DNA from: Gemmatimonadaceae bacterium
GTDB taxonomy: Bacteria > Gemmatimonadota > Gemmatimonadetes > Gemmatimonadales > Gemmatimonadaceae
Length of the DNA stretch: 64,000 nucleotides
Assembly: GCA_030835125.1 (NCBI GenBank)
Contig: JAUQWM010000033.1
Location: 62,001 to 126,000 of the forward strand
Direction of reading: 5' to 3'
Shown: in pieces, positions 1 to 64,000 of the stretch
How positions within the stretch are numbered: position 1 is the first letter of the stretch
How the letters are laid out: each line of letters opens with the position of its first letter
Program-made: the position numbers and the translations under genes
The notes under the pieces: model-generated
The model's database searches: none
Told to the model about the DNA's origin: nothing
Seen by the model: only the letters and a program-made list of their open reading frames with translations

Positions 1-768
1 TTCGCGCAACAGCTCGACCGGCATGTTGTCGAGCAGGATGATGTCGGCGCCGGCCGCGGCGGCGGCCGCCACCTGATCGACCGTGACACACTCGATCTCG
101 ACGCGAGTCGCCGGCGGGGCGAGGTCCCGCGCGCGCTTGATGGCGACCTCCACCTGCCCGTCCAGCGCCGCCAGGTGGTTGTCCTTGATCAGGACGGAGC
201 TCGCGAGGTCCATCCGGTGGTTCGACCCCCCGCCCGCCCGGACGGCGTACTTCTCCAGGCTCCGCCACCCGGGTGTCGTCTTGCGCGTGTCGAGGATACG
301 CACGCCCGTTCCGCGCACGGCATCCACGTATCGCGACGTCAGCGACGCGATGCCGGAGAGCCGCATCAGGAAATTGAGCGCCACCCGCTCGGCGGAGAGC
401 ATGGCCCGGGCGTGGCCGGTGATATAGACGACGGTTTCGCCGCGCATGGCGCGCTTGCCGTCCTCGGTGTCGACCCGCATCGAGACCTTGGGATCGAGCA
501 TCCGGAACGTCTCGAGGGCGAATGGGATGCCGGCGATCGTCCCGCCCTGACGCGCGACCAGGGCCGCCCGGGCGCGCCGGTCCGACCGCACCGTCGCGAT
601 GGTCGTGACGTCGTTGAACGCGCCGTCTTCCTCGAGCGCCTCCCGGACCCGGCTGACGAGCTGGTCCCGCGTCAACGGGAACCGCAGACCATCGCGCGCG
701 GCGACGGCGGGCATCTCCAGCGGCGTCACCCGACGCGGCGGCGGGACGTTCGGCTCCATGTCCGGCAT
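1..768 (-). CDS. nadC: Quinolinate phosphoribosyltransferase (nicotinate-nucleotide pyrophosphorylase), C-terminus cut by window edge
   Basis: Translating the minus strand from an ATG at 768 gives an open frame to the window edge (256 codons; the family is about 280 residues). It contains the family signature TRKTTPGWRSLEKYAVRAGG followed by NHRMDL and KDNH, which bind quinolinate and PRPP. The enzyme converts quinolinate and PRPP to nicotinate mononucleotide, CO2 and PPi in the cytosol. It lies 21 bp downstream of nadA on the same strand and is the third step of the nadB-nadA-nadC operon. A second ATG three codons in (759) is an equally possible start. The C-terminal 25 or so residues lie outside the window. 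Confidence 0.95.
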   Translation of the reverse strand, partial: MPDMEPNVPPPRRVTPLEMPAVAARDGLRFPLTRDQLVSRVREALEEDGAFNDVTTIATVRSDRRARAALVARQGGTIAGIPFALETFRMLDPKVSMRVDTEDGKRAMRGETVVYITGHARAMLSAERVALNFLMRLSGIASLTSRYVDAVRGTGVRILDTRKTTPGWRSLEKYAVRAGGGSNHRMDLASSVLIKDNHLAALDGQVEVAIKRARDLAPPATRVEIECVTVDQVAAAAAAGADIILLDNMPVELLRE

Positions 769-789
769 GGTGGCTCCGGTGGTGCGGTG

Positions 790-1797
790 TTACTCGCCGG
801 GATCGAACCCGGCGATTCCCGAGACGGGACGGGTCGCGTTTCCCCCGATGGCCACCATTCGCTCGAGGGCGCGCCGCGCGGGCGCGGCCACGTCGTCAGG
901 CACCGTCACGCGGTGTGTCATGGTCTCGAGTGAGCGAAGCACCTTGGGCAACGTCGTCATCTTCATGTACTGGCATTCGGCCCGATCCGACGCTGCATGG
1001 AACGTCTTGTCCGGATTGGCGCGACGCAACCGGTGCAGGATACCGGTTTCGGTCGCGACGATGAACTCGCGGCTGCCGGATTCAGCCGGCCGGCGGATCA
1101 TGCCCTCGGTGGACAGGACCTGGACGCCTTCCTTCGGGATGGCTCCGGCCGAGAGCGCCTCGACGACACTGGTCGCGCAGCCGCACTCGGGGTGGACCAG
1201 CAATTCCGCTCCCGGATGCTCGGCACGCTGGCGAGCCAGGCTCTGCGGGGTGATGCCGGCGTGCACGTGGCACTCGCCCAGCCAGACATGGATGTTCTCC
1301 CTCCCGGTCACGCGTCGCACGTGGGCGCCGAGGAAGAGGTCCGGCAGGAAGAGGATCTCCTGTTCGGCGGGGATCGCGTTGACGATCTCCACCGCGTTGC
1401 CGGACGTGCAGCAATAATCGGACTCGGCCTTCACGGCGGCCGAGGTGTTGACGTAGGAGACGACGACGGCGCCGGGGTGGGCGGCCTTCCACTCGCGCAA
1501 CTGGTCGGCGGTGATGGTGTCGGCGAGAGAGCAGCCGGCGGCCAGGTCCGGGAGCAGGACGGTCTTCGCCGGCGACAGGATCGCGGCCGTCTCGGCCATG
1601 AAGTGCACGCCGCAGAAGACGATGACATCGGCCGGCGTCTTTGCCGCCTCGCGCGAGAGCCCTAACGAGTCGCCGACGAAGTCCGCGACGTCCTGGACCT
1701 CGGGCCGCTCGTAGTTGTGCGACAGGATGACGGCGTTGCGCTGGCGGGCGAGTTCCTTCACCCGGGACGCCAGTTCGGTGGGGGGAATAGCCTCCAT
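790..1797 (-). CDS. nadA: Quinolinate synthase A, [4Fe-4S] enzyme
   Basis: The product is 335 residues. It condenses iminoaspartate with dihydroxyacetone phosphate to form quinolinate, the second step of de novo NAD synthesis. Conserved motifs include [15 protein letters not shown] near residue 27, [10 protein letters not shown] (C62), AAGCSLAD (C89), YCCTSGN (C129/C130), HPECGCA (C205/C207) and ECQYMK (C275), so cysteines able to ligate the cluster are present. The frame stays open into nadB, but the start at 1797 matches the family length. The gene lies 26 bp after nadB and 21 bp before nadC, which implies co-transcription. Confidence 0.96.
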
Positions 1798-1823
1798 GCC
1801 TGAATCTACACGCCTCGCCCCGC

Positions 1824-3335
1824 TCACACTTCGATGTGCTTCCTCGCCCATCCGCGGCGCGGCTTCGGGAAGTCGCTGCGATGGTGACCCCCGCGTGATT
1901 CCTTCCGGGCGAGCGCCGACTTCGCGATCAGGATCGCCGTCTCGCAGAGGTTGAGTTCCTCGGTCGCGCCCGACGGCAGGCGATGGTGGATGTCCATCAA
2001 CTCGGCGAGGCAGTCCCGGAGTCCGCGCGCATTCCGGTCGATGCCGCTCTTCTCCCACATCACGGCGCGGATGCTGTCCGCGGCGACCTGTGCCGCCCCG
2101 CGGTCCGGGAGGGAGGGCACGGACCAACGGGTCGCCCGGCGCGGCGTGGGGCTTTCCGGGACCGTGGCCAGGTCCCTGGCGATCCGCTCGGCGAACACGA
2201 GGCCCTCGAGCAGCGAATTGGACGCGAGACGATTCGCGCCGTGCACCCCGGTGCACGACACCTCACCGCAGGCGTAGAGGTGGTTCAGCCGCGAGTGGCC
2301 GGCCAGGTCGGTGATCACCCCGCCCATCATGTAGTGCGCCGCCGGGGTGACGGGAATGAGGTCGGTGCGCGGATCGATGCCGCGCGCGGTGCAGAGCGCG
2401 AAGATGCCGGGAAAACGTTCCGTGAACTGGTCTCCCAGCTCGCGGGCGTCGAGGAACACCTGACCGGTGGCGTTTCGTTCGGCGAAGATCTCCCGCGCGA
2501 CGATGTCGCGCGGCGCGAGTTCCGCCAGCCGGTGCCGCTCCGGCATGAATCGCCGCCGCTTGCCGTTGAGCAGGATGGCCCCTTCGCCGCGCACGGCCTC
2601 GGAAATCAGCGCCAGGGGGTTCTCGGGCGTGTCCAGGGCGGTCGGGTGAAACTGCACGAACTCCCTGTCCGACAGCTTCGCCCCGGCGCGGTGCGCGATC
2701 GCGTACCCGTCGCCCGTCGCGACCACCGGGTTGGTCGTGTAGCGATAGACCTGGCCGCACCCGCCGGTGGCCAAGACGGTCGCGTCGGCGCGGATCTCGA
2801 CCGCCTCGCCCGCGACGCTGGCGCGCACGCCGGCACAGCGGCCGCCCTCGACGATCAGGTCGAGGACCCTGGCGCGCTCGAGCACGCGGGTCCGCGCACT
2901 CTCACGCACGCGTTCGACGAGCGTGCGCGCCACCTCGGCGCCGGTCCGGTCCCCGTGGGAGTGGACGATGCGTCGCCGGGAGTGGGCGGCCTCGCGGCCG
3001 AGGCGGAGGGCACCCTTCGGCGTCAGGTCGAATTCGGCGCCGGCCACCTGCAGTTCCCGGACGCGCGCCGGGCCCTCCTCGACCAGCACCCGCACCGCCT
3101 CCTCGTCGCAGAGGGCGGCGCCGGCCGCGAGCGTGTCCTGCGAGTGGAGCTTGGGCGAGTCCCCGGCGCCTAACGCGGCGGCGATGCCGCCCTGGGCATA
3201 CGCGGTCGCGGAATCGAACAGCGATCGCTTGGTGAGGAGCATGACATCCGCGTTCACCGAGGTGCGCCAGGCGGTATGGAGGCCCGCCACCCCGCTGCCC
3301 ACCACGAGGAAGCGCGTCCGGAGGAGCGATGGCAT
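1824..3335 (-). CDS. nadB: L-aspartate oxidase
   Basis: The product is 503 residues. It is an FAD enzyme oxidising L-aspartate to iminoaspartate, the first step of NAD synthesis. The N-terminal Rossmann motif [15 protein letters not shown] is followed by [12 protein letters not shown], the flavin/substrate segment [25 protein letters not shown], and the C-terminal HMMGG-like AAHYMMGGV and [16 protein letters not shown] signatures. The ATG at 3335 is preferred to a TTG three codons upstream. It leads the nadBAC operon. It diverges from the BNR-repeat gene across only about 77 bp, so both promoters must lie in that gap. Confidence 0.96.
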
Positions 3336-3412
3336 ATGCAGCAATTCAAGCGGAGCGGCGGCGCCGGGGCAATCCGATTGCCGTTTGCGGATCGCGGGCA
3401 GCAGATTGCGGC

Positions 3413-4513
3413 ATGCGGACCTCCCTGACGGCGCGGCCGTCCTCGCGCACGTGGCGTATCCCTCGTCTCCGCAATCGCTTGCGCTCGAGCCTGGTTCCGC
3501 TCGCTGTATCGCTGGCGTGCCTTCCTTCCGCCACCGCCTGCGCGCAGCTCTGGGAGCCGCTCAAGGCGGCCACCACGGCGTCGTTCCGGGGGCTCTCGGT
3601 CGTGGACGACCGGGTGGCGTGGGCGAGCGGGACGCGCGGCACCGTCATCCGGACAACCGATGGCGGCGACACGTGGACGGTCGACAGCATCCCGGGTGCC
3701 GCGGCCCTCGACCTGCGCGCCATCCACGCGCGGAGCGGGGACGTGGCGCACGTGGCCGCGACCGCGGGCCGCATCTGGCGCACCACCGATGGCGGCCGCA
3801 CCTGGTCGCTCCGGTACCAGGCCACCGACACGACGGTCTTCCTCGACGCGATCGTGTTCCGGGACGACCGGAACGGCATGGCGTTAGGCGACCCGATGGG
3901 CGGGCGCTTCCTGCTCCTCGTCACCGCCGACGGCGGGGACACCTGGTCCGAGGCGCCCGCGGGCTCCCGTCCCGAGGCAGGACGGGACGAGGCCGCCTTC
4001 GCCGCCAGCGGGACGTCCCTGGCCGTGCTCGGCAGCCACGCATGGCTGGGAACGGGGGGATCGGCTGCCCGGATCTTCCGCAGCACGGACGAGGGCCGGA
4101 GCTGGACGCCCCATCCGTCCTCGATCCCGGCGCGTGCGGGCGCCGGCGGCGTCTTCTCGGTCGCCTTCGCCGATACCCTGCACGGCATCGCCGTCGGTGG
4201 CGACTATGAGCGCCCGGACGCCGCGAGCGGGACGGCGGCATTCACCACCGATGGGGGAAAGACCTGGGTGCCCGCCGTCACCATGCCAGGCGGCTATCGC
4301 TCAGGGGTCGCCATGCGACGGGCCGGGGACGAGTTGCTGGCCATCGCGGCGGGCACCACGGGTTCCGACGTCAGCCGGGACGGGGGCCGCAGCTGGATCC
4401 CCCTCGACGCCGTGCCGTTCAACTCAGTACAGTTCGGCCCTTCCAGCGTCGCGTTCGCCGTCGGCGGACGGGGTCGCGTCGCGCGGCTCGACAGTCGCCG
4501 CATCCCTCGCTGA
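3413..4513 (+). CDS. Secreted BNR/Asp-box repeat protein (Ycf48-like fold)
   Basis: The product is 366 residues from the ATG at 3413. A basic N-terminus and a hydrophobic stretch ending near SATACAQ look like a Sec signal peptide. At least six Asp-box repeats are visible (TTDGGDTW, TTDGGRTW, TADGGDTW, STDEGRSW, TTDGGKTW, SRDGGRSW), spaced as in a beta-propeller. The Ycf48/HCF136 and sialidase-like families share this architecture. No sialidase catalytic arginine triad was identified, so an enzymatic role is not claimed. It is followed 19 bp later by a cyclophilin gene, suggesting a periplasmic folding or assembly pair. Confidence 0.8.
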   Translation: MRTSLTARPSSRTWRIPRLRNRLRSSLVPLAVSLACLPSATACAQLWEPLKAATTASFRGLSVVDDRVAWASGTRGTVIRTTDGGDTWTVDSIPGAAALDLRAIHARSGDVAHVAATAGRIWRTTDGGRTWSLRYQATDTTVFLDAIVFRDDRNGMALGDPMGGRFLLLVTADGGDTWSEAPAGSRPEAGRDEAAFAASGTSLAVLGSHAWLGTGGSAARIFRSTDEGRSWTPHPSSIPARAGAGGVFSVAFADTLHGIAVGGDYERPDAASGTAAFTTDGGKTWVPAVTMPGGYRSGVAMRRAGDELLAIAAGTTGSDVSRDGGRSWIPLDAVPFNSVQFGPSSVAFAVGGRGRVARLDSRRIPR

Positions 4514-4532
4514 AGACTCCCGAGACCTGACC

Positions 4533-5192
4533 ATGCGGAACTCCCTCCCCCTCCTGTTGGCCGGCGCGCTCGCATTCACCGCCGCCTGCGACAAGCCGGC
4601 CCCGCCGCCGGCGGACACCACGGCGGCGACGCCGCCCGCCCCAGCGGCGGCCCCGGCCATGGATCCCGCGCCCGCCGTCTTCCAGGTCCGCCTGGAGACG
4701 AGCCGCGGCCCGATCGTGATCGAGGCACATCGCGACTGGTCGCCTAACGGTGTCGACCACCTCTACCAGCTCGTCCAGGCCGGGTACTACGACGACGTCC
4801 GGTTCTTCCGCGTGGTGCCCGGCTTCGTGGTGCAATTCGGCATGCACGGCGACACGGCGACCAACGCCCTGTGGCAGGACCGGAACCTGCCTGACGACCC
4901 CGTCAAGCAGACCAACCGCCGTGGCACGGTGACCTATGCCAAGTCCATGGCCCCCAACTCGCGTTCGACGCAGCTCTTCATCAACCTCGGCGACAACGCC
5001 GGCCTCGATGGCCAGGGCTTCTCGCCCATCGGCGAGGTGATCGAGGGGATGAGCGTGGTCGACGCGCTGTACTCGGGGTACGGCGACACGCCCACCAACC
5101 AGCAGGCGGAGATCGCCGCCGAGGGCAATGCCTTCCTCAACCGGCTCTATCCCAAGCTCGACTTCATCAAGACGGCGCGGATCGTGAAGTAA
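4533..5192 (+). CDS. Cyclophilin-type peptidyl-prolyl isomerase, exported (likely lipoprotein)
   Basis: The product is 219 residues. The N-terminus is a signal sequence ending LAFTAAC, an imperfect lipobox, followed by a Pro/Ala-rich linker to about residue 50. The cyclophilin core contains VRFFRVVPGFVVQFG, the active-site segment, and STQLFINLGDNAGLD, with SPIGEVIEGMSVVD near the C-terminus. It would catalyse cis-trans isomerisation of prolyl bonds in the periplasm. The start at 4533 is chosen because it gives the signal peptide. A strong hairpin follows at 5234-5262. Confidence 0.88.
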   Translation: MRNSLPLLLAGALAFTAACDKPAPPPADTTAATPPAPAAAPAMDPAPAVFQVRLETSRGPIVIEAHRDWSPNGVDHLYQLVQAGYYDDVRFFRVVPGFVVQFGMHGDTATNALWQDRNLPDDPVKQTNRRGTVTYAKSMAPNSRSTQLFINLGDNAGLDGQGFSPIGEVIEGMSVVDALYSGYGDTPTNQQAEIAAEGNAFLNRLYPKLDFIKTARIVK

Positions 5193-5233
5193 CCGTCCCC
5201 CGGGCCGCGAACGGGCAGGTGGATGGCCGGACA

Positions 5234-5262
5234 GCGGCCGGGAGTCAATGGCTCCCGGCCGC
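5234..5262 (+). terminator. Hairpin terminator after cyclophilin gene
   Basis: A perfect 11-bp stem (GCGGCCGGGAG with CTCCCGGCCGC) encloses a 7-nt loop 42 bp after the cyclophilin stop codon. Only a short weak T-run follows, so it could be rho-independent or simply an mRNA 3'-end stabiliser. Confidence 0.6.
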
Positions 5263-5302
5263 CTTGCCGTGACAGGGGTAGGCGCCAACTTACCACCCTC
5301 TC

Positions 5303-6340
5303 ATGCGCAGACTCCTCGCGGTGATGGTAGCACTGCTCGCGGTGCACACCGCGCTCCTCTTCGTGCGCCCTTCGCAGGCGACGCCCGCCTTTGAGGGCGA
5401 GGGACTCGATGTCGGTGTCGTCTTCGACGTCGGCGGACGGGGCGACAAGTCATTCAACGACGGCGCATTCCTCGGCGCCGAGCGCGCCATCCGCGAACTC
5501 GGCGCGCGCGTGCGGTACATCGAGCCGGGCGAGGGCACCGATCGCGAGGCCGGGCTGCGACTCCTCGCGGCCGAAGGCATGGACCTGGTGATCGGTGTGG
5601 GGTTCATCTTCTCGGACGACCTGGCGCAGCTTTCGCGCGAATACCCGGACGTCCGCTTCGCCGGCATCGACTATGCGCCCCCGGTGGACGCCGCCGGAAA
5701 CATGATCCCGCCCCCCGCCAACCTTGCGGCGCTGCGGTTTCGCGAGGAACAGGGCTCGTTCCTGGTCGGCGCGCTGGCCGCGCTCGTGGGGGACTCGAAG
5801 AAGCTGGGGTTCATCGGCGGCATGGACTTCCCCCTCATCCACAAGTTCGAGGCGGGATTCCGGGCCGGTGTGCAGGCGGTCTGCGCGGACTGCCAGGTCA
5901 TCGCGCAGTATGCCGGCGTCACCCCGGAGGCCTTCCGGAACCCGGGGCGCGGTCAGGAACTCGCACTCAGCCAGTACCAGTCGGGCGTGAACGTGATCTT
6001 CCACGCGTCCGGCTCGACGGGACTGGGAGTGTTCGAGGCAGCGCGGCGGCGCGGCAAGCTCGCCATCGGGGTCGACTCGGACCAGCAAGCCGAGGCGCCG
6101 GGGTTCATCCTCACGTCCATGGTGAAGCGCGTCGACGAGGCGGTCTTCAGCGCCGTGCAGAGCGTAAGGGACGGCACCTTCCAGGGCGGGATCTTCCAGC
6201 TGGGGCTGGCCGAGCAGGGCGTCGATTACGTGTACGACGACCACAATCGCGCGCTGATTCCCGACAGCGTCCGCGCGCGAGTCGAGGCGCTGCGTGCCGA
6301 GATCGTCGCCGGGCGGATCACGGTCCCGTTCACGCGATGA
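5303..6340 (+). CDS. BMP/PnrA-family substrate-binding protein of ABC importer
   Basis: The product is 345 residues. The N-terminal hydrophobic segment (residues 1-25) is a signal peptide or anchor. The mature part carries the BMP family features GVVFDVGGRGDKSFNDGAF, LVIGVGFIFSDDL, KKLGFIGGMDFPLIHKFEAGF and GVDSDQQAEAPG. BMP/PnrA proteins bind purine nucleosides, so nucleoside uptake is the likely role, though the ligand is inferred. It opens a four-gene operon; the next gene overlaps its stop by 4 bp (ATGA). Confidence 0.9.
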   Translation: MRRLLAVMVALLAVHTALLFVRPSQATPAFEGEGLDVGVVFDVGGRGDKSFNDGAFLGAERAIRELGARVRYIEPGEGTDREAGLRLLAAEGMDLVIGVGFIFSDDLAQLSREYPDVRFAGIDYAPPVDAAGNMIPPPANLAALRFREEQGSFLVGALAALVGDSKKLGFIGGMDFPLIHKFEAGFRAGVQAVCADCQVIAQYAGVTPEAFRNPGRGQELALSQYQSGVNVIFHASGSTGLGVFEAARRRGKLAIGVDSDQQAEAPGFILTSMVKRVDEAVFSAVQSVRDGTFQGGIFQLGLAEQGVDYVYDDHNRALIPDSVRARVEALRAEIVAGRITVPFTR

Positions 6341-7971
6341 GCACGTCCCCGGAGTCGGGCCGGGAGCGACCGGCCACCGGCGCGACCGGGTCTCGAGTCA
6401 CGAGTCACGAGCCCCGCCTGCTGGTCGCGACGGGAGTCCGGAAGGCATTCGGCAGCGTCGAGGCGAACCGGAACGCGAGCCTCGAGGTCGCGCGCGGGGA
6501 GATTCACGCGCTGGTGGGCGAGAACGGCGCGGGCAAGTCCACGCTCATGCGCATCCTCGCGGGCCTGCACGCCCCGGACGACGGGCGGGTCGAACTGGAC
6601 GGACGCGACGTCACCGGCTGGTCCACGCGCCAGGCCATCGACGCGGGCGTCGGCATGGTCCACCAGCACTTCATGCTCGTGCCCACGCTCACCGTCGCCG
6701 AGAACCTGGTGCTCGGCCGCGAGCCCCGGCGGGGGGCACGGCTCGACCGCGCGGCCGCCCGCGCCGAGGTCGAAACGTTAGGCACGCGGACCGGGCTGGT
6801 CGTGGCGCCGGACCGGCTGGTGTCGGACCTCTCGGTGGGGGAGGCGCAACGCGTCGAGGTGCTGAAGGTGCTCTGGCGTGGGGCGCGGCTGCTGATCCTC
6901 GACGAGCCCACGGCGGTCCTGTCCCCCCCGGAAGTGAAGGACCTGTGGGGGGTCCTGCGGCGGCTCACGGCCGAGGGCAGCACGGTGGTCCTCATCACCC
7001 ACAAGCTGGACGAGGTAATGGAGATCTCGGACACGGTGACGGTGATGCGCGCCGGGGAAACGGTGGGCCGCATCGCCACCCGTGACGCCTCGCCCGCCGC
7101 CATTGCCAGGATGATGGTCGGGCGGGAGGTGCGATTGGCAACGGACAGGCCGGAGGCCGGCGGCAGCGGGCCACAGGACGAGCCGAGTCACGATTCACGA
7201 GCCATGAGTCGCGCCGCGCTCGACGTGAAGGCCCTGGTCGTGGCGTCGGGACGCGGCGATGACGCCGTCCGGGGGGTCAGCTTCGCGATACCGCCTGGTG
7301 AGGTCTTCGGGATTGCGGGGGTCGAGGGGAACGGCCAGTCCGAACTGGTCGAGGCGATCGCCGGGCTACGCCGCGTCTCGTCAGGCACGATCCACCTCGG
7401 CGCGCGCGACATCACCTCCCTCGGCATGCGCGAGCGCGGCGACGCGGGGCTGTCGCACATCCCCGAGGATCGGCATCGGCGGGGGCTCGTGCTCGACTAC
7501 GCCATCGCCGACAACCTGATCCTCGGGCGCCAGCACCATTTCACGCGGCGCGGCGTCCTCGATCGCGGCGCGATCGCCGCCAACGCGGCGACCCAGGTCG
7601 CCGGGTTCGACATCCGGCCACCCGACCCCAGGCTCCCGGCTGCCGCGCTGTCGGGCGGGAACCAGCAGAAGGTCGTGATCGCGCGCGAGATGGGTCGCGA
7701 GTTCCCGGTGCTGCTGGCGTGCCAGCCCACGCGGGGCGTGGACGTCGGCGCCATCGAGTTCATCCACGCCCGGATCCGGGCCGCCGCGGCCGCGGGACGC
7801 GCGGTACTGCTGGTCTCCGCGGACCTCGTCGAAGTGCTCGCCCTCGCTGACCGGGTCGCCGTCATGTACGACGGCCGTTTCGTGACCGTGCTCCCGCGGG
7901 CGCAGGCCAGCGCCGCCGTGCTGGGACCGTACATGACCGGGCTCGCCGGCCGCGGGGCAACGACTCCGTGA
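6337..7971 (+). CDS. ABC transporter ATPase with two nucleotide-binding domains (nucleoside-type)
   Basis: The product is 544 residues. NBD1 has Walker A GENGAGKST (near residue 67), signature LSVGEAQRVEVLK and Walker B LLILDEPTAVL. NBD2 has a degenerate Walker A, GVEGNGQSE, and signature LSGGNQQKVVIAREM, as is normal for RbsA/YufO-type tandem ATPases. It energises the two permeases downstream. Two heptanucleotide-type arrays lie in the coding sequence, at 6395-6411 before NBD1 and at 7185-7212 in the linker between the domains. Both are in the stop-free orientation and in likely flexible regions. Confidence 0.93.
   Translation: MSTSPESGRERPATGATGSRVTSHEPRLLVATGVRKAFGSVEANRNASLEVARGEIHALVGENGAGKSTLMRILAGLHAPDDGRVELDGRDVTGWSTRQAIDAGVGMVHQHFMLVPTLTVAENLVLGREPRRGARLDRAAARAEVETLGTRTGLVVAPDRLVSDLSVGEAQRVEVLKVLWRGARLLILDEPTAVLSPPEVKDLWGVLRRLTAEGSTVVLITHKLDEVMEISDTVTVMRAGETVGRIATRDASPAAIARMMVGREVRLATDRPEAGGSGPQDEPSHDSRAMSRAALDVKALVVASGRGDDAVRGVSFAIPPGEVFGIAGVEGNGQSELVEAIAGLRRVSSGTIHLGARDITSLGMRERGDAGLSHIPEDRHRRGLVLDYAIADNLILGRQHHFTRRGVLDRGAIAANAATQVAGFDIRPPDPRLPAAALSGGNQQKVVIAREMGREFPVLLACQPTRGVDVGAIEFIHARIRAAAAAGRAVLLVSADLVEVLALADRVAVMYDGRFVTVLPRAQASAAVLGPYMTGLAGRGATTP
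6395..6411 (+). repeat. In-frame heptanucleotide array (AGTCACG unit)
   Basis: About 2.5 copies of AGTCACG encode SRVTSHEP in the N-terminal extension of the ABC ATPase. The array is in the stop-free orientation relative to the gene. Confidence 0.7.
7185..7212 (+). repeat. In-frame degenerate heptanucleotide array (AGTCACG-like) in inter-domain linker
   Basis: Four degenerate heptads (GAGTCAC, GATTCAC, GAGCCAT, GAGTCGC) encode SHDSRAMSR between the two ATPase domains. The 7-bp phase is kept although the units differ. Confidence 0.6.
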
Positions 7972-9026
7972 GCCGGTCCGTCCCCGGATCCTTCGCCGTG
8001 GCCTGGCTGGCGCCACTCATCGCGCTGCTCATCGCCGCCGTCGTGGGCGACATCCTCATCCTCTCGTTCGGGCAGTCCCCGGGCGACGTCTACCGCCTCC
8101 TGCTCGAAGGCACCTGGGGCAATGCCTATGGCCTGGGGCAGGTGCTCTACAAGGCGACGACGCTGACGTTCACCGGACTCGCCGTCGCGTTAGGTCTCCG
8201 CGCCGGGTTGTTCAACATTGGCGCCGAGGGACAGCTCGCGGCGGGCGGGTTTGCCGCCGCCCTGGCCGGGCTGGCCGTCCCGGCCACCACGCCCGCGTTC
8301 CTCGCCGTCCCGCTGTGCGTGGTCGCCGCCGCGATGGGTGGCGGCATCGTGGGCGCCGTTCCCGGGGCGCTGAAGGCGCGCTTCGGCGCCAGCGAGGTGA
8401 TCGTCACGATCATGCTCAACTTCGTCGTGCTGGCGCTCCTCAACTGGCTCGTCGCCGCCAGGCTCCATGTCGGCGAGTCGCTGCACACACCCCCGATCAA
8501 CGCGGGCGCCGTGCCCCGGCTGGCGGACCTTGCCCCCGCCTTCCACGGCTCTGCCGCGAACACGACGATCGTGCTTGCCATCCTCACGGCAGCCGCGGTG
8601 GGCTGGTACCTCTTCCGCACGCGCGCCGGCTACGACCTTCGCGCCACCGGGCTGCAGCCCGACGCCGCCGAATACGGGGGGATCCGGGTTGGCGCCGTCC
8701 GCTTCCGCGCCCTGACGCTCGCGGGCGCGCTGGCCGGACTTGGCGGCGTGAACTACGTCCTCGGGTACAAGCACTACTACGAGGAGGGCTTCGCCTCGGG
8801 ATCGGGCTTCCTCGGGATCGCCGTCGCCCTCGTGGGACGGAACCACCCGGCCGGCGTTCCCATCGCCGCGCTGCTCTTCGCCACCATCTCGCAGGGCGGC
8901 CTGGCAGTCAACGCGATCGTGCCGAAACAGATGGTCGAGGTGCTGACCGCGGTGGTGATCATTGCGGTCGCAGTGACCGTGCCCGAAGTGCAGCGGCTGG
9001 CGGCGGCCGGGCGGCGGGTCGCATGA
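7968..9026 (+). CDS. ABC transporter permease, first subunit (BMP-type nucleoside importer)
   Basis: The product is 352 residues with about eight to nine predicted membrane segments. It contains the family segment GLFNIGAEGQLAAGGFAAAL and the EAA-like loop GENP-type region ATGLQPDAAEYGGIRV. It begins with GTG overlapping the TGA of the ATPase gene. With the next gene it forms the heterodimeric membrane channel (YufP/YufQ or NupB/NupC type). Confidence 0.9.
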   Translation: MSRSVPGSFAVAWLAPLIALLIAAVVGDILILSFGQSPGDVYRLLLEGTWGNAYGLGQVLYKATTLTFTGLAVALGLRAGLFNIGAEGQLAAGGFAAALAGLAVPATTPAFLAVPLCVVAAAMGGGIVGAVPGALKARFGASEVIVTIMLNFVVLALLNWLVAARLHVGESLHTPPINAGAVPRLADLAPAFHGSAANTTIVLAILTAAAVGWYLFRTRAGYDLRATGLQPDAAEYGGIRVGAVRFRALTLAGALAGLGGVNYVLGYKHYYEEGFASGSGFLGIAVALVGRNHPAGVPIAALLFATISQGGLAVNAIVPKQMVEVLTAVVIIAVAVTVPEVQRLAAAGRRVA

Positions 9027-9925
9027 TCATCCTTGCCTTCATCGTGCAGACGTTGCGCATCGCGACCCCCTACCTGCTGGCCGCGTCGGGGGGCCTGCTG
9101 TCGGAGCGCGCCGGGATCATCGCCCTGACGCTCGAGGGATGGATGCTGACCAGCGCGTTCTGCGCGGCCCTGGGGGCCCACTACGCGCAGTCGCCCTGGG
9201 TTGGCCTGCTCTGCGGCGTCGCCGGGGGCATCGTGGCGGCGGCGTTGCATGCCGTGGCATCGATCCGCTATCGCGCCAACCAGGTCGTGGTCGGGATCGC
9301 CATCAATCTCCTGGCGATCGGGACCACGAGGTTCTTCCTCCGGTTGGCGTTCGACAGTTCCTCGAACTCGCCGCGGGTTCCGGGATTCGACTGGTTCACG
9401 TCCTCGGGGGCGGGCGCCGGGGGCGTCCTCGACACGCTGGCGTCGCTCCTCAACCCGCTCGTGGTGGCGGGCCTGCTCGCCCTGCCCGTCGTCGGCTGGC
9501 TCCTGGCGAACCTTCCGCTCGGGCTCCGGATTCGTGCCGTCGGGGAGAAGCCTGAAGCGGCCGAGAGCCTGGGCGTGGACCCCGCCCGGGTCCGGTGGGT
9601 GGCGGTCCTGGCGGCGGGCGCCCTCACCTCCCTGGGAGGCGTCTATCTCGCGCTCGACCAGCACCAGTTCACGGACAACATGACGGCCGGACGCGGGTTC
9701 ATCGCGCTGGCCGCCGTCATCTTCGGTAACTGGCGACCCGCGCGCGTGGCGATCGCCTGCGTATTGTTCGCGGCGGCCGAAACCCTCCAGATCCAGCTCC
9801 AGGGACTCCAGCTCGTGCCTTCCCAGTTCGTCGAGATGATCCCGTACCTGCTGACCATCGTCGCCCTCGCCGGGATCGTGGGACGCGCGGTGCCGCCGGC
9901 CGCCCTCGGAAAGCCGACGGCCTGA
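9023..9925 (+). CDS. ABC transporter permease, second subunit
   Basis: The product is 300 residues. It starts at an ATG overlapping the preceding TGA (ATGA). It has about eight hydrophobic segments, the pattern LLSERAGIIALTLEGWML near the N-terminus (matching NIGxEGxML in YufQ-like permeases) and the cytoplasmic loop RAVGEKPEAAESLGVD. It is the partner of the 7968-9026 permease. Confidence 0.9.
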   Translation: MIILAFIVQTLRIATPYLLAASGGLLSERAGIIALTLEGWMLTSAFCAALGAHYAQSPWVGLLCGVAGGIVAAALHAVASIRYRANQVVVGIAINLLAIGTTRFFLRLAFDSSSNSPRVPGFDWFTSSGAGAGGVLDTLASLLNPLVVAGLLALPVVGWLLANLPLGLRIRAVGEKPEAAESLGVDPARVRWVAVLAAGALTSLGGVYLALDQHQFTDNMTAGRGFIALAAVIFGNWRPARVAIACVLFAAAETLQIQLQGLQLVPSQFVEMIPYLLTIVALAGIVGRAVPPAALGKPTA

Positions 9926-9928
9926 CGC

Positions 9929-11305
9929 ATGCAGATGGACATGGCCCAGGCGCTGGCGTCGCCGATCACGCGCATCGTCCTGCTGCTGATCGGGGGCAGC
10001 CTGCTCTTCGTCCTGGGCCGGGAACTGCGGAAGATCCCCCCGAAGCTCATGGTCCTGATGGCCACGGCCTTCATGGACATGGTCGGGCTCCTGATGGTGG
10101 TCCCGCTGCTGCCGTTCTACGTGAAGAAGCTCGGCGGCGAAGGCGTGCAGTTCCTCGGGATGCACCTTGGGATCGGCATCCTGTCGGGACTCATCGCGTC
10201 CGCGTTCACGGTGGCGCAGCTCCTCAGCTCGCCGATGTGGGGGCGTTTCTCCGACAAGTTCGGCCGTCGGCCCGCCCTCCTCATCGCGCTCAGCGCCGCC
10301 GGGATCGCCTACCTGGTCTTCGGGTTCGCCGAGTCGCTGTGGCTGCTGTTCCTGTCGCGCATCGTGCAGGGCGCCGGGGGCGGGACGGTCGGCGTGATCC
10401 AGGCGTACGTGGCCGACATCACCGAGCCGGAGCACCGCGCGCGGTCGCTCGGCTGGCTGTCGGCGGCGACGAACCTTGGCGTCGCGTTAGGGCCCGTGGT
10501 GGGCGCGTTCGCGGTGGTCCTCGGCGAGAAGGACCTGGTGCCCGGGGCGGCGGAGCTGCGCATGGGCCAGGCGGGCCCCGGCATCGTTGCCGCGCTGCTG
10601 TGCGGGATCACCATCCTGTTCGCCTGGAAGTACCTGAAGGAATCGAAGACGCTGCAGCACCAGGAGTCCGAGCGCCGGCGCCCGCGCGAGGCCGTGCTCC
10701 GCGTGCTCACCCACGGCAGCGACCCGTCCTCGCGGCTGATCTGGATCTATGCCATCGCCATCGGCGCCTTCCAGGGGACGTTCCCGATCCTGCCGCTCTT
10801 CCTGAACGCCGAGTTCCAGGTCACCGAGAAGACGATCGGCTACTTCTTCATGTACATCGGCAGCCTGTCGGTCTTCGCGCGGGTGCTGCTGCTGGGGAAG
10901 CTGGTGGACCGGCTGGGCGAGGCGCGGCTCTCCCGGGTCGGCCTGGTGCTGCTGGCGATGGGCCTGGTGGGCATGCCGCTGTCCCCCAACATCGGCGTCC
11001 TGGCGATCGCGGTGGCGATGCTGCCGTTAGGCACGGCGTTCACCTTCCCCTGTGTCACGGCGCTGCTGTCGCGGGTGATCAACCCGGCCGACCGCGGCCT
11101 CTACATGGGGCTCCAGCAGAGCTTCGGCGGCGTGTCGCGCATCATCGCCCCGCTGTGGGCGGGCTTCGCGTTCGACACGCTCGGGCAGGGCATCCCGTTC
11201 TACACGTCCGCCGCGATCGTGCTCGCCACCATCTCGCTGGGCCTCGGACTCGACCAGTACGCCAAGCGGCCCCCGACGGCGGCAACGGCCGCGTCCCGGC
11301 CCTGA
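9929..11305 (+). CDS. MFS transporter, DHA1/TetA-like
   Basis: The product is 458 residues with about 12 hydrophobic segments. MFS motif A is visible as GRFSDKFGRRPALL (near residue 108). The first 25 residues form an extra hydrophobic segment, so the protein may have 13 or 14 helices. It begins 3 bp after the importer operon and is probably co-transcribed. Its substrate cannot be read from the sequence. Homologous positions favour proton-coupled efflux, which is inference. Confidence 0.85.
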   Translation: MQMDMAQALASPITRIVLLLIGGSLLFVLGRELRKIPPKLMVLMATAFMDMVGLLMVVPLLPFYVKKLGGEGVQFLGMHLGIGILSGLIASAFTVAQLLSSPMWGRFSDKFGRRPALLIALSAAGIAYLVFGFAESLWLLFLSRIVQGAGGGTVGVIQAYVADITEPEHRARSLGWLSAATNLGVALGPVVGAFAVVLGEKDLVPGAAELRMGQAGPGIVAALLCGITILFAWKYLKESKTLQHQESERRRPREAVLRVLTHGSDPSSRLIWIYAIAIGAFQGTFPILPLFLNAEFQVTEKTIGYFFMYIGSLSVFARVLLLGKLVDRLGEARLSRVGLVLLAMGLVGMPLSPNIGVLAIAVAMLPLGTAFTFPCVTALLSRVINPADRGLYMGLQQSFGGVSRIIAPLWAGFAFDTLGQGIPFYTSAAIVLATISLGLGLDQYAKRPPTAATAASRP

Positions 11306-11309
11306 GCGC

Positions 11310-12488
11310 GTGACCCTGCCCCTGAGGGGAGTGCGCGTCATTGACCTGTCGCAGGTCATGGCGGGACCGTTCTGCACCCTGCTCCTGGCGGACCTCGGCG
11401 CCGATGTGATCAAGGTGGAGCCACCCGGCGGCGACCTTTCACGCTCGATGGGCGGCGACCGGCTCCGCCTCACCGGCGCCGACCGCGCCCCATTCCTCGC
11501 GCTCAACCGCAACAAGCGCAGCGTGGTCCTCGACCTCAAGCTGCCCGCCGCGCGCGACCGGCTGCTGGCGCTGCTGCGCGATGCCGACGTCCTGGTCGAG
11601 AGCTTCCGGCCCGGCGTCGCCGAACGTCTCGGCATCGCCTGGGGGACGGTCTCGGACGTGAATCCGCGCATTGTGTACACGAGCATTTCCGGGTTCGGCC
11701 AGGTGGGCCCGTGGGCCGACCGTCCCGGCTTCGACCTGATCGCGCAGGGCATGGCGGGGGTGATGAGCGTGACGGGCGCACCCGGTGGCGATCCGGTCAA
11801 GTGCGGCGTGCCGGTCTCCGATCTCGCCGCCGGCCTCTACGCGGCCAACGGGATCCAGGCCGCACTGATCGCGCGTGCCAGCACCGGCCGCGGGCAACGG
11901 GTCGAGACGTCGCTGTTCGAGGCGGCACTCGGGCTGTCAGTCTGGGAAGCGACCGAGTTCTTCGCGACCGGCGAGGCGCCGCGCCCGCTCGGTTCGGCGC
12001 ATCGGCTGAGCGCCCCCTACCAGGCGTTCCGGGCGAGCGACGGGTACGTCACCATCGCCGCGCTCACGCCGTCGCACTGGGAACGCCTGTGCATGGTCAT
12101 CGACCGCGCCGACCTCGCGCTCGACCCGCGCTTCGCCACCAACGCCGACCGCATGGCGAACCGGGACGCGCTGGTCGTGGAGATCGATCGCGCCCTCGCC
12201 GCACGGAGTGTTGCCGACTGGGTGGACCGTTTGCTCGCCGAGGGCATCCCTTGCGGGCCGATCCTGGACTACGCACAGGTCTTCGGCGAGCCGCACACCG
12301 CGGCCCGCCGGATGATCGAGGTCGCCGATCATCCGGTCGAAGGTCCGGTGCGAATGCTCGGGCTGCCCGTCAAGGTCGGCGACGGGGATGGCATCGTCCG
12401 CCGACCACCGCCGCTGCTGGGCGAGCACACCCGGGACGTGCTGGAGGCGCTCGACGAGGGACGACCGATCTGGGAGACGCGGACATGA
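11310..12488 (+). CDS. Class III (CaiB/BaiF) acyl-CoA transferase
   Basis: The product is 392 residues starting at GTG 11310, 4 bp after the MFS stop. The N-terminus GVRVIDLSQVMAGPFCTLLLADLGA and KVEPPGGD are family hallmarks. The catalytic aspartate is expected at D142 in DRPGFDLIAQGMAG. The enzyme moves CoA between carboxylic acids. The substrate is unknown. The neighbouring crotonase-fold protein, 2-hydroxyacid dehydrogenase and permease suggest catabolism of an imported hydroxy or carboxylic acid. Confidence 0.9.
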   Translation: MTLPLRGVRVIDLSQVMAGPFCTLLLADLGADVIKVEPPGGDLSRSMGGDRLRLTGADRAPFLALNRNKRSVVLDLKLPAARDRLLALLRDADVLVESFRPGVAERLGIAWGTVSDVNPRIVYTSISGFGQVGPWADRPGFDLIAQGMAGVMSVTGAPGGDPVKCGVPVSDLAAGLYAANGIQAALIARASTGRGQRVETSLFEAALGLSVWEATEFFATGEAPRPLGSAHRLSAPYQAFRASDGYVTIAALTPSHWERLCMVIDRADLALDPRFATNADRMANRDALVVEIDRALAARSVADWVDRLLAEGIPCGPILDYAQVFGEPHTAARRMIEVADHPVEGPVRMLGLPVKVGDGDGIVRRPPPLLGEHTRDVLEALDEGRPIWETRT

Positions 12489-13255
12489 GCGACGGCGCCG
12501 TTCGCTGCGAGGTCGCCGGGACGGTCGCGCGGATCACGTTCGATCGGCGCGAAGCGCGCAATGCGATGACCTGGCCCATGTATGACGCGCTGCTCGCGGC
12601 GCTCGACCAGGTCGATGCCGCCGCGACGGTTCGCGTGGCCATTCTGCGCGGCGCCGGGGGCCACTTCGTCGCAGGCACGGACATCGGGCAGTTCGATGCC
12701 TTCACGTCGGGGGACGACGGCGTCCGGTACGAGCGCCGGCTCGAGTCCGTGGTCACCCGCCTCGAGGGGATCCGCATGCCGACCATCGCCGTGGTCGAGG
12801 GACACGCGGCGGGCGCGGGCCTGCTCTTTGCCACCGCGTGCGACTTCCGCATCGCCACGCCCGACGCGCGGTTCTCGGCGCCGATCGCACGCACGGTCGG
12901 TAATACCCTGTCGCTGGCGAGCCTGGCGAGGCTCGTCGCGCACCTCGGTCCCGGTCGCACCAAGGCGCTGGTGATGGCAGCGACGACGCTCGATGCCGCG
13001 GAGGCGCACACCGCGGGCTTCGTCTCCGAAGTCGTGCCACCCGCGCAACTGCCGCAGCATGTCGACGCGCTGGCGTCGCGCCTGGCCGAGCTGGCGCCGC
13101 TGACCTTGCGTGCCACCAAGGCCCTGGTGGCGCGGGTGGTGGCGGCGGTGGGTTCCGACGAGGATCTCCTGCGCGAGGTCTATGGAAGCCGCGACTTCCG
13201 TGAGGGCGTGAATGCCTTCCGGGAGAAGCGCCCGCCGTCCTGGGAGGGCCGGTGA
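12485..13255 (+). CDS. Crotonase-superfamily protein (enoyl-CoA hydratase-like) lacking both catalytic Glu
   Basis: The product is 256 residues, overlapping the CoA-transferase gene by 4 bp. The crotonase fold is clear: oxyanion-hole segments GGHFVAGTDIGQFD and EGHAAGAG, then ACDFRIATPDARFSAP, and the C-terminal REGVNAFREKRPP. At the places where classical hydratases have the two catalytic glutamates (GGGCE and the FxxPE motif), this protein reads GAGLL and FSAPI. Simple hydration is therefore doubtful. Isomerase, hydrolase or decarboxylase chemistry on a CoA ester is possible. Confidence 0.85.
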   Translation: MSDGAVRCEVAGTVARITFDRREARNAMTWPMYDALLAALDQVDAAATVRVAILRGAGGHFVAGTDIGQFDAFTSGDDGVRYERRLESVVTRLEGIRMPTIAVVEGHAAGAGLLFATACDFRIATPDARFSAPIARTVGNTLSLASLARLVAHLGPGRTKALVMAATTLDAAEAHTAGFVSEVVPPAQLPQHVDALASRLAELAPLTLRATKALVARVVAAVGSDEDLLREVYGSRDFREGVNAFREKRPPSWEGR

Positions 13256-16188
13256 CGTTGGCGGGACGCGCGGGTTCGGACCTGGAGGAGGCCCTCCGGT
13301 CCGCCGTGCAGGGCGAGGTCCGGTTCGACCGCCTCACGCGTCGCCTCTATTCCACCGATGCCAGCATCTACGCGATCGAGCCGTTAGGCGTGGTGGTTCC
13401 CCGGACGGCCGATGACGTCGTCGCCGTCGTGACCGTGGCCCGGGACTATGGCGTGCCCGTGCTCCCGCGCGGCGCCGGGACCAGCCTCGCCGGCCAGACC
13501 GTGGGGCGGGCGGTGGTGCTCGACTTCTCCCGTCACATGCACCGGCTGGTGTCGATCGACCCCGAGTCGCGCACCGCCCGCGTCCAGCCGGGACTGGTGC
13601 AGGACGAACTCAACGCGGTCGCGTCGACGCACGGCCTGCTCTTCGCGCCCGACACCTCCACCGCCAACCGGGCGACCCTCGGCGGGATGATGGGGAACAA
13701 CTCCTGCGGCTCGCGCTCGGCGCGGTACGGCATGACTATCGACCACGTGCAGTCGGTCGATGTGGTGCTGTCGGATGCGAGCCGGGCGGTGCTGGGCGCG
13801 GCCGCGCCTGACGAGGTCGCGCGACGGAGCCGCGGCGCCTCGCTCGAGGCACGGCTGTATCGCGACGTGCCCGCGCTCGTCGAGCGTCGCGCGGACGCCA
13901 TCCGCAACGGGTTCCCGCCGTACTGGCGGCGGAGCGGCGGGTACCGGCTCGAACGCCTGCTGCCCGAGCGCGGCGACTTCGACCTCGCCAGGGCGGTGAT
14001 CGGCAGTGAGGGGACGCTGGCCATCACCACCGAGGCCACGGTTGGCCTGGTCCCGATCCCCGGCGCGGTCGCCGCCGTGGCCGGCCACTTCGAGAGCGTG
14101 GGCGCCGCGCTGGCCGCGGTCGACGACGCGCTCGACGCTGACGCCGCCGCCATCGAGCTGGTCGATCGCACCATCCTCAACCTGGCGCGGGTGTCGCCGC
14201 TCCACAGTCACCTGGTCTCGGTCCTCACCGGCGACCCGGGTGCGCTCCTCTGGGTCGAGTTCTACGCCGACACGCCGGGCGAGGCGCAGGCCGCGGCGAT
14301 CGCGCTCGAGGAACGATGGAAGCGTGGTGGTCACGGATACGCGATCGTCCGCGCGACCACGTCCGCGGAGCTCCGGCGGTTCCGGGAAGTGCGCAAGGCG
14401 GGACTCGGCCTGCTGAGCGCCGCCGGCCAGGGGAACGAGCGCTCGATCGCGTTCATCGAGGACACCGCCGTCGATCCCCGCCGGCTGGCCGAGTACACCG
14501 CGCGCCTCGCGCGCATCCTCGATCGCCACGGGCTGCGCGCCGGCTTCTATGGCCATGCCTCCGCGGGCTGCCTCCACATCCGACCCTTCATGGACCTTGG
14601 CCGTCCCGGAGAGGCCGGGAGGATGCGCGCGGTCGCGGAGGAAGTGGCCTCGCTCGTGCACGAATTCGGCGGCATGAACAGCAGCGAGCATGGCGACGGC
14701 CTCGTGAGGGCGGAGTTCAGCCGGCGGTTGTTCGGCGACGACCTGTACGAGGCGATGCGCGAGCTCAAGCGTGCCTTCGATCCCGACAACCGGTTCAACC
14801 CGGGGAAGAAGGTCGATGCGCCGGCCATGACCGACCACCTCCGCGAGCCGGTGCTGCCGCGCGCGCTGCCGGTGGCCACGCAGTTCGACTTCCCCGGCAC
14901 CGACGGCATGCGCGGCGCGGCCAACCGGTGCGTTCGCGTGGGCGCGTGCCGCAAGTCGCCCGGCGGCGGCGGCACCATGTGTCCGTCGTTCATGGCCACG
15001 CGCGACGAGCGGCACTCGACGCGGGGCCGGGCGAATGCGCTGGTGGATGCCCTGTCGGCAACCGACCCGCGCGCCGCACTCGCTGACGACGCGCTCATAG
15101 AAGTCCTCGACCTGTGCCTGGAGTGCAAGGCGTGCAAGGCCGAGTGCCCGATGTCGGTGGACATGGCCACGCTCAAGTCGGAAGCGCTCTACCAGCGCAA
15201 TGCGCTGCGAGGCACTCCCCTGGGGTCGCGCGTCTTCGGCCACGCCAGGACCGTGAACCGCCTGGGCGCAATGTTCGCTCCGCTCGCGAACCTCGCCGGC
15301 CGGTCTCGCGTGCTGCGCGCGATGGGCGAGCGCATTGCCGGCATCGATCGCCGCCGTCCCCTGCCCAGGTTCGCCAGGCAGTCGCTGTCATCGTGGTTCA
15401 ACGGGCGCGCCGGCGCGCGTCACGGGGCGCGCGGTGAGCTCGTCTTCCTCGCCGATTCGTTCACCAGCCATACCGAGCCGGAGATCGGCCGCGCGTCGAT
15501 CGAACTGCTCGAGATGGCGGGCTGGCGGGTCACGCTGGTCGACGACGTGTGCTGCGGTCGCTCCCTGATCTCGAAGGGACTGCTCGACCAGGCCCGGCAC
15601 CGTCACGCGCACCTCATCGAGCGCCTGGCGCCGCATGCCGCCGCCGGATCACCGATCGTCGGATGCGAGCCGTCCTGCGTCTTCACGCTGAAGGACGAAC
15701 TGGTGTCGCTGTCCCGGGGCAGCCAGGGTGCCCGCGCGGTCGCTCGTCAGGCGCGGTTGGTGGAGGAACTGCTCGTCGAGGCGATCGACGACGGCACCCT
15801 CCCGGTGCCGCAACGCCAGGCCGCGGTGATGTTTCACGGGCACTGCCACCAGAAGGCCGCGAGCGCGCTCGGGCCGACGACGCGCCTGCTGGAGCGCATG
15901 TCCAGCCAGGTCACGGTGCTCGACGCCGGGTGCTGCGGCATGGCCGGTTCGTTCGGCTTCGAGCGCGAGCATTACGACCTGTCGATGCAGATCGGCGAGA
16001 TGCGCCTGTTCCCGGCCGTGCGCGCGGCACCGTCTTCGTGCCACATCGCCGCCACCGGCGTGTCCTGCCGCCAGCAGATTGCGCACGGCGCAGGACGAAT
16101 CGCGGACCACCCGGTGATCCTGCTGCACCGGGCCGTCAGGAAGGCCCGCCCCGTCGGGGAAACGACGCTGCCCCTCTCCGACCTCTGA
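13252..16188 (+). CDS. Fused FAD/Fe-S 2-hydroxyacid dehydrogenase (GlcD-GlcF / D-lactate dehydrogenase type)
   Basis: The product is 978 residues. The N-terminal FAD_binding_4 domain contains VLPRGAGTSLAGQTVG (near residue 83) and GGMMGNNSCGSRSARYG. A FAD-oxidase C-domain follows, to about residue 530. The iron-sulfur part has CVRVGACRKS...MCPSF and CLECKACKAECP. The C-terminal cysteine-rich domain has VCCGRSLISKG, GCEPSC, HGHCHQKA and GCCGMAGSFGFE. This is a one-chain version of glycolate oxidase GlcDEF or quinone-linked D-lactate dehydrogenase. It oxidises a D-2-hydroxyacid at the membrane. Its TGA stop (16186-16188) lies inside a heptanucleotide array. Confidence 0.92.
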   Translation: MTLAGRAGSDLEEALRSAVQGEVRFDRLTRRLYSTDASIYAIEPLGVVVPRTADDVVAVVTVARDYGVPVLPRGAGTSLAGQTVGRAVVLDFSRHMHRLVSIDPESRTARVQPGLVQDELNAVASTHGLLFAPDTSTANRATLGGMMGNNSCGSRSARYGMTIDHVQSVDVVLSDASRAVLGAAAPDEVARRSRGASLEARLYRDVPALVERRADAIRNGFPPYWRRSGGYRLERLLPERGDFDLARAVIGSEGTLAITTEATVGLVPIPGAVAAVAGHFESVGAALAAVDDALDADAAAIELVDRTILNLARVSPLHSHLVSVLTGDPGALLWVEFYADTPGEAQAAAIALEERWKRGGHGYAIVRATTSAELRRFREVRKAGLGLLSAAGQGNERSIAFIEDTAVDPRRLAEYTARLARILDRHGLRAGFYGHASAGCLHIRPFMDLGRPGEAGRMRAVAEEVASLVHEFGGMNSSEHGDGLVRAEFSRRLFGDDLYEAMRELKRAFDPDNRFNPGKKVDAPAMTDHLREPVLPRALPVATQFDFPGTDGMRGAANRCVRVGACRKSPGGGGTMCPSFMATRDERHSTRGRANALVDALSATDPRAALADDALIEVLDLCLECKACKAECPMSVDMATLKSEALYQRNALRGTPLGSRVFGHARTVNRLGAMFAPLANLAGRSRVLRAMGERIAGIDRRRPLPRFARQSLSSWFNGRAGARHGARGELVFLADSFTSHTEPEIGRASIELLEMAGWRVTLVDDVCCGRSLISKGLLDQARHRHAHLIERLAPHAAAGSPIVGCEPSCVFTLKDELVSLSRGSQGARAVARQARLVEELLVEAIDDGTLPVPQRQAAVMFHGHCHQKAASALGPTTRLLERMSSQVTVLDAGCCGMAGSFGFEREHYDLSMQIGEMRLFPAVRAAPSSCHIAATGVSCRQQIAHGAGRIADHPVILLHRAVRKARPVGETTLPLSDL

Positions 16189-16216
16189 TCTCCGACCTCT
16201 GACCTCTGACCTGTGA
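16174..16216 (+). repeat. Heptanucleotide array (GACCTCT unit) spanning a stop and the next start
   Basis: Six near-identical heptads (CTCTCCG, ACCTCTG, ATCTCCG, ACCTCTG, ACCTCTG, ACCTGTG) span the stop of the dehydrogenase gene (TGA 16186-16188) and reach the GTG start of the GntP permease (16213-16215). No purine-rich ribosome-binding site is left in front of that start. Confidence 0.8.
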
Positions 16217-17568
16217 ACACCCAGATCACGGAGAGCGCCGTCATCGCCATCGCCGGCCTGGTCGGGGTCGTGGCCCTGCTCTTCCTCACCATCACGCGCT
16301 TCCGGTGGCACGTCTTCCTCGCCGTGCTGGTGCCGATCCTGCTGTTCGCCCTCGTGCCCGGCGTCGATCGCAAGGTGTTCGTGGCCGCGTTCGAGCAGGG
16401 GTTCGGGCGCACCGTCCAGAGCATCGCGGTGGTGATCGTGCTCGGGTCACTGCTGGCCGAGGCCCTCAAGCATACGGGCGCCATCGAGCGCATAACGCTG
16501 ACCATGATCCGCTGGGTTGGCGAGAAACGCATGCCCCTCGCGCTCACGTTCACCGGCTACCTCGTCGGCATCCCGATCTTCTCCGACGTGGGGTTCGTGA
16601 TCCTGCATCCGCTCGTGCACTCGGCGGCGCTGCGCACGGGGCTCAACATGAGCGTGATGGCGACCGGCCTGGTCGGCGCGATGATGCTCACCCATGCCAT
16701 CGTGCCACCCACCCCGGGGCCCCTCGCCGCCGTGGCCCTCGTCCAGGCGGACATGGGGAAAGTGATCCTGTTCGGGTGCATCATCTGCCTCGTGGCCTCG
16801 CTGGCGGGATGGATGTATGCGTTGCTCGTCGGCCCCAGGCTCGAGTCGCCGCCGTCCGCCGAGTTCGTGGGACAGTCGTTTGCGGATCGCGGCATGGAGG
16901 CAGCCCTGCCCACGCCGCTGCGCGCGTTCACGCCCCTCCTGCTGCCCCTGTTCCTGATCGCCGGCCAGAGCCTGCTCGCCCTCGTGCTGCCCGCGGACCA
17001 CATCGTCAACGTTGCCATGCAGTACCTCGGCTGGCCCGTGGTCGCGCTGGGGATCGGCGTCATGCTCGCCGGTCGCAACGCCACCGCCGAACAACGCGGC
17101 GATCGTACCGGCACTTGGGTCGAGAATGCGCTCCGGACGTCGGCGATGATGATCATGGTGACGGGGCTCGGCGGCTCGCTGAGCCAGATCCTGCGCCAGA
17201 CGCCAGCCGTGGACGTGATCGCGCAGGGCATGGCATCGACCGGCCTGCCCGCGATCTTCCTGCCGTTCGTGCTCGGCGTGGTCGGCAACATGATCACGGG
17301 TTCGGCGACGGTGGGCGTGATCACCGCCGCGTCCATCTCGGCCCCGATGATGCCGACGCTGGGACTGAGCCCCGAGGCCACCATGCTGGCCGGCGCCTCC
17401 GGCTCCGTCATCGTGAAGTACGTGAACTCCAGTTACTTCTGGGTCTGCACGTCGCTGTCGCGCATGCCGCTCCGTTCGGCACTCATCTCGTTCGGGGGCG
17501 TCACGTTCGTCACCGGCGTGACCGCGATGGCCATGGTCTTCACCCTCTGGTCGCTCGGCCTCATCTGA
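16213..17568 (+). CDS. GntP-family organic acid/gluconate permease
   Basis: The product is 451 residues with about 12 hydrophobic segments. Family features include GVDRKVFVAAFEQGFGRTVQSI, GYLVGIPIFSDVGFVILHPL, THAIVPPTPGPLA and the C-terminal GSVIVKYVNSSYFWVCTSLS. GntP proteins import gluconate and related hydroxyacids with protons. Placement 24 bp after the 2-hydroxyacid dehydrogenase suggests it brings in that enzyme's substrate. The GTG start lies at the edge of a heptad array and lacks an obvious Shine-Dalgarno sequence. Confidence 0.9.
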   Translation: MNTQITESAVIAIAGLVGVVALLFLTITRFRWHVFLAVLVPILLFALVPGVDRKVFVAAFEQGFGRTVQSIAVVIVLGSLLAEALKHTGAIERITLTMIRWVGEKRMPLALTFTGYLVGIPIFSDVGFVILHPLVHSAALRTGLNMSVMATGLVGAMMLTHAIVPPTPGPLAAVALVQADMGKVILFGCIICLVASLAGWMYALLVGPRLESPPSAEFVGQSFADRGMEAALPTPLRAFTPLLLPLFLIAGQSLLALVLPADHIVNVAMQYLGWPVVALGIGVMLAGRNATAEQRGDRTGTWVENALRTSAMMIMVTGLGGSLSQILRQTPAVDVIAQGMASTGLPAIFLPFVLGVVGNMITGSATVGVITAASISAPMMPTLGLSPEATMLAGASGSVIVKYVNSSYFWVCTSLSRMPLRSALISFGGVTFVTGVTAMAMVFTLWSLGLI

Positions 17569-17594
17569 CCGGGAAGGCACGCTAGGTTTCAACG

Positions 17595-18095
17595 ATGATC
17601 CGACTCGATCCGTTCGCGGCCCAGGGCCGCTTCATCCTGTCCGGCGCGAAGCGCTGGATGGCCGACCTCGATGACTCGCACCGCGCGCTGCAGCCGGTGC
17701 CCTCGGGAAAGACCGCCGGGTGGTTGCTCGGCCACATGGCGGTGACCGGGGACTTCGGCCGCCGCATCTGCGGCCTGAAGCCGATGTGCCCGAAGGAGTG
17801 GCGGGCGATGTTCAATCCCGGGACGTTTCCGTCAACGGATGCATCGACCTATCCGGCGATGGCCGAGCTGCGCGACACCATGGTCGCCGTGTATCGCGAC
17901 CTCTTCGCGAACGGGCCGGCGGCGAGCGAGGAGGCGTTGACCGCTCCCAACCCGTACACGCCCGCGTCGGGCGCCTTCGCGACCGCGGGCGACTTCGCCG
18001 CGTACCTCATGACCGGCCACCTGGGTCACCACGTCGGCCAGCTCAGTGCCTGGCATGTCGCGGCGGGGCTCGGGTCGACGGCCAATGCCGACTGA
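17595..18095 (+). CDS. DinB-superfamily metal-binding protein
   Basis: The product is 166 residues of mostly helical character. Candidate metal ligands are H47 (LLGHMAV) and H142/H146 (GHLGHHVGQLSAWH), which fit the DinB/YfiT histidine triad. DinB-like proteins often act as thiol-dependent S-transferases or in stress responses, but the actual reaction is unknown. Its stop overlaps the start of the HAD gene, so the two are translationally coupled. Confidence 0.75.
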   Translation: MIRLDPFAAQGRFILSGAKRWMADLDDSHRALQPVPSGKTAGWLLGHMAVTGDFGRRICGLKPMCPKEWRAMFNPGTFPSTDASTYPAMAELRDTMVAVYRDLFANGPAASEEALTAPNPYTPASGAFATAGDFAAYLMTGHLGHHVGQLSAWHVAAGLGSTANAD

Positions 18096-18762
18096 ACGGG
18101 GAGCGCCGTTCCGCAGGCCGCCGGCAATCCTGTTCGACCTCGACGGCACGCTGGTCGATTCCATCGAGTTGATCGTTGCCGCGGCCATGAACGCGTTCGC
18201 CAGCCGCCCGGGACCGTCGCCAACGGAAGCCGAGATCCGCAACACCATCGGCCGCCCCCTGCCGACCACGTTCGGCCCCTGGCTCGTCGACGATGATGAC
18301 CTGCCGTTCCTCGTGGCGAAGTATCGCGAGTTCCAGCTGGAGCACCACGACCGCCTGACGAATGCCTATGCAGGCATCGTCGACGCGGTCGCCACCCTGC
18401 ACGCGGCGGGCTCGCCGATGGCCATCGTGACCAGCAAGGTGGGGTTCATGGCCGAGCGTGCGCTGGTGCACACGGGCCTGGCATCGTACATGTCGGTCAT
18501 CGTCGCGTCGGACTCGACCACGAAGCACAAGCCGGATCCGGAGCCCGTCCAGGTGGCCCTGCATCGCCTGGGTGTCGACGCGGGAGAGGCCCTGTTCGTG
18601 GGGGACTCCCCCTACGACATGCTGGCTGGATGTGCGGCCGGGGTGGCGTCGGTGGGCGTGGCGTGGGGAGCGTTCAGGGAGGACACCCTCCTCGAGGCCG
18701 GCGCGCGAGTGGTCCTGAAACGCCCCGCCGACCTCCCCTCGTACGTGTCAGGGCTCGGATAG
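18085..18762 (+). CDS. HAD-superfamily phosphatase (Gph/PpaX-like)
   Basis: The product is 225 residues. All four HAD motifs are visible: FDLDGTLVDS (nucleophile D18 and acid D20), TSK (motif II), KHKPDPEP (motif III lysine) and VGDSPYDM (motif IV). The cap is the helical C1 type, as in phosphoglycolate phosphatase and pyrophosphatase PpaX. The ATG at 18085 overlaps the upstream stop. Phosphoglycolate as substrate would fit the nearby glycolate-type oxidase, but this is inference. Confidence 0.88.
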   Translation: MPTERGAPFRRPPAILFDLDGTLVDSIELIVAAAMNAFASRPGPSPTEAEIRNTIGRPLPTTFGPWLVDDDDLPFLVAKYREFQLEHHDRLTNAYAGIVDAVATLHAAGSPMAIVTSKVGFMAERALVHTGLASYMSVIVASDSTTKHKPDPEPVQVALHRLGVDAGEALFVGDSPYDMLAGCAAGVASVGVAWGAFREDTLLEAGARVVLKRPADLPSYVSGLG

Positions 18763-18787
18763 GCGCCCGGGTTCGTCCCGGGGCGCC
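18762..18787 (+). terminator. GC-rich hairpin after HAD gene
   Basis: A ten-pair stem with a single bulged G (GGCGCCCGGG with CCCGGGGCGCC) begins at the HAD stop codon. There is no clear T-tract, so it is a possible terminator only. Confidence 0.4.
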
Positions 18788-18870
18788 CGGGGGCGGCTTC
18801 CACGCCCGGTCTTCAAACCTTCGGGTTGGCTCAACTATCTCATCCACCGAGCGTTGAGACCGACCCACAC

Positions 18871-19446
18871 ATGACGGTGCCGATCATCGACGACGACTCG
18901 CTGCAGCCCGAGCGAATCGCACATGACGTCGCTCGAGCCACGGCGGGAGACCGCCAGGCGTTCGAGAGGCTGTACCGCACCCATGTGAATCGCGTCTTCG
19001 CGCTCTGCGTCCGCATGACGAACGACCGCTCGGCAGCCGAAGAGCTGACCCAGGACGTCTTCGTGCGAGCGTGGCAGAAGCTCTCGCTCTTCCGTGGTGA
19101 CAGCGCGTTCGGCACCTGGCTGCACCGCCTCGCGGTGAACGTGGTACTGAACGCGCGGAAAACCGAGGGACGGGACCGGAAACGGTTCGGCGGAAAGGAT
19201 GTTGAACCCGACGATGAACCGATCGAATGGCAGCTGACGGCCCGGGCGGTCACCCCGGGACTGGCGATGGACCTGGAAGCGGCGATCGGACTGCTGCCGC
19301 CAGGCGCGCGAAAGGTGTTCGTCCTGCACGACGTGGAAGGCTACAAGCACGAGGAGATCGCCGAACAACTGGCGATCACCACTGGCGGGAGCAAGGCCCA
19401 GTTGCACCGGGCGCGGATGCTCCTGCGCAAGGCCCTGGAGAGATAG
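18871..19446 (+). CDS. ECF-type RNA polymerase sigma factor
   Basis: The product is 191 residues from ATG 18871; an upstream TTG is less likely. Sigma region 2 is seen at AFERLYRTHVNRVFALCVRMTNDRS and AEELTQDVFVRAWQKL, and sigma region 4 at LLPPGARKVFVLHDVEGYKHEEIAEQL followed by a helix-turn-helix. The signal it answers is unknown. It sits 2 bp before a zinc-binding anti-sigma factor and two DUF4097 proteins, a common envelope-stress arrangement. Confidence 0.93.
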   Translation: MTVPIIDDDSLQPERIAHDVARATAGDRQAFERLYRTHVNRVFALCVRMTNDRSAAEELTQDVFVRAWQKLSLFRGDSAFGTWLHRLAVNVVLNARKTEGRDRKRFGGKDVEPDDEPIEWQLTARAVTPGLAMDLEAAIGLLPPGARKVFVLHDVEGYKHEEIAEQLAITTGGSKAQLHRARMLLRKALER

Positions 19447-19448
19447 AC

Positions 19449-20189
19449 ATGACGATGACCTGCGAACACGTGGACCAGGTGCTCTCGGCGTACCTCGAGG
19501 GCGACCTCGGGACGGCCGGGCGCGGGGCGGTGGACGCGCACCTGCGCGAGTGCCTGCGCTGCGCCGCGCTCGTGCGCGACATCGAGGGGATCCGCACCGG
19601 GGCCGCCAGCCTGGCCGAACTTACCCCGTCGCGCGACCTCTGGGACGGCATCGCCGCCCGGATCGAGACGCCGGTCATCGAGATGCCGCGGGTGACGCAC
19701 GTTCCCGCCCGGCGCACCTGGCACCTGGCGGCGGCCGCCGTCGTGCTGATGGCGGTCTCGTCAGGCGTCACCTACTCGGTCATGTCGCGGCAGCAGGACG
19801 TCGCGCCCACCGTCGCGGCAACAACCGACAGCACGGATGCGTCCCCGAACGCGGCCCCCCAGCGAGTGATCACGCCAACCCGGCCGACCGGCGGGAGCGG
19901 GTCCCCCGTGCTGGTGCGCGCCGAGCCGCTGGCGCCCGAGGTGATGTATGGCCAGGAGATCGGCCGCCTGCGCGCGATCGTCGATGAGCGCCGCGCGAAC
20001 CTCGATTCGGCCACCGTTGCGGCGGTGGAGAAGAGCCTCCGCGATATCGACGCGGCGATCGCCGACGCCCGGGCCGCCCTGGCCATGGACGAGTCGAGCC
20101 GCTTCCTCAACGAGCAATTGAACCGGGCCCTCGAGAAGAAGCTGGGCGTGCTGCGCCGGGTGGCGCTGCTGCCGATGGGGGCCTCGTGA
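19449..20189 (+). CDS. Zinc-binding anti-sigma factor, single-pass membrane protein
   Basis: The product is 246 residues. The N-terminal ZAS-like domain has CEHVDQVLSAYLEGDLG and the HLRECLRC (H-x3-C-x2-C) zinc motif near residues 31-38. One transmembrane segment (about residues 94-110, LAAAAVVLMAVSSGVTYSVM) separates it from an extracytoplasmic part with a predicted helical C-terminus. It presumably holds the preceding sigma factor inactive. It overlaps the next gene by 4 bp. Confidence 0.88.
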   Translation: MTMTCEHVDQVLSAYLEGDLGTAGRGAVDAHLRECLRCAALVRDIEGIRTGAASLAELTPSRDLWDGIAARIETPVIEMPRVTHVPARRTWHLAAAAVVLMAVSSGVTYSVMSRQQDVAPTVAATTDSTDASPNAAPQRVITPTRPTGGSGSPVLVRAEPLAPEVMYGQEIGRLRAIVDERRANLDSATVAAVEKSLRDIDAAIADARAALAMDESSRFLNEQLNRALEKKLGVLRRVALLPMGAS

Positions 20190-21250
20190 GCACACCAACG
20201 ATGCAGGCAACCATGATCATCCGGGTCACCACCCTGCTCTGCCTCGCCGCGGCGACGGTCGGGGCGCAGTCCTCCCGCGACCGGGCCCGCGAGCGCGAGA
20301 TCGAGCGGCGCGCCGAGCAGCTCGGCAAGACCATCGAGCGTTCGGTCGAGCAGAGCATCGACGGCGCGATGCGCGCGGTCGAGGGCGTGCTGGCGCAGTT
20401 CGATTACGGCCAGGGATACGACTCGCGCCAGGGCAGTTCGCGCATCGATACGACCTTCGCGTTCTCCGCCGACGGCACCGTGGACCTGACGAGCTTCAAT
20501 GGAAGCATCACCGTCACCGGATGGACGCGCGGCCAGGCCCGCGTGCGCGCCTCGTCGTCCCGTGGCACGCTGCGCTGGCGGATGACGCAGTCCCGGATCA
20601 CGGTGGAAGCCGAGGGGTATCGGGGCCGGGCCGGCGAGACGACCTATGAGGTCACCGTTCCCGAGGGCGTGCGCGTGATCCTGCGCAGCATGACGGGTGA
20701 CCTGTCGGTGCAGGGGGTCAAGGGCCCGGTCGACCTGCACACCAACAACGGCGACATCACGGTCACCGACGCCACCGACCGGATCGAGATGGTGACGCTC
20801 TCCGGCGACGTGACCGGGCTCCGGTTGCGCGGGGAGGTCGAGGCCGGATCGCTGAACGGCACCGTCAGCCTCACCGACGTCGAGGGCCGCACGATTCGCG
20901 CCGAGTCCACCAGCAGCGACGTGAAGCTGGTGAACGTGCGGTCACGCGACATCGACGTGTCGAGCGTGAGCGGCGAGGTGGACTTCACCGGCCCGATCGA
21001 CCCACGAGGCCAGTACTCGTTCCAGTCGCACGCCGGCGACGTCACGCTCACCATCCCGGCGAGCTCCAGCGCGCGGTTCAGCCTGGAGACGTTCAGCGGC
21101 GAGGTGGACTCCGACTTCCCGTTCACGCTGCAGCCGAACCGCGAGCGCGGGAATCAGCGGCTCGAGTTCAGCGTCGGCGGCGGCGAGGCCCGCGTGATCG
21201 CCGAGTCCTTCAGCGGCAGTATCGTCATCAAGAGGCAGGAACGCCGTTAG
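20186..21250 (+). CDS. Secreted DUF4097 beta-helix/adhesin-like protein
   Basis: The product is 354 residues with a GTG start overlapping the anti-sigma TGA. A signal peptide (ending near TVGAQ) and a charged helical stretch to residue 70 precede many repeated beta-strands of the type GDITVT, GDVTGL, GTVSLT and GEVDFT, typical of DUF4097. The family is of unknown function and often sits beside sigma/anti-sigma pairs. Its TAG stop lies in a CGTTAGGC octamer. Confidence 0.82.
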   Translation: MSTPTMQATMIIRVTTLLCLAAATVGAQSSRDRAREREIERRAEQLGKTIERSVEQSIDGAMRAVEGVLAQFDYGQGYDSRQGSSRIDTTFAFSADGTVDLTSFNGSITVTGWTRGQARVRASSSRGTLRWRMTQSRITVEAEGYRGRAGETTYEVTVPEGVRVILRSMTGDLSVQGVKGPVDLHTNNGDITVTDATDRIEMVTLSGDVTGLRLRGEVEAGSLNGTVSLTDVEGRTIRAESTSSDVKLVNVRSRDIDVSSVSGEVDFTGPIDPRGQYSFQSHAGDVTLTIPASSSARFSLETFSGEVDSDFPFTLQPNRERGNQRLEFSVGGGEARVIAESFSGSIVIKRQERR

Positions 21251-21287
21251 GCATCCCGGATCGCACGACCCTTACCCACACACGACC

Positions 21288-22130
21288 ATGAAGACCCTTC
21301 GCACGTCCCCGATGGCCCGTGGCCTGTGGCCCATGGCCTGCCTTGCCGCGCTGGCGATCGCCGCGACCGGCGCCAGCGCCCAGGAACGGCAGTCCGACCG
21401 TGATTTCCGCTGGGACGGCCCCCTGGCCTCCGGCCGCTGGGTGTATGTCCGGAACCTCAACGGCCCGGTGCGCATCGAGCGGGCCTCGGGGGGCCGCCTG
21501 GAAGTGACCGCGGTGAAGCGCTGGCGGCGCGGCGACCCGGCCGACGCGACGATCGAGGTGACGCGCGTCTCATCCGGCGACCAGGACGTCCTGGTGTGCG
21601 CCATCTGGCGCGACGTGACGGAGGAATGCAGCGAACGCGACTACCGCACGCGTGATAACCGGCGCCGCAACCGCTGGAACGACCGCGACGACGACGTGAG
21701 CGTGGAGCTCACGGTGCGGGTGCCTGACGGGGTGAAGGTGGATGTCACCACCGTGAACGGCGGTCTCGAGATCGATGGGGCGACCTCCGTCGTCGAGGCG
21801 CATACGGTGAACGGCGGCGTCAGGGCACGCTCGAGCGGCGGGCCGGTGCGCGCCAGCACCGTGAACGGCGACGTCGACGTCACCATGGGCGCGCTCGGCG
21901 ACGGTGACCTCGAGTTCTCGACGACGAACGGGTCGGTCGAAGTCACCGTCCCCGGTGACCTGAACGCCGAGGTCACGATGCGGACGGTGAACGGCAGTGT
22001 CGGCTCCGATTTCCCGATGACGGTCAATGGCCGGATCAACCCGCGCCGGATCACGGCGACGATCGGTCGCGGCGGCCGGAGGCTGGAGCTGACGACGACG
22101 AACGGTTCGGTGGAGCTGAGGAAGGGATAA
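21288..22130 (+). CDS. Secreted DUF4097 family protein
   Basis: The product is 280 residues. A signal peptide ends near ATGASAQ. The body has repeated TVNGxV, TTNGSVEVTV and TVNGSVG strands, a parallel beta-helix-like pattern of DUF4097. It is 37 bp after the first DUF4097 gene and probably belongs to the same sigma-controlled operon. Part of the signal-peptide coding sequence is itself a 7-bp-period repeat (21313-21341). Confidence 0.8.
   Translation: MKTLRTSPMARGLWPMACLAALAIAATGASAQERQSDRDFRWDGPLASGRWVYVRNLNGPVRIERASGGRLEVTAVKRWRRGDPADATIEVTRVSSGDQDVLVCAIWRDVTEECSERDYRTRDNRRRNRWNDRDDDVSVELTVRVPDGVKVDVTTVNGGLEIDGATSVVEAHTVNGGVRARSSGGPVRASTVNGDVDVTMGALGDGDLEFSTTNGSVEVTVPGDLNAEVTMRTVNGSVGSDFPMTVNGRINPRRITATIGRGGRRLELTTTNGSVELRKG
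21313..21341 (+). repeat. Heptanucleotide array (GGCCNRT unit) inside a signal-peptide coding region
   Basis: Four heptads (GGCCCGT, GGCCTGT, GGCCCAT, GGCCTGC) encode ARGLWPMAC of the DUF4097 signal peptide. The units resemble the GGCCACA array at 30670. Confidence 0.65.
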
Positions 22131-22135
22131 GGGGA

Positions 22136-22176
22136 GGCTCGAGCCTCGAGCCTCGAGCCTCGACCCTCAAGCCTCA
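22136..22176 (+). repeat. Intergenic heptanucleotide array (GAGCCTC unit)
   Basis: Nearly six copies of GAGCCTC with late variants (GACCCTC, AAGCCTC) start 6 bp after the DUF4097 stop codon. This stretch (22131-22296) has no gene. Confidence 0.85.
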
Positions 22177-22208
22177 CCGTTCCAAGTCGCGACTGGACAA
22201 GCGGTTAC

Positions 22209-22245
22209 GATTCCCTATTCCCTATTCCCGATTCCCGAATTCCCC
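22209..22245 (+). repeat. Intergenic heptanucleotide array (ATTCCCT/ATTCCCG unit)
   Basis: Five heptads drift from TTCCCTA to TTCCCGA and end in GAATTCCCCC. It lies between the DUF4097 gene and the Bax-inhibitor gene. The same GATTCCC unit appears within coding genes at 26768, 29536, 30350 and 33920. Confidence 0.85.
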
Positions 22246-22296
22246 CATCGAGTCGCTATATTCAGGGTCGAACCTGACTTCTCGGGGGAATTCGGA

Positions 22297-22974
22297 ATGG
22301 GTGTTTCCTATCGTCCAATGACCGGCGTCGCCGTCCGCACGGGAGCGGAGCGCGCGACGCTGGTGCGCCGGACCTACCTGCTGGTCCTGGCCAGCGTGCT
22401 CGTGACCATGGGCGGCGTGTCGTTCGCGATGTCGACGCCCCCCGTGCTCGCCTGGACCGCGCGGCATCCGATCATCACGATGCTGGGGATGTTCCTGCCG
22501 CTCATCGCGGCCATGAAGTTCCGCCAGGTGTTCCCGACCAACATCGGCCTCGTCTTCCTCTTCACGTTCATCGAAGGGATCGCGATCGCGCCGCTGATCT
22601 ATCTCTACAACCAGATGCAGCCGGGGATCGTCGGCCAGGCTGCGCTGCTGACCGGAACCACGTTCGGGATCCTGACGCTGTACGCGTTCGTGAGCCGGCG
22701 CGACTTCAGCGCCTGGGGCGGCTTCTTCATCGTCGGCCTGTGGGTCCTGATCGCGACGTCGTTGCTCAACATGTTCTTCCAGAATCCCACGGCGTCCCTG
22801 TGGATCGCCGGCGCGACCGTGTTCGTGTTCGGCGGCCTGCTGATCTTCGACACGTGGCGGCTCAAGAACGTGTTCGGACCCGACGACTACGTGCAGGCGG
22901 CGGTGTCGATCTATCTCGACCTGCTGAACATGTTCCTCGCCATCCTGTCGTTGCTCGGCGGGCGGAGGGAGTGA
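22297..22974 (+). CDS. Bax inhibitor-1/YccA family membrane protein
   Basis: The product is 225 residues with seven hydrophobic segments. Family features are TYLLVLASVLVTMGG (TM1), FTFIEGIAIAPL, and the C-terminal VFVFGGLLIFDTWRLKN with SIYLDLLNMFLAILSLLG. BI-1 proteins (YbhL, YccA) modulate FtsH proteolysis or act as pH-sensitive calcium leak channels. The TGA stop is formed by the first heptad of the array at 22971. Confidence 0.9.
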   Translation: MGVSYRPMTGVAVRTGAERATLVRRTYLLVLASVLVTMGGVSFAMSTPPVLAWTARHPIITMLGMFLPLIAAMKFRQVFPTNIGLVFLFTFIEGIAIAPLIYLYNQMQPGIVGQAALLTGTTFGILTLYAFVSRRDFSAWGGFFIVGLWVLIATSLLNMFFQNPTASLWIAGATVFVFGGLLIFDTWRLKNVFGPDDYVQAAVSIYLDLLNMFLAILSLLGGRRE

Positions 22975-22998
22975 CTCGTGACTCGTGATTCGTGACTG
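22971..22998 (+). repeat. Heptanucleotide array (GTGACTC unit) supplying the BI-1 stop codon
   Basis: Four heptads (GTGACTC, GTGACTC, GTGATTC, GTGACTG) begin one base before the TGA (22972-22974) of the BI-1 gene. This is the reverse complement of the GAGTCAC unit found inside genes. Confidence 0.8.
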
Positions 22999-23021
22999 GG
23001 GTCGCGCTCACCATGGACAGT

Positions 23022-23056
23022 GACGGGGCGTCGAAACTCGATTTCGACGCCCCGTC
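23022..23056. terminator. Bidirectional terminator between convergent genes
   Basis: A perfect 15-bp stem (GACGGGGCGTCGAAA with TTTCGACGCCCCGTC) with a 5-nt loop lies between the convergent BI-1 and pterin dehydratase genes. The A-run and T-run at the inner stem ends and the symmetric location fit a terminator for both strands. Confidence 0.75.
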
Positions 23057-23100
23057 TTCGTGCGACGAGTGATGGGAAGGGAATCGTCGCGTCGCCCGCC

Positions 23101-23115
23101 GAGTCACGAGTCACG
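23101..23115 (-). repeat. Heptanucleotide array (GTGACTC on the gene strand) at the 3' end of the pterin dehydratase gene
   Basis: Two heptads on the minus strand (GTGACTC GTGACTC) contain the TGA stop (23111-23113) of the pterin dehydratase. The orientation relative to the gene is the same as at the BI-1 and radical SAM gene ends. Confidence 0.7.
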
Positions 23116-23395
23116 GCAGGAGTTCGTCCATCGCCTCCGCCAGCTTGAAGTCCCGCTGCGTGATCCCGCCAGCCGAGTGCGTCGAAAGGCTGCAGGTCAC
23201 CTTCGTGTAGCGGATGTCGATATCCGGGTGATGGTCCATCTTCTCCGCCGCCTCGGCGACCCGGTTCACGAACGCGATCCCTGCGGGAAACGTCGGGAAC
23301 TCGTACGTACGCGTGATTGCATTCCCGCGGCGGGTCCATCCCGTTCGTGCGCCAAGGGCGCGCTGGATCTCGATGTCGGAAAGCATGCTGGCCAT
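23111..23395 (-). CDS. phhB: Pterin-4a-carbinolamine dehydratase
   Basis: The product is 94 residues, the family length. It contains the active-site motif EKMDHHPDIDIRYTKV and the ending STHSAGGITQRDFKLAEAMD. It dehydrates 4a-hydroxytetrahydrobiopterin in pterin recycling. No aromatic amino acid hydroxylase is in view, so its partner is unknown; some bacterial homologues act in molybdopterin metabolism. An internal ATG at residue 4 is an alternative start. About 240 bp upstream (23396-23636) hold no gene that I can recognise. Confidence 0.92.
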   Translation of the reverse strand: MASMLSDIEIQRALGARTGWTRRGNAITRTYEFPTFPAGIAFVNRVAEAAEKMDHHPDIDIRYTKVTCSLSTHSAGGITQRDFKLAEAMDELLP

Positions 23396-23636
23396 TCGTG
23401 GCAGGGGGCGATCGAGGATGCGGCTGACCGAAAGATAACGGTTCCGCCTGGACGTCGACCGTCCAGCCCGTGGAACGAATTCGACCCTGGCGGCTGGGGG
23501 ACCGCTCGCCCCGCCAGCCCGTCGTCGTACGCTTGCTGATCGTGTGCCCGCGCGCCGTGCAGGTCGTGAGCTGGTTGCCAGCCGGTCACACGCGCAGGTC
23601 TCTGCCTGCCTGGGAATCCTGGTCGCCCGCGCGGGG

Positions 23637-24335
23637 TCAGGAACCGTCCGCCGCCAGTCGATCCACGATGGCGGCCACGTGCAGGGCGGTCGTATCCAGG
23701 GTCGGCAGGCCCTCGATCACCTCGGCGCGCAGGAGGAGCGGCAGTTCCGTCCCGCCAAGGATCACGCCGTCGACGCGCTCCTCATCCCGCAGCCGCCTGA
23801 CGATGGCGAGGATCCGATCGCGGGTCGCGTCGCGGAAGTCGCCCCGCAGCAGTTCTCCCACGTAGCGCTCGTGGATCCACAGCCGTTCGACGCTGGTCGG
23901 CGGGCACACGGCCATGCCACGCCGCGCGAAGACGCCCGGATAGAACGGCGCCTCCATCGTGAAGCGCGTGCCGAGGAGGGCGAGGTGGCTCAGGCCGCGC
24001 CGGTGCGCCTCGTCGGCGCAGGTCTCGACGATGCTGAGGAGCGGAACCGGGGAGCGCGCCGCCAGCTCGTCGAACACGATGTGCGCCGTGTTGGCCGTCA
24101 TCGCGATGAAGTCCACGCCCGCCCCCGCCAGGCGTCGCAGCGACGCCAGCAGGTATTCGGTCATCGCCGGCAGGTCGGTCGCGACCAGGCGCAGCCCGAC
24201 CTGCACGTCCAGGCTGTCGATGACGATCGACGGTGAACTGCCGGGGTGCCTGCGTTCCCAGTCGGCAATGATGCGCCGGTAATAGTCGATGGTGGACTCG
24301 GGACCGAGCCCGCCGACGAGGCCGACCGACTTCAT
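23637..24335 (-). CDS. Aspartate/glutamate racemase-like protein without catalytic cysteines
   Basis: The product is 232 residues. The N-terminus MKSVGLVGGLGPESTIDYYR is typical of the YgeA/aspartate racemase family. The two catalytic cysteines of the family would fall in MTANTAH (T80 in place of Cys) and ILGGTELPLL (G195 in place of Cys). A Thr at the first site is known in L-Asp/Glu-specific YgeA homologues, but loss of the second Cys as well argues against ordinary racemisation. It overlaps the upstream lipoprotein gene by 4 bp. Confidence 0.85.
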   Translation of the reverse strand: MKSVGLVGGLGPESTIDYYRRIIADWERRHPGSSPSIVIDSLDVQVGLRLVATDLPAMTEYLLASLRRLAGAGVDFIAMTANTAHIVFDELAARSPVPLLSIVETCADEAHRRGLSHLALLGTRFTMEAPFYPGVFARRGMAVCPPTSVERLWIHERYVGELLRGDFRDATRDRILAIVRRLRDEERVDGVILGGTELPLLLRAEVIEGLPTLDTTALHVAAIVDRLAADGS

Positions 24336-24814
24336 GGCGTGACTCCGGAACCGCCCGATGGCCTGAGGCGGGAATACGGGAACCCGTTGCACCCCGTCCG
24401 CGGGGTCTCCGGCCTGGCGATTCGCGTCGACCTGGCCTCGTCGAGGCTGGAGGCCTTGTACGCGCTGAAGCAGAACGCCCACGTATAGGGCGGCATGCCG
24501 GTGAGCGTGACCCAGTCGATGCGCGTGAACCTGCCGGGATCGGAAGAATTCGCGGAGTCATTCACGGCGAGCAGGTACCGCTCCGCCGTGTTCCACTCGA
24601 CAATCCGGTACCGCGCGCTGGTTCCCTGCCGCCATTCGTCCGGCAGCACCTCGTGAACGCCGCCGTAATCGTCGTCGAAACGGCCGAGGAGGAACGAGGG
24701 GGGATCACCGGAGGCCCCGTCGCGCGCGACCGGATCGCCGGGCGGTGGATTCGTGCATCCATCGATCGTGATCGCCGCCAGGACAGCCAGCAGGATCCGG
24801 ACCCGGTCTCGCAT
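24332..24814 (-). CDS. Hypothetical lipoprotein
   Basis: The product is 160 residues. A signal peptide ends in ITIDGC, a plausible lipobox with C20. The mature part has aromatic-rich segments (RIVEWNTAERYLLAV, PPYTWAFCFSAYKA). I do not recognise a family. It lies 4 bp downstream of the amidase gene and overlaps the racemase-like gene, so all three are probably one transcript. Confidence 0.6.
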   Translation of the reverse strand: MRDRVRILLAVLAAITIDGCTNPPPGDPVARDGASGDPPSFLLGRFDDDYGGVHEVLPDEWRQGTSARYRIVEWNTAERYLLAVNDSANSSDPGRFTRIDWVTLTGMPPYTWAFCFSAYKASSLDEARSTRIARPETPRTGCNGFPYSRLRPSGGSGVTP

Positions 24815-24818
24815 GTCG

Positions 24819-26192
24819 TCAGTTCCCGGTGGCGCGCTCGAACGCGGCGCCCAGTCGCAGGACGAGGTCGTCGCGCCCGGCGGCGCCGATCACCTGGAGG
24901 GCCACGGGAAGGCGCGAGGCCGTCCCGCACGGCACCGACAGCGCCGGCACGCCGGCCATGTTCTGCGGCGAGTTCAGGCGGGTGAACGCGTCGACCACGC
25001 CGGTTGACTGGCCGTTGATGACCACGGTCGTGTCCTCGACCTTCGGCGGCAGCGCGGGCACCACCGCGCCGACGAGGCCATCCACATCCGCGAACACGCG
25101 CGCGAACGCCGCCGTCACCGCGGCCTGCGTGGCCTGCGCACGCAGCAGGTCGAGGGCGGTCCAGCGATACGCGTCCATGAACCGCTGCCGCACCAGCGGG
25201 CCGTAGGCCTCGGGCGTCGACCGCAGGAACCGGTCATGGTACCGCACGGCCTCGGAGGCACTGATCACCACCGACGCCGCCTGCGCCTCATCGAGTTCGG
25301 GAACGCGGACTTCGCGCACGCGGCAGCCGAGCCTCACGAGTTCGCGGATCGCGGCCTCGACCGGCTTCTGCACGGCGGCGTCGAGGTCGCGCAGGTGGTA
25401 CTCCGACACGCCGACCCGCACGCCCTTCACGGGCCTCGTGGTCGCCTTCACGAAGCGGCCCGCGTGGCGCGGTCCGGCCATCGCCTCGAGCATCAGTGCG
25501 CAGTCGGCCACGGTCCGGGCAATGGGGCCGACGTGATCGAGGGAGGGGCTGAGGGGGACGACGCCCGCGAGCGACACCAGCCCGCGCGTGGGCTTGAGGC
25601 CCGCCACGCCGCAACAGGCGGCGGGGATGCGGATCGACCCGCGGGTGTCGGTGCCGACGGACAGGGGGCCGAGCCCGGCGGCGACCGCGGCCGCCGAGCC
25701 GCCGCTCGACCCGCCGGCCACCCGCGCCGGGTCGTGGGGGTTGCGCACCGGCCCGAAGTGCTCGTTGGCCGAGGTGACGCCTAACGCCACCTCGTGCAGG
25801 TTGGTCTTGCCGATGACGATGGCGCCGGCCCGGCGGAGCCGCCGCACCACCGGCGCGTCCCGGTCCGCCACCAGGCCGTCCCCGAAGATCCGCGACCCGG
25901 CCGTGGTCGGCGCCTCGGTGGTGAGCACGAGGTCCTTCACCGACACCGGCACGCCGAGGAGGGGCGGCATCGGGCCGCGCTGCATAACGAGTCGCTCGGC
26001 GTTCCGCGCGGCGCGGCGGGCCTGGTCGGCGAAGACGGCGAGGAACGCGTTGAGCCGCGGGTTCAGCCGCTCGATGCGGGCAAGCGTGTCCTCGACCACC
26101 TCCACGGGCGAGATCCGGCGGCGCCGGACCTGGTCGGCAAGCGTCCGTGCATCGGCAGGGTGACTGATGATTGGTGACTGGCGACTCGGCAC
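24819..26192 (-). CDS. Amidase (GatA/AS family)
   Basis: The product is 457 residues. The amidase-signature Ser-cisSer-Lys triad is present: K86 in VPVSVKDL, the Ser of AGGSSGGSAAAV (about S162) and nucleophile S186 in GTDTRGSIRIPAACCG. The GTG at 26192 is chosen because GGAG precedes it by 7 nt; no in-frame ATG fits. It may hydrolyse a small amide. GatA proper is less likely because gatC and gatB are absent nearby. The first ten or so codons lie in a degenerate heptad array. Confidence 0.9.
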   Translation of the reverse strand: MPSRQSPIISHPADARTLADQVRRRRISPVEVVEDTLARIERLNPRLNAFLAVFADQARRAARNAERLVMQRGPMPPLLGVPVSVKDLVLTTEAPTTAGSRIFGDGLVADRDAPVVRRLRRAGAIVIGKTNLHEVALGVTSANEHFGPVRNPHDPARVAGGSSGGSAAAVAAGLGPLSVGTDTRGSIRIPAACCGVAGLKPTRGLVSLAGVVPLSPSLDHVGPIARTVADCALMLEAMAGPRHAGRFVKATTRPVKGVRVGVSEYHLRDLDAAVQKPVEAAIRELVRLGCRVREVRVPELDEAQAASVVISASEAVRYHDRFLRSTPEAYGPLVRQRFMDAYRWTALDLLRAQATQAAVTAAFARVFADVDGLVGAVVPALPPKVEDTTVVINGQSTGVVDAFTRLNSPQNMAGVPALSVPCGTASRLPVALQVIGAAGRDDLVLRLGAAFERATGN

Positions 26193-26193
26193 T
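26160..26193 (-). repeat. Degenerate heptanucleotide array at the amidase start
   Basis: On the minus strand the heptads GAGTCGC, CAGTCAC, CAATCAT and CAGTCAC encode PSRQSPIISH just after the GTG start. They are in the stop-free orientation. Confidence 0.6.
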
Positions 26194-26219
26194 ACGCCTC
26201 CAACCCTTTGTGTGACAAG

Positions 26220-26225
26220 AGTATA
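26220..26225 (-). promoter_or_regulatory. Possible -10 element for the amidase operon
   Basis: TATACT on the minus strand lies 28 nt upstream of the amidase GTG in the divergent gap. No good -35 match is seen. Confidence 0.3.
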
Positions 26226-26265
26226 GCGACTCAGACGGCGAACCGGGCGGGCGGAATCGGCCCTC

Positions 26266-26294
26266 TTGCGTCTTCGGTATTTGTTCGGTATCTC
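26266..26294 (+). promoter_or_regulatory. Possible sigma-70-type promoter for the radical SAM gene
   Basis: TTGCGT (26266-26271) and TATCTC (26289-26294) are separated by 17 bp, just upstream of a purine-rich GGAGGG ribosome-binding site and the GTG at 26310. Confidence 0.35.
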
Positions 26295-26309
26295 TGGAGA
26301 GGGAGGGAC

Positions 26310-27554
26310 GTGAGTCGCCCGTCCCCCGTCCGCCGTCCCCGTCCGAAAATGCAACTGCCGCTGATCTCCCCTCCCGCCCCGACCCCGCCGCCCCCGGCGT
26401 CCCTGCAACTCATCGGGACACAGGGGGACATCCGGTACTACGAGCAGGTGGCGAAGGGCGTGCTCAACGCGCCGGAAAGCACCGGCATGCCGTTCTGGTC
26501 GATCAACCCCTACATCGGCTGCGCCTTCGGGTGCGCGTACTGCTACGCTCGTTATGCACACCGGTACGTGGCGGAGCGGCGGACCGCGACGGGCACCGAC
26601 GGCATGGAGGAACTCACCGAGCTGCCGCCCTGGCTGGCGTTCGAGCGGCGGATCTTCGTCAAGCGGAATGCGGCCGAGGTGCTGCGACGCACCTTGCGAG
26701 GCAGGAGGACACCGGTCACAGGCCACCGGACCGCGACGTCAGGAGCCGGGGGGCAGGGATCGGAAAACGATTCCCGGTTCCCGATTCCCGCTTCCCCCCG
26801 CGGTGCCGAGTCACGCGTCACGAGTCACGAGTCACGTCTTGCCCGCCTCTGGAAAGGCGAAACGATAGTCATCGGCACGGCCACCGACCCCTACCAGCCC
26901 GCCGAGCGGCACTATCGCGTGACCCGCGGCCTGCTCGAGGTGCTGGCGGAGGAGAAGGGCCTGTCGATCGTCATCATCACCAAGAGCGCGATCATCACGC
27001 GCGACATCGACCTGCTGGCGCGGCTGGCGAACCGTTCGGCGCTCACCATCCACCTGTCGCTCATCACGCTCGATCGTGAACTGGCGCGGCGGCTCGAGCC
27101 GAGGGCCCCCACGCCGGAAGCGCGGGTGCGGGCGCTGGAGCGGCTGGCGGACGCGGGCATCGACGTCGGGATCAACATCATGCCGGTGCTGCCGGGGATC
27201 ACCGACCGGCCGGCGATGCTCGACGCGGTGGTGCGTCGCGTGAAGGCCGCAGGCGCGTCGCACGTCAATGCCTGCGCCCTGCGCCTCCGCGCCTCGGCCC
27301 GGCGCCGCTACCTGCCGTTCATCGAGACGGAATTCCCCTCACTGGCCGGTTCCTACCGCGCCGCGTTCGCCAACGGCCACCAGGTCGGCGATGCCTATCG
27401 CGAGGGGTTGAGCCGCTTCCTGCGCGACCGGTGCCGCAAGCACGGCATCACGTATGGATCGAAGACCGTCCGTGAAGAGCCCCTGCCTGCCGGTACGCCG
27501 GACCCACCGGCAACAACCCAACTGGCACTATCCCTCGTGACGCGTGACTCGTGA
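26310..27554 (+). CDS. Radical SAM protein, Rv2578c/SPL-like family
   Basis: The product is 414 residues from the GTG at 26310, chosen for its strong GGAGGG ribosome-binding site. The [4Fe-4S]/SAM motif is CAFGCAYCYAR (C-x3-C-x2-C). Downstream motifs are GTATDPYQPAE and SIVIITKSAIITRDIDLLARLA, typical of Rv2578c-type relatives of spore photoproduct lyase. The reaction is unknown. An extra stretch of about 45 residues between KRNAAEVLRRTLRG and LARLWKGETIVIG is made of heptad repeats. The stop codon is also inside a heptad array. It precedes the imuA-imuB-dnaE2 operon. Confidence 0.88.
   Translation: MSRPSPVRRPRPKMQLPLISPPAPTPPPPASLQLIGTQGDIRYYEQVAKGVLNAPESTGMPFWSINPYIGCAFGCAYCYARYAHRYVAERRTATGTDGMEELTELPPWLAFERRIFVKRNAAEVLRRTLRGRRTPVTGHRTATSGAGGQGSENDSRFPIPASPRGAESRVTSHESRLARLWKGETIVIGTATDPYQPAERHYRVTRGLLEVLAEEKGLSIVIITKSAIITRDIDLLARLANRSALTIHLSLITLDRELARRLEPRAPTPEARVRALERLADAGIDVGINIMPVLPGITDRPAMLDAVVRRVKAAGASHVNACALRLRASARRRYLPFIETEFPSLAGSYRAAFANGHQVGDAYREGLSRFLRDRCRKHGITYGSKTVREEPLPAGTPDPPATTQLALSLVTRDS
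26318..26345 (+). repeat. In-frame heptanucleotide array (CCGTCCC unit) at the radical SAM N-terminus
   Basis: Four heptads (CCGTCCC, CCGTCCG, CCGTCCC and a partial) encode PSPVRRPRP. Confidence 0.6.
26713..26836 (+). repeat. Composite in-frame heptanucleotide array in the radical SAM gene
   Basis: Three arrays follow one another: GGTCACA/GGCCACC (26713-26733), GATTCCC/GGTTCCC (26768-26790) and GAGTCAC/GCGTCAC (26808-26836). They encode SRFPIP and ESRVTSHESR. All are stop-free in the gene's frame and sit between two conserved blocks of the enzyme. Confidence 0.85.
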
Positions 27555-27611
27555 CTCGTGACTCGTGACTCGTGAGATGCCTGATGCCTGATGCCTGATG
27601 CCTGTTGCCTG
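27537..27611 (+). repeat. Two adjacent heptanucleotide arrays (GTGACTC then GCCTGAT) at a gene end
   Basis: About five GTGACTC units (27537-27574) contain the TGA stop of the radical SAM gene. They are followed at once by four to five GCCTGAT/GCCTGTT units (27576-27611). Both units carry a TGA that recurs in all three frames every 21 bp. The remaining gap to the next gene is 7 bp. Confidence 0.85.
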
Positions 27612-27618
27612 GTAGCTC

Positions 27619-27861
27619 TCAGTTCCTCGTTATGGCGAAATAAATGACGTACAGCCAGGAGAAGAACCCGTGAATGATGGCCCAGATGATCGAGTGGTGC
27701 AGGCTCCACGAGATCGTGATCGCGAGGGCGCTGCCCATCGTGACGCCGGCCTTGGCGACTTCGGTGGATCGAGAGGTCGTGTGCATCGTGAAGCCTCGTG
27801 CGGGTTGGCGGTCGAACGGCGTCCCGTCGGCGATGGGCCCGGTGTGCGGAGTGTCGGTCAT
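27619..27861 (-). CDS. Small membrane protein of unknown function
   Basis: The product is 80 residues, or 55 residues if it starts at the internal MHTTSRSTEV. The C-terminal 45 residues form one or two hydrophobic helices (AGVTMGSALAITISWSLHH, AIIHGFFSWLYVIYFAI). I do not recognise a family. It is transcribed opposite to the flanking radical SAM and imuA genes. Confidence 0.55.
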   Translation of the reverse strand: MTDTPHTGPIADGTPFDRQPARGFTMHTTSRSTEVAKAGVTMGSALAITISWSLHHSIIWAIIHGFFSWLYVIYFAITRN

Positions 27862-27994
27862 GGCAACGGTGTTCGTGGGGAGTCGCGTCAGGAGGAGACT
27901 ACGCGCATCCGGCCTCCGCAGATTCGCGTCTGTATCCTGGCTGCGTGCCGATGCCGCCTGCTGGCCTCAATCTGAAATCCCTGACACGGCACCC

Positions 27995-28049
27995 GTAATC
28001 CGCACTCCAATCTGCACTCCGCAATCTGCACCCTGCATTCTGCAATCGC
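27995..28049 (+). repeat. Heptanucleotide array (NNCTGCA unit) abutting the imuA start codon
   Basis: About seven heptads (ATCCGCA, CTCCA-, ATCTGCA, CTCCGCA, ATCTGCA, CCCTGCA, TTCTGCA) run directly into the ATG of imuA at 28050. The array occupies the place where a ribosome-binding site is expected, and none is visible. The rest of the 27862-28049 gap shows no gene and no clear LexA box. Confidence 0.8.
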
Positions 28050-29024
28050 ATGTCCCTCTCCGCCCTTCGCCAGCAGTTGTCGGTGCTGCTGCCGCCGGTT
28101 CGCGTCGGCGGCGGTGCCGCGATCCCCACCGGGATCCCGGTGCTGGATCGCGCGCTGTCGGACGGCGGGGTGCCGAGCGGGCGGCTGACGGAGATCGCCG
28201 GGGCGCGCGGCAGCGGGCGCACGACGCTCGTCAGGCAGCTGGTGCTGGCCGCCGTCACCGCCCGGCGGTGGGTGGCGGTGATCGACGGCTCCCGCACGCT
28301 GGCCCCGCGCGAGTGGGCCGGGGCGGGTGACAGCGGACGGCTCTGGGTGGTGCGCCCGCAGGCCGCCGACCGGAGCGCCTGGTGCGCCGACATCCTGCTC
28401 CGGAGCGGCGCGTTCAGCCTGGTGGTGCTCGACGGTGCCCCGGCCCTGCCCCGCACGATCGCCGTCCGCCTGACGAGGCTCGCCAGGGAACACGACGTGG
28501 CGCTGGTGGTGGTCGGCGATGCCCCGGTGATTGGCAGCGCCGTCCGGATGCGCGTGACGCGGGCCCTTCCTGCAGGGCGAGGCATCGGGCATCGGGCATC
28601 AGGCCTCGCCGGGTCGCGGGGTCACGAACGGCAAGGCATCGGGCATCAGGCATCAGGCATCGCCGAGTCACGCGTTACGAACGGCAAGGGACCAGGCATC
28701 GGGCATCAGGCATCGCCGAGTCACGAGTCACGACTATCCGTTGTCATCGAAAAAGGCGGTGTGCAACACGCCGTGGAGGTTCGCTGTGCAATCGAAGTGG
28801 CGCGTCGCCTGCGTGCGCATCCCGAGGTTCCCGATCGGCGCGGTGTGGCGAAACGCAATCGCTGGGGACAACTCGTTCCTTCCGCACCCGGGACAACCAG
28901 CGTCGAACGGGAAGGACCCGAACACCCTGGCGGCGGAGCCGCGCCTCGAAAGCGGCGATTCGCGGAGGCGCATTCCACGCGAGACGCGTTCCTCCTCGAC
29001 CGGAAGCCACCAGGCCGCACATGA
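28050..29024 (+). CDS. imuA: ImuA/SulA-like RecA-fold protein of the mutasome
   Basis: The product is 324 residues, longer than the usual 220-270. The N-terminal RecA-like fold has IPTGIPVLDRALSDGGVPSGR, Walker A GARGSGRTTLV (near residue 52) and the B-strand FSLVVLDGAP. ImuA works with ImuB and DnaE2 in damage-induced mutagenesis. A mixed heptad array (28580-28732, residues 178-228) enlarges it. The last 80 residues overlap imuB in another frame and have poorer codon usage there, so the functional end may lie near residue 250. Confidence 0.82.
   Translation: MSLSALRQQLSVLLPPVRVGGGAAIPTGIPVLDRALSDGGVPSGRLTEIAGARGSGRTTLVRQLVLAAVTARRWVAVIDGSRTLAPREWAGAGDSGRLWVVRPQAADRSAWCADILLRSGAFSLVVLDGAPALPRTIAVRLTRLAREHDVALVVVGDAPVIGSAVRMRVTRALPAGRGIGHRASGLAGSRGHERQGIGHQASGIAESRVTNGKGPGIGHQASPSHESRLSVVIEKGGVQHAVEVRCAIEVARRLRAHPEVPDRRGVAKRNRWGQLVPSAPGTTSVEREGPEHPGGGAAPRKRRFAEAHSTRDAFLLDRKPPGRT
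28580..28732 (+). repeat. Long composite in-frame heptanucleotide array in imuA
   Basis: GGCATCR units alternate with GAGTCAC-type units in four or five blocks, encoding repeated GIGHQAS/ASGIAES/SRVT. There is no stop in the imuA frame across about 150 bp. Confidence 0.85.
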
Positions 29025-30663
29025 GGTCCGGGGTCCGGAGTCCGAGGCCGGAGGGCGCACGGCCGGGCCACGGGTCACGCGTCACGAGTCACGCCACTGG
29101 GATGACCTGCCGATCGCGCTGGGCGACGGGCAGCGCATCCGGGCCGTGACCGCGGCCGGCGCGCGGGCGCACATCCGCGCCGGGATGACCGTGACGGAAG
29201 GGACGTCGAAGTGCGCGGACCTCCTGGTGTTTCCCTGGGACCAGGTGGTAGTGGACGAGGAGGTGCGTCGCGCCACCGCGGCATTCCTCGACGCCAGCCC
29301 GCAGGTCACGCCGGTCGCCGGCGCGCCGGGGCTGTGGTGGATCGGCGCGTCCGGGCTCGAGGCGCTCGGCGGCGAGCCGGCGCTGGCCGCGGCCCTCCTC
29401 ACGATCGCGCGGCGGTGGCATCCCGGGGCCCGGGTGGCGATCGCCGATTCGTGTGTCGCGGCGCGCGCGGGCACCTGGGAGACCGCGAGCGCAAGGCGCA
29501 GGGCATCGGGTATCGGGCACCAGGCATCACCGGGTCCCGATTCCCGATTCCCGGTTCCCGGTTCCCGGTTCACGATCGTCCCCCCCGGTACCGACGCGAC
29601 GTACCTCGCGACGGTCCCCCTCGGCCTCATCCCGATGGACGAGGCGATGGCCGGGGCACTGTCGGCGTTAGGCATCCGGACCGCCGGCGCGCTGGCGGCC
29701 CTCCCGCCGGACGATGTCGAGCAACGCTGGGGACGGACCGGGCTCGCGGCCTGGCACCTGGCGCGCGGGGACGACCGCCGCCGTCCCGGCCTCACCGCCG
29801 CCGACTTTCCCCGGTCGGCCTCGGCGGACCTGGTGCCCGGCGTCGCGACCATGGAACCGGTGCTCTTCCTGCTCCGGGCGATGCTCGAGCGACTGCTGGC
29901 CGGGCTGGTGACCGACGGGCGCGCCGCCGCGACGCTGGCCATCACCCTCACGCTCGACGACACGCGCGGCGCCGCCGGCGACGGTCCGGCCCATACCGTC
30001 ACGCGCGAAGTGCGGCTGGCCCATCCCATGGCCCGCCTCGTGCCGCTGTTCGAGCGATGCCGGGCGCTGCTGGACCGCTGGACGCTGCCGGCCCCGGTGT
30101 GCGCCGTGAGCGTGGCGATCGTCGCCACCGCGCCGCTGGCCGGCGAACAGGGCGACCTGCTCGATCCTTCCTGGCACGACCCGGCCGCTGCCGATGCCGC
30201 ATTCGCGCGCCTGCGCGCCGAACTGGGTGCCGACGCGATCGTCGTCCCCGTCGTGGTCGATGAGCACCGGCCCGAGCGGGCGGGAGGATGGGTGGCACCA
30301 GATGGGAGATGGGAGACGGGAGACGGGAGGCGCCCGCCGGTTCCCGAGTCCCGAGTCCCGATTTCCGATTCCCGATCCCCGATTCCCGATCCCCCCGTCC
30401 CGTCCTGTTCCCGCCAGCTCGAGACTCCCGAGCCGGTGGAGGTCGAGTGCGCCGGCGGCCAGCCCCGCGTCCTCTGGTGGCGCGGGCAGCGGATGCGGAT
30501 CGCACGCCCCCTCGGCCCCGAGCGCCTGGCCGGTGACTGGTGGAAGGACGGCTACGCGAGGGACTACTGGCGCTGCGAGGACCCGGAAGGCGAAGGCACG
30601 CTGGTGCTGTATCACGACCACTCGTCAGGCAGCGCCTGGTTCGTGCAGGGGTGGCATGACTGA
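28786..30663 (+). CDS. imuB: ImuB, Y-family polymerase-like mutasome protein
   Basis: The product is 625 residues from GTG 28786, chosen because GGAGG lies 6 nt upstream and because ImuB proteins begin with the WRVACVRIPRFPI-type segment. Y-family features such as ALGDGQRIRAVTAAGARAHIRAGMT and the HhH-like GALSALGIRTAGALAALP are present. ImuB is catalytically inactive in general and bridges DnaE2 to the clamp. Three heptad arrays (29023, 29488, 30300) make it longer than the usual 500. It overlaps imuA by 239 bp and dnaE2 by 8 bp. Confidence 0.88.
   Translation: MQSKWRVACVRIPRFPIGAVWRNAIAGDNSFLPHPGQPASNGKDPNTLAAEPRLESGDSRRRIPRETRSSSTGSHQAAHEVRGPESEAGGRTAGPRVTRHESRHWDDLPIALGDGQRIRAVTAAGARAHIRAGMTVTEGTSKCADLLVFPWDQVVVDEEVRRATAAFLDASPQVTPVAGAPGLWWIGASGLEALGGEPALAAALLTIARRWHPGARVAIADSCVAARAGTWETASARRRASGIGHQASPGPDSRFPVPGSRFTIVPPGTDATYLATVPLGLIPMDEAMAGALSALGIRTAGALAALPPDDVEQRWGRTGLAAWHLARGDDRRRPGLTAADFPRSASADLVPGVATMEPVLFLLRAMLERLLAGLVTDGRAAATLAITLTLDDTRGAAGDGPAHTVTREVRLAHPMARLVPLFERCRALLDRWTLPAPVCAVSVAIVATAPLAGEQGDLLDPSWHDPAAADAAFARLRAELGADAIVVPVVVDEHRPERAGGWVAPDGRWETGDGRRPPVPESRVPISDSRSPIPDPPVPSCSRQLETPEPVEVECAGGQPRVLWWRGQRMRIARPLGPERLAGDWWKDGYARDYWRCEDPEGEGTLVLYHDHSSGSAWFVQGWHD
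29023..29094 (+). repeat. In-frame heptanucleotide array in imuB (GGTCCGG then GGTCACG units)
   Basis: GGTCCGG, GGTCCGG, AGTCCGA units are followed by GGTCACG, CGTCACG, AGTCACG. They encode EVRGPESE and PRVTRHESR between the N-terminal strand and the conserved ALGDG block. Confidence 0.75.
29488..29572 (+). repeat. In-frame composite heptanucleotide array in imuB
   Basis: GCGCAAG-like, GGCATCR and GATTCCC/GGTTCCC units follow in series and encode ASGIGHQAS and PDSRFPVPGSRF. All are in the stop-free orientation. Confidence 0.85.
30300..30397 (+). repeat. In-frame composite heptanucleotide array in imuB C-terminal region
   Basis: GGGAGAY units (30303-30330) are followed by CCCGAGT/CCCGATT/CCCGATC units (30343-30392). 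They encode GRWETGDGRR and PESRVPISDSRSPIPDP. Confidence 0.85.
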
Positions 30664-33600
30664 ACAGCAAGGCCACAGGCCACTGGCCACAGGCCAGGGG
30701 GAGGACCGCCCGTCTCCCACCTCCCGTCTCCCGTCTCCCTACGTCGAGCTTCACTGCCACTCCGTCTTCTCGCTGCTCGACGGGGCGTCGGAGCCGGAGG
30801 AGCTGGTGGCGCGGGCCAAGGCGTTAGGCATGCCGGCGCTGGCCCTCACCGACCACGACGACCTGGGCGGCGCCGTCCGGTTCGCGCACGCCGCCCGCGA
30901 CCTGGGGCTCGAGGGCATCCTCGGCGCCGAGCTGACCGTGCTGGCCGGCGGCGCCCGCACCCACCTCGTCGTACTGGCCGAGTCGCGCGAGGGCTACGGG
31001 AACCTGTGCACCCTCATCACGCGCGCGCGCATGGACACCACGCGCGGCGACCCGGCGGTCACGCTCGAGACGCTCGCCCGCCATGCCCGTGGCCTGTTCG
31101 CCCTCACCGGGTGCCCGTCCGGCTGGGTGCCGCAACGCCTGGCCGCCGGTGACGACGCCGGCGCCTGCGAGGCGGCCGCGACGCTGCTCGACCTCTTCGA
31201 GGGACGCCTCGCCATCGAGTGCTGGGACCACCGCCTGCCCGAGGAACGCGCACTCGTCAGGCAGCTCATCCCGCTGGCGCGCTCCCTCGGCATCCCCTGG
31301 GTGGTGACGAACGACGTCCACTACGCGCTTCCCACCGGCCGGATCGTCCACGACGTGCTGTCGGCCATCCGCCACCAGCGCACGCTGGACGAGATGGGAA
31401 CGCGGCTGCGGCCGAACGGCGAGTGGTACCTGCGCAGCGCGGCCCAGATGCGGCGGCGCTGGCAACTGGACGACACCGGGATCCGCACCACCCTGGCCAT
31501 CGCCGAGCGGTGCGCGTTCCGGCTGGCGGACCTGAAGCCGACCTTGCCGGACTTTCCGCTGCCGCCCGGCGTGAGTGCCGATGACTACCTCAGGCGCCTG
31601 GTGGAGCAGGGAGCAATGGAACGGATTGCGCAGAGCGCAACGCGCAAAGGGACAGACGCAACGGAGAGGTCGGAGGTCCGAGGTCCGAGGTCCGGGGCAG
31701 TGCCGGGTCACGAGTCACGAGTCACGAGTCACGAACTTCCCGACCGCCATCGCCACCAGATCGACCACGAGCTGGACCTCATCCGGAAGCTCGGCCTCGC
31801 CGGCTACTTCCTCATCGTCTGGGACATCGTCCGCTTCGCGCGGCGCGCGGGCGTGCTCTGCCAGGGGCGCGGGTCGGCGGCCAACTCCGTCGTCTGCTAC
31901 TGTCTCGGCATCACGGCGATCGATCCGGTGAAGATGGACCTGCTGTTCGAGCGGTTCCTGAGCGAGGAGCGGCGCGAGGCGCCGGACATCGACATCGACT
32001 TCGCGCACCGGGATCGCGAGGAGGTGCTCCAGTACGTCTACCGGCGATACGGACGCGAGCATGCCGCCATGGTCTGCGAGCACATCACGTTCCGCGGGCG
32101 GTCGGCGGTGCGCGACACGGCGCGGGTACTGGGCTTCTCGGTGGAGCAGGCCGACGTCCTCAGCACGCTCGCCGACCGGTTCTCGGCCGAGGCGACGGCC
32201 GAGGCGCTGCGACAGGGCGCGAGCCAGGAGGCGATGGCGGGCCGGCACTACGACCTCGATCCGCAGTCCGACCGGCCGGCGGTGCCCGACGACGCGCGAC
32301 GCAAGCCGGAGGAGTGGACGGCAGAGCGGCTGTTGCAGGGCGCAGAGCGCAAGGCGCAAGGCGCAGAGGGCCTGCCGAGTCACGAGTCACGAGTCACGAG
32401 TCACGACAAGGCATCAGGCATCAGGCATCAGGCATCGCCGGGTCATGAGTCACGACTCAAGAGTCACGATCGGGACGACACCGGCCTCGACCTCGGCGAC
32501 CCGCGGGTGAAGGTGTTTCCCGACATCGTGGCCGGGTTGCACCAGGTCCCGCGCCATCGTTCCATCCACGTGGGCGGGTTCGTGCTCACGCGCGAGCCGC
32601 TGCGCACGGTGGTCCCGATCGAGCCGGCCTCCATGCCGGGGCGCACGGTGATCCAGTGGGAGCGGGACGACCTCGACCCCGCCGGCCTGGTGAAGATCGA
32701 CCTGCTCGGCCTGGGCATGCTCACCGTGCTCCAGGACTGCCTGAAGTACATCCATGCCGTGCGCGGCGTCTCGCTCGACCTGGCCGCGATCGACATGACC
32801 GACCAGGCCGTCTACGACGACCTCTGTCGCGCCGACACCATCGGCGTCTTCCAGGTGGAGAGCCGGGCGCAGATGAACACCCTGCCCCGCCTCAAGCCGC
32901 GCTGCTTCTACGACCTGGTGGTGGAGGTCGCGCTCATCCGCCCCGGGCCGATCCAGGGCGACATGGTGAACCCGTACCTGCGGCGCCGACTGGGCGAGGA
33001 GGCGGTTACGTTCGCGCATCCCTCGCTGGAGCCGGTGCTCAAGCGTACGTTAGGCGTGCCGTTGTTCCAGGAACAGGGGATGCAGGTGGCGATCGCCGCC
33101 GCGGGCTTCACGCCCGGCCAGGCGGACGTGCTGCGGAAGGCGATGGGCCACAAGCGGTCGCACGAGCGCATGGCGGCGATCTGCGCGCAGCTCGTCGAGG
33201 GCATGCAGCGCAACGGGATCGACGAGGCGACCGCCCGGCGGATCTACAACCAGATCAATGCGTTCGCCGACTACGGGTTCCCCGAGTCGCACGCCGCCAG
33301 CTTCGCGCTCATCGTCTACGCGTCGGCGTACCTCAGGCACTACTACGCGGCGGAGTTCCTGGCCGCGATGCTCAACGCGCAGCCGATGGGGTTCTACTCG
33401 GTGGGCACGCTGATCGAGGACGCCAGGCGGCATGGCGTCACGGTCCTGCCGATCGACCTGACCACGTCGGCCTGGGACCACTCCCTGGAACTCGGCGATG
33501 GGCGGCTGGTGGTGCCGTCCGGGGGAGTCGTGCGGACGGGCCAGGCATCGGGCATCAGGCATCGGGCATCAACGGTGCCGGGTCACGAGTCACGAGTCAC

Positions 33601-34471
33601 GAGTCACACTCCCGCGGTCAGGCTGGGGCTGCGCCTGGTGCGCGGACTCGGGTCCGTGGCGCGGGAGCGACTCGAGAAGGCGCTGGTCGACGGGCCGTTC
33701 ACCGACATCCGCGACTTCGTCCGGCGCTCCGGCGTGGACCAGGGTGCCGTGCGCGCGTTATGCGAAGCGGGCGCGTTCGACCGGATGGTCGATGACGTCG
33801 CGCCGAACCAGCGCCGGCGCGTCGCCCTCTGGCGGGCCCTGGACGCGATGCGGGGAGATGCCGGGCCGCTCGCTCCGCGCGCGAGGCCACAGGCCACGGA
33901 CCATGGGCGAGGAAAAGTCCCGATTCCCGATTCCCGATTCCCGATTCCCGACCCACCGAACGGCGAGGCACCAGGCATCGGGCATCAGGCATCCGCCGTG
34001 CCGATTCACGAGTCGCGAGTCACGAATCACGAGCTGTTCCCGGGCATGACTCGCATCGAGCTCACGGACGCGGACTACCGGATGACCGGCCTCTCGCTCA
34101 ACGGCCATCCCATGCGCCACCTCCGCCGGCTCCTGTCGCCTAACGCGGTGCGCACCGCCGATGACCTCATCCGGGCCGGCCGGGACGGCGAGCGGGTCGC
34201 CCATGCCGGGCTCGTCATCGTCAGGCAGCGACCGGGCACCGCCAGGGGGTTCGTCTTCCTCTCCCTGGAGGACGAGACCGGCATCCTCAACGTGGTCGTG
34301 ACACCGAAGCGCTTCGAGCGGCAGGCGCTCCTCATCTCCAACTCCCCCCTCCTCCTCGTGCGCGGGACGCTGCAGGTGGAGCACGGCGTCGTGAACCTGC
34401 GCGGCGAGACCTTTCACGCCCTCAAGGCCGGCGCGGGGGAGGACTGGGCCCGGAGCCACGACTTCCACTGA
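30656..34471 (+). CDS. dnaE2: Error-prone DNA polymerase III alpha-type subunit DnaE2
   Basis: The product is 1271 residues (the family is usually 1030-1100). The PHP domain begins at VELHCHSVFSLLDGAS (near residue 30). Palm motifs include GYFLIVWDIVRFAR, CQGRGSAANSVVCY and the catalytic PDIDIDF. A helix-hairpin-helix region (GLRLVRGLGSVARERL) and a C-terminal OB fold (VAHAGLVIVRQRPGTARGFVFLSLEDE) follow. It performs mutagenic translesion synthesis with ImuA and ImuB. Five heptad arrays add roughly 190 residues at domain junctions, which accounts for the extra length. Confidence 0.95.
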   Translation: MTEQQGHRPLATGQGEDRPSPTSRLPSPYVELHCHSVFSLLDGASEPEELVARAKALGMPALALTDHDDLGGAVRFAHAARDLGLEGILGAELTVLAGGARTHLVVLAESREGYGNLCTLITRARMDTTRGDPAVTLETLARHARGLFALTGCPSGWVPQRLAAGDDAGACEAAATLLDLFEGRLAIECWDHRLPEERALVRQLIPLARSLGIPWVVTNDVHYALPTGRIVHDVLSAIRHQRTLDEMGTRLRPNGEWYLRSAAQMRRRWQLDDTGIRTTLAIAERCAFRLADLKPTLPDFPLPPGVSADDYLRRLVEQGAMERIAQSATRKGTDATERSEVRGPRSGAVPGHESRVTSHELPDRHRHQIDHELDLIRKLGLAGYFLIVWDIVRFARRAGVLCQGRGSAANSVVCYCLGITAIDPVKMDLLFERFLSEERREAPDIDIDFAHRDREEVLQYVYRRYGREHAAMVCEHITFRGRSAVRDTARVLGFSVEQADVLSTLADRFSAEATAEALRQGASQEAMAGRHYDLDPQSDRPAVPDDARRKPEEWTAERLLQGAERKAQGAEGLPSHESRVTSHDKASGIRHQASPGHESRLKSHDRDDTGLDLGDPRVKVFPDIVAGLHQVPRHRSIHVGGFVLTREPLRTVVPIEPASMPGRTVIQWERDDLDPAGLVKIDLLGLGMLTVLQDCLKYIHAVRGVSLDLAAIDMTDQAVYDDLCRADTIGVFQVESRAQMNTLPRLKPRCFYDLVVEVALIRPGPIQGDMVNPYLRRRLGEEAVTFAHPSLEPVLKRTLGVPLFQEQGMQVAIAAAGFTPGQADVLRKAMGHKRSHERMAAICAQLVEGMQRNGIDEATARRIYNQINAFADYGFPESHAASFALIVYASAYLRHYYAAEFLAAMLNAQPMGFYSVGTLIEDARRHGVTVLPIDLTTSAWDHSLELGDGRLVVPSGGVVRTGQASGIRHRASTVPGHESRVTSHTPAVRLGLRLVRGLGSVARERLEKALVDGPFTDIRDFVRRSGVDQGAVRALCEAGAFDRMVDDVAPNQRRRVALWRALDAMRGDAGPLAPRARPQATDHGRGKVPIPDSRFPIPDPPNGEAPGIGHQASAVPIHESRVTNHELFPGMTRIELTDADYRMTGLSLNGHPMRHLRRLLSPNAVRTADDLIRAGRDGERVAHAGLVIVRQRPGTARGFVFLSLEDETGILNVVVTPKRFERQALLISNSPLLLVRGTLQVEHGVVNLRGETFHALKAGAGEDWARSHDFH
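30670..30739 (+). repeat. In-frame heptanucleotide arrays at DnaE2 N-terminus (GGCCACA then GTCTCCC units)
   Basis: Three to four GGCCACA/GGCCACT units (30670-30697) and four GTCTCCC/ACCTCCC units (30712-30739) encode residues 5-28, immediately before the PHP domain. Confidence 0.85.
31628..31735 (+). repeat. In-frame composite heptanucleotide array in dnaE2 (GCGCAAN, AGGTCCG, AGTCACG units)
   Basis: Three unit types in series encode about residues 325-360 (SEVRGPRS, HESRVTSHE), between the PHP-palm connector and the RHRHQIDHELDLI block. Confidence 0.88.
32337..32469 (+). repeat. In-frame composite heptanucleotide array in dnaE2 (GCGCARG, AGTCACG, GGCATCA units)
   Basis: Units GCGCAGA/GCGCAAG, then AGTCACG x4, then GGCATCA x4, then degenerate AGTCACG encode residues 561-605, including SHESRVTSHD and ASGIRHQAS. 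It interrupts the segment before the conserved DLGDPRVKVFPDI. Confidence 0.88.
33541..33608 (+). repeat. In-frame heptanucleotide array in dnaE2 (GGCATCR then AGTCACG units)
   Basis: Encodes residues 962-985 with ASGIRHRAS and HESRVTSH, just before the helix-hairpin-helix region. Confidence 0.85.
33884..34032 (+). repeat. In-frame composite heptanucleotide array in dnaE2 (GGCCACA, GATTCCC, GGCATCR, AGTCACG units)
   Basis: Four unit families follow in series and encode residues 1077-1126 (PIPDSRFPIPD, GIGHQAS, HESRVTNHE). It lies before the C-terminal OB fold. Confidence 0.88.
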
Positions 34472-34523
34472 CCTGGAACGCACCACGCCGCGATGCCGGG
34501 CGCCGCACCGGCACCCGCGGAGC

Positions 34524-34991
34524 CTAACGGGCGTCGCGACTCGGCAACCGGGCCTTGTCGATCCGGAAGGCGTTGCCGAACGCCGATCGATCCGGGATGT
34601 GCGCCAGCAGGTCGAGGTAGATCGGCAGGCGATCGCGCACGGGGATCCACGCGCGCGGCGCGTAGAACTGCCCCACGTCTCCCTGCGCAAACTGCCGAAG
34701 CCGCGGCGCCCCGAGATCCGATCGCGCCAGGCGGCGGCGCTGGAACAGCAGCGTCCGCACGAGCAGGTCGCCATCCTCGAGCCGCTCGATGCGCACCGCG
34801 ACCACCCGGCCCAAGTAGAGGGCCGGAAGCGCCAGCGGCGCCGCGACCACCACGAGGATCGGCTCGAGCTGGATGGTCGCGAGCACCGCACAATACGCCC
34901 CGGCCGCGAGCGCCGGGATCATGAGCGCGCGCCAGACCCAGGCAATGGGCCCATACCGATACAGCAGCAGCCGCGACAGCGGGACGGTCAT
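34524..34991 (-). CDS. Membrane protein with PH-like cytoplasmic part, last gene of the zinc-ribbon operon
   Basis: The product is 155 residues. Two hydrophobic segments lie at residues 20-60 (IPALAAGAYCAVLATIQ, ILVVVAAPLALPALYLG). A polar C-terminus with VRIERLEDGDLLVRTLLF resembles bacterial PH-type strands. Its start overlaps the stop of the upstream gene. Family assignment is tentative. The 52-bp gap to dnaE2 (convergent) holds a short TGCCGG/CCGGCA hairpin. Confidence 0.65.
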   Translation of the reverse strand: MTVPLSRLLLYRYGPIAWVWRALMIPALAAGAYCAVLATIQLEPILVVVAAPLALPALYLGRVVAVRIERLEDGDLLVRTLLFQRRRLARSDLGAPRLRQFAQGDVGQFYAPRAWIPVRDRLPIYLDLLAHIPDRSAFGNAFRIDKARLPSRDAR

Positions 34992-35803
34992 CAGAGGGTC
35001 GGCGTGATCTCGGGCACCGGCCACGACTGTCCGGTCGCCGACTCGATGGTCGCCTGCAATTCACCCGCGCCCCGCATGCTGCTGGGGAACGCAAACTCGC
35101 GGGTGGGCGATCGCACGCAGTAGTAGACGATCCGCCCCCCGACACCGGGCAGGAACACGTACCGGAGGTGGAGCGCGGAAACCTCCGGCCACGGGATCGT
35201 GTGCACACGGAAGAACAGCCGGCTGTGCAGCCCTTCCCCGTCGACGCGCAGCTGCACCCGGCCGGCGAACCAGTTCGAGAACGCGAAGGTCACCGCGATG
35301 ATGAGGGACGACACCGCCAGCGCGGTCGTCTCGGGATCGCCGCCCCGGGCCGCCGGGATCGCCAGCCCGACGGCCAGCACGCCGAAGACGATCGTGGCCA
35401 CCTGGATCACGCGACTGGGATGCGCGTTCTGGTAAACCCGCGCGACGACGGGCACCAGCGGCCCGGACGCCAGGTGCGGCATCGGCGCGCCGGCGCGGCG
35501 GCGGCGCCGCCCGGGCAACGTCGGACCCACCGCACCGACCGCCATGCCAAGGAACGTCAGGCCTAACGCGACATACTGGGCCCAGCCGACCGCCCCGGAC
35601 ATGGCCCAGAATGGCAGGCTCGCGGCAATCCACCGCAGGCTCTCCCACCGCCGGAGGCCGATGACCGCGCCCGCCGACACGCCGGCCATGAACCCGACGC
35701 CGCCGGCATCGAGCCCGTCGACCCCCGCCGGGCTCGCCGCCAGCGAGATGAAGCCGAAGACCAGCGCCGCCCAGGCGAGGCCGTGATTCCTGATGGCCGT
35801 CAA
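34991..35803 (-). CDS. Multi-pass membrane protein with C-terminal PH-like domain
   Basis: The product is 270 residues. Four hydrophobic segments occupy the first 100 residues and two more lie around 130-175. The C-terminus (VQLRVDGEGLHSRLFFRVHTIPWPEVSALHLRY) has the strand pattern of bacterial PH domains. It overlaps the genes on both sides by 1-4 bp, so it is translationally coupled. Function unknown. Confidence 0.65.
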   Translation of the reverse strand: MTAIRNHGLAWAALVFGFISLAASPAGVDGLDAGGVGFMAGVSAGAVIGLRRWESLRWIAASLPFWAMSGAVGWAQYVALGLTFLGMAVGAVGPTLPGRRRRRAGAPMPHLASGPLVPVVARVYQNAHPSRVIQVATIVFGVLAVGLAIPAARGGDPETTALAVSSLIIAVTFAFSNWFAGRVQLRVDGEGLHSRLFFRVHTIPWPEVSALHLRYVFLPGVGGRIVYYCVRSPTREFAFPSSMRGAGELQATIESATGQSWPVPEITPTL

Positions 35804-36381
35804 TCCGACGTCGACACCTGCCGGCGCGCAATCAGCAGGGCCTTGATCCGGTTCGGCCCCGGGACGCCGGCGGCCACCTCGGCCGCCTCCGTCGTCGCCG
35901 CCGTGGAGATCGTGATGTCGCCGATGTTCACGATCCGTCCCCAGATCCCCTGCCTGACGTCGATCGAACGGATGTCCCTGATGAAGAACTCACTGGTCTC
36001 CTTGGCCAGGAAGCCCTCGACCACGCTCACCCGGTCCGGGTAGATGCGCATCACGAACGACCGGCGGTGGTACAGCGAGTGCAGGATGGAGAACACCAGC
36101 CACCCCACCGGCACCACCCAGAACCAGTTCCACCAGTCGTCAGGCACGAAGGCGATGAGCAGCGGCAGCGCGATCGCGAACGCGACGAGGTGCCAGCTGA
36201 AGTTCCACCACGAGGGCCGCACCTTGAGGAGCACGGTCGCGGGGTCCGTGGCCGGCACGCTGGCCACCACCTGGTGCACGGCGTTCCCTCGCTGCTCCGG
36301 CACCGGGCAGCCACAATTGGGACAGGCCTTCGCCGAGGTCGAGACCTGCTTTCCGCAATCCATGCAAGCGATCAGTGCCAT
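35800..36381 (-). CDS. Zinc-ribbon plus membrane PH-domain protein (YdbS-like)
   Basis: The product is 193 residues. An N-terminal zinc ribbon (CMDCGKQVSTSAKACPNCG) is followed by two transmembrane helices (residues 64-100) and a PH domain with RIYPDRVSVVEGFLAKETSEFFIRDIRSIDV. It is one of five proteins in this operon with a treble-clef or rubredoxin-like zinc ribbon at a terminus. Confidence 0.75.
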   Translation of the reverse strand: MALIACMDCGKQVSTSAKACPNCGCPVPEQRGNAVHQVVASVPATDPATVLLKVRPSWWNFSWHLVAFAIALPLLIAFVPDDWWNWFWVVPVGWLVFSILHSLYHRRSFVMRIYPDRVSVVEGFLAKETSEFFIRDIRSIDVRQGIWGRIVNIGDITISTAATTEAAEVAAGVPGPNRIKALLIARRQVSTSD

Positions 36382-36415
36382 GCGTTGCCTCGGCAGGTTG
36401 AGGTGGATGCCGGCA

Positions 36416-37222
36416 TCAGGCCGCCACCCGTTGAATGAACCCGGCCGGATCGGACCAGTACGCGCCGGGGAGCACCGGGGACGAGCGCATCGCGTCCTCG
36501 ACCACCGTCCAGCCGGCGCGCGCCGCGATGTCGTAGGACGCCAGCGCCCGGGCGATCCGCTCCGACGTGTCGGCGAAGTTGCGGAACCAGAAGTACGTGC
36601 GCCGGGGAAAGTACGCGAAGCGCACGATCGGGCGGAGGCAGAGGAACGTCAGGATGGGGCAGTCGAACTTCGACACCTCTGCCCGGACCCCGGGCGCCAC
36701 CGTGACCTCCTGCTCGAACTGGAGCGCCTGGAGGAAGAGGTGCCGCTTCTGCGCGGCGTCCATCGTCCGGCCCTCCCGCGTCGCGGCGTGCATCGTGTTG
36801 AGCGCCGCGAACAGGTCCGGGTGCATGTAGCCGGACGCGTCCGGACGGGTGCCGTAGTGCCTGGTGAAGAAGTAGTTGGTGAACGTGTCGATGAAGACCT
36901 GCCGGTTCACCGACTTGAACCCCTCCGCAAACCCGCCCAGCAGCTGCATCCGGAAGGCGCGTTCGCGCGCATCGTAGAAGTAGCGCGCCCGCAGGGCGTC
37001 GCCCAGGCGACCCGTCGTCTCGAAGAACCCGGCCGCCCAGAGGGCGCCATGCAGCGCCACGAGCGGGAACGTGTGGTTGGCGTTCGAGTCGCGGTAGATC
37101 TGGTGATGCGCCATCACCCGCTGCGCGATGTCGCCCGGCGCGCCGGCGATGCGCGCGGCGTGCGCGCGCAGTATCGCGTGGCCCTCGCGGGTCCCGGCCG
37201 GCAGCGTCGTGGTGTCGATCAT
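36416..37222 (-). CDS. Conserved-looking protein of unknown function
   Basis: The product is 268 residues with no signal peptide or membrane segment. Notable segments are MAHHQIYRDSNANHTFPLVALHG (His-rich), the aromatic RHYGTRPDASGYMHPDLFAAL and FAYFPRRTYFWFRNFADTSER. I do not recognise a family. It lies 34 bp upstream of the PH-domain gene and 7 bp downstream of the outer-membrane-like gene. Confidence 0.6.
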   Translation of the reverse strand: MIDTTTLPAGTREGHAILRAHAARIAGAPGDIAQRVMAHHQIYRDSNANHTFPLVALHGALWAAGFFETTGRLGDALRARYFYDARERAFRMQLLGGFAEGFKSVNRQVFIDTFTNYFFTRHYGTRPDASGYMHPDLFAALNTMHAATREGRTMDAAQKRHLFLQALQFEQEVTVAPGVRAEVSKFDCPILTFLCLRPIVRFAYFPRRTYFWFRNFADTSERIARALASYDIAARAGWTVVEDAMRSSPVLPGAYWSDPAGFIQRVAA

Positions 37223-37229
37223 CCGCGCG

Positions 37230-38435
37230 CTACCACCGCAGCCGGAGCGCGAGGGCGATCACGCGATGACTGCCTTCGGCCTCGACCGCCCGGAACACGC
37301 GGCCCTTCGCCAGCTCGTCGGCGATGACCTGCGCCGAGAGCGACGGCGGGACGTTGTCGAAGTAGTGATTGTACGTCAGCACGAACTCGACATTCTCCAG
37401 GCCCGTCTGGTCTCCCTTCAGGGACCACGACAACTCCGAGTAGATGTCGCGGCGATAGTCCAGCCGCTTGTCGCCGTTCGCGGCCGCCACGCGCCGCGGC
37501 GCGTCGAGGGGAAGCTTCCAGTACGGATAGACCCGGACCTGGACATCCTTCGTCGGACGCCAGCGGAACGTGGGCCTGAGGCTGACGCGATACCGCTGCT
37601 CGCTCGGGAGCGAGACCTTCGACTTGACCTCGTCGGCCGTGGTGACCGGTCCCGACTGGGGGATGGACACCACGTCGAGGTCCGCGCGCTCGATCTCCGC
37701 GAACAGGCTCGCCGCGACCCCGATGACCAGTCGCGCATCGCGCTCCAGCAGCGATCGCCGGATCTCCTCGGCGGCCGCGTCGAAGCGATCGATGTCCGCG
37801 ACGGTGAGGGACACCGGATTGGACCGGGTGGCAATGCCCGGCGTGGCCCGCATTGGCAGGAATCCGCCACGGACCTGGTCGACCCGGGCGTCGATCCCCT
37901 GGCGGGCGCTCATCGAGCCGAGGTGCGCGGCCAGCCGCGCGCCAAACCCGATCTCGTAGCGTTGCTGGATGCTGAGGAAGTTGTCGGTGAATCGTTCCGC
38001 GAACGCGAAGTACTGGAGCGCGGACGTGGCGTGGTAGTCGTACGTGATCTGCAGGCTCGTCACGTCCTCCTGGAGCACGCCGTCGCGCAGCTGCAGGCCG
38101 AGCCGGCTGACCACCGACAGTTCCGACGGAAAGTCGCCCCGGGAGAGCGAGATCCCGGTGTTGAGCTTGTAGAGCGACTTCTCGCCGGCCTCGTCACCCG
38201 AGAGCCCGAACAGGATGTCGGCCTTGAGGGCGCGTTGCTGGTCCTCCTCGCGGCGGAGGGCGGCCAGCGCCTCCCAGAACGTCGCGGGGAGGAGGCTGTC
38301 GAGGACACCGCGCTGGAACGGCAGGAGCTTCCGCTCCATGTCGGCGACGACCTGCGCGTCGCCGGCCACCGGCACGAGCATCGCCAGGACCAGCGGCGCG
38401 GCCGCCAGCGTGCGTCGAATCGTTGCCGGCAGCAT
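37230..38435 (-). CDS. Exported beta-barrel-like protein
   Basis: The product is 401 residues. A signal peptide ends near AGDAQ. The mature part alternates amphipathic strands ending in aromatic residues, and the chain ends in LALRLRW, consistent with an outer-membrane barrel. No family is recognised. Its presence inside an operon of otherwise cytoplasmic or inner-membrane zinc-ribbon proteins suggests the system reaches the envelope. Confidence 0.6.
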   Translation of the reverse strand: MLPATIRRTLAAAPLVLAMLVPVAGDAQVVADMERKLLPFQRGVLDSLLPATFWEALAALRREEDQQRALKADILFGLSGDEAGEKSLYKLNTGISLSRGDFPSELSVVSRLGLQLRDGVLQEDVTSLQITYDYHATSALQYFAFAERFTDNFLSIQQRYEIGFGARLAAHLGSMSARQGIDARVDQVRGGFLPMRATPGIATRSNPVSLTVADIDRFDAAAEEIRRSLLERDARLVIGVAASLFAEIERADLDVVSIPQSGPVTTADEVKSKVSLPSEQRYRVSLRPTFRWRPTKDVQVRVYPYWKLPLDAPRRVAAANGDKRLDYRRDIYSELSWSLKGDQTGLENVEFVLTYNHYFDNVPPSLSAQVIADELAKGRVFRAVEAEGSHRVIALALRLRW

Positions 38436-38438
38436 CCG

Positions 38439-39461
38439 CTACGGCTTCGGCTTGACGCGGTCCTTGATGTCCTTGAACGAGTCCTTGATGTCCTTCGTGA
38501 GGCTGCCGCGGATGTCCTCGCGAAGCTTGGCGGCCAGGTCCTTCACGCCGCCGGACTCGGGCTTCACCTCCGGCTTGGGCCGGTGGATGGTGAAGTCGGT
38601 CGCATCGAGCTTGCCGAGGATCCAGGTCGTGTGCGGCGCGGTGGCGGCGGTCAGGGTGTCCATGCCGATCCGGAAGTAGCCCTTCTCGCCCCAGTCCTGT
38701 CCCCAGCTGTTCCGCACCAGGAACTCTTCCTGATTGAGGTCGTAGCCCACGAGGAGCATGGCGTGGCTGCCGTAGTCGTTGAAGACCGCATCGAGTTCGG
38801 CCTTGGTGGGAGCGGGCGCGCGCCCGGTGGCGCGGACATCGCTCCAGAACTTCTCCGGCAGGCTGGCCGCGAACACGACCGGATACCCGCGCGCGAGGGA
38901 AGCCTTCACGTTGTCGAAGCCGTCCACGCGCGCATACTCGGTGGGCACGTAGTCGAGCGCCTTCTTGTAGACGGTGTCCTCGGGAATCCTGTCGAGGAGC
39001 GTGGGATCGTAGGGCCAGTCGGTTTCGGTCGGTGCGCCGAATGCGAGGAACGCGGCCATGCCCTGCGAGATCTTCGTGCCCGAGTCCTGGGTCTCATGCC
39101 CCGACATCCGGCGGGCGTTGAAGTAGACGAACATGCGACTCAGGTCCACCGCCGGCTTGCCGTCCTTGCGCACCTGGTATTCCATCGCGCCGACGACCGC
39201 GTTGGCGGTGCAGCTCCCGACCTGCCCCTGGTCCTCGACGGGTGAGCAATGCTGGCGCAGGTCGACTTCGCGTGGCAGGGTGGTCAGGTTCGGGACCGCG
39301 CGGTAGTCCGACGGGGATGGCGTTTCCGGCAGGCAGCCATCGAGCCGCCGACCCAGGGACCGCTCCCCGGGCTTCACGCCCTTCGTATAGACGGCCTGGC
39401 CGCACGAGGGGCAGTGGCTTCCCGATGCCGGCAGGGCACTCTTGCAGCGATAGCAGTTCAT
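38439..39461 (-). CDS. Zinc-ribbon papain-like (C1) cysteine protease
   Basis: The product is 340 residues. An N-terminal zinc ribbon (CYRCKSALPASGSHCPSCG) precedes a C1 peptidase domain. Oxyanion Q78/Q80 and nucleophile C84 lie in EDQGQVGSCTANAV, H233 in YGSHAMLLVGYD and N251 in VRNSWGQDWGEKGYFRI, so the triad is complete. There is no signal peptide or propeptide, implying a cytoplasmic protease. The C-terminal 50 residues are Lys/Asp-rich and amphipathic. It is 52 bp downstream of the kinase gene. Confidence 0.85.
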   Translation of the reverse strand: MNCYRCKSALPASGSHCPSCGQAVYTKGVKPGERSLGRRLDGCLPETPSPSDYRAVPNLTTLPREVDLRQHCSPVEDQGQVGSCTANAVVGAMEYQVRKDGKPAVDLSRMFVYFNARRMSGHETQDSGTKISQGMAAFLAFGAPTETDWPYDPTLLDRIPEDTVYKKALDYVPTEYARVDGFDNVKASLARGYPVVFAASLPEKFWSDVRATGRAPAPTKAELDAVFNDYGSHAMLLVGYDLNQEEFLVRNSWGQDWGEKGYFRIGMDTLTAATAPHTTWILGKLDATDFTIHRPKPEVKPESGGVKDLAAKLREDIRGSLTKDIKDSFKDIKDRVKPKP

Positions 39462-39513
39462 CCTGGTGTCTCCACTCCGGGGTCCGGTCGTGCGTTTGGG
39501 GTCACGGCTGCTG

Positions 39514-41027
<1,514 letters not shown>

Positions 41028-41031
<4 letters not shown>

Positions 41032-42179
41032 GACGCCATCCCGGGTGTGCGGCTGATGGTGATCCGGTCGACCGAACCGATCGACGACGTGAAGGCCACC
41101 TGGATCGAGAGCTTGTCGGGACGGCCGGGGATGGGCACCAGCCGCTCCCCGGGCTTCAGCGCCACGAGCGTCCCCGACGCCAGCGGCGCGCCGGACAGCT
41201 CCATGCCGTGGGTCGTGCGGGCGTGGACGCAGAGGCGGTCGTTCACGACGGCGAAGTCGAAATGGTGGCGCGAGATGGCGAGGGTCGCCGGCTCGTCGAC
41301 CTGCCCCGTGCGCGCATCGTACGCGCGCAGGCAGATGTCGTTAGGCGCGGCATTGGCCCCGGGGTCCGGCGACCGCGAGTTCCGCCCGACGGTGAAGCGC
41401 CCGCCCGCGGCCATCGTCGTGCCATCGGGCGGGACCTCGGCCGCCCGGAAGCCGCTGAACGCGAACTCCACGGTGCGCGGCACGCGCAGCCCCTTGTCGG
41501 GATAGCCCCGGATGCCGCGCTCCAGTTCGTACCGCTCGGCCCGCTCCATCGGCAGGACCGCGCGGTCGGCCAGCGCCGTCGGCGCCGACGACCCGCGGTC
41601 CTTCGTGTTCAGCGCCGTGTGCACCATGCCACCCGTCTGGAATTGCGCGCCCGCCAGGTTGATGTTCTGGATGACCTGCTGCGTGTCCGGCCCCGAGACC
41701 GTGATCGTCGTCCCTCCGGCATATGCGTAGGCCTCCTCGAGCCCGCGGTATCGCGACGCGATCACGAACAGCATGCGCAGGGCGTGGGTCCCCCCCTCGG
41801 CCATCGGCGGCGTGTCGATCGTGAAGTGCCGCTCCGTCTGCGGATCGATCTGCTCCCAGGTGAGGGCCACCGGTTCCTCCACCGTCCCCGTCAGCTTCAC
41901 GATCTGCCGGACCCAGATCGGGCGGTTCCCCGTCGAGTTGTTGCGCAGGATGAGCGGCACCGACACGCGCTCCCCCGTCTTCGACTGCACCACAGCGCCC
42001 GCATCGATCATCAGCGACGGCGCCACGCAGACCGGGCACGCCTGGGTTGGCCCGACCAGGCTCCCGCACTCGGCGAACGCCATGCACCGCAGGAACGGGT
42101 GCCCGCATTCGGGACAGAACGCGACCTCGGCATCGCCGGCGAAGCGATGACAGCACGGACGGTACGGTTGCCACTCCAT
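41028..42179 (-). CDS. Zinc-ribbon protein with C-terminal FHA-like domain
   Basis: The product is 383 residues. The N-terminus has two cysteine clusters (CPECGHPFLRCM, CGSLVGPTQACPVC). The middle is beta-rich. The C-terminus (GGRFTVGRNSRSPDP, LAISRHHFDFAVVNDRLCVH and the NGT-like end) has the GR, SRxH and strand pattern of FHA domains, which read phosphothreonine. It lies between the kinase and SPFH genes with a 4-bp overlap on one side and a 3-bp gap on the other. Confidence 0.8.
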
Positions 42180-42182
42180 CGG

Positions 42183-43856
42183 CTATTGCCTCATTGCCCG
42201 GCCGCAGTACCGGCAGTGACGGTCGGTCACGGGGATGGTGCGGTGGCAGGCGGGGCACTCGGTGGTCCCCCGCGCCCCATCGTGACCGGTGCGACCGTCG
42301 ACCGCGGCCGCACCCGCGCCGACCCCGGCGCCGACTCCCTGGGCGACGCCCACGGTCCCCTGCATCGCCGAATCGAAGAGGTGGCGAGCCTGGGCCTCGG
42401 ACGACACCCGCGCGTCGGTCGCCATCTGGATCATCTCCCGCATCAGCGTCATCTGCTCTGCGCCCCCGGCCGCCTTCGCCCTTGCCTGCTCCACCATGAC
42501 GCCCGCCACCTGGGGCGAGAAGCCCGCCTGGATCGCGAGGATCGTCTCGGGTGACGCCTCGCGCAGCGCCTTGATCTTCTCGAGCTGGCTCTCCTCGGCG
42601 AGGCGCGCCTGCTCCATCCGGCGGCGATGATCGGCGTCCCCGCCCTTGATGTTCAGGTCGAGACGGCGGGACTCGGCGTCGATCTCGACGTCCTGCAGCC
42701 CGCGCATCGTCTTGATCTGGTCCTCGTGCGCCCTGGCGGCGAGTTCGAGGCGCTGCAGCTCCTCGAGCTTGCCAAGGGCGAGGGCCTGCTTCTTGTCCGC
42801 CTCCTCGATCGCGCGCTCGACGATGCGGATCTCGGCCCTGATCCCGGTGACCGCCAGGTCGTGCTGGCGTTCACGCTTCTGGATGTCCATCTCCGTGTCG
42901 CGACGCTCGCCACCGCTGCGGGCCATCGCGATCTTGTGGTCCTCGGCCTCGAGCTGGGCCTTGAGCCCATCGAGCCGCTGCGTGCGGTTCAGGTTCAGCT
43001 CGTGCTCCAGTTGCTTCAGCTGCTCGATGCGGACCCCTGTCTCGCGGGCATCGATGAAGCCCAGTTCGTTCGCCAGGATCAGCCGGCGCAGGTCGTCCTC
43101 GGTGGTAACCTTCGTCTTCTCGAGGTCGAGGTCCGTCTTGAGGCGCAGGATGGTCGACTCGGCTTCCCGCTCGATGCCGCGGTTGAGGATCTTGTACTCG
43201 CGCTCGAGGGTCTCCTGCTCGCGCTCCTGCTGGCGCTTCAGGATCATGGCCTTCTCTTCTTCATTGAAGGCCCAGTTGACCGACACGACGCGGGCGATGA
43301 GGCCGATGTCGGCGGCGATCCGCTCGACCTCGGTCATGACGTCGGCCTGGATCTTGTCCTGGAGCGGGTTGTTGCCGCGCACCTCGAGGGCGTCGACCTT
43401 CCGGATCCCGGAGTTGAGCACCCGCTCGCCGAGGTGGGGCATGAGCCGGCCGAGGATGCTCGTCTTCGTGACCATCCCGTGTTCCTTCATCAGGCCCAGC
43501 ATGTTGGCCGGTTTCTCCGGGTTCACCTGGAGCTCGATGGTGAACTCGCACGTGATCGGCACGTTGTCGCGCGTGAGCGCCGTCGTCGCCGTGGTCAGCT
43601 GGAAGGGCTTGAGGTCGGCGATGAGGAGCCGGAGGGCGTGCTGTCCCGCGACCGCATCCTTGATGGTGCGCCACCATCCGCCGACGGAGAGGTGCGCGCC
43701 CGCGGTGGCCTGGGCGACCTGCCCGTCGCGGATGAGCATCGCCATCGTGTCGGGGCCGATCGCGAGGCGCTGCTCGACGACACCCTTGAACTTCTCGATC
43801 TCGACGTACTCCGCGAGGAGGGCGTCGTCACTGAGCCTGATGTGGGTCGTGGCCAT
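42183..43856 (-). CDS. SPFH/band-7 coiled-coil protein with C-terminal zinc ribbon
   Basis: The product is 557 residues. The first 200 residues match the SPFH/virion-core-like fold (RLAIGPDTMAMLIRDGQV, NVPITCEFTIELQVNPEKPANML). Residues 200-470 form a long charged coiled coil. A Gly/Ala-rich linker leads to a zinc ribbon (CPACHRTIPVTDRHCRYCG) at the end. SPFH proteins oligomerise on membranes, so this is the likely scaffold of the system. It has no transmembrane helix of its own and may use the membrane protein 10 bp upstream. Confidence 0.85.
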   Translation of the reverse strand: MATTHIRLSDDALLAEYVEIEKFKGVVEQRLAIGPDTMAMLIRDGQVAQATAGAHLSVGGWWRTIKDAVAGQHALRLLIADLKPFQLTTATTALTRDNVPITCEFTIELQVNPEKPANMLGLMKEHGMVTKTSILGRLMPHLGERVLNSGIRKVDALEVRGNNPLQDKIQADVMTEVERIAADIGLIARVVSVNWAFNEEEKAMILKRQQEREQETLEREYKILNRGIEREAESTILRLKTDLDLEKTKVTTEDDLRRLILANELGFIDARETGVRIEQLKQLEHELNLNRTQRLDGLKAQLEAEDHKIAMARSGGERRDTEMDIQKRERQHDLAVTGIRAEIRIVERAIEEADKKQALALGKLEELQRLELAARAHEDQIKTMRGLQDVEIDAESRRLDLNIKGGDADHRRRMEQARLAEESQLEKIKALREASPETILAIQAGFSPQVAGVMVEQARAKAAGGAEQMTLMREMIQMATDARVSSEAQARHLFDSAMQGTVGVAQGVGAGVGAGAAAVDGRTGHDGARGTTECPACHRTIPVTDRHCRYCGRAMRQ

Positions 43857-43866
43857 GCTGCCTCCG

Positions 43867-44376
43867 TTAGGCCTTGGCGGGTGTCTTCTTCGTGGCTTTG
43901 ACGAAGACGATGATGTTGGCGCCGATCACGAGGACCGCGACCATGGTCCCGGCGGGGTACTGCTTGACGATGCTGACGAACGAGTCCCAGGAACTGAGCT
44001 GCTCGACGCCCTCCTGGAGCGCATCGATCCGGGTGAGCGTGCCGATGACGGCGCCGGCGAGCGTGAACGTGGCGGTGACGAGCGCGCCGGTGCGGGCCAG
44101 CGCACTGACCCGGTCGACGGTCCCGGCCTGCGCGGCGGCGCGCCGGTCGAGCACCTGATCGTAGGCGGCTCCGCGCTCGATGGCCGCCTCGCGCTTCTTC
44201 CGGTCGACCTTCAGGAAGTCCGGCGTGACGGCGGACCCTCCCGTCTCGGCCTTCGTGAGGTTGTACGCGCGGCGGTGGAGGAAGCCAAGGATCCCGGTGG
44301 CGAACCACAGGGTGCCGAAGATGATCACGAGCCACGACAGCGCCTGGAGGACCGTATCCATTGTTTCCGTGGTCAT
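43867..44376 (-). CDS. Small membrane protein opening the zinc-ribbon operon
   Basis: The product is 169 residues from ATG 44376, supported by a GAGGAAA ribbon-binding site 9 nt upstream. Hydrophobic helices lie near residues 10-27, 92-115 and 140-160, with a soluble loop of charged residues between them. No family is recognised. It is the first gene of the putative ten-gene operon. The 276 bp upstream (44377-44652) show no gene. Confidence 0.65.
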   Translation of the reverse strand: MTTETMDTVLQALSWLVIIFGTLWFATGILGFLHRRAYNLTKAETGGSAVTPDFLKVDRKKREAAIERGAAYDQVLDRRAAAQAGTVDRVSALARTGALVTATFTLAGAVIGTLTRIDALQEGVEQLSSWDSFVSIVKQYPAGTMVAVLVIGANIIVFVKATKKTPAKA

Positions 44377-44652
44377 GCGTCTGGTTTCCTCAGGGTCGGC
44401 GTACATGGGTTCACGCCCGGCAGGGATCGTGGCCGGGACGCCCGTCGTTCGCTTGTCTGGCCTGGTCGCGCGCGAGGTTCCTGCAGGCCCGGCTTCGCGC
44501 CCCTTGAAATACGCCCGGGGTGGCAAGGCACAAGGGCTGGCGGGAACCGGCTCACCCTTGATAACGCGCATTCTGCGCCCGGATCGGATCATCCCACCCG
44601 AACACCCAAGGGGAGGGCCGGGATTCCGGGGGAACGGAGGAGGTGCCGGGGG

Positions 44653-45654
44653 CTAGCGGTCGCCGGGCGGGCGCGGGCCGCCGCGCCGCAGCAGCTCGTC
44701 GTAGTCGGATGGCGTATCGATGTCCATGGGCGGCGGCTCGGACATGTCCACCATGGTCACGCGGGCCGGGTCAGCGGCGATGAAGTCGCGGGCCCCGTGC
44801 TCACCCTCGAGCGCGGCCAGGGCCGGAAACACGGCCGCATCGAAGAGCACCGGGTTGCCCCGGAGGCCACGGTACCGCGGCGCCACCACCGGACCACCGC
44901 CGGCACGCCAGGCGGCCACCAGCTGGCGGACGACCTGCCCCGAGACCGTGGGCTGGTCCGCCAGCACCATGAGTGCGGCACCCACGTTAGGTGGGAGGAC
45001 CGCCATGCCGGCCGCCACCGACGACGACAGGCCGCGATCGGGCTCCTCGTTGACGGTCCAGGTCACCGGCCCGCCGACCGACGCGCGCACCGCGTCGCCG
45101 CCGGGACCGCCCACCACCACCACGTAATCCACCTCCGACCGCACGATGTCCACCACCGTCCGCACGACGGTCGAGGCGCCATACGGGGCCAGCAGCTTCT
45201 GGGCGCCGAACCGTCGCGCGCGGCCGGCCGCGAGGACGACCGCCGCCACCGGACGGGACCGATCCACCGACGGCAGCCGGTTCGCCCGGCGATGCAGCAT
45301 GACCCCGGCATGCAGCACCGTGAGCGGCAGCCGGATGCAGTTGCGCCGCGCCTCGGGGACCTCCGCGCCTAACGAACGGAGGAGGTCGTCGACGGTGAGC
45401 GTGTCGACCTCGTCGAGCGGCGCCCCGGTCGCCAGTTCGGTGAGGACCGACGCCGACGCCACGCACAGGGCGCAGGCGTTGGCCGTGAACCGCGCCGCCG
45501 TCACGGTGCCTCCCTCGAGCCGCAACTCGATCCGGACCCGGTCGCCGCACAGGCTGTTCACGCCTTCCTCGGACACGGTCGGCGCCTCGAGCGTGCCGCG
45601 GTTCCGGGGATGACGGAAGTGGTCCACCAGGACCCGGCCGTAGGGATTGGTCAC
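44653..45654 (-). CDS. Fusion of SufU/IscU-like Fe-S scaffold and MocA-like molybdenum cofactor nucleotidyltransferase
   Basis: The product is 333 residues. Residues 1-125 are a SufU/NifU-N domain: NPYGRVLVDHFRHPRNRGTLE, NSLCGDRV (C36, D38), ACALC (C60/C63) and RRNCIRLPL (near C106). Residues 135-325 are a MobA/MocA-type transferase with VAAVVLAAGRARRFGAQKLL, VLADQPTVS and GNPVLFD. MocA adds CMP to molybdopterin for molybdo-hydroxylases. The fusion may couple [Fe-S] delivery to cofactor completion. It ends a three-gene maturation operon. Confidence 0.88.
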   Translation of the reverse strand: MTNPYGRVLVDHFRHPRNRGTLEAPTVSEEGVNSLCGDRVRIELRLEGGTVTAARFTANACALCVASASVLTELATGAPLDEVDTLTVDDLLRSLGAEVPEARRNCIRLPLTVLHAGVMLHRRANRLPSVDRSRPVAAVVLAAGRARRFGAQKLLAPYGASTVVRTVVDIVRSEVDYVVVVGGPGGDAVRASVGGPVTWTVNEEPDRGLSSSVAAGMAVLPPNVGAALMVLADQPTVSGQVVRQLVAAWRAGGGPVVAPRYRGLRGNPVLFDAAVFPALAALEGEHGARDFIAADPARVTMVDMSEPPPMDIDTPSDYDELLRRGGPRPPGDR

Positions 45655-45655
45655 G

Positions 45656-46696
45656 TCAGTCCACCGCCCCGCGTTCCTGGCGCGCCCGGTACGGCGGGAA
45701 TCGCGCCGCCATGTCGCGGGTCAGCAAGCCGCCGTGCCCGAGCCCCGCCAGCCATGACCGGTCGACGGGAAGTCCGGCCAGCAGCCGCGGCAGGACGAGG
45801 TCGAACACCGTCGCCCGCGAGAACAGCCCGCAGGACGGCATGCCGACGACGGCGGCCTCGCCGACGCGCGCGACCCAGAGCAGGCTGCCGGGATGCGCGG
45901 GAACCCCGACCCGCTCGATTTGCCCGTGCAGCAGGCGGATGGCCTCGAAGGCGGGATCCAGCGGGTCCATCGCCATCGTCCCGGCCACGACCACGACCAC
46001 CGCCCCGGCGTCCATGGCGCCCCGCATCGCCGCCGCGACCGACGGCGGGGTCCGCGCCACCACGCACGGCTCGAGCAGCGACGCCCCCAGCCAGGCCGCC
46101 TTCTCCTCCAGCGCGCGCCGGAACCGCTCCAGCGCCGACGAGCCTAACGACTCCTGGACCACCACGCCCAGCCGCGCAGGCGCGAACGGGCGGACGGCCA
46201 CCACGCCGCCCTCGCCGGCCGCCGCGACCCCGGCGTCGAGCACCGCGCCATTCACCACGAACGGGATGACCTTGGCCCTTGCCACCACCTCCCCCGCATC
46301 CACCACCTGTCCCTCGGGAAGCGTGTAGACGGCCAGGTCCCCGCCGGAGTTCACCGCCTGAAGCGCGTCGCGGTTCACCGCCAGGATGCCCCGCGCTCGC
46401 GCCGACAGCGGCCAGTGCCCCCCCGCCTCCTCGCCGATGTCCACCCCGGGGCCCGCCACGGCGCGGGCGAGTCGCGTACCCGCGTCGGCCTCGAGGACGT
46501 CGCCCGCCTCCGGCAGCAGCACGTGCAACGTCTCCCATGGCAGGGACTCGAGGATCGCGGACTCCTCGGCGCCCACCAGGCTGCCGCGCGCCAGGACCAC
46601 GCGCCCGCCCGCGTCGCGCACGTCGGACACGAGCACGGTCCCGGTCACGCCGGAGAGCGCCACGCCGTCGCGACGGCGCACCACTTCCGCCCTCAT
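45656..46696 (-). CDS. Molybdopterin-binding (MoeA/MogA-like) protein
   Basis: The product is 346 residues. The N-terminal half resembles the MoeA-type beta-rich region, and the C-terminal half has LGVVVQESLGS, VVVVVAGTMAMDPLDP and the end VGMPSCGLFSRATVFDLVLPRLLAG, as in molybdopterin-binding proteins found beside xdhC/coxI genes. It probably inserts or holds the molybdenum cofactor. It lies 1 bp from the fusion gene and overlaps xdhC by 4 bp. Confidence 0.8.
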   Translation of the reverse strand: MRAEVVRRRDGVALSGVTGTVLVSDVRDAGGRVVLARGSLVGAEESAILESLPWETLHVLLPEAGDVLEADAGTRLARAVAGPGVDIGEEAGGHWPLSARARGILAVNRDALQAVNSGGDLAVYTLPEGQVVDAGEVVARAKVIPFVVNGAVLDAGVAAAGEGGVVAVRPFAPARLGVVVQESLGSSALERFRRALEEKAAWLGASLLEPCVVARTPPSVAAAMRGAMDAGAVVVVVAGTMAMDPLDPAFEAIRLLHGQIERVGVPAHPGSLLWVARVGEAAVVGMPSCGLFSRATVFDLVLPRLLAGLPVDRSWLAGLGHGGLLTRDMAARFPPYRARQERGAVD

Positions 46697-47757
46697 GAAC
46701 CGGCCTTCCGGTCGCGCATCGGCCCGCCCGGCCGCCCATGGTGCACCGCGATCGCCTCGGCCAGCACGCTCAGCGCGATCTCCTCCGGCCTCGAGCCGCC
46801 GAGGTCGAGCCCCACCGGTATCCGCACCCGCCCAAGCTGGTCCGGGGGGACGCCTTCCGACGCCAGGAAGTCGAGCAGCGCCCGCGCGCGCCGCGTGCTC
46901 CCCAGCACCCCGACGTAGGCGGCGTCGCTCGCCAGCACGGCCTGCAGCACCGGCAGGTCGTACTTGTAGTCGTGCGACAGCAGGACCACCAGCGACCGGC
47001 TGCCTAACGGCATCCGCCCGGCCAGCTCCGACGGCATGCCGACCAGCAGTTCGTCGGCGTCCGGAAACCGCTCGCGCGTCGCGAAGGCGTCGCGCCCATC
47101 CACGACCACGGTGCGGAGGCCGAGCACGCGCCCGAGGGCGACCAGTGGCATCGCGACGTGCGTCGCGCCGAAAACCACCAGCGTGAGGGGTGGTGCGTGG
47201 CGCTCGAAGTAGAGCCGGACCGGCGTGCCGCCCGCGTCGACCACCCGCACGCCGGACGCTCCCCCGGCCATCAGCGACCGCGCCTCACCCATCGCGGTGG
47301 CGTCCAGGGCGGAGGTCCCCAGCGTGCCGGCCACGCCGTCGCTGGTCACCACCATCCGCCGCGGATCCCCGGCCAGGGGCGTCACCACCACCGCGACCCG
47401 CCCGGCGTCGACCTCGGCGCGGGCCAGCGCCAGCGCCTGCAGGACGGCATCGTCGCCGGACGACGCGTCGACCGGCTCGATCAGCACCTCGATCGTGCCC
47501 GCGCACGTCATGCCGATTGCCCAGGCATCCTCGTCGCCGAGCTCCAGGCGGAGCAGCTCCGGTGCGTCGTCCGCGAGCGCCTGCGCCGACGCCTCGATCA
47601 CGCGGGCGTCGACGCACCCGCCGATGGTCACCGACCCGATGATGCGTCCCGCGGCGTCCACCCACATCCGCGAGCCCGTGGCGCGCGGCGAGCTTCCCTC
47701 GGTCGAGACGAGCGTCGCCATCGCGGCGCGGCCCGCCGGCAGGCTGCCGTTCCGCAC
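46693..47757 (-). CDS. XdhC/CoxI-family molybdo-hydroxylase maturation factor
   Basis: The product is 354 residues with a GTG start at 47757. The N-terminal XdhC domain has LVSTEGSSPRATGSRMWV and GSVTIGGCVDARVIEA. The C-terminal Rossmann domain has LVVFGATHVAMPLVALG and VVLLSHDYKYDLPVLQAVL. XdhC binds Mo cofactor, mediates its sulfuration and hands it to xanthine dehydrogenase or CoxL-type enzymes. The target enzyme is not in this window. It follows the epimerase gene by 2 bp. Confidence 0.9.
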   Translation of the reverse strand: MRNGSLPAGRAAMATLVSTEGSSPRATGSRMWVDAAGRIIGSVTIGGCVDARVIEASAQALADDAPELLRLELGDEDAWAIGMTCAGTIEVLIEPVDASSGDDAVLQALALARAEVDAGRVAVVVTPLAGDPRRMVVTSDGVAGTLGTSALDATAMGEARSLMAGGASGVRVVDAGGTPVRLYFERHAPPLTLVVFGATHVAMPLVALGRVLGLRTVVVDGRDAFATRERFPDADELLVGMPSELAGRMPLGSRSLVVLLSHDYKYDLPVLQAVLASDAAYVGVLGSTRRARALLDFLASEGVPPDQLGRVRIPVGLDLGGSRPEEIALSVLAEAIAVHHGRPGGPMRDRKAGS

Positions 47758-47759
47758 GG

Positions 47760-48782
47760 TCAGGGGGTCGTGCCGTCCAACTCGTCAGGCGGCACGCGAC
47801 GCGCCCGCCACGTGACGGACCAGGACCGCACCTCGCCCGGCTCGAGCCACTGCGCGCGCTTCCAGTCGCCCAGCGCGTCGGCGAGGGAATCCGGCGCACC
47901 AAGGCACGGCTCGATGGCCAGGTTCAGGTAGGGACGTTCGCGCTTGAATGGCGTCCACCCCTGCTTGTTGATCCAGACGCCCAGGCACGGCACCTGCGCG
48001 GTGTCGAACGTGACCTCGAGTTCATCCTCGCCCTGGCGCAGTGCCGCCTTCCCGACCGTCGGGTCGAGGAAGATCTTGCACGCGTACTCCTTCGCGACGT
48101 TCCAGGGCGTGAGGAAGTCGAGCACGCGGCCCGCGGCGCGGACGAACGGCCACCGGTGCTGGGACCGGCCGTCGCCCATCTCCAGCTTGTGCGACGCGGC
48201 CACCCGCATCGGCGAGCCCTCCGGCAGCAACAGCTTCGTGTCGGGCGCCAGCGCGAACAACGGGTGCGCCGACCAGATGAACGGGATCCGGTCCGACGAG
48301 TCGTTGGCGGCATGGTACTCCATCCGGACGACACCGACGGGACTCACCCGGGCAAGCCTCGTCAGGCGGTACGGCAGCCGGCGCCCTTCCCAGGTGGTCA
48401 CCACCGCCGTGCCGTCCTCGCCGGTGTCGATCTCCATCTCCGGCACCTGGGACCAGATCTCGCCGTGGTCGGGAAGCTCGACCCCGCCCCACCCGCGTAC
48501 CCAACCGGGGATGCGACAGGCCGCCACCGTGGGGAAGCACTCGTCGTATCCCCCGCTGTCGGCGGTCTCGACGTAGCTCATGCCCTCCTGCGGCGGCGCG
48601 AACGGGATCACGTCGCTCTTCCACAGCCACTGCTTGCCGCCGATCTCCAGGTCGACGATGCGCCCGCCGAGCGAGGGCACGCAGACGATGCGGCTGGTGC
48701 CGCCGCGGACCTCCACGAACCCGAACTCGTCGGCGGTTGGAAACCGTCGCACCTCGGGCCGCGTGAGGAAGGGCAGCTTCAT
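47760..48782 (-). CDS. Aldose 1-epimerase-like protein
   Basis: The product is 340 residues. The galactose-mutarotase fold is suggested by VCVPSLGGRIVDLEIGGKQWLW, GGYDECFPTVA, PDHGEIWSQ, IPFIWSAHPLF and YLNLAIEPC. The catalytic His/Glu pair is plausible (SAHPLF and AIEPC) but not proven. Its start overlaps the ispH stop. The sugar substrate is unknown. Confidence 0.8.
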   Translation of the reverse strand: MKLPFLTRPEVRRFPTADEFGFVEVRGGTSRIVCVPSLGGRIVDLEIGGKQWLWKSDVIPFAPPQEGMSYVETADSGGYDECFPTVAACRIPGWVRGWGGVELPDHGEIWSQVPEMEIDTGEDGTAVVTTWEGRRLPYRLTRLARVSPVGVVRMEYHAANDSSDRIPFIWSAHPLFALAPDTKLLLPEGSPMRVAASHKLEMGDGRSQHRWPFVRAAGRVLDFLTPWNVAKEYACKIFLDPTVGKAALRQGEDELEVTFDTAQVPCLGVWINKQGWTPFKRERPYLNLAIEPCLGAPDSLADALGDWKRAQWLEPGEVRSWSVTWRARRVPPDELDGTTP

Positions 48783-50053
48783 CCCGGGACGCCCGGCGGA
48801 CCCGGCCGCAGGTGCTCCAGCGAAACACCGCGCGTCGCGAAGATGCGCGTCACCGCCTCGCCGATCCGGTTGTTCGGCGTGCTCGCGCCGGCCGTGACCC
48901 CGACCCGCACCGGTCCCTGCGCCGGGAGCCAGTCCCGGGCGGTGGCTTCCTGGTGGTGCTTGCCGGCGAGCCGGTAGTGCACCTCGCGTCGATCCGGGTC
49001 GATGCTGGCCGCGTCTTCCACATGATAGGTCTGGACCCGCTCGGCACAGAGCATGGAGAGGGAAATCGTGTTGCTCGAGTTGAAGCCCCCCACCACGATC
49101 ATCGCATCCAGCGGCTCCCCGAGCAGCTCGAGCACCGCGTCCTGCCGGTCCTGCGTCGCCGAGCAGATCGTGTCGAAGGTCCGGAAGTTCGCGGCGGCAT
49201 ACGCGGCGCCGAACGCCGCCTCCATCGCGCGCCCGACCTCGACCCCGATGGCGAGCGACTCGCGCGCGAGCATGGTGGTCTGGTTGGCCACGCCGATGCG
49301 ACGCAGGTGCAGCGACGGATCGAATCCCGGCGACCCCGCGGAGCCCAGCCTGGCCTGGAAGCGCTCCGCGACCTCGTCCGGCACGACGCCGGTGGCCAGG
49401 CCCGCGATGTACGCGCACACGAGGTGCGCCTCCTCCATGTCGCGAACCACGAGATAGTGGCCCCCGGGAAAGCGGCGCACCTGCGACGCCGTGGCCCGCG
49501 TTTCCTCGTGCGCTGCCTTGCCATGGATCAGCGCCGTGAAGCCGGCCTGCGCGTAGGACTCCACGCGCTTCCACACGTTGAGCACCGAGCCGCACGTCGT
49601 GTCCACCATGACGCATCCGGTCTCGCGAAGCGCCTCGAAGTCGCGGATGGTGACGCCGAACGCGGGGAGCACGACGACGTCGGTCGGGCCGATGCCCGAG
49701 TAGTCGAAGCGGGCCGTCCCGGCATCCCCGCGCAGGGGCTGCAGGATGGTGATACCCATCTGCACGAGCCGGTCGTTCACGTGCGGATTGTGGATGATCT
49801 CACCGGCGAGGAAGATGCGGCGATCGGGGAACTTCCGGCGTGCCTGGTAGGCGTACTCCACCGCGCGCTCCACGCCGTAGCAGAACCCGAACTCGCGCGC
49901 GAGGCGCACGGTGACATCGCCGACCGTGAGCGTGAAGTCGCGCTCGCGCAGGATGTCGACGACCCATCCCGTGTAGTCGGCCGCGATGTCATCCTGGACC
50001 TCGGCCTTCAGCCCGAGGCCCTTCCGGTAATACGTCTCGGGCGGTGCGCTCAT
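48779..50053 (-). CDS. ispH: 4-hydroxy-3-methylbut-2-enyl diphosphate reductase
   Basis: The product is 424 residues, the longer plant/cyanobacterial-type form. The three [4Fe-4S] cysteines are C58 (FGFCYGVERAV), C154 (VDTTCGSV) and C297 (FDTICSATQDRQ). The diphosphate-binding HNP (EIIHNPHVND) and GASTPN motifs are present. It makes IPP and DMAPP in the last step of the MEP isoprenoid pathway. Confidence 0.95.
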   Translation of the reverse strand: MSAPPETYYRKGLGLKAEVQDDIAADYTGWVVDILRERDFTLTVGDVTVRLAREFGFCYGVERAVEYAYQARRKFPDRRIFLAGEIIHNPHVNDRLVQMGITILQPLRGDAGTARFDYSGIGPTDVVVLPAFGVTIRDFEALRETGCVMVDTTCGSVLNVWKRVESYAQAGFTALIHGKAAHEETRATASQVRRFPGGHYLVVRDMEEAHLVCAYIAGLATGVVPDEVAERFQARLGSAGSPGFDPSLHLRRIGVANQTTMLARESLAIGVEVGRAMEAAFGAAYAAANFRTFDTICSATQDRQDAVLELLGEPLDAMIVVGGFNSSNTISLSMLCAERVQTYHVEDAASIDPDRREVHYRLAGKHHQEATARDWLPAQGPVRVGVTAGASTPNNRIGEAVTRIFATRGVSLEHLRPGPPGVPG

Positions 50054-50153
50054 CGCCGGGAAATATAGCGACGGTGGTCGGTGACCCGGGTCGCATTCCT
50101 GCCCGGAATTCCTTCGCTTGCCGTCGCGCGGCTCGGCACGTATGCTTGCGCCA

Positions 50154-50855
50154 ATGGCCTTCCTTGCCCCGCAGGCTTCAGGCGGAGTGGTGCCCGTCGC
50201 GATGGTCGGATCGCCCTCGACCTTCGTGTTCGTCGGCGAGCGGCTGTGGCTCGACTTCGTGAACACCGACGACCTGCAGCGCGGCGTGCGCGTGGATGTC
50301 CTGCGCGACTTCGACGCGCTGGTGCAGTGGCTCGGTGCGGCCGGGGTGCTGGACGGCGAGCGGGCCAGCGGGATCGGCAGGCGTGCCGAGCAGCAGCCGG
50401 CGGGCGCGGCCGCGGCGCTGGTGGATGCCCGCCGGGTGCGCGCCGCCCTGCGCGCGCTGGCGGAGCGCGGCTCGGTGGTCGAGAAGGCCCGTGCCGATGC
50501 GCTGACCGAGATCAATCGCGTGCTGGGTCGCAGCGCGGGCACCAGGCGCGTGGAATTCGGGGACGACGGCTCGTTTCGCCAGAGCTTCGTGCCGGTGGGC
50601 GATGCGTTCGCCGGGCTCATGATCCCGGTGGTGGAGTCGGCCGCCGAGGCGCTCGTCAGCGGCGAACTGCTGCGCGTGCGCCGGTGCGCCGACGGGCGGT
50701 GCCCCCGGGTGTTCTTCGATTCCACCCGCAACGGGCGGCGCCGGTGGTGCGACATGGCCACGTGCGGCAACCGGGCCAAGGCCGCGCGCTTCCGCGCCCG
50801 CGAGCGCGTCACTCCCGCTGACGGCAACGAACTCCAGGAAGCCCGCAGCGCCTGA
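50154..50855 (+). CDS. ABATE/CGNR zinc-finger transcriptional regulator
   Basis: The product is 233 residues from ATG 50154; an ATG at 50142 is an alternative. The N-terminal ABATE domain includes ERLWLDFVNTDDLQRG. The C-terminal CGNR zinc finger is RRCADGRCPRVFFDSTRNGRRRWCDMATCGNRAKAARFRAR, with four cysteines and the RRWC and CGNR motifs. Such proteins bind DNA, usually as one-component stress regulators. TTGCCG (50119) and TATGCT (50141) with 16-bp spacing could be its promoter. Confidence 0.85.
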   Translation: MAFLAPQASGGVVPVAMVGSPSTFVFVGERLWLDFVNTDDLQRGVRVDVLRDFDALVQWLGAAGVLDGERASGIGRRAEQQPAGAAAALVDARRVRAALRALAERGSVVEKARADALTEINRVLGRSAGTRRVEFGDDGSFRQSFVPVGDAFAGLMIPVVESAAEALVSGELLRVRRCADGRCPRVFFDSTRNGRRRWCDMATCGNRAKAARFRARERVTPADGNELQEARSA

Positions 50856-50863
50856 CGCGTCGC

Positions 50864-51376
50864 ATGGCGCCGGTGGACGTGGTGCGCACGTACCTCGAGA
50901 TAACCGCTCCCGCGCAGCAGGCGGGACGCGCGACGTTCCCCCCAGGCCTCGACCTGGCGCGCGAGGCGTGCGATCCCGCCACGTATCGCGCGCTCTATGA
51001 TGGCGTCGGCGGCGACTATCACTGGCGGGATCGGCGCGCCTGGACGGACGCCGAGCTCCGCACGCACCTCGCGGCGCCGGGGATCGAGACGTGGGTGCTG
51101 CGGGAGGCGGGCGTCCCGCGCGGGTTCTTCGAGCTGGCGCGGCACGGTGACGGCGCGGTGGAGATCGCGTACTTCGGGCTGGTCCGCGCGGCGATCGGGC
51201 GCGGGCTGGGCGCGGCGCTGCTGACGGCGGCGATCGACCGGGCCTGGGAGATGGCGCCCTCGCGCGTCTGGCTCCACACCTGCACGCTCGACCACCCGGC
51301 GGCGCTCCCGAACTACCTCGCCCGCGGGTTCCGGGTCACGCACACCGAGCGCTACGCCACCGACGTCCCTGCCTAA
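50864..51376 (+). CDS. GNAT-family N-acetyltransferase
   Basis: The product is 170 residues. The acetyl-CoA-binding motif A is RAAIGRGLGAALLTAAIDRAW (residues 106-126), with VWLHTCTLDHPAALPNYLARGF as motif B. The substrate is unknown. It follows the CGNR regulator by 8 bp and converges on the helicase gene with stop codons overlapping; its TAA lies in a GCCTAACG octamer. Confidence 0.85.
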   Translation: MAPVDVVRTYLEITAPAQQAGRATFPPGLDLAREACDPATYRALYDGVGGDYHWRDRRAWTDAELRTHLAAPGIETWVLREAGVPRGFFELARHGDGAVEIAYFGLVRAAIGRGLGAALLTAAIDRAWEMAPSRVWLHTCTLDHPAALPNYLARGFRVTHTERYATDVPA

Positions 51377-54066
51377 CGACGTCGCCGCCGGTGCCCGCCC
51401 GGGCCCGGCCCCCGGCCCTTGCCCCGGTGGCCGCCCGGCCGGCCCTGCGGCCGCTCCCGTCGCGCCGGCCGGCGCTCCTGGTACTCGTCAGGCGACCACG
51501 GCCGGTCGAGCAGCGCCTGCAGCTCCGCGAGCGACGAGGCCCGCACCGCGCCCCGCGGCCCGCGCAGGACCACGAACCGCATCGGCCGGTCGAGCACCGG
51601 CAGTTCCGGCTCCACCAGGGTGCGGGCGAGCTTCTCCGGCAGCCGCAGGCGCGCCACGCCGGTCATCGTGCCGGCCTCGTCCGCCTCGACGTCGTACTCG
51701 ATGTCGATCCACTTGCCCCGGATCTCCGTCGCTCCCGGCAGCGCCAGCAGCCGCGCGCGCTCCGCATCGCCCAGCAACCCGACGAAATCCAGCCGCAGCG
51801 CGGCCTGCCGGTACCCCTCCATGTCGCCCACGCCGGCGAGCGTCGTCTCGTAGCCGGCCGCGAGGTCGGCCAGGGTGAGCCGCGGCGTCGTGCCTCCCGA
51901 CCGGCGATAGAGCTCACGAGCCTCGTCGATGGCGCGACGGTTCCGGCGAACGGCGGGATGCCGCGCCTCACCGCGGGCCAGCGCCATCGCCAGCGCCTGG
52001 CGCGCTTCCGTTTCGCGGCCCGCGGGGAATTCCTCCACGGGCTCCTCTTCCCGTTCGAGCTCGAAGCCGTGGTACGTCACGCGCCGGGTCAGGATGAGGC
52101 GGTCCCTTGGCCCGTTGGAGGCCACTGCCAGCACCCCGTCCTGCGTGACGGCATTCCGCCGGACGAGCGCATTCGGCAGTTGCGTGCCCTCGATGCTCGC
52201 GCGCGGCACGCCGAACCGGTCGGCGAAGTAGCGCAGCGTGCCCGTGATCGCGCCCCACGACCCGCACACGCTGGTCTTCGAGACGCGAGCCTCCTGGCCA
52301 TCCGCGGTTTCCTCGTCGATGACCAGGTCGAAGGGCATGATCCGCGCCAGCAGCTCGCAGAAGGCACGGCGCATGGTCTCCGTCACCATCGGCAACGAGG
52401 CTGGAAGCGGGACCTCGAGGCTGCGACAGACGCTCGCCATCGCCAGAGCCGTGTCCTCGATGGCCTTGATGAGGACCCCGCGCCGTTCGGACCAGTGCTC
52501 CATCGACGGCTCGTCGAACAGGTGACGCGGCAGGCCGTAGACCTCGCCCACGTACCCCGTCTTCGCCAGCGCCTCGGCGTACACGTTGTACGCGGTGAGG
52601 TGGTCGCTCCCCTGCACCACCAGCCCCTCGAGGTTGCGATCCTCGCGCGTCATGCGGTGGAGCGATTCGGCCGACGCCATCACCGCCAGCGCCGGCACCA
52701 GTGCGTCGTCCGCCTGCACGAGCAACTCGGCCCACGGCCGGTCGACGGGCGTGGCCTCGACGAGCCGGCCGTACTTCGTCAGGCGCCCGTCCTCGACGAT
52801 GCCGCGCGACTCGAGCCGGGCCAGCGCCGCCCGGTAGGCCACCCGGTCGAGCGGCACCGGGAGGTCCAGCTCGTCGGCACGCACGCCTAACGCGGCGCAC
52901 GTCATCGCCACGCGCTCCGAGTCGCCCGCCAGCTGGAACTCCGGCGCGGTGGGCTGGAGGTCCTGGAACGACAGGTTGCGGTCGCTGAGCAGGAAGACCT
53001 GGCCGCCCTCGACGCGCCCGTGCACACGACCCGCCATCTGGAGGATCTCGTTCGCGCCCAGGTGCGTCCGGGTCAGCACGTTCCGCCCGCGCTCGACGAC
53101 GTTGGTGAAGCGCGTGTCGTCGATGACGACCGTGTCGAGTCCCTTGACGTTGAGCGCGCTCTGGCCCGCGGCCGTCATCGCCAGCACGTAGGGGCGGGGC
53201 GCGCCGTCCTCCAGGAACGGCCGGATCACCCGGATCGGCTCCCCACCATGGTAGAAGGCGGCGTGGATCCGGGGGAATCGCTCGCCCACGAGCCGCGCCG
53301 CTTCCTCCACCCCGGCGCGCGTCGGCAGGAAGACTCCCACGCCGCGGCGCTGCCGGACGACCTGCTGCAGGAACCGATCGCCAAGGAACCGGTCCGGGGA
53401 CTCGTTCAGCACCTTGACCGTGGCCGCTCGGTCCGGGTCGAACGCAACGGTCCTGAGCACCGCGGCGGAACCGAGGTACGCGGCGTAGAACGCCGGGTCG
53501 ACCGTGGCGGAAAGCCAGATGTAGCGGCAACCGACCCGCTTGCCGAGCGCGAGGCAGAGCTCGAGCTCGGCGGACGTCTGGTGGATCTCGTCGACGACGA
53601 GGGTGTCGCCCCGCAGGATGTCACCGTCCTCGAACCAGCGGCGCGCGATGCCGGTGGTCACGATGATCACGTTCCAGGTGGGCGTCTCGGGCGTGGCCTC
53701 GCGCTCGCGATTCACCACACCGACGCGGAGCTCCACGGTGCCGAGGATCTCCTCCGCGATCGGACGGACGGCGAGGGTCTTCCCGGTGCCGGTGCCGGCG
53801 ACGATCCCGAATCCCTTGCCGCCACGGGCGAGCGCCCGGATTTCCGCGCCATGCTCGCGCTCCAGCAGCGTGTCGATGTGCAGCCCGAGCGCGAGCTCGA
53901 TGGTCTCGCAGGCGGCCCGGGTCGGCGCGATCACGATGACCCGGCCGGTGGGCGGCTTCGCCGCGACGAAGGCCTCGTGGTCGGGCGGGAGGGAGCGATC
54001 TCGGACGTCGCGCAGCACGACGGAAGCTCGCCAGTGGACGCCACCGGCGCGAGGCATCGATGGCAC
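51373..54066 (-). CDS. DEAH/DExH-type (HrpB-like) RNA helicase with basic Arg/Gly tail
   Basis: The product is 897 residues. Motif I is GTGTGKT (about residue 91), motif II is DEIH rather than DEAH, motif III is SAT, and the C-terminal RecA lobe contains QMAGRVHGR in the motif VI position. A degradation-type helical region follows. The last 35 residues are Arg/Gly/Pro-rich and strongly basic, which suggests RNA binding. Length and order fit bacterial HrpA/HrpB relatives, but sequence divergence in motif VI makes the subfamily uncertain. Confidence 0.8.
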   Translation of the reverse strand: MPSMPRAGGVHWRASVVLRDVRDRSLPPDHEAFVAAKPPTGRVIVIAPTRAACETIELALGLHIDTLLEREHGAEIRALARGGKGFGIVAGTGTGKTLAVRPIAEEILGTVELRVGVVNREREATPETPTWNVIIVTTGIARRWFEDGDILRGDTLVVDEIHQTSAELELCLALGKRVGCRYIWLSATVDPAFYAAYLGSAAVLRTVAFDPDRAATVKVLNESPDRFLGDRFLQQVVRQRRGVGVFLPTRAGVEEAARLVGERFPRIHAAFYHGGEPIRVIRPFLEDGAPRPYVLAMTAAGQSALNVKGLDTVVIDDTRFTNVVERGRNVLTRTHLGANEILQMAGRVHGRVEGGQVFLLSDRNLSFQDLQPTAPEFQLAGDSERVAMTCAALGVRADELDLPVPLDRVAYRAALARLESRGIVEDGRLTKYGRLVEATPVDRPWAELLVQADDALVPALAVMASAESLHRMTREDRNLEGLVVQGSDHLTAYNVYAEALAKTGYVGEVYGLPRHLFDEPSMEHWSERRGVLIKAIEDTALAMASVCRSLEVPLPASLPMVTETMRRAFCELLARIMPFDLVIDEETADGQEARVSKTSVCGSWGAITGTLRYFADRFGVPRASIEGTQLPNALVRRNAVTQDGVLAVASNGPRDRLILTRRVTYHGFELEREEEPVEEFPAGRETEARQALAMALARGEARHPAVRRNRRAIDEARELYRRSGGTTPRLTLADLAAGYETTLAGVGDMEGYRQAALRLDFVGLLGDAERARLLALPGATEIRGKWIDIEYDVEADEAGTMTGVARLRLPEKLARTLVEPELPVLDRPMRFVVLRGPRGAVRASSLAELQALLDRPWSPDEYQERRPARRERPQGRPGGHRGKGRGPGPGGHRRRRR

Positions 54067-54155
54067 CTCGCGCGGAGTGCCGCGAAACCGCCGGCCCGGC
54101 CACGGATCCGGCGCGGTGCTCCGGCAGGCCCGGCCGGCGCCGCGGTCCCGCGAGG

Positions 54156-54485
54156 TCAGCCTGGCGGGCGCTTGCGCTTCACCGTGTCCGCCGCCGACCG
54201 ACCGGGGGTCCGGATGTCGGCGTTCCGGCCACGGTCCTTCGCGGCCGGGAACAGCACCCGCGCGTTAGGCGGTCGGTTGCGGATCGCGGTCGCGCAGTCG
54301 GTGGGTGCCGGCTGGCGCGCCGCCGGGACGTTGTCCACCCAGATCCGGCACATCCCCGCCGGCGGCAGGGATCCCTTCGGGACCGGGGCCTCCTTCTGCT
54401 TCGGCGCCAGTTGCGTTGGCGCCTGCGCCCGAATCCCGGTCGGGACGACCAGGGCGAGGAACAGCGCGGCGAGCAGGCGAGACAT
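54156..54485 (-). CDS. Small secreted protein with PPAGMCRIW motif
   Basis: The product is 109 residues. A signal peptide ends near GIRAQ. The conserved-looking core PPAGMCRIWVDNVPAARQPA with TDCATA holds two cysteines (C46, C64) that may form a disulfide. The rest is Arg/Lys-rich and low in complexity. The function is unknown. Confidence 0.65.
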   Translation of the reverse strand: MSRLLAALFLALVVPTGIRAQAPTQLAPKQKEAPVPKGSLPPAGMCRIWVDNVPAARQPAPTDCATAIRNRPPNARVLFPAAKDRGRNADIRTPGRSAADTVKRKRPPG

Positions 54486-54567
54486 GGCTGGTGCGTACCC
54501 CCGACCGGGCCCGGGGTTCGGGCCGTGACGAACCTCCCCCGCCCGCGGCCTGCCCCCGAGCCGGAAC

Positions 54568-55647
54568 TCAATCACCGAAGGAAATACCCGTCGCGCGGGC
54601 CGTCCGGACGATGTCGTGATTGGGGTCCACCCGTTTCGGCTCGGCGAGGGCCTCGCTGAACGGCAACGTGACGATATGGGGAGATTGCAGCGCGACCATC
54701 TGGCCCCACTTCTCCTGCTCCACCGCCTCCACCGCGGCCCCCCCGAATCGCGCCGCAAGCAGGCGGTCGTAGCCCGTCGGCATGCCACCGCGCTGCAGGT
54801 GCCCCAGCACCAGCGACCGGGATTCCTTTCCGGTCATCTGCTCGATCTCCCACGCGATCCGGCTCGCGATGCCGCCAACCCGCCGGCTCTGCCCCGGGAG
54901 CGATTCGCCGATGATCGACTCCTTGCCACCCTGCGGATACGCACCCTCGGCGCAGACCACGATCGAGAAGTGGCGACCCCGCTTGTCCCGCGCCTGGATC
55001 TTCTCGCAGACCTTCGCCAGGTCGTACGGGATCTCCGGGATCAGGATCACGTCGGCCGTCCCCGCGACCCCGGCGTGCAACGCGATGAACCCGGCGTGCC
55101 GGCCCATCACCTCCATGACCAGCACCCGATCGTGCGATTCGGCCGTCGTGTGCAGCTTGTCGATCGCGTCGATCGCCGTCGACACCGCCGTGTCGAACCC
55201 GAACGTCGTGATGGTCCCGCTGACGTCGTTGTCGATCGTCTTCGGCACGCCGACTATGCGCATGCCCTTTTCGTAGAAGCGCTGGGCGATCGCCAGCGAA
55301 CCGTCGCCGCCGATCGAGATCAGCGCATCGATGCCCATGTTCCGCGCGTTCCGCAGCACCTCGTCCGAACGATCCACCATCGCGAACTGGCCGTCGGGTT
55401 GCTGCACGGGAAACTCGAACGGGTTGCCCCGGTTCGTCGTGCGCAGGATCGTGCCGCCCATGTGCGCGATGCCGCGCACCGTCTCGGCGTTGAGCGGGAT
55501 GACCTCGTCCTCTCCGAGCAGGCCATAGTAGCCGCGGCAGATGCCGAGGACTTCCCAGCCACGAAGGGTGGCGGAAAGGACCGCGGACCGGATGACGGCG
55601 TTGAGGCCGGGCGCATCACCGCCGCCGGTGGAAAGTGCTATGCGCAT
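54568..55647 (-). CDS. pfkA: 6-phosphofructokinase
   Basis: The product is 359 residues. It phosphorylates fructose 6-phosphate in glycolysis. The N-terminal GGGDAPGLNAVIR, GGDGS (residues 113-117), PKTIDND (135-141) and MEVMGRHAGF motifs are clear. At the two phosphoryl-donor positions it has Gly116 (as in ATP enzymes) and Lys136 (as in PPi enzymes), the combination seen in group III PFKs. ATP is the likelier donor. It starts 9 bp after the SelW-like gene on the same strand. Confidence 0.94.
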   Translation of the reverse strand: MRIALSTGGGDAPGLNAVIRSAVLSATLRGWEVLGICRGYYGLLGEDEVIPLNAETVRGIAHMGGTILRTTNRGNPFEFPVQQPDGQFAMVDRSDEVLRNARNMGIDALISIGGDGSLAIAQRFYEKGMRIVGVPKTIDNDVSGTITTFGFDTAVSTAIDAIDKLHTTAESHDRVLVMEVMGRHAGFIALHAGVAGTADVILIPEIPYDLAKVCEKIQARDKRGRHFSIVVCAEGAYPQGGKESIIGESLPGQSRRVGGIASRIAWEIEQMTGKESRSLVLGHLQRGGMPTGYDRLLAARFGGAAVEAVEQEKWGQMVALQSPHIVTLPFSEALAEPKRVDPNHDIVRTARATGISFGD

Positions 55648-55656
55648 TGATCGCCG

Positions 55657-55878
55657 TCAGGGCGCCAGGAGCCGGACGACCTCACCGGGAGCGGGATGGC
55701 GCTTGAGCGCCCGCTTGGAGAAGACCACCACGCCATCGCGTGAGACCTCGAACACGCCGCCGCTTCCCTCCAGCAACTGCACCGTTGCCTCGGGATACGC
55801 CGCCCGGATCTCGGCCGCCAGCCCGGCGGCCCTCGGCTCGTAGTTTCAGACGACGCAATAGCGGATCGAGACGTGCAT
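55657..55878 (-). CDS. Rdx/SelW-like selenoprotein with in-frame UGA (predicted selenocysteine)
   Basis: Reading from ATG 55878 through the TGA at 55846-55848 to the TGA at 55657-55659 gives 73 residues. With U for the internal codon the start reads MHVSIRYCVVUNYEPRAAG. This is the CxxU redox motif of Rdx-family proteins (SelW, SelT, SelH), and the rest (GSGGVFEVSRDGVVVFSKRA, HPAPGEVVRLL) also fits. A perfect hairpin follows the UGA. The codon usage after the TGA stays like coding sequence. Rdx proteins are small thiol-redox proteins. No selA, selB, selC or selD is in this window, so selenium use must be checked elsewhere. Confidence 0.82.
55813..55831 (-). promoter_or_regulatory. Candidate bacterial SECIS hairpin in the SelW-like gene
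   Basis: On the minus strand a perfect 7-bp stem (GGCCGCC with GGCGGCC) and a 5-nt loop GGGCT begin 14 nt after the UGA. The distance and the G in the apical loop match bacterial selenocysteine insertion elements. Confidence 0.55.
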
Positions 55879-55944
55879 GGGACATCCGGTAAGGGAAACG
55901 GTGCAACCAAGATAGCGCTTCACCAGGGCGGCCCGCATGGCGCC

Positions 55945-56184
55945 TTACGGGGGAACCGGGACTCCGGCCAGGTTCGCCAGCTGGCGCACCACCGTATCGC
56001 GCTTCGCGACCACCGTCGTCAGCGAGTCGACCCGGTCCTGGAGTTCGTAGGAGAGTTGCCGGATCTCATTGATGGCGTCGCCCATCTCCGTCACCGTCTG
56101 TGCCATCTGGAAGTCGCGCTCGGTTGCCGGGAGGCACCCGGTCGCGCCGGCGATGAGGACGAGCAGGAGGGTTCGGTTCCGCAT
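55945..56184 (-). CDS. Small coiled-coil lipoprotein
   Basis: The product is 79 residues. The signal peptide ends in the lipobox-like AGATGC (C17). The mature part is one amphipathic helix with heptad spacing (MAQTVTEMGDAINEIRQLSYELQDRVDSL). It may be an envelope spacer or accessory lipoprotein. The family is unknown. Confidence 0.65.
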   Translation of the reverse strand: MRNRTLLLVLIAGATGCLPATERDFQMAQTVTEMGDAINEIRQLSYELQDRVDSLTTVVAKRDTVVRQLANLAGVPVPP

Positions 56185-56337
56185 GGTCGTGGTGGGTGAG
56201 ACGATGCCCGGAGATTACGCCCATGCGACCACGTCAGCGAGGGCCGCGAGGCGTTGGAATGACACCTGGTGCGTTGCCACGGTGAGACCGCGCGGACCCA
56301 TGGCTGTTATCGTTGCCGCCCAACCACGGGAGGCCCC

Positions 56338-56757
56338 ATGCGCGCCGGCACGACCTTGATCGAGATCGGGATGACGGTTGGCCTCGTCGGACTCATCGCG
56401 GGCGTGACCTTTCCGCGGTTCCGGCAATACCAGGACCGCATTGCGGTGGACGCCGCCTCGACCTCGACGATGTCCCTCCTGGCCACGGCCCGGCATGCCG
56501 CACTCAGGCGCGCCACCGTCACCGCAGTGCGGTTCGATACCGCGGCCGGCGTGGTGCTGGTGGTGGCCGGTGTGGACACGCTGGAGCGACGCCCCCTCGG
56601 CGAGGTTCACGGCATCCACCTCGAGACGTCGCGGGACTCCATCGCGTTCGGGGCGAGCGGGCTTGGGCACGGCGCGGCAAACTCGCGCATCATCATCGCC
56701 CGGGGCGTCGCCAGCGACACCATCAACATCTCGCGCCTGGGGAGGGCCAGGCGATGA
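56338..56757 (+). CDS. Type IV pilin-like / GspH-type pseudopilin
   Basis: The product is 139 residues from ATG 56338, with GGGAGG upstream. The N-terminus is a very short class III leader (MRAG), a cleavage site before TTLIE with the conserved Glu at +5, and a hydrophobic helix (IGMTVGLVGLIAGVTF). The rest is a beta-rich head resembling GspH/FimT minor pilins. No other pilus gene is nearby. Confidence 0.75.
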   Translation: MRAGTTLIEIGMTVGLVGLIAGVTFPRFRQYQDRIAVDAASTSTMSLLATARHAALRRATVTAVRFDTAAGVVLVVAGVDTLERRPLGEVHGIHLETSRDSIAFGASGLGHGAANSRIIIARGVASDTINISRLGRARR

Positions 56758-56760
56758 CGC

Positions 56761-57954
56761 TCAGCTCCCGAAGTCGAACCCGGCCACCGAGACGCGCTCG
56801 ATCTCCTGCCCGATCACGCGCTCGATCATCCGCACCATCGCGATCTCGTCAGGCGCCATGAACGTGTAGGCGTCCCCCGTCTGCGCCGCGCGACCCGTGC
56901 GGCCGATGCGGTGCACGTAGTCCTCCACCTGGGCGGGCACGTCGTAGTTGATCACGTGCGAGATGCCCGAGATGTCGAGCCCGCGCTGGGCGATGTCGGT
57001 CGCGACCAGCACCCGGATGGTGCCATCGCGGAAGTCGGCCAGGGCCTGGTCGCGCTGTGCCTGCCGCTTGTCGGCGTGCAGCGCGGTGGCGCTGATGCCG
57101 GCGAGTTCGAGGTCCCTCACCACGCGGTCCGCGCCAATCTTCATGCGGGTGAAGACCAGCACCGAGTCCATCGCTTCCTGCTTCAGCAACTCGACGAGGA
57201 GCGCGCTCTTGAGGCTGCGCGGCACCGGATACACGGCGTGGCGCACCGTCGTCGCGGCATTCGTCCGTCGCGACACCTCGATCACGTGCGGCCGCCGCAG
57301 GTACTTCCGCGCCAGCACTTCCACCTCGGGGGGCATGGTGGCACTGAAGAGCAGGGTCTGTCGGTAAGGCGGCATGGCCGCGACCAGCTTGTTGATCTGC
57401 GGGGCAAACCCCATGTCGAGCATCCGGTCCGCCTCGTCCAGCACCAGCACCTCGAGGTCGTCGAACGACGTGTTGCCGCGCTCGAGCTGGTCGATCAAGC
57501 GTCCGGGGGTCGCGACAATGACGTCGACGCCCTCCCGAAGCGCGCGCTCCTGCGGCTCGAACCCGACGCCCCCGTAGATCGACGTCACCACCAGTGACGT
57601 GTGCTGGGCGTACTTCCGGAAGCTCTTCTCGACCTGCTGGCACAGCTCCCGGGTCGGCGTCAGCACCAGCGCGCGCAGCCGGTGCGGTCCCTCGAGAAGC
57701 CGATCCGCGATCGGCAGGGTGAACGCGGCCGTCTTCCCGGTCCCGGTCTGCGCCAGGCCGATGATGTCGCGGCCGCCGAGGATCCGCGGAATGGCCTCGA
57801 GCTGGATGGGGGTCGGCGTGACGTACCCCGACTCGTGCACCGCTCTCAGGAGGAGCGGGGACAGCCCGAGTTCGTCGAATGTCGGTCCGGGGACCGCCGG
57901 GGCGGAATCAGCCCCGTCCGCAAGGATGTCCGCCTGTGTTGCGCTTGAGTTCAC
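56761..57954 (-). CDS. DEAD-box RNA helicase (RhlE-like)
   Basis: The product is 397 residues if it starts at GTG 57954; the start is uncertain and an ATG at 57999 would add 15 residues. The Q-motif region, AQTGTGKTAAF, PTRELCQQ, DEAD, SAT, ATDIAQRGLDI and HRIGRTGRA are all present. It lacks the long basic tail of many relatives. It probably remodels RNA duplexes. It diverges from the M16 protease gene across a gap of about 140 bp. Confidence 0.93.
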   Translation of the reverse strand: MNSSATQADILADGADSAPAVPGPTFDELGLSPLLLRAVHESGYVTPTPIQLEAIPRILGGRDIIGLAQTGTGKTAAFTLPIADRLLEGPHRLRALVLTPTRELCQQVEKSFRKYAQHTSLVVTSIYGGVGFEPQERALREGVDVIVATPGRLIDQLERGNTSFDDLEVLVLDEADRMLDMGFAPQINKLVAAMPPYRQTLLFSATMPPEVEVLARKYLRRPHVIEVSRRTNAATTVRHAVYPVPRSLKSALLVELLKQEAMDSVLVFTRMKIGADRVVRDLELAGISATALHADKRQAQRDQALADFRDGTIRVLVATDIAQRGLDISGISHVINYDVPAQVEDYVHRIGRTGRAAQTGDAYTFMAPDEIAMVRMIERVIGQEIERVSVAGFDFGS

Positions 57955-58092
57955 GTCCCATGAAGGTAACTCGTGTCGTCCCCGGGCGGGACGTATCATC
58001 ACCGCCGGTCGCCGCGCCCTTCGCTCCCTCGCCATCTTTCTGCCGGCACCCGGCATCCGCCGGCAGGCCGCACATCGCCACCCGCAACTACC

Positions 58093-59451
58093 ATGCGATT
58101 CCGGACCTTCACCGCCCTTGGCGCCCTCCTGGCGCCCGCCCTCCTCGGAGCGCAAGCCACGCGCCTCCGGGTGCCGGCCACGGTCGACACGCTGCCCAAC
58201 GGGCTGACGCTGATCGTGCACGAAGACCACTCGGTTCCGCGGGTGGTCACCAACGTCTGGTACCGCGTAGGGTCGGGCGACGAGCGGCCGGGCCGCACCG
58301 GATTTGCCCACCTGTTCGAGCACCTGATGTTCATGGGCTCCGAGAACGCGGCCTACCCCGCGTTCGATCGCCTGCTCGAGGGCGCCGGGGCCTCGAACAA
58401 CGGATCCACGACCGAGGACCGCACGAACTACTACGAGTGGGGACCGTCCAACTCCCTGCCGCTCATGCTCTGGCTCGAGGCAGATCGCATGGGATGGCTG
58501 CTGCCGACGATGGACAGCGCCAAGGTGGACGCCCAGCGCGACATCGTGAAGAACGAGCGGCGGCAGAGCTACGAGAACCAGCCCTACGGCATCGCCGGGG
58601 ACATCCTGCCGCCGGCGCTCTACCCGAAAGGGCATCCGTACTCCTGGCCGGTCATCGGCTCGATGACCGACCTGTCGGCGGCCTCGCTCGAGGACGTGAA
58701 GGAGTTCTTCCGCCGCAACTACGCGCCCAACAACGCCGCGATCGTCGTGGCCGGCGCGGTCAACACCGACTCGGTCCGGCGTCTCGTCAGGCAGTACTTC
58801 TCCGCCATCCCGCGCGGCCCGGCCATCACGCGCCCGGCGCCCGCGAAGTTCACGGTGCGCGACACCGCCATCGTCGCCGAGGATCGCGTGCAGCTGCCGC
58901 GCCTCTATCTCGCCTGGCATTCGGTGGACAACAATCACAAGGATGCGGCCCCGCTCGACCTCCTGTCGTACCTGCTGTCGGGCGCCCGGAACAGCCGCCT
59001 CACCAACGCGCTCGTCTACCAGCGCGAGATCGCCAGCTCCGTCTCGGCGTTCAGCGACGCCAAGCGGCTCGACGGCGATTTCTCGATCACGGCGACGGCG
59101 CGCCCCGGCCAGGGACTCGACTCCCTCAAGGTGGCCATCGAGCGCGAGCTGAACCGCCTCGCCACCGAGGGTCCCACGTCCCGGGAACTGGAGCAGGCGA
59201 AGAACGCGCGCGAGTCGTCGTTCCTCAACCAGCTCGAGTTCATCCAGTCCAAGGCGGACCAGCTCAACGAATACGCCTACTTCCAGGGTACGCCGGACTA
59301 CTTCCAGAAGGACCTCGACCAGCTCCGCGCCGTGACCGCCGACGACATCAAGCGCGTGATCACTGCTTACCTGAAGGGCCCGCGCGTGATGCTCAGCATC
59401 GTCCCCACCGGCAAGCGCGAGCTGGCCGCGACCCGGGTAATCATCCAGTGA
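58093..59451 (+). CDS. Secreted M16 zinc metalloprotease, catalytic subunit
   Basis: The product is 452 residues with a signal peptide ending near LLGAQ. The inverted zinc motif HxxEH is HLFEHLMF, with the distal Glu expected in the KNERRQSYEN segment. M16 peptidases (pitrilysin, MPP, PqqF) degrade small peptides or act as processing proteases. It overlaps the next M16 gene by 4 bp, so the two likely form an alpha-beta heterodimer in the periplasm. Confidence 0.92.
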   Translation: MRFRTFTALGALLAPALLGAQATRLRVPATVDTLPNGLTLIVHEDHSVPRVVTNVWYRVGSGDERPGRTGFAHLFEHLMFMGSENAAYPAFDRLLEGAGASNNGSTTEDRTNYYEWGPSNSLPLMLWLEADRMGWLLPTMDSAKVDAQRDIVKNERRQSYENQPYGIAGDILPPALYPKGHPYSWPVIGSMTDLSAASLEDVKEFFRRNYAPNNAAIVVAGAVNTDSVRRLVRQYFSAIPRGPAITRPAPAKFTVRDTAIVAEDRVQLPRLYLAWHSVDNNHKDAAPLDLLSYLLSGARNSRLTNALVYQREIASSVSAFSDAKRLDGDFSITATARPGQGLDSLKVAIERELNRLATEGPTSRELEQAKNARESSFLNQLEFIQSKADQLNEYAYFQGTPDYFQKDLDQLRAVTADDIKRVITAYLKGPRVMLSIVPTGKRELAATRVIIQ

Positions 59452-60887
59452 CCGCCTCCATGCGATCCTCCGCCGTCCTCCTCCTGCTCGCTCCCGCCGC
59501 GCTGGCCGCGCAGGCAAACGTCCATGCATCGGCGCCCGCCCTCCCGGCACCGGCGCGACTCTCGGTGCCGGCCGTCCGCGCCAGCGCCATGCCGAACGGC
59601 GTCCAGGTGCGCATCGTCGAACAGCATGAGCTGCCCCTCGTCCAGGTGACGCTCGCCATCACCGGCGGGTCGCGCCTCGACGGCCAGGCACCGGGCATCG
59701 CCACGTTCATGGCCGGCATGCTGGACGAGGGGGCCGGCACCCGCGACGCCCTGGGTCTCCAGAGCGAGCTGGCCTACCTCGGCGCCAGCCTCTCCACGAC
59801 CGCCGACTGGGACCGCTTCACCGTCAGCCTCAAGGTGCCGGTGCGCTCGCTGCCGGCCGCGCTGGCCCTGATGGGCGACGTCGTCATGCGACCGACGTTC
59901 CCCGCCGAGGACGTGCGGCGTCAGCGCGACCTGCGCCTGGCGGCGCTGCTCCAGGCCCGCGACCAGCCTAACGCGCTCGCCTCGCTCGCCTTCAACCAGT
60001 CCGTCTTCCCGGCCGGGCATCCGTATGCCCTCAACCCGACCGGCGACAGCGCCAGCGTCGCCCGCTACGACTCCGCCACGGTCCGGCGCTTCTATGAGGG
60101 CGCGATGCGCCCCGACCGGGCCAGCCTTTTCATCGTCGGCGACGTGAAGGAAGACGACGTCCGCACGCTCATGACCCGGACGTTCGGTGCCTGGCGCCCC
60201 ACCGGTGCCGCCATGCCGTTGCCGGCGGCCCCGCCGGTGGCGCAGCACCCGGCGACGACGCGCGTCTGGCTCGTGGACAAGCCACAGGCGGCGCAGAGCG
60301 TCATCCTCATCGGCTGGCCAGGCGTCGAGCGGACTTCACCCGACTACGCCGCCCTCGCCGTCATGAACACCCTCCTCGGCGGGTCGTTCACCTCGCGGCT
60401 GAACATGAACCTGCGCGAGACGAAGGGCTACAGCTACGGCGCCAGCTCCGGCTTCAGCTACCGCGTCGTGCCCGGGCCGTTCTCGGCATCGTCGTCGGTG
60501 CGCACCAACGTGACCGACAGCTCGCTGGTCGAGATCTTCAAGGAGATCCGTGGCGTGCGCGACGCGGCGGTGCCCGCGGACGAACTCGAGCGCGCCAAGG
60601 CGTACGTGGAACTCGGAATCCCGGGCACGCTCGAGTCCACCTCCCAGGTCGCCGGGCAGATGGCGCAACTGGCGACCTTCGGGCTCACGCTCGATGAACT
60701 GCCGCGCCTCGCCGCGGCCGTGCGGACGGTCACGGCGGCCGATGTCCAGCGCGTGGCGCGGCAGTACCTGACGCCCGATCGCGCGCACGTCGTGGTGGTG
60801 GGCGACCTGGCCAAGGTGAAGGAGTCCATCGAAAAGCTGGGCCTCGGCACCGCCACGGTCCTCGACGTCTCGAAGATCGCGCGCTGA
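59448..60887 (+). CDS. Secreted M16-family non-catalytic partner subunit
   Basis: The product is 479 residues with a GTG start overlapping the upstream TGA and a signal peptide ending near ALAAQ. The M16 fold is clear (LVQVTLAITGGSRLDG, MNTLLGGSFTSRLNMNLRETKGYSYG with the conserved R/Y pair). The HxxEH zinc motif is replaced by GIATFMAGMLDEG. This is the pattern of inactive MPP-alpha-like subunits. Confidence 0.9.
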   Translation: MTASMRSSAVLLLLAPAALAAQANVHASAPALPAPARLSVPAVRASAMPNGVQVRIVEQHELPLVQVTLAITGGSRLDGQAPGIATFMAGMLDEGAGTRDALGLQSELAYLGASLSTTADWDRFTVSLKVPVRSLPAALALMGDVVMRPTFPAEDVRRQRDLRLAALLQARDQPNALASLAFNQSVFPAGHPYALNPTGDSASVARYDSATVRRFYEGAMRPDRASLFIVGDVKEDDVRTLMTRTFGAWRPTGAAMPLPAAPPVAQHPATTRVWLVDKPQAAQSVILIGWPGVERTSPDYAALAVMNTLLGGSFTSRLNMNLRETKGYSYGASSGFSYRVVPGPFSASSSVRTNVTDSSLVEIFKEIRGVRDAAVPADELERAKAYVELGIPGTLESTSQVAGQMAQLATFGLTLDELPRLAAAVRTVTAADVQRVARQYLTPDRAHVVVVGDLAKVKESIEKLGLGTATVLDVSKIAR

Positions 60888-60915
60888 GCGCTGCCCCATT
60901 CGAGCGCCGGCCGGG

Positions 60916-61791
60916 TCAGCCCGCGTCGGCGCCGCGCGCCTGCGCCACGACGCGCACGATGATCGCGGCGATCTCGTCAGGCACTTCCTCGGCCGGGACG
61001 TGCCCGACGCCAGCCAGGACCCCGACGTCGGCGCCGGGGAGGGTTGACGCATACCGGGTGGCGCGCTCCCACGGGATGAGTCCGTCGAGTTCGCCGAAGC
61101 GGATGACAAGGCGACCGACGCCGGACAACCGGGCGGGATTCCTGGGCGCGAAGTCGAACTCCGACAGCGACTGGACTACCGCCGACACGACTTCGCGGCG
61201 CCGGAGCGGCAGCCAGTACTCGTCCACGTCGCGCGCGGTCCACTGGCCGCGCACCCCGTAGATCCGGCGCACGATCGACGCCACCATCCACCGCGGCGCC
61301 ACAGGGGGGTGCCACCAGCGGAACCCGAGCGCCCGGGCGAGGTCGACGCGGCGGATCGGCGTGAACCCGATGGGCGAGAGCAGGAGGCTGGCTTCGATGC
61401 GCCCGGGCATGCGGACTGCGGCGTCCAGCGCAACCGCCCCGCCGATGGACTGCCCGACGAGCACGCAGCGCTCGATGTCGAGGGCATCGAGCAGCGACTC
61501 CACCCAGCGCGCCGTCGAGGGCGCCGAGCAGGAATCCGCGGCCTCGCTCCAGCCGTGCCCGGGCAGGTCGGGCGCAATGGCGCGAAGTCCCGCGTCCGAC
61601 AGCACGGGCAGGACCGCGCGGTAGTTGTACGCCGACGCCGCCCAGCCGTGGAGCAGCACCACCACCGGTGCGCCATCCGGCCCCGCGTGCACGATTCGCA
61701 CGCGCTTCCCCTCGACCGCGATCGTGGTTTCCACGACGCGCGTGTCGCCGCTGGGCCAGTGGTCCTGGGGAGTGGGACGGCGGGTCGTCAC
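60916..61791 (-). CDS. Alpha/beta hydrolase
   Basis: The product is 291 residues with a GTG start at 61791. The fold motifs are VVVLLHGWAASAYNYRAVLP (oxyanion HGW), the nucleophile elbow GQSIGGAV, and a C-terminal GVGHVPAEE His. The acid is likely in FGELDGLIP. The substrate is unknown. Confidence 0.85.
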   Translation of the reverse strand: MTTRRPTPQDHWPSGDTRVVETTIAVEGKRVRIVHAGPDGAPVVVLLHGWAASAYNYRAVLPVLSDAGLRAIAPDLPGHGWSEAADSCSAPSTARWVESLLDALDIERCVLVGQSIGGAVALDAAVRMPGRIEASLLLSPIGFTPIRRVDLARALGFRWWHPPVAPRWMVASIVRRIYGVRGQWTARDVDEYWLPLRRREVVSAVVQSLSEFDFAPRNPARLSGVGRLVIRFGELDGLIPWERATRYASTLPGADVGVLAGVGHVPAEEVPDEIAAIIVRVVAQARGADAG

Positions 61792-61840
61792 TCCCCATTC
61801 AACCGCGCGCGCCCTTCGGCGCGCAAGCAGGACAGGAAAC

Positions 61841-61872
61841 GGCGGCGGATCCGACCTTCCGGATCCGCCGCC
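61841..61872 (-). terminator. Terminator after hsp20
   Basis: A perfect 13-bp stem (GGCGGCGGATCCG with CGGATCCGCCGCC) and a 6-nt loop lie 34 bp after the hsp20 stop on the minus strand, followed by GTTTCC. The stem is strong although the T-tract is short. Confidence 0.7.
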
Positions 61873-61906
61873 GCCCCTCGGCCAGCGCGGGCGGGTACCG
61901 GGATCG

Positions 61907-62380
61907 CTACTTCGTCGTGATCGCGATCTTCTGGCCCTTGGCCTTCGCCTTGGCCGTCTTCGGCAGGTGCACGGTCAGCACCCCGTTCTTGAACTCCGCC
62001 ACGATCTTTGCCGGGTCGACCGTCGGCGGGAGCGTGAACGCGCGGCGGAACGCGCCGTACGCCCGTTCCCACACGTGGTACCGGCGATCGTCGGCTTCCT
62101 CGTGTTTCTCTTCCTTCTTCTCACCGCGAAGGACCAGGACGTCGTCCTCGAAGAGGACCTCGATGTTCTCCTCGGCCATGCCGGGCAGCTCAGCCGTGAG
62201 GATGAGCTCGTCCGCGTTCTCGACGATCTCCACGACCGGCATCCATCCGAGTGGCTCGGTTGGCGCCATACCGGCGGGGAATCCCTCGTCGAACATCCGG
62301 CGCAGCCGATTCTGCATCTCGTCCATTTCCCTCGCGACACCGGCAAACACGGGTCCGGTGCGGGGCAGCAGCATTGTCAT
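61907..62380 (-). CDS. Hsp20/alpha-crystallin small heat-shock protein
   Basis: The product is 157 residues from ATG 62380, with AGGAGGGG 5 nt upstream. The alpha-crystallin domain spans about residues 45-140 and includes ELPGMAEENIEVLFEDDVLVLRGEKKEE, RAYGAFRRAFTLPPTVD and VAEFKNGVLTVHLPK. It holds unfolded proteins during heat or solvent stress. Upstream (62381-62511) an odd-centred palindrome, GTGAATCAC, lies between a possible -35 (TTGATC) and the RBS. It could be an operator but is unproven. Confidence 0.93.
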   Translation of the reverse strand: MTMLLPRTGPVFAGVAREMDEMQNRLRRMFDEGFPAGMAPTEPLGWMPVVEIVENADELILTAELPGMAEENIEVLFEDDVLVLRGEKKEEKHEEADDRRYHVWERAYGAFRRAFTLPPTVDPAKIVAEFKNGVLTVHLPKTAKAKAKGQKIAITTK

Positions 62381-62511
62381 ATCCCCTCCTGCATTGTGAT
62401 TCACCATTCGCAGGATCAAGGTGTCGTGGCGCGCGGTTTCCCGATGTAGGACGGATGCCGCCGGACTGTCCCGCATCCGATGACAGCGTTTCCCTTCAGC
62501 GCAACCCGCGG

Positions 62512-63672
62512 TCAGACCGGTTCGATGGGCCTGCCGAGCAGCCTGGCGATGAGGCCGAGGCGGAAGGTGACGTCGCTCCATCGATCCTCGCCGGCGGCGC
62601 CCTCATCGAGGGGAAACACGGCCCAGACATCCGGGTTTTCCGTGCGCGGCTTGGCGGAGCCGCGATGGGGGTGCCACACGAAGTCGCGGTCGCGGTCGTC
62701 GAGGAAACGCTCGAAGAGGTGGACCCAGCCCTCGTTGCGGCGGAGGAACTGGAGGCGCGCCATCAGCTCGAGCCAGGTGATGGCAAAGGGCACGTCGGCG
62801 TCGGCGACGTTGCGGTTGCCTAACGGGTCGCCGAGGATGAGGTGTGGCTGGGCGACGATGTGCTTGCCGACGAGCTGGCAGGGTTCCTGTCGCGGCTGGG
62901 GCTGCGAAACATGCGCCAGCAGCCGGCGCACCTGGGTGTGGTGTTCGCTCCGGAAGAGGGGCATGTGCGCCACCATCGTCAGGACGTTCATGGAGGGCGG
63001 GCAGGCCTCGGCCGCCAGCACCTGGCGGTTCCCGACGCGGACCCACGGCTTGGCGGCCTGGGGGGAGCTGAGCCAGGCGTCGACGCGCCCGAGGATCCGC
63101 CGGGCGGCGCCGCGCAGCCTGGGGTCGTCCTCGTAGCCGGCGTGGGCGAGCGCCGCGGCGGCGGCTTCGCGCAGGATGCCGCGCGCGCGGTGGATCAGGT
63201 CGGGATCGGACCCGGTCGCGGCGCGGAACTCATAGAGCTGGTCGGCATCGTTATCCTCGGCCAACAGTCGGAAAAGGACTCGACGCGCCCTGATGAGCGG
63301 CGGCGACTCCCGATCCCAGCCATACTCGATCAGCCGTCGGAATGCCGGTATGGTGCCGACCTGCGACGGGTCGTCGGTCGACGGGACGCCGAGTATCGAA
63401 TTGCCCCAGGTACCCTCGGCGCTCTGGGCCATTGCCAGCCTGAGTGCCGGCACGAAGCCCAGCGCCAGCGCTGCCACGCGATCCCTCGGTATGCCTAGGC
63501 CAGATACGTCGATTATGGCTCGATACTGTACTGCTGATGACGCGTTGGAGAGCAGCCAACCCAGCGGAAACTGCACTGGAGCGCGTTCAAGAGGTTCCGC
63601 TGGTGCGGCGGGAATCTGGTCCGGCGGGAATGGAAGGGTCACGGTCTTGCGTTTTCCGCTAACTGTATGCAA
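62512..63672 (-). CDS. Protein of unknown function
   Basis: The product is 386 residues if it starts at TTG 63672. A GTG at 63642 is an alternative start. It has no signal peptide or membrane segment. Segments such as VLFRLLAEDNDADQLYEFRAATG, ARGILREAAAAALAHAGYEDD and ITWLELMARLQFLRRNEGWVHLFERFLDDRDRDFVWHPHRG are helix-rich. I do not recognise a family. The N-terminal 60 codons are richer in A and T than the rest, so that end may be of different origin or poorly defined. Confidence 0.55.
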   Translation of the reverse strand: MHTVSGKRKTVTLPFPPDQIPAAPAEPLERAPVQFPLGWLLSNASSAVQYRAIIDVSGLGIPRDRVAALALGFVPALRLAMAQSAEGTWGNSILGVPSTDDPSQVGTIPAFRRLIEYGWDRESPPLIRARRVLFRLLAEDNDADQLYEFRAATGSDPDLIHRARGILREAAAAALAHAGYEDDPRLRGAARRILGRVDAWLSSPQAAKPWVRVGNRQVLAAEACPPSMNVLTMVAHMPLFRSEHHTQVRRLLAHVSQPQPRQEPCQLVGKHIVAQPHLILGDPLGNRNVADADVPFAITWLELMARLQFLRRNEGWVHLFERFLDDRDRDFVWHPHRGSAKPRTENPDVWAVFPLDEGAAGEDRWSDVTFRLGLIARLLGRPIEPV

Positions 63673-63824
63673 AACAACAGGATACGAACGAGTTTCCCGC
63701 CTGACATCAGACCGCGCTAACGATACGCTGTTTTGCCCGCTGCGCTAGAGTACGGCCGCAAGTAACGTAACCCCAATAGCATGGACGCTGGTTCCCTTCC
63801 CTGGCGGTGCCACCCGGCCCGCGG

Positions 63825-64000
63825 ATGCCTCCCCGCCTGATGCGAGGGGAGTTCATCGAGGTCGGCCAGCACCGCATCTACTACTACGCCGCCGGCACGC
63901 GCGGGAAGGGGGATACAATCGTCCTCCTGCACGGCTTTCCCTCCACGAGCCACCTCTGGAGCGAGCTCGTTTCACTCCTCCCGCGGGGACACCGGGTCGT
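63825..64000 (+). CDS. Alpha/beta hydrolase, N-terminal fragment cut by window edge
   Basis: An open frame from ATG 63825 (or 63840) to the edge encodes about 58 residues. The sequence GQHRIYYYAAGTRGKGDTIVLLHGFPSTSHLW contains the oxyanion motif HGFP of alpha/beta hydrolases such as haloalkane dehalogenases or epoxide hydrolases. The nucleophile lies outside the window. Confidence 0.75.
   Translation, partial: MPPRLMRGEFIEVGQHRIYYYAAGTRGKGDTIVLLHGFPSTSHLWSELVSLLPRGHRV

Follow-up and report, generated by a model that had tools for sequence, protein, structure and literature searches.

Heptanucleotide arrays recur within the coding sequence of SOS mutasome genes in Gemmatimonadales

Heptameric tandem repeats, including the exact GGGAATC unit, are already known. 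In the heptanucleotide LSSR (Mrazek 2007, via PMC4679880) and the cyanobacterial STRR, tandem 7-mers are dominant, genome-wide and mostly intergenic, repeats in coding sequence are mostly multiples of three, and an origin by slippage in steps of 7 nt is a proposal cited in PMC4679880. The (GGGAATC)n arrays of Xanthomonas and Nostoc (PMC4692102) have about four units each and prefer non-coding DNA. Repetitive DNA that is tolerated in frame inside protein genes is represented by the Rickettsia palindromic elements (RPEs), which measure ~150 bp, carry a conserved peptide and are found in many unrelated genes (PMC10969869). Moreover, coding tandem repeats whose copy number can alter frame or function are known from mutL (PMC2955026), which controls mutability, as do the genes considered here, and from neuO (PMC13001214), where 3–53 heptamers are found, most often 20, the gene is ON when the repeat number is divisible by 3, and 66% of the alleles are OFF.

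The locus described here lies in a window of 64,000 nucleotides (G000:C8:62001-126000), the whole stretch of DNA that was analysed, from a 4.48-Mb genome of the Gemmatimonadaceae (G000) whose nearest named relatives are Gemmatimonadaceae MAGs. It contains adjacent imuA, imuB and dnaE2 genes with Pfam RecA, IMS_C and DNA_pol3 domains in this order, the arrangement of an SOS mutasome, preceded by a radical SAM gene and a putative regulatory box:

26273..26291, plus strand: LexA-box-like direct repeat TTCGGTATTTGTTCGGTAT, 5' of the operon, recognized by similarity to the boxes of relatives
26349..27554, plus strand: radical SAM gene, first gene of the operon (Pfam PF04055; alignment with relatives)
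28050..29024, plus strand: imuA (Pfam RecA-like PF00154; aligns with relatives to the C-terminus)
28786..30663, plus strand: imuB (Pfam IMS_C PF11799, E 6e-4, just below the curated cut-off; alignment with relatives)
30656..34471, plus strand: dnaE2, 1271 aa, with PHP, polymerase, finger, HhH and OB domains (Pfam)

The imuA and imuB genes overlap out of frame by ~240 nt (28786-29024), and the protein parts encoded by the overlap can both be aligned with relatives. The TTCGG direct repeat is likely a LexA box, to which LexA would bind. Similar TTCGG-N6-TTCGG boxes are located 5' of the same operon in L138, L139, L140, L143 and L144, and also 5' of lexA and recA in G000; the exact pattern of the box occurs once in the whole G000 genome, and a scan for LexA-like boxes in an 849-kb sample (19% of G000) found only the mutasome operon.

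Arrays were detected with Tandem Repeats Finder (TRF) and with our own period scan, which agree on exact 7-bp arrays at the places indicated by an earlier sequence-only reading of this region. That reading had counted at least ten arrays, a number that stands, while its tally per gene is replaced by 16 coding arrays of exact 7-bp period with a score of at least 14, distributed as one in the radical SAM gene, two in imuA, four in imuB and nine in dnaE2, with further weaker arrays below this score. The array at 26314-26344, previously placed at the N-terminus of the radical SAM protein, is instead upstream of the likely start codon (ATG 26349). The main array sites are as follows:

26696..26844, plus strand: radical SAM cassette, GATTCCC-type unit x4 and then GAGTCAC x4, absent in relatives (TRF, scan, alignment)
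27534..27611, plus strand: double array (CTCGTGA)6(GATGCCT)5 at the radical SAM 3' end, supplying the stop codon
28571..28735, plus strand: imuA composite cassette in which (AGGCATC)n(CGAGTCA)n recurs as three copies of 53 bp at 28576-28733 (TRF period 53 x 3.0 and period 7)
28944..29096, plus strand: imuB site 1, GGTCCGG and CGGGTCA arrays (TRF, scan)
29490..29578, plus strand: imuB site 2, GGGCATC and TCCCGGT arrays (TRF, scan, alignment)
30293..30416, plus strand: imuB site 3, AGACGGG and TCCCGAT arrays (TRF, scan, alignment)
30665..30740, plus strand: dnaE2 N-terminal AGGCCAC and CTCCCGT arrays (TRF, scan)
31627..31738, plus strand: dnaE2 site 1, GAGGTCC and GTCACGA arrays, in a low-pLDDT segment (scan, comparison)
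32333..32478, plus strand: dnaE2 site 2, GCAGGGC, CGAGTCA and AGGCATC arrays, variable in all relatives
33539..33610, plus strand: dnaE2 site 3, GGCATCG and GTCACGA arrays, where other genera have different units of 7 or 8 bp
33886..34043, plus strand: dnaE2 site 4, TCCCGAT x4.9, AGGCATC and CGAGTCA arrays (scan, comparison)

Composite arrays show a preferred order, with a variable unit followed by GAGTCAC in 15 of 18 pairs. With a mean of 4.5 units, mutasome arrays are shorter than those in non-coding DNA (mean 5.6, P = 0.006), and they are often imperfect. The 3' end of the radical SAM gene has been replaced by the heptamer array 27534-27575, which provides the stop codon.

Alignments with relatives place the arrays between conserved blocks of the mutasome proteins, as had been proposed, and homologues differ at the array sites instead of carrying the same residues there, which rules out conserved protein segments. 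The excess length ascribed to the arrays varies among the proteins. The radical SAM protein does contain an array-derived insert of 46 aa, close to the ~45 residues expected, that is missing from all the relatives compared. DnaE2 is indeed longer, by ~150–160 aa rather than ~190 when compared with the array-free proteins of L145 (1123 aa) and L153 (1110 aa), whereas ImuB, supposedly more than 100 residues longer than usual, shows no clear excess over its relatives, in which non-heptameric linkers of comparable size occupy the corresponding positions. In the dnaE2 gene of L146 (G119), an insert of 163 residues is found near the PHP domain, and its cassette recurs elsewhere in the same protein.

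The relationship between the arrays and the reading frame has to be stated differently from the sequence-only reading, in which three units of 7 bp (21 bp) were thought to preserve the frame. In a heptamer array without stop codons, all three frames are open and encode the same peptide; nevertheless, whenever a 7-bp unit is added or removed, everything downstream changes frame. Eight of the 10 linkers have no stop codon in any sense frame, compared with 21–45% of random coding stretches, because their heptamers are stop-free, and every unit with a stop codon on one strand (10/10) is found in the stop-free orientation in coding DNA. The mutasome proteins are still under purifying selection, as judged from sequence comparison: in the conserved parts of dnaE2, G000 and the sister species G001 differ with dN 0.073 and dS 0.61 (dN/dS 0.12). 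This ratio, together with the open frames, rules out decay of the operon. The dnaE2 gene runs in one frame across its five domains in 38 of 40 cases, the exceptions being G026 (L142), shifted in the site-3 linker, and G123 (L147), shifted elsewhere. The L142 linker has a 10-bp copy among 12-bp copies, either a real OFF allele or an assembly error. All four internal array sites of DnaE2 are predicted to be disordered, since AlphaFold2 assigns them pLDDT <50, with good confidence between them, and they are the four longest segments of the protein with pLDDT < 50.

Although the arrays had been regarded as particular to this region, they are found genome-wide. The 849-kb sample, in which gene positions were taken from a simple codon-model gene caller, contains 132 period-7 arrays (~155 per Mb), none of period 8 and three of period 9, with 29 different units when counted by rotation and strand. 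A first-order Markov resample contained no period-7 array, and the comparison of 132 with 0 rules out an origin by chance or low complexity. Of the 132 arrays, 73 lie between genes, 36 extend over a gene end and 23 fall within coding sequence. As in LSSR and STRR, therefore, dispersed 7-nt arrays occur above chance and are mainly intergenic or at gene edges (109/132). The TCCCGAT/CCGATTC unit is exactly GGGAATC on the other strand, and the Xanthomonas and Nostoc arrays share with those described here both the length of about four units and the non-coding preference; unlike in that system, GGGAATC is only one of ~29 units here, and several of its arrays are part of coding sequence, where the G-rich strand serves as template. 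Among the intergenic arrays, those at convergent 3' ends are overrepresented, with 23 in 14.6 kb compared with 10 in the 36.4 kb that separate divergent genes. Inverted pairs are frequent, and in 12 of 13 the purine-rich strand comes first. Those between convergent genes (e.g., L183 13261-13400) may act as RNA hairpins or terminators.

Within coding DNA the distribution is extremely uneven. The mutasome operon, with 7.6 kb, holds 16 of the 23 coding arrays, and the remaining seven are scattered over ~729 kb of other coding DNA, four of them near a gene start or end and three truly internal (two in a penicillin amidase gene and one in a TGT gene). The density in the operon is thus ~220 times that of other coding DNA when all seven are counted and ~510 times when only the three internal ones are, and at 2.1 arrays per kb it is higher even than in non-coding DNA (0.95 per kb, P = 0.003). 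Internal arrays are missing from hundreds of other genes in the sample, the G000 dnaE1 paralogue has none in its aligned part, and no coding array was seen in the fragments of recA and lexA of G000 that were read.

This preference is shared by other soil bacteria of the order Gemmatimonadales. In a survey carried out independently of the window, in-ORF non-triplet arrays were found in 17 of 40 Gemmatimonadaceae dnaE2 genes from 8 genera, compared with none of 20 dnaE1 genes (P = 5e-4), as well as in 6 of 25 imuB and 2 of 17 imuA genes. Outside the phylum, one of 68 dnaE2 genes carries such an array (P = 4e-8 against 17/40), a weak contrast in that most of those genomes show few arrays anyway. 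In a sister family of the same order, arrays are present in 11 of 30 DnaE2-type ORFs, and at those loci none lies outside the ORF. One of these 30 ORFs, L335 (G148), is an array-bearing dnaE2 whose protein is 81% identical to that of the window, compared with 44–50% in its relatives, which may reflect transfer or mis-binning. A record titled Candidatus Kuenenia stuttgartiensis (L012) has a Gemmatimonadaceae-like dnaE2 (78% identity) and is probably mislabelled.

Other genera, whose linkers were compared on gene calls from a simple codon model, have arrays with a period of 7 or 8 bp in dnaE2, imuB or imuA that are built from different units, and the units at the same sites differ between species, even congeners. 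In the sister species G001, each of the four dnaE2 sites compared is occupied by arrays, and most of the units differ from those of G000; site 1 holds AGCGCCG instead, without the GTCACGA array. Away from these sites, an array is usually confined to a single species. Among the genera compared, only this one has the site-4 insert. In G077, G112 and G141, every array sampled away from the mutasome lies between genes or upstream of a gene. An assembly artefact is unlikely, since genomes of 8 genera, assembled independently, have arrays of other units at the same sites of the mutasome genes. Mutasome genes are, in summary, a hot spot for internal arrays across Gemmatimonadales. This situation differs from that described in the LSSR and STRR literature in that units of 7 and 8 bp stand in frame, in a specific gene set and in several genera. 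The literature searched contained no account of a single functional system colonised repeatedly and in frame throughout an order: no relevant paper joining heptamer tandem repeats with Gemmatimonadota was retrieved, the one match being concerned with frameshift prediction, and no paper was found for STRR together with 'heptanucleotide'.

We consider it probable, at roughly two chances in three (0.68), that the ordinary heptameric slippage repeats of the genome repeatedly colonise the disordered linkers of SOS mutasome genes. The arrays would be made and extended by strand slippage in steps of 7 nt. Composite arrays may then be copied as modules, as suggested by their preferred order (15/18) and by the 53-bp higher-order repeat in imuA. 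Arrays would lodge again and again in disordered linkers of the non-essential, SOS-induced mutasome genes of this order, where an array would survive only in an orientation free of stops and with a net length of 3n, because the proteins are under purifying selection. In turn, linkers would be filled by the current units of each genome, so that content turns over fast while sites persist. The enrichment itself is most likely due to the tolerance of the linkers combined with a raised formation of repeats in an operon that is transcribed while SOS repair synthesis is under way. Transcription under SOS conditions does not suffice by itself as a cause, since recA and lexA are array-free in the fragments read despite their LexA-like boxes.

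An explanation by tolerance alone, with arrays arising at an equal rate everywhere and mutasome linkers being simply the most tolerant coding DNA (disordered loops of non-essential genes), is rather unlikely, although it has several facts on its side. DnaE2 is non-essential in all genetic studies, the length of its core correlates with GC content, unlike that of DnaE1 (PMC3919608), and the four internal array sites coincide with predicted disorder. However, tolerance leaves unexplained both the higher density of arrays in the mutasome than in intergenic DNA and the scarcity of internal arrays in other genes, the latter a difficulty also for our preferred reading insofar as it relies on tolerance. 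The near absence of arrays from dnaE2 outside the phylum points in the same direction, weakly, given how array-poor most of those genomes are. Tolerance thus accounts for part of the targeting, but not for the excess over intergenic DNA.

Since a change of one unit shifts the frame, phase variation is mechanically possible, and a contingency switch would turn the mutasome off and on, with lineages alternating between mutable and stable states. Frame-shifting units of 7, 8 and 11 bp do stand in open frames of mutator genes across an order, neuO heptamers and mutL repeat switches provide precedents, and a single natural frameshift, that of L142, falls within a linker that bears arrays. Nevertheless, the L142 shift, which coincides with a 2-bp irregularity in a 10/12-bp repeat, may be an assembly error, and 38 of 40 dnaE2 genes are ON, in contrast with the mostly OFF alleles of neuO. 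Unlike the switching repeats of mutL and neuO, moreover, the mutasome arrays are short (4–5 units), often imperfect and several per gene; they are no long pure unstable tracts, which argues against fast switching. We therefore regard such a switch as improbable, and give equally little credit to an order-wide version in which selection keeps some non-triplet linker array, whatever its unit, so that Gemmatimonadales populations would always mix cells with mutagenesis off and on.

Insertion in frame and subsequent erosion of mobile palindromic elements of the RPE type, for which inverted array pairs between genes and in dnaE2 of other genera (L270, L272, L281) could speak, with RPEs as the known case of in-frame insertion, is very improbable, given that no conserved element sequence extends beyond the unit, units differ between species, pairwise comparisons reveal no target-site duplication, only short units are shared, rather than a conserved ~150-bp element in many unrelated genes, and coding arrays are concentrated in one operon.

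The TTCGG-N6-TTCGG box could serve to delimit the SOS regulon in Gemmatimonadaceae. No class of long simple repeats is commoner in bacteria than the heptamers; a gene set that repeatedly draws heptamers into coding DNA, where each unit change breaks the frame, is a sharp test bed for how such repeats are made and targeted. Moreover, the fact that the targets are genes of SOS mutagenesis raises the question of whether mutability itself is switched by slippage in these bacteria.

Follow-up and report, generated by a model that had tools for sequence, protein, structure and literature searches.

On the minus strand of the 64,000-nucleotide stretch of Gemmatimonadaceae DNA analysed here, referred to as the window, a reading frame of 73 codons and a stop (55657..55878) is interrupted at codon 11 by an in-frame TGA (55846..55848) and ends 9 nt upstream of the 6-phosphofructokinase gene pfkA. 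The locus raises the question whether this TGA is read as selenocysteine and whether the small protein so encoded is connected with the glycolytic enzyme behind it.

Translated with TGA as selenocysteine (U), the frame yields MHVSIRYCVVUNYEPRAAGLAAEIRAAYPEATVQLLEGSGGVFEVSRDGVVVFSKRALKRHPAPGEVVRLLAP before the stop, the redox motif being C8-V-V-U11 with the UGA at the Sec position. With cysteine placed at the TGA, the Pfam Rdx model PF10262 (E 4.8e-18, 65.6 bits, cut-off 22.6, residues 2-71 of 73) and the NCBIfam SelT/SelW/SelH model NF041051 (96.7 bits, cut-off 88) match with scores that exceed their curated cut-offs, along the full protein and across the TGA, and solved bacterial and human Rdx relatives such as 2fa8, 3dex, 2ljk and 2p0g match by sequence. 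The first-pass annotation of the window, which had described a minus-strand frame with a single internal TGA and a complete Rdx-family protein with a CxxU motif and had suggested the family search with cysteine at position 11, is borne out in these respects, as is its expectation that standard gene calling would miss the gene: a plain ORF listing of the window contains no ORF in the right frame that spans the protein, which is broken at the TGA.

The TGA occupies the same codon in all 105 close homologues, which stem from independent assemblies and were collected by a search of the phylum and from contig-derived loci, and TGA-bearing homologues span Gemmatimonadota, Acidobacteriota, Planctomycetota, Krumholzibacteriota, Verrucomicrobiota, Thermodesulfobacteriota and others. 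A rival reading, in which the TGA arose by a sequencing error or by a recent nonsense mutation that turned a Cys-type SelW gene into a pseudogene, is vanishingly improbable, since, although a lone TGA in an otherwise open frame looks just so in one genome and an error restoring TGC or TGT had been named from the outset as what would overturn the selenoprotein reading, its presence in every close homologue rules out both, and the conserved hairpin downstream of the TGA and the Sec machinery of the genome, described below, tell against them as well. Five TGC loci that stood beside the 105 TGA loci in the conservation set represent, according to the tree, a distant paralogue. The TGC homologues L018-L022 and L147-L148, considered as Cys versions of SelW, were rejected as a distant paralogue (YCxxCRWLLRAAW) and left out of the counts; four genomes (G071, G363, G552 and G577) carry the Cys-type Rdx paralogue of this motif plus a TGA copy elsewhere in the genome.

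The same annotation had named the absence of all selenocysteine machinery as refuting its reading and had asked for a search for selA, selB, selD and the tRNA-Sec gene; all four are found above cut-off in the source genome (4.48 Mb, 99% complete): the tRNA-Sec gene, with anticodon TCA, at 69.8 bits (cut-off 47), selB at 336 bits (cut-off 242), selA at 545 bits (cut-off 268) and selD at 365 bits (cut-off 125). The selD gene (L001:1497-2650, minus strand) immediately precedes the tRNA-Sec gene in the same orientation and has an in-frame TGA at the usual Sec site (CAGUAAK); SelD of this genome is most likely a selenoprotein itself, and because selD carries this TGA, UGA decoding would be required by the Sec machinery itself. 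The gene for formate dehydrogenase alpha, which together with selD was covered in the look for selenoproteins, has no TGA. Across 395 genomes of the phylum, an Rdx match was obtained in 193, nearly all with one TGA among the matches listed, and Rdx and selA occurred together in 182 genomes, Rdx only in 11, selA only in 108 and neither in 94 (p 7e-22, in a statistic that treats related genomes as independent). Eight of the 11 genomes with Rdx only carry the TGA; as selB exceeds the cut-off in six of these eight, assembly gaps are the simplest reason for the missing selA, and a likely one. In the TGA carriers G354 and G390, which are 81-82% complete, neither selA nor selB exceeds the cut-off.

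The hairpin downstream of the TGA (55813..55831, minus strand; stem GGCCGCC/GGCGGCC, loop GGGCT) was assessed as a bacterial SECIS by fold energy, by the rules for such elements and by a codon-aware pairing test. It begins 14 nt past the TGA, with the loop 21 nt past it, and folded alone has an energy of -14.9 kcal/mol; hairpin, spacing and loop, as well as the distance to pfkA, are all as initially described. A published bSECIS model asks for a loop of 3-9 nt, an upper stem of 4-16 bp, a distance of 16-37 nt from the UGA and an energy of at most -7.5, with a G in the first two loop positions and G[G/U] allowed (PMC13188914), constraints within which the hairpin of the window falls with its 5-nt loop GGGCU, 7-bp stem, 21 nt and -14.9 kcal/mol. 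The minimum-energy fold of a 48-nt excerpt is a different structure from the 7-bp hairpin; when the 57 nt from the UGA onward are folded, the hairpin belongs to the minimum-energy fold. Single-sequence folding gave z values of -0.67 and -1.73, judged weak as evidence for a hairpin, and the codon-aware test was used instead, in which, among 51 non-redundant relatives (less than 80% identical), codons were swapped only between sequences that share the amino acid of the column. Stem pairing was seen in 324 of 357 cells versus 294.1 (sd 3.1) under this codon-preserving null, and none of 1000 shuffles reached as high a value; double changes in the stem, e.g. from C-G to G-C or T-A at positions 20/32, occur among the relatives. 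The pairing exceeds what the protein sequence imposes, which shows that the hairpin itself is selected, and the caveat raised by the 48-nt excerpt is settled in favour of the hairpin because the comparative evidence decides. Of the loops in 106 TGA sequences, 79 read GGTCT and 14 AGTTT, the remainder being variants; the GGGCT loop of the window, with G where most relatives have U, is common to L095 and L107. A search of Rfam gave no match over the gathering score. In the SelW-like gene of a Granulosicoccaceae bin (L115:6001-6210), a wholly different stem (GCTCTC-CGTGC-GAGAGA) still pairs, with the amino acids changed accordingly.

A Cys form of the gene is present in G129 (locus L134), a genome from the same family that is complete in a single contig, where SelW reads CVGC with TGC at the codon in question and stands at the corresponding position, before a PfkA that is 75% identical to that of the window. 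This genome has no selA match, and neither selB nor tRNA-Sec exceeds the cut-off; tRNA-Sec is present in five genomes of its genus. In the hairpin region of the G129 gene the loop motif is now GCGTT and the closing pair is gone. In the tree the G129 protein lies within the Gemmatimonadales TGA group, on a long branch and with no firm support.

These data also bear on the possibility that the UGA is a true stop behind a 10-codon leader peptide, with the downstream part translated separately or not at all. A short piece close upstream of pfkA is a frequent place for leader peptides, and without selenium a ribosome would halt at the UGA; both halves, however, carry the Rdx profile as a single protein and both are conserved, the hairpin is selected and stands at SECIS spacing, and the Cys form of G129 is one continuous reading frame, all of which makes a leader peptide very improbable.

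SelW-like selenoproteins are an already known and abundant family, to which the gene of the window therefore adds a member. They rank among the most abundant and widespread selenoproteins in ocean surveys and marine metagenomes (PMC1088965, PMC2398784), with few Cys homologues in Sec-using bacteria according to a 2006 survey (PMC1794560), and the function of SelW was called unclear, with an interaction with glutathione noted (PMC1088965). From the bacterial members (PF10262; PMC1088965, PMC1794560, PMC2398784, PMC13188914) the gene of the window differs in no respect of kind, as it shares Rdx homology over the whole length, CxxU, one UGA, an adjacent bSECIS and the Sec machinery in the genome. 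Eukaryotic SELENOW has the Rdx family and the CxxU motif in common with the protein of the window, but its SECIS is located in the 3′ UTR (PMC1088965), whereas the element here is of the bacterial type and lies within the reading frame. None of PMC1794560, PMC13188914 and PMC9312934 mentions Gemmatimonadota.

Two reviews give SelW-like selenoproteins as CxxU with one Sec, and only this form for the family (PMC9312934, PMC13188914). A UxxU form, with TGA at both motif positions (e.g. MNVSILYUGMUNYKPQ), was observed at 12 distinct loci of Verrucomicrobiales and relatives (L104, L109, L111, L119, L121, L150, L152, L154, L158, L166, L168 and L169), with a similar hairpin region downstream of the motif; tRNA-Sec exceeded the cut-off in four of the five genomes in which it was looked for. 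The tree requires three changes of the UxxU label; the form may have a single origin.

Insertion of selenocysteine at UGA by SelB is the established bacterial pathway. At this locus, SelB with Sec-tRNA(Sec) would bind the hairpin past the UGA, and selenocysteine would be delivered at codon 11 to complete a protein of 73 residues that has a thioredoxin-like fold and a redox pair of the form Cys-x-x-Sec. Since this pair stands in such a fold, thiol/selenol redox chemistry is expected, and the product would most likely be a small cytosolic thiol/selenol oxidoreductase, with substrates presumably of the peroxide, glutathione or protein-disulfide type. Taken as a whole, the locus is, with very high confidence, best explained as a working SelW-like (Rdx) selenoprotein gene, with Sec presumably inserted via the hairpin, a probable redox function of the thiol/selenol kind and an mRNA that most likely runs on into pfkA.

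The pfkA gene (54568..55647, minus strand; 359 aa, PF00365 with E 4.5e-101) is a conserved neighbour. Among distinct loci of the order Gemmatimonadales with at least 1600 nt downstream, it follows selW directly on the same strand in 33 of 43. The gap between the two genes, measured at 35 loci, ranges from -10 to 89 nt and is negative at 20 of them (overlaps of 1-10 nt), 14 having the four-base overlap NTGA. These overlaps of the frames fit translational coupling, and co-transcription is supported because the adjacency is conserved and the frames overlap or nearly touch; judged from this arrangement, the selW mRNA most likely extends through pfkA and both proteins would be made together. No sigma-70-like promoter match was found in 54400-56400, a negative result of little weight in this phylum. 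Third in the conserved order is a gene for a helicase-like protein of 897 aa (51373..54066, minus strand), which a tblastn search of related loci with the window protein located in many relatives behind selW or behind selW-pfkA, often as the next gene where pfkA is absent. Upstream of selW, an ORF of 79 residues (55945-56184, minus strand) has a lipoprotein-like start (MRNRTLLLVLIAGATGC), with a 35% identical ORF at the same place in L061, and the translation of a further ORF (56269-56757, plus strand) has a stretch resembling a type II/IV pseudopilin start (MRAGTTLIEIGMTVGLVGLIAGVTF).

Compatible with the selenoprotein reading is the view that no functional tie exists between SelW and the adjacent PfkA, the gene order being kept by descent in Gemmatimonadales. 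The linkage is confined to the order, with pfkA within 3 kb of selW at none of 44 loci outside it, and 10 of the 43 loci within it lack pfkA at that place; on the other hand, the order of the genes is held across deep divergence, down to a PfkA identity of 57%, and the frames overlap at 20 of 35 loci, so that the chances of neighbourhood by descent alone appear evenly balanced. Given that the stop codon of selW overlaps the start codon of pfkA or lies very close to it, it is proposed that mainly ribosomes that have decoded the UGA as Sec would reach the pfkA start, by which selenium supply or redox load would set phosphofructokinase synthesis; such a selenium-dependent control of glycolysis is a speculative and rather unlikely extension. 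A recurrent neighbour of a SelW gene is likewise known from the Prx/SelW two-selenoprotein neighbourhood of GOS reads (PMC2398784), where the neighbour is a selenoprotein, whereas the phosphofructokinase of the present locus is none. A full-text literature search, which covered few subscription papers, yielded no paper on SelW with pfkA, and a fixed place of selW before a glycolysis gene in this bacterial group was not found described.

In the phylum, an Rdx gene is present in about half of the sampled genomes, and the in-frame TGA splits such genes in plain ORF lists. The Cys form of G129, in a genome without Sec machinery, serves as a natural control when asking why Sec is retained, and the fixed order of selW and pfkA is one of the rare clues to what the SelW family does.
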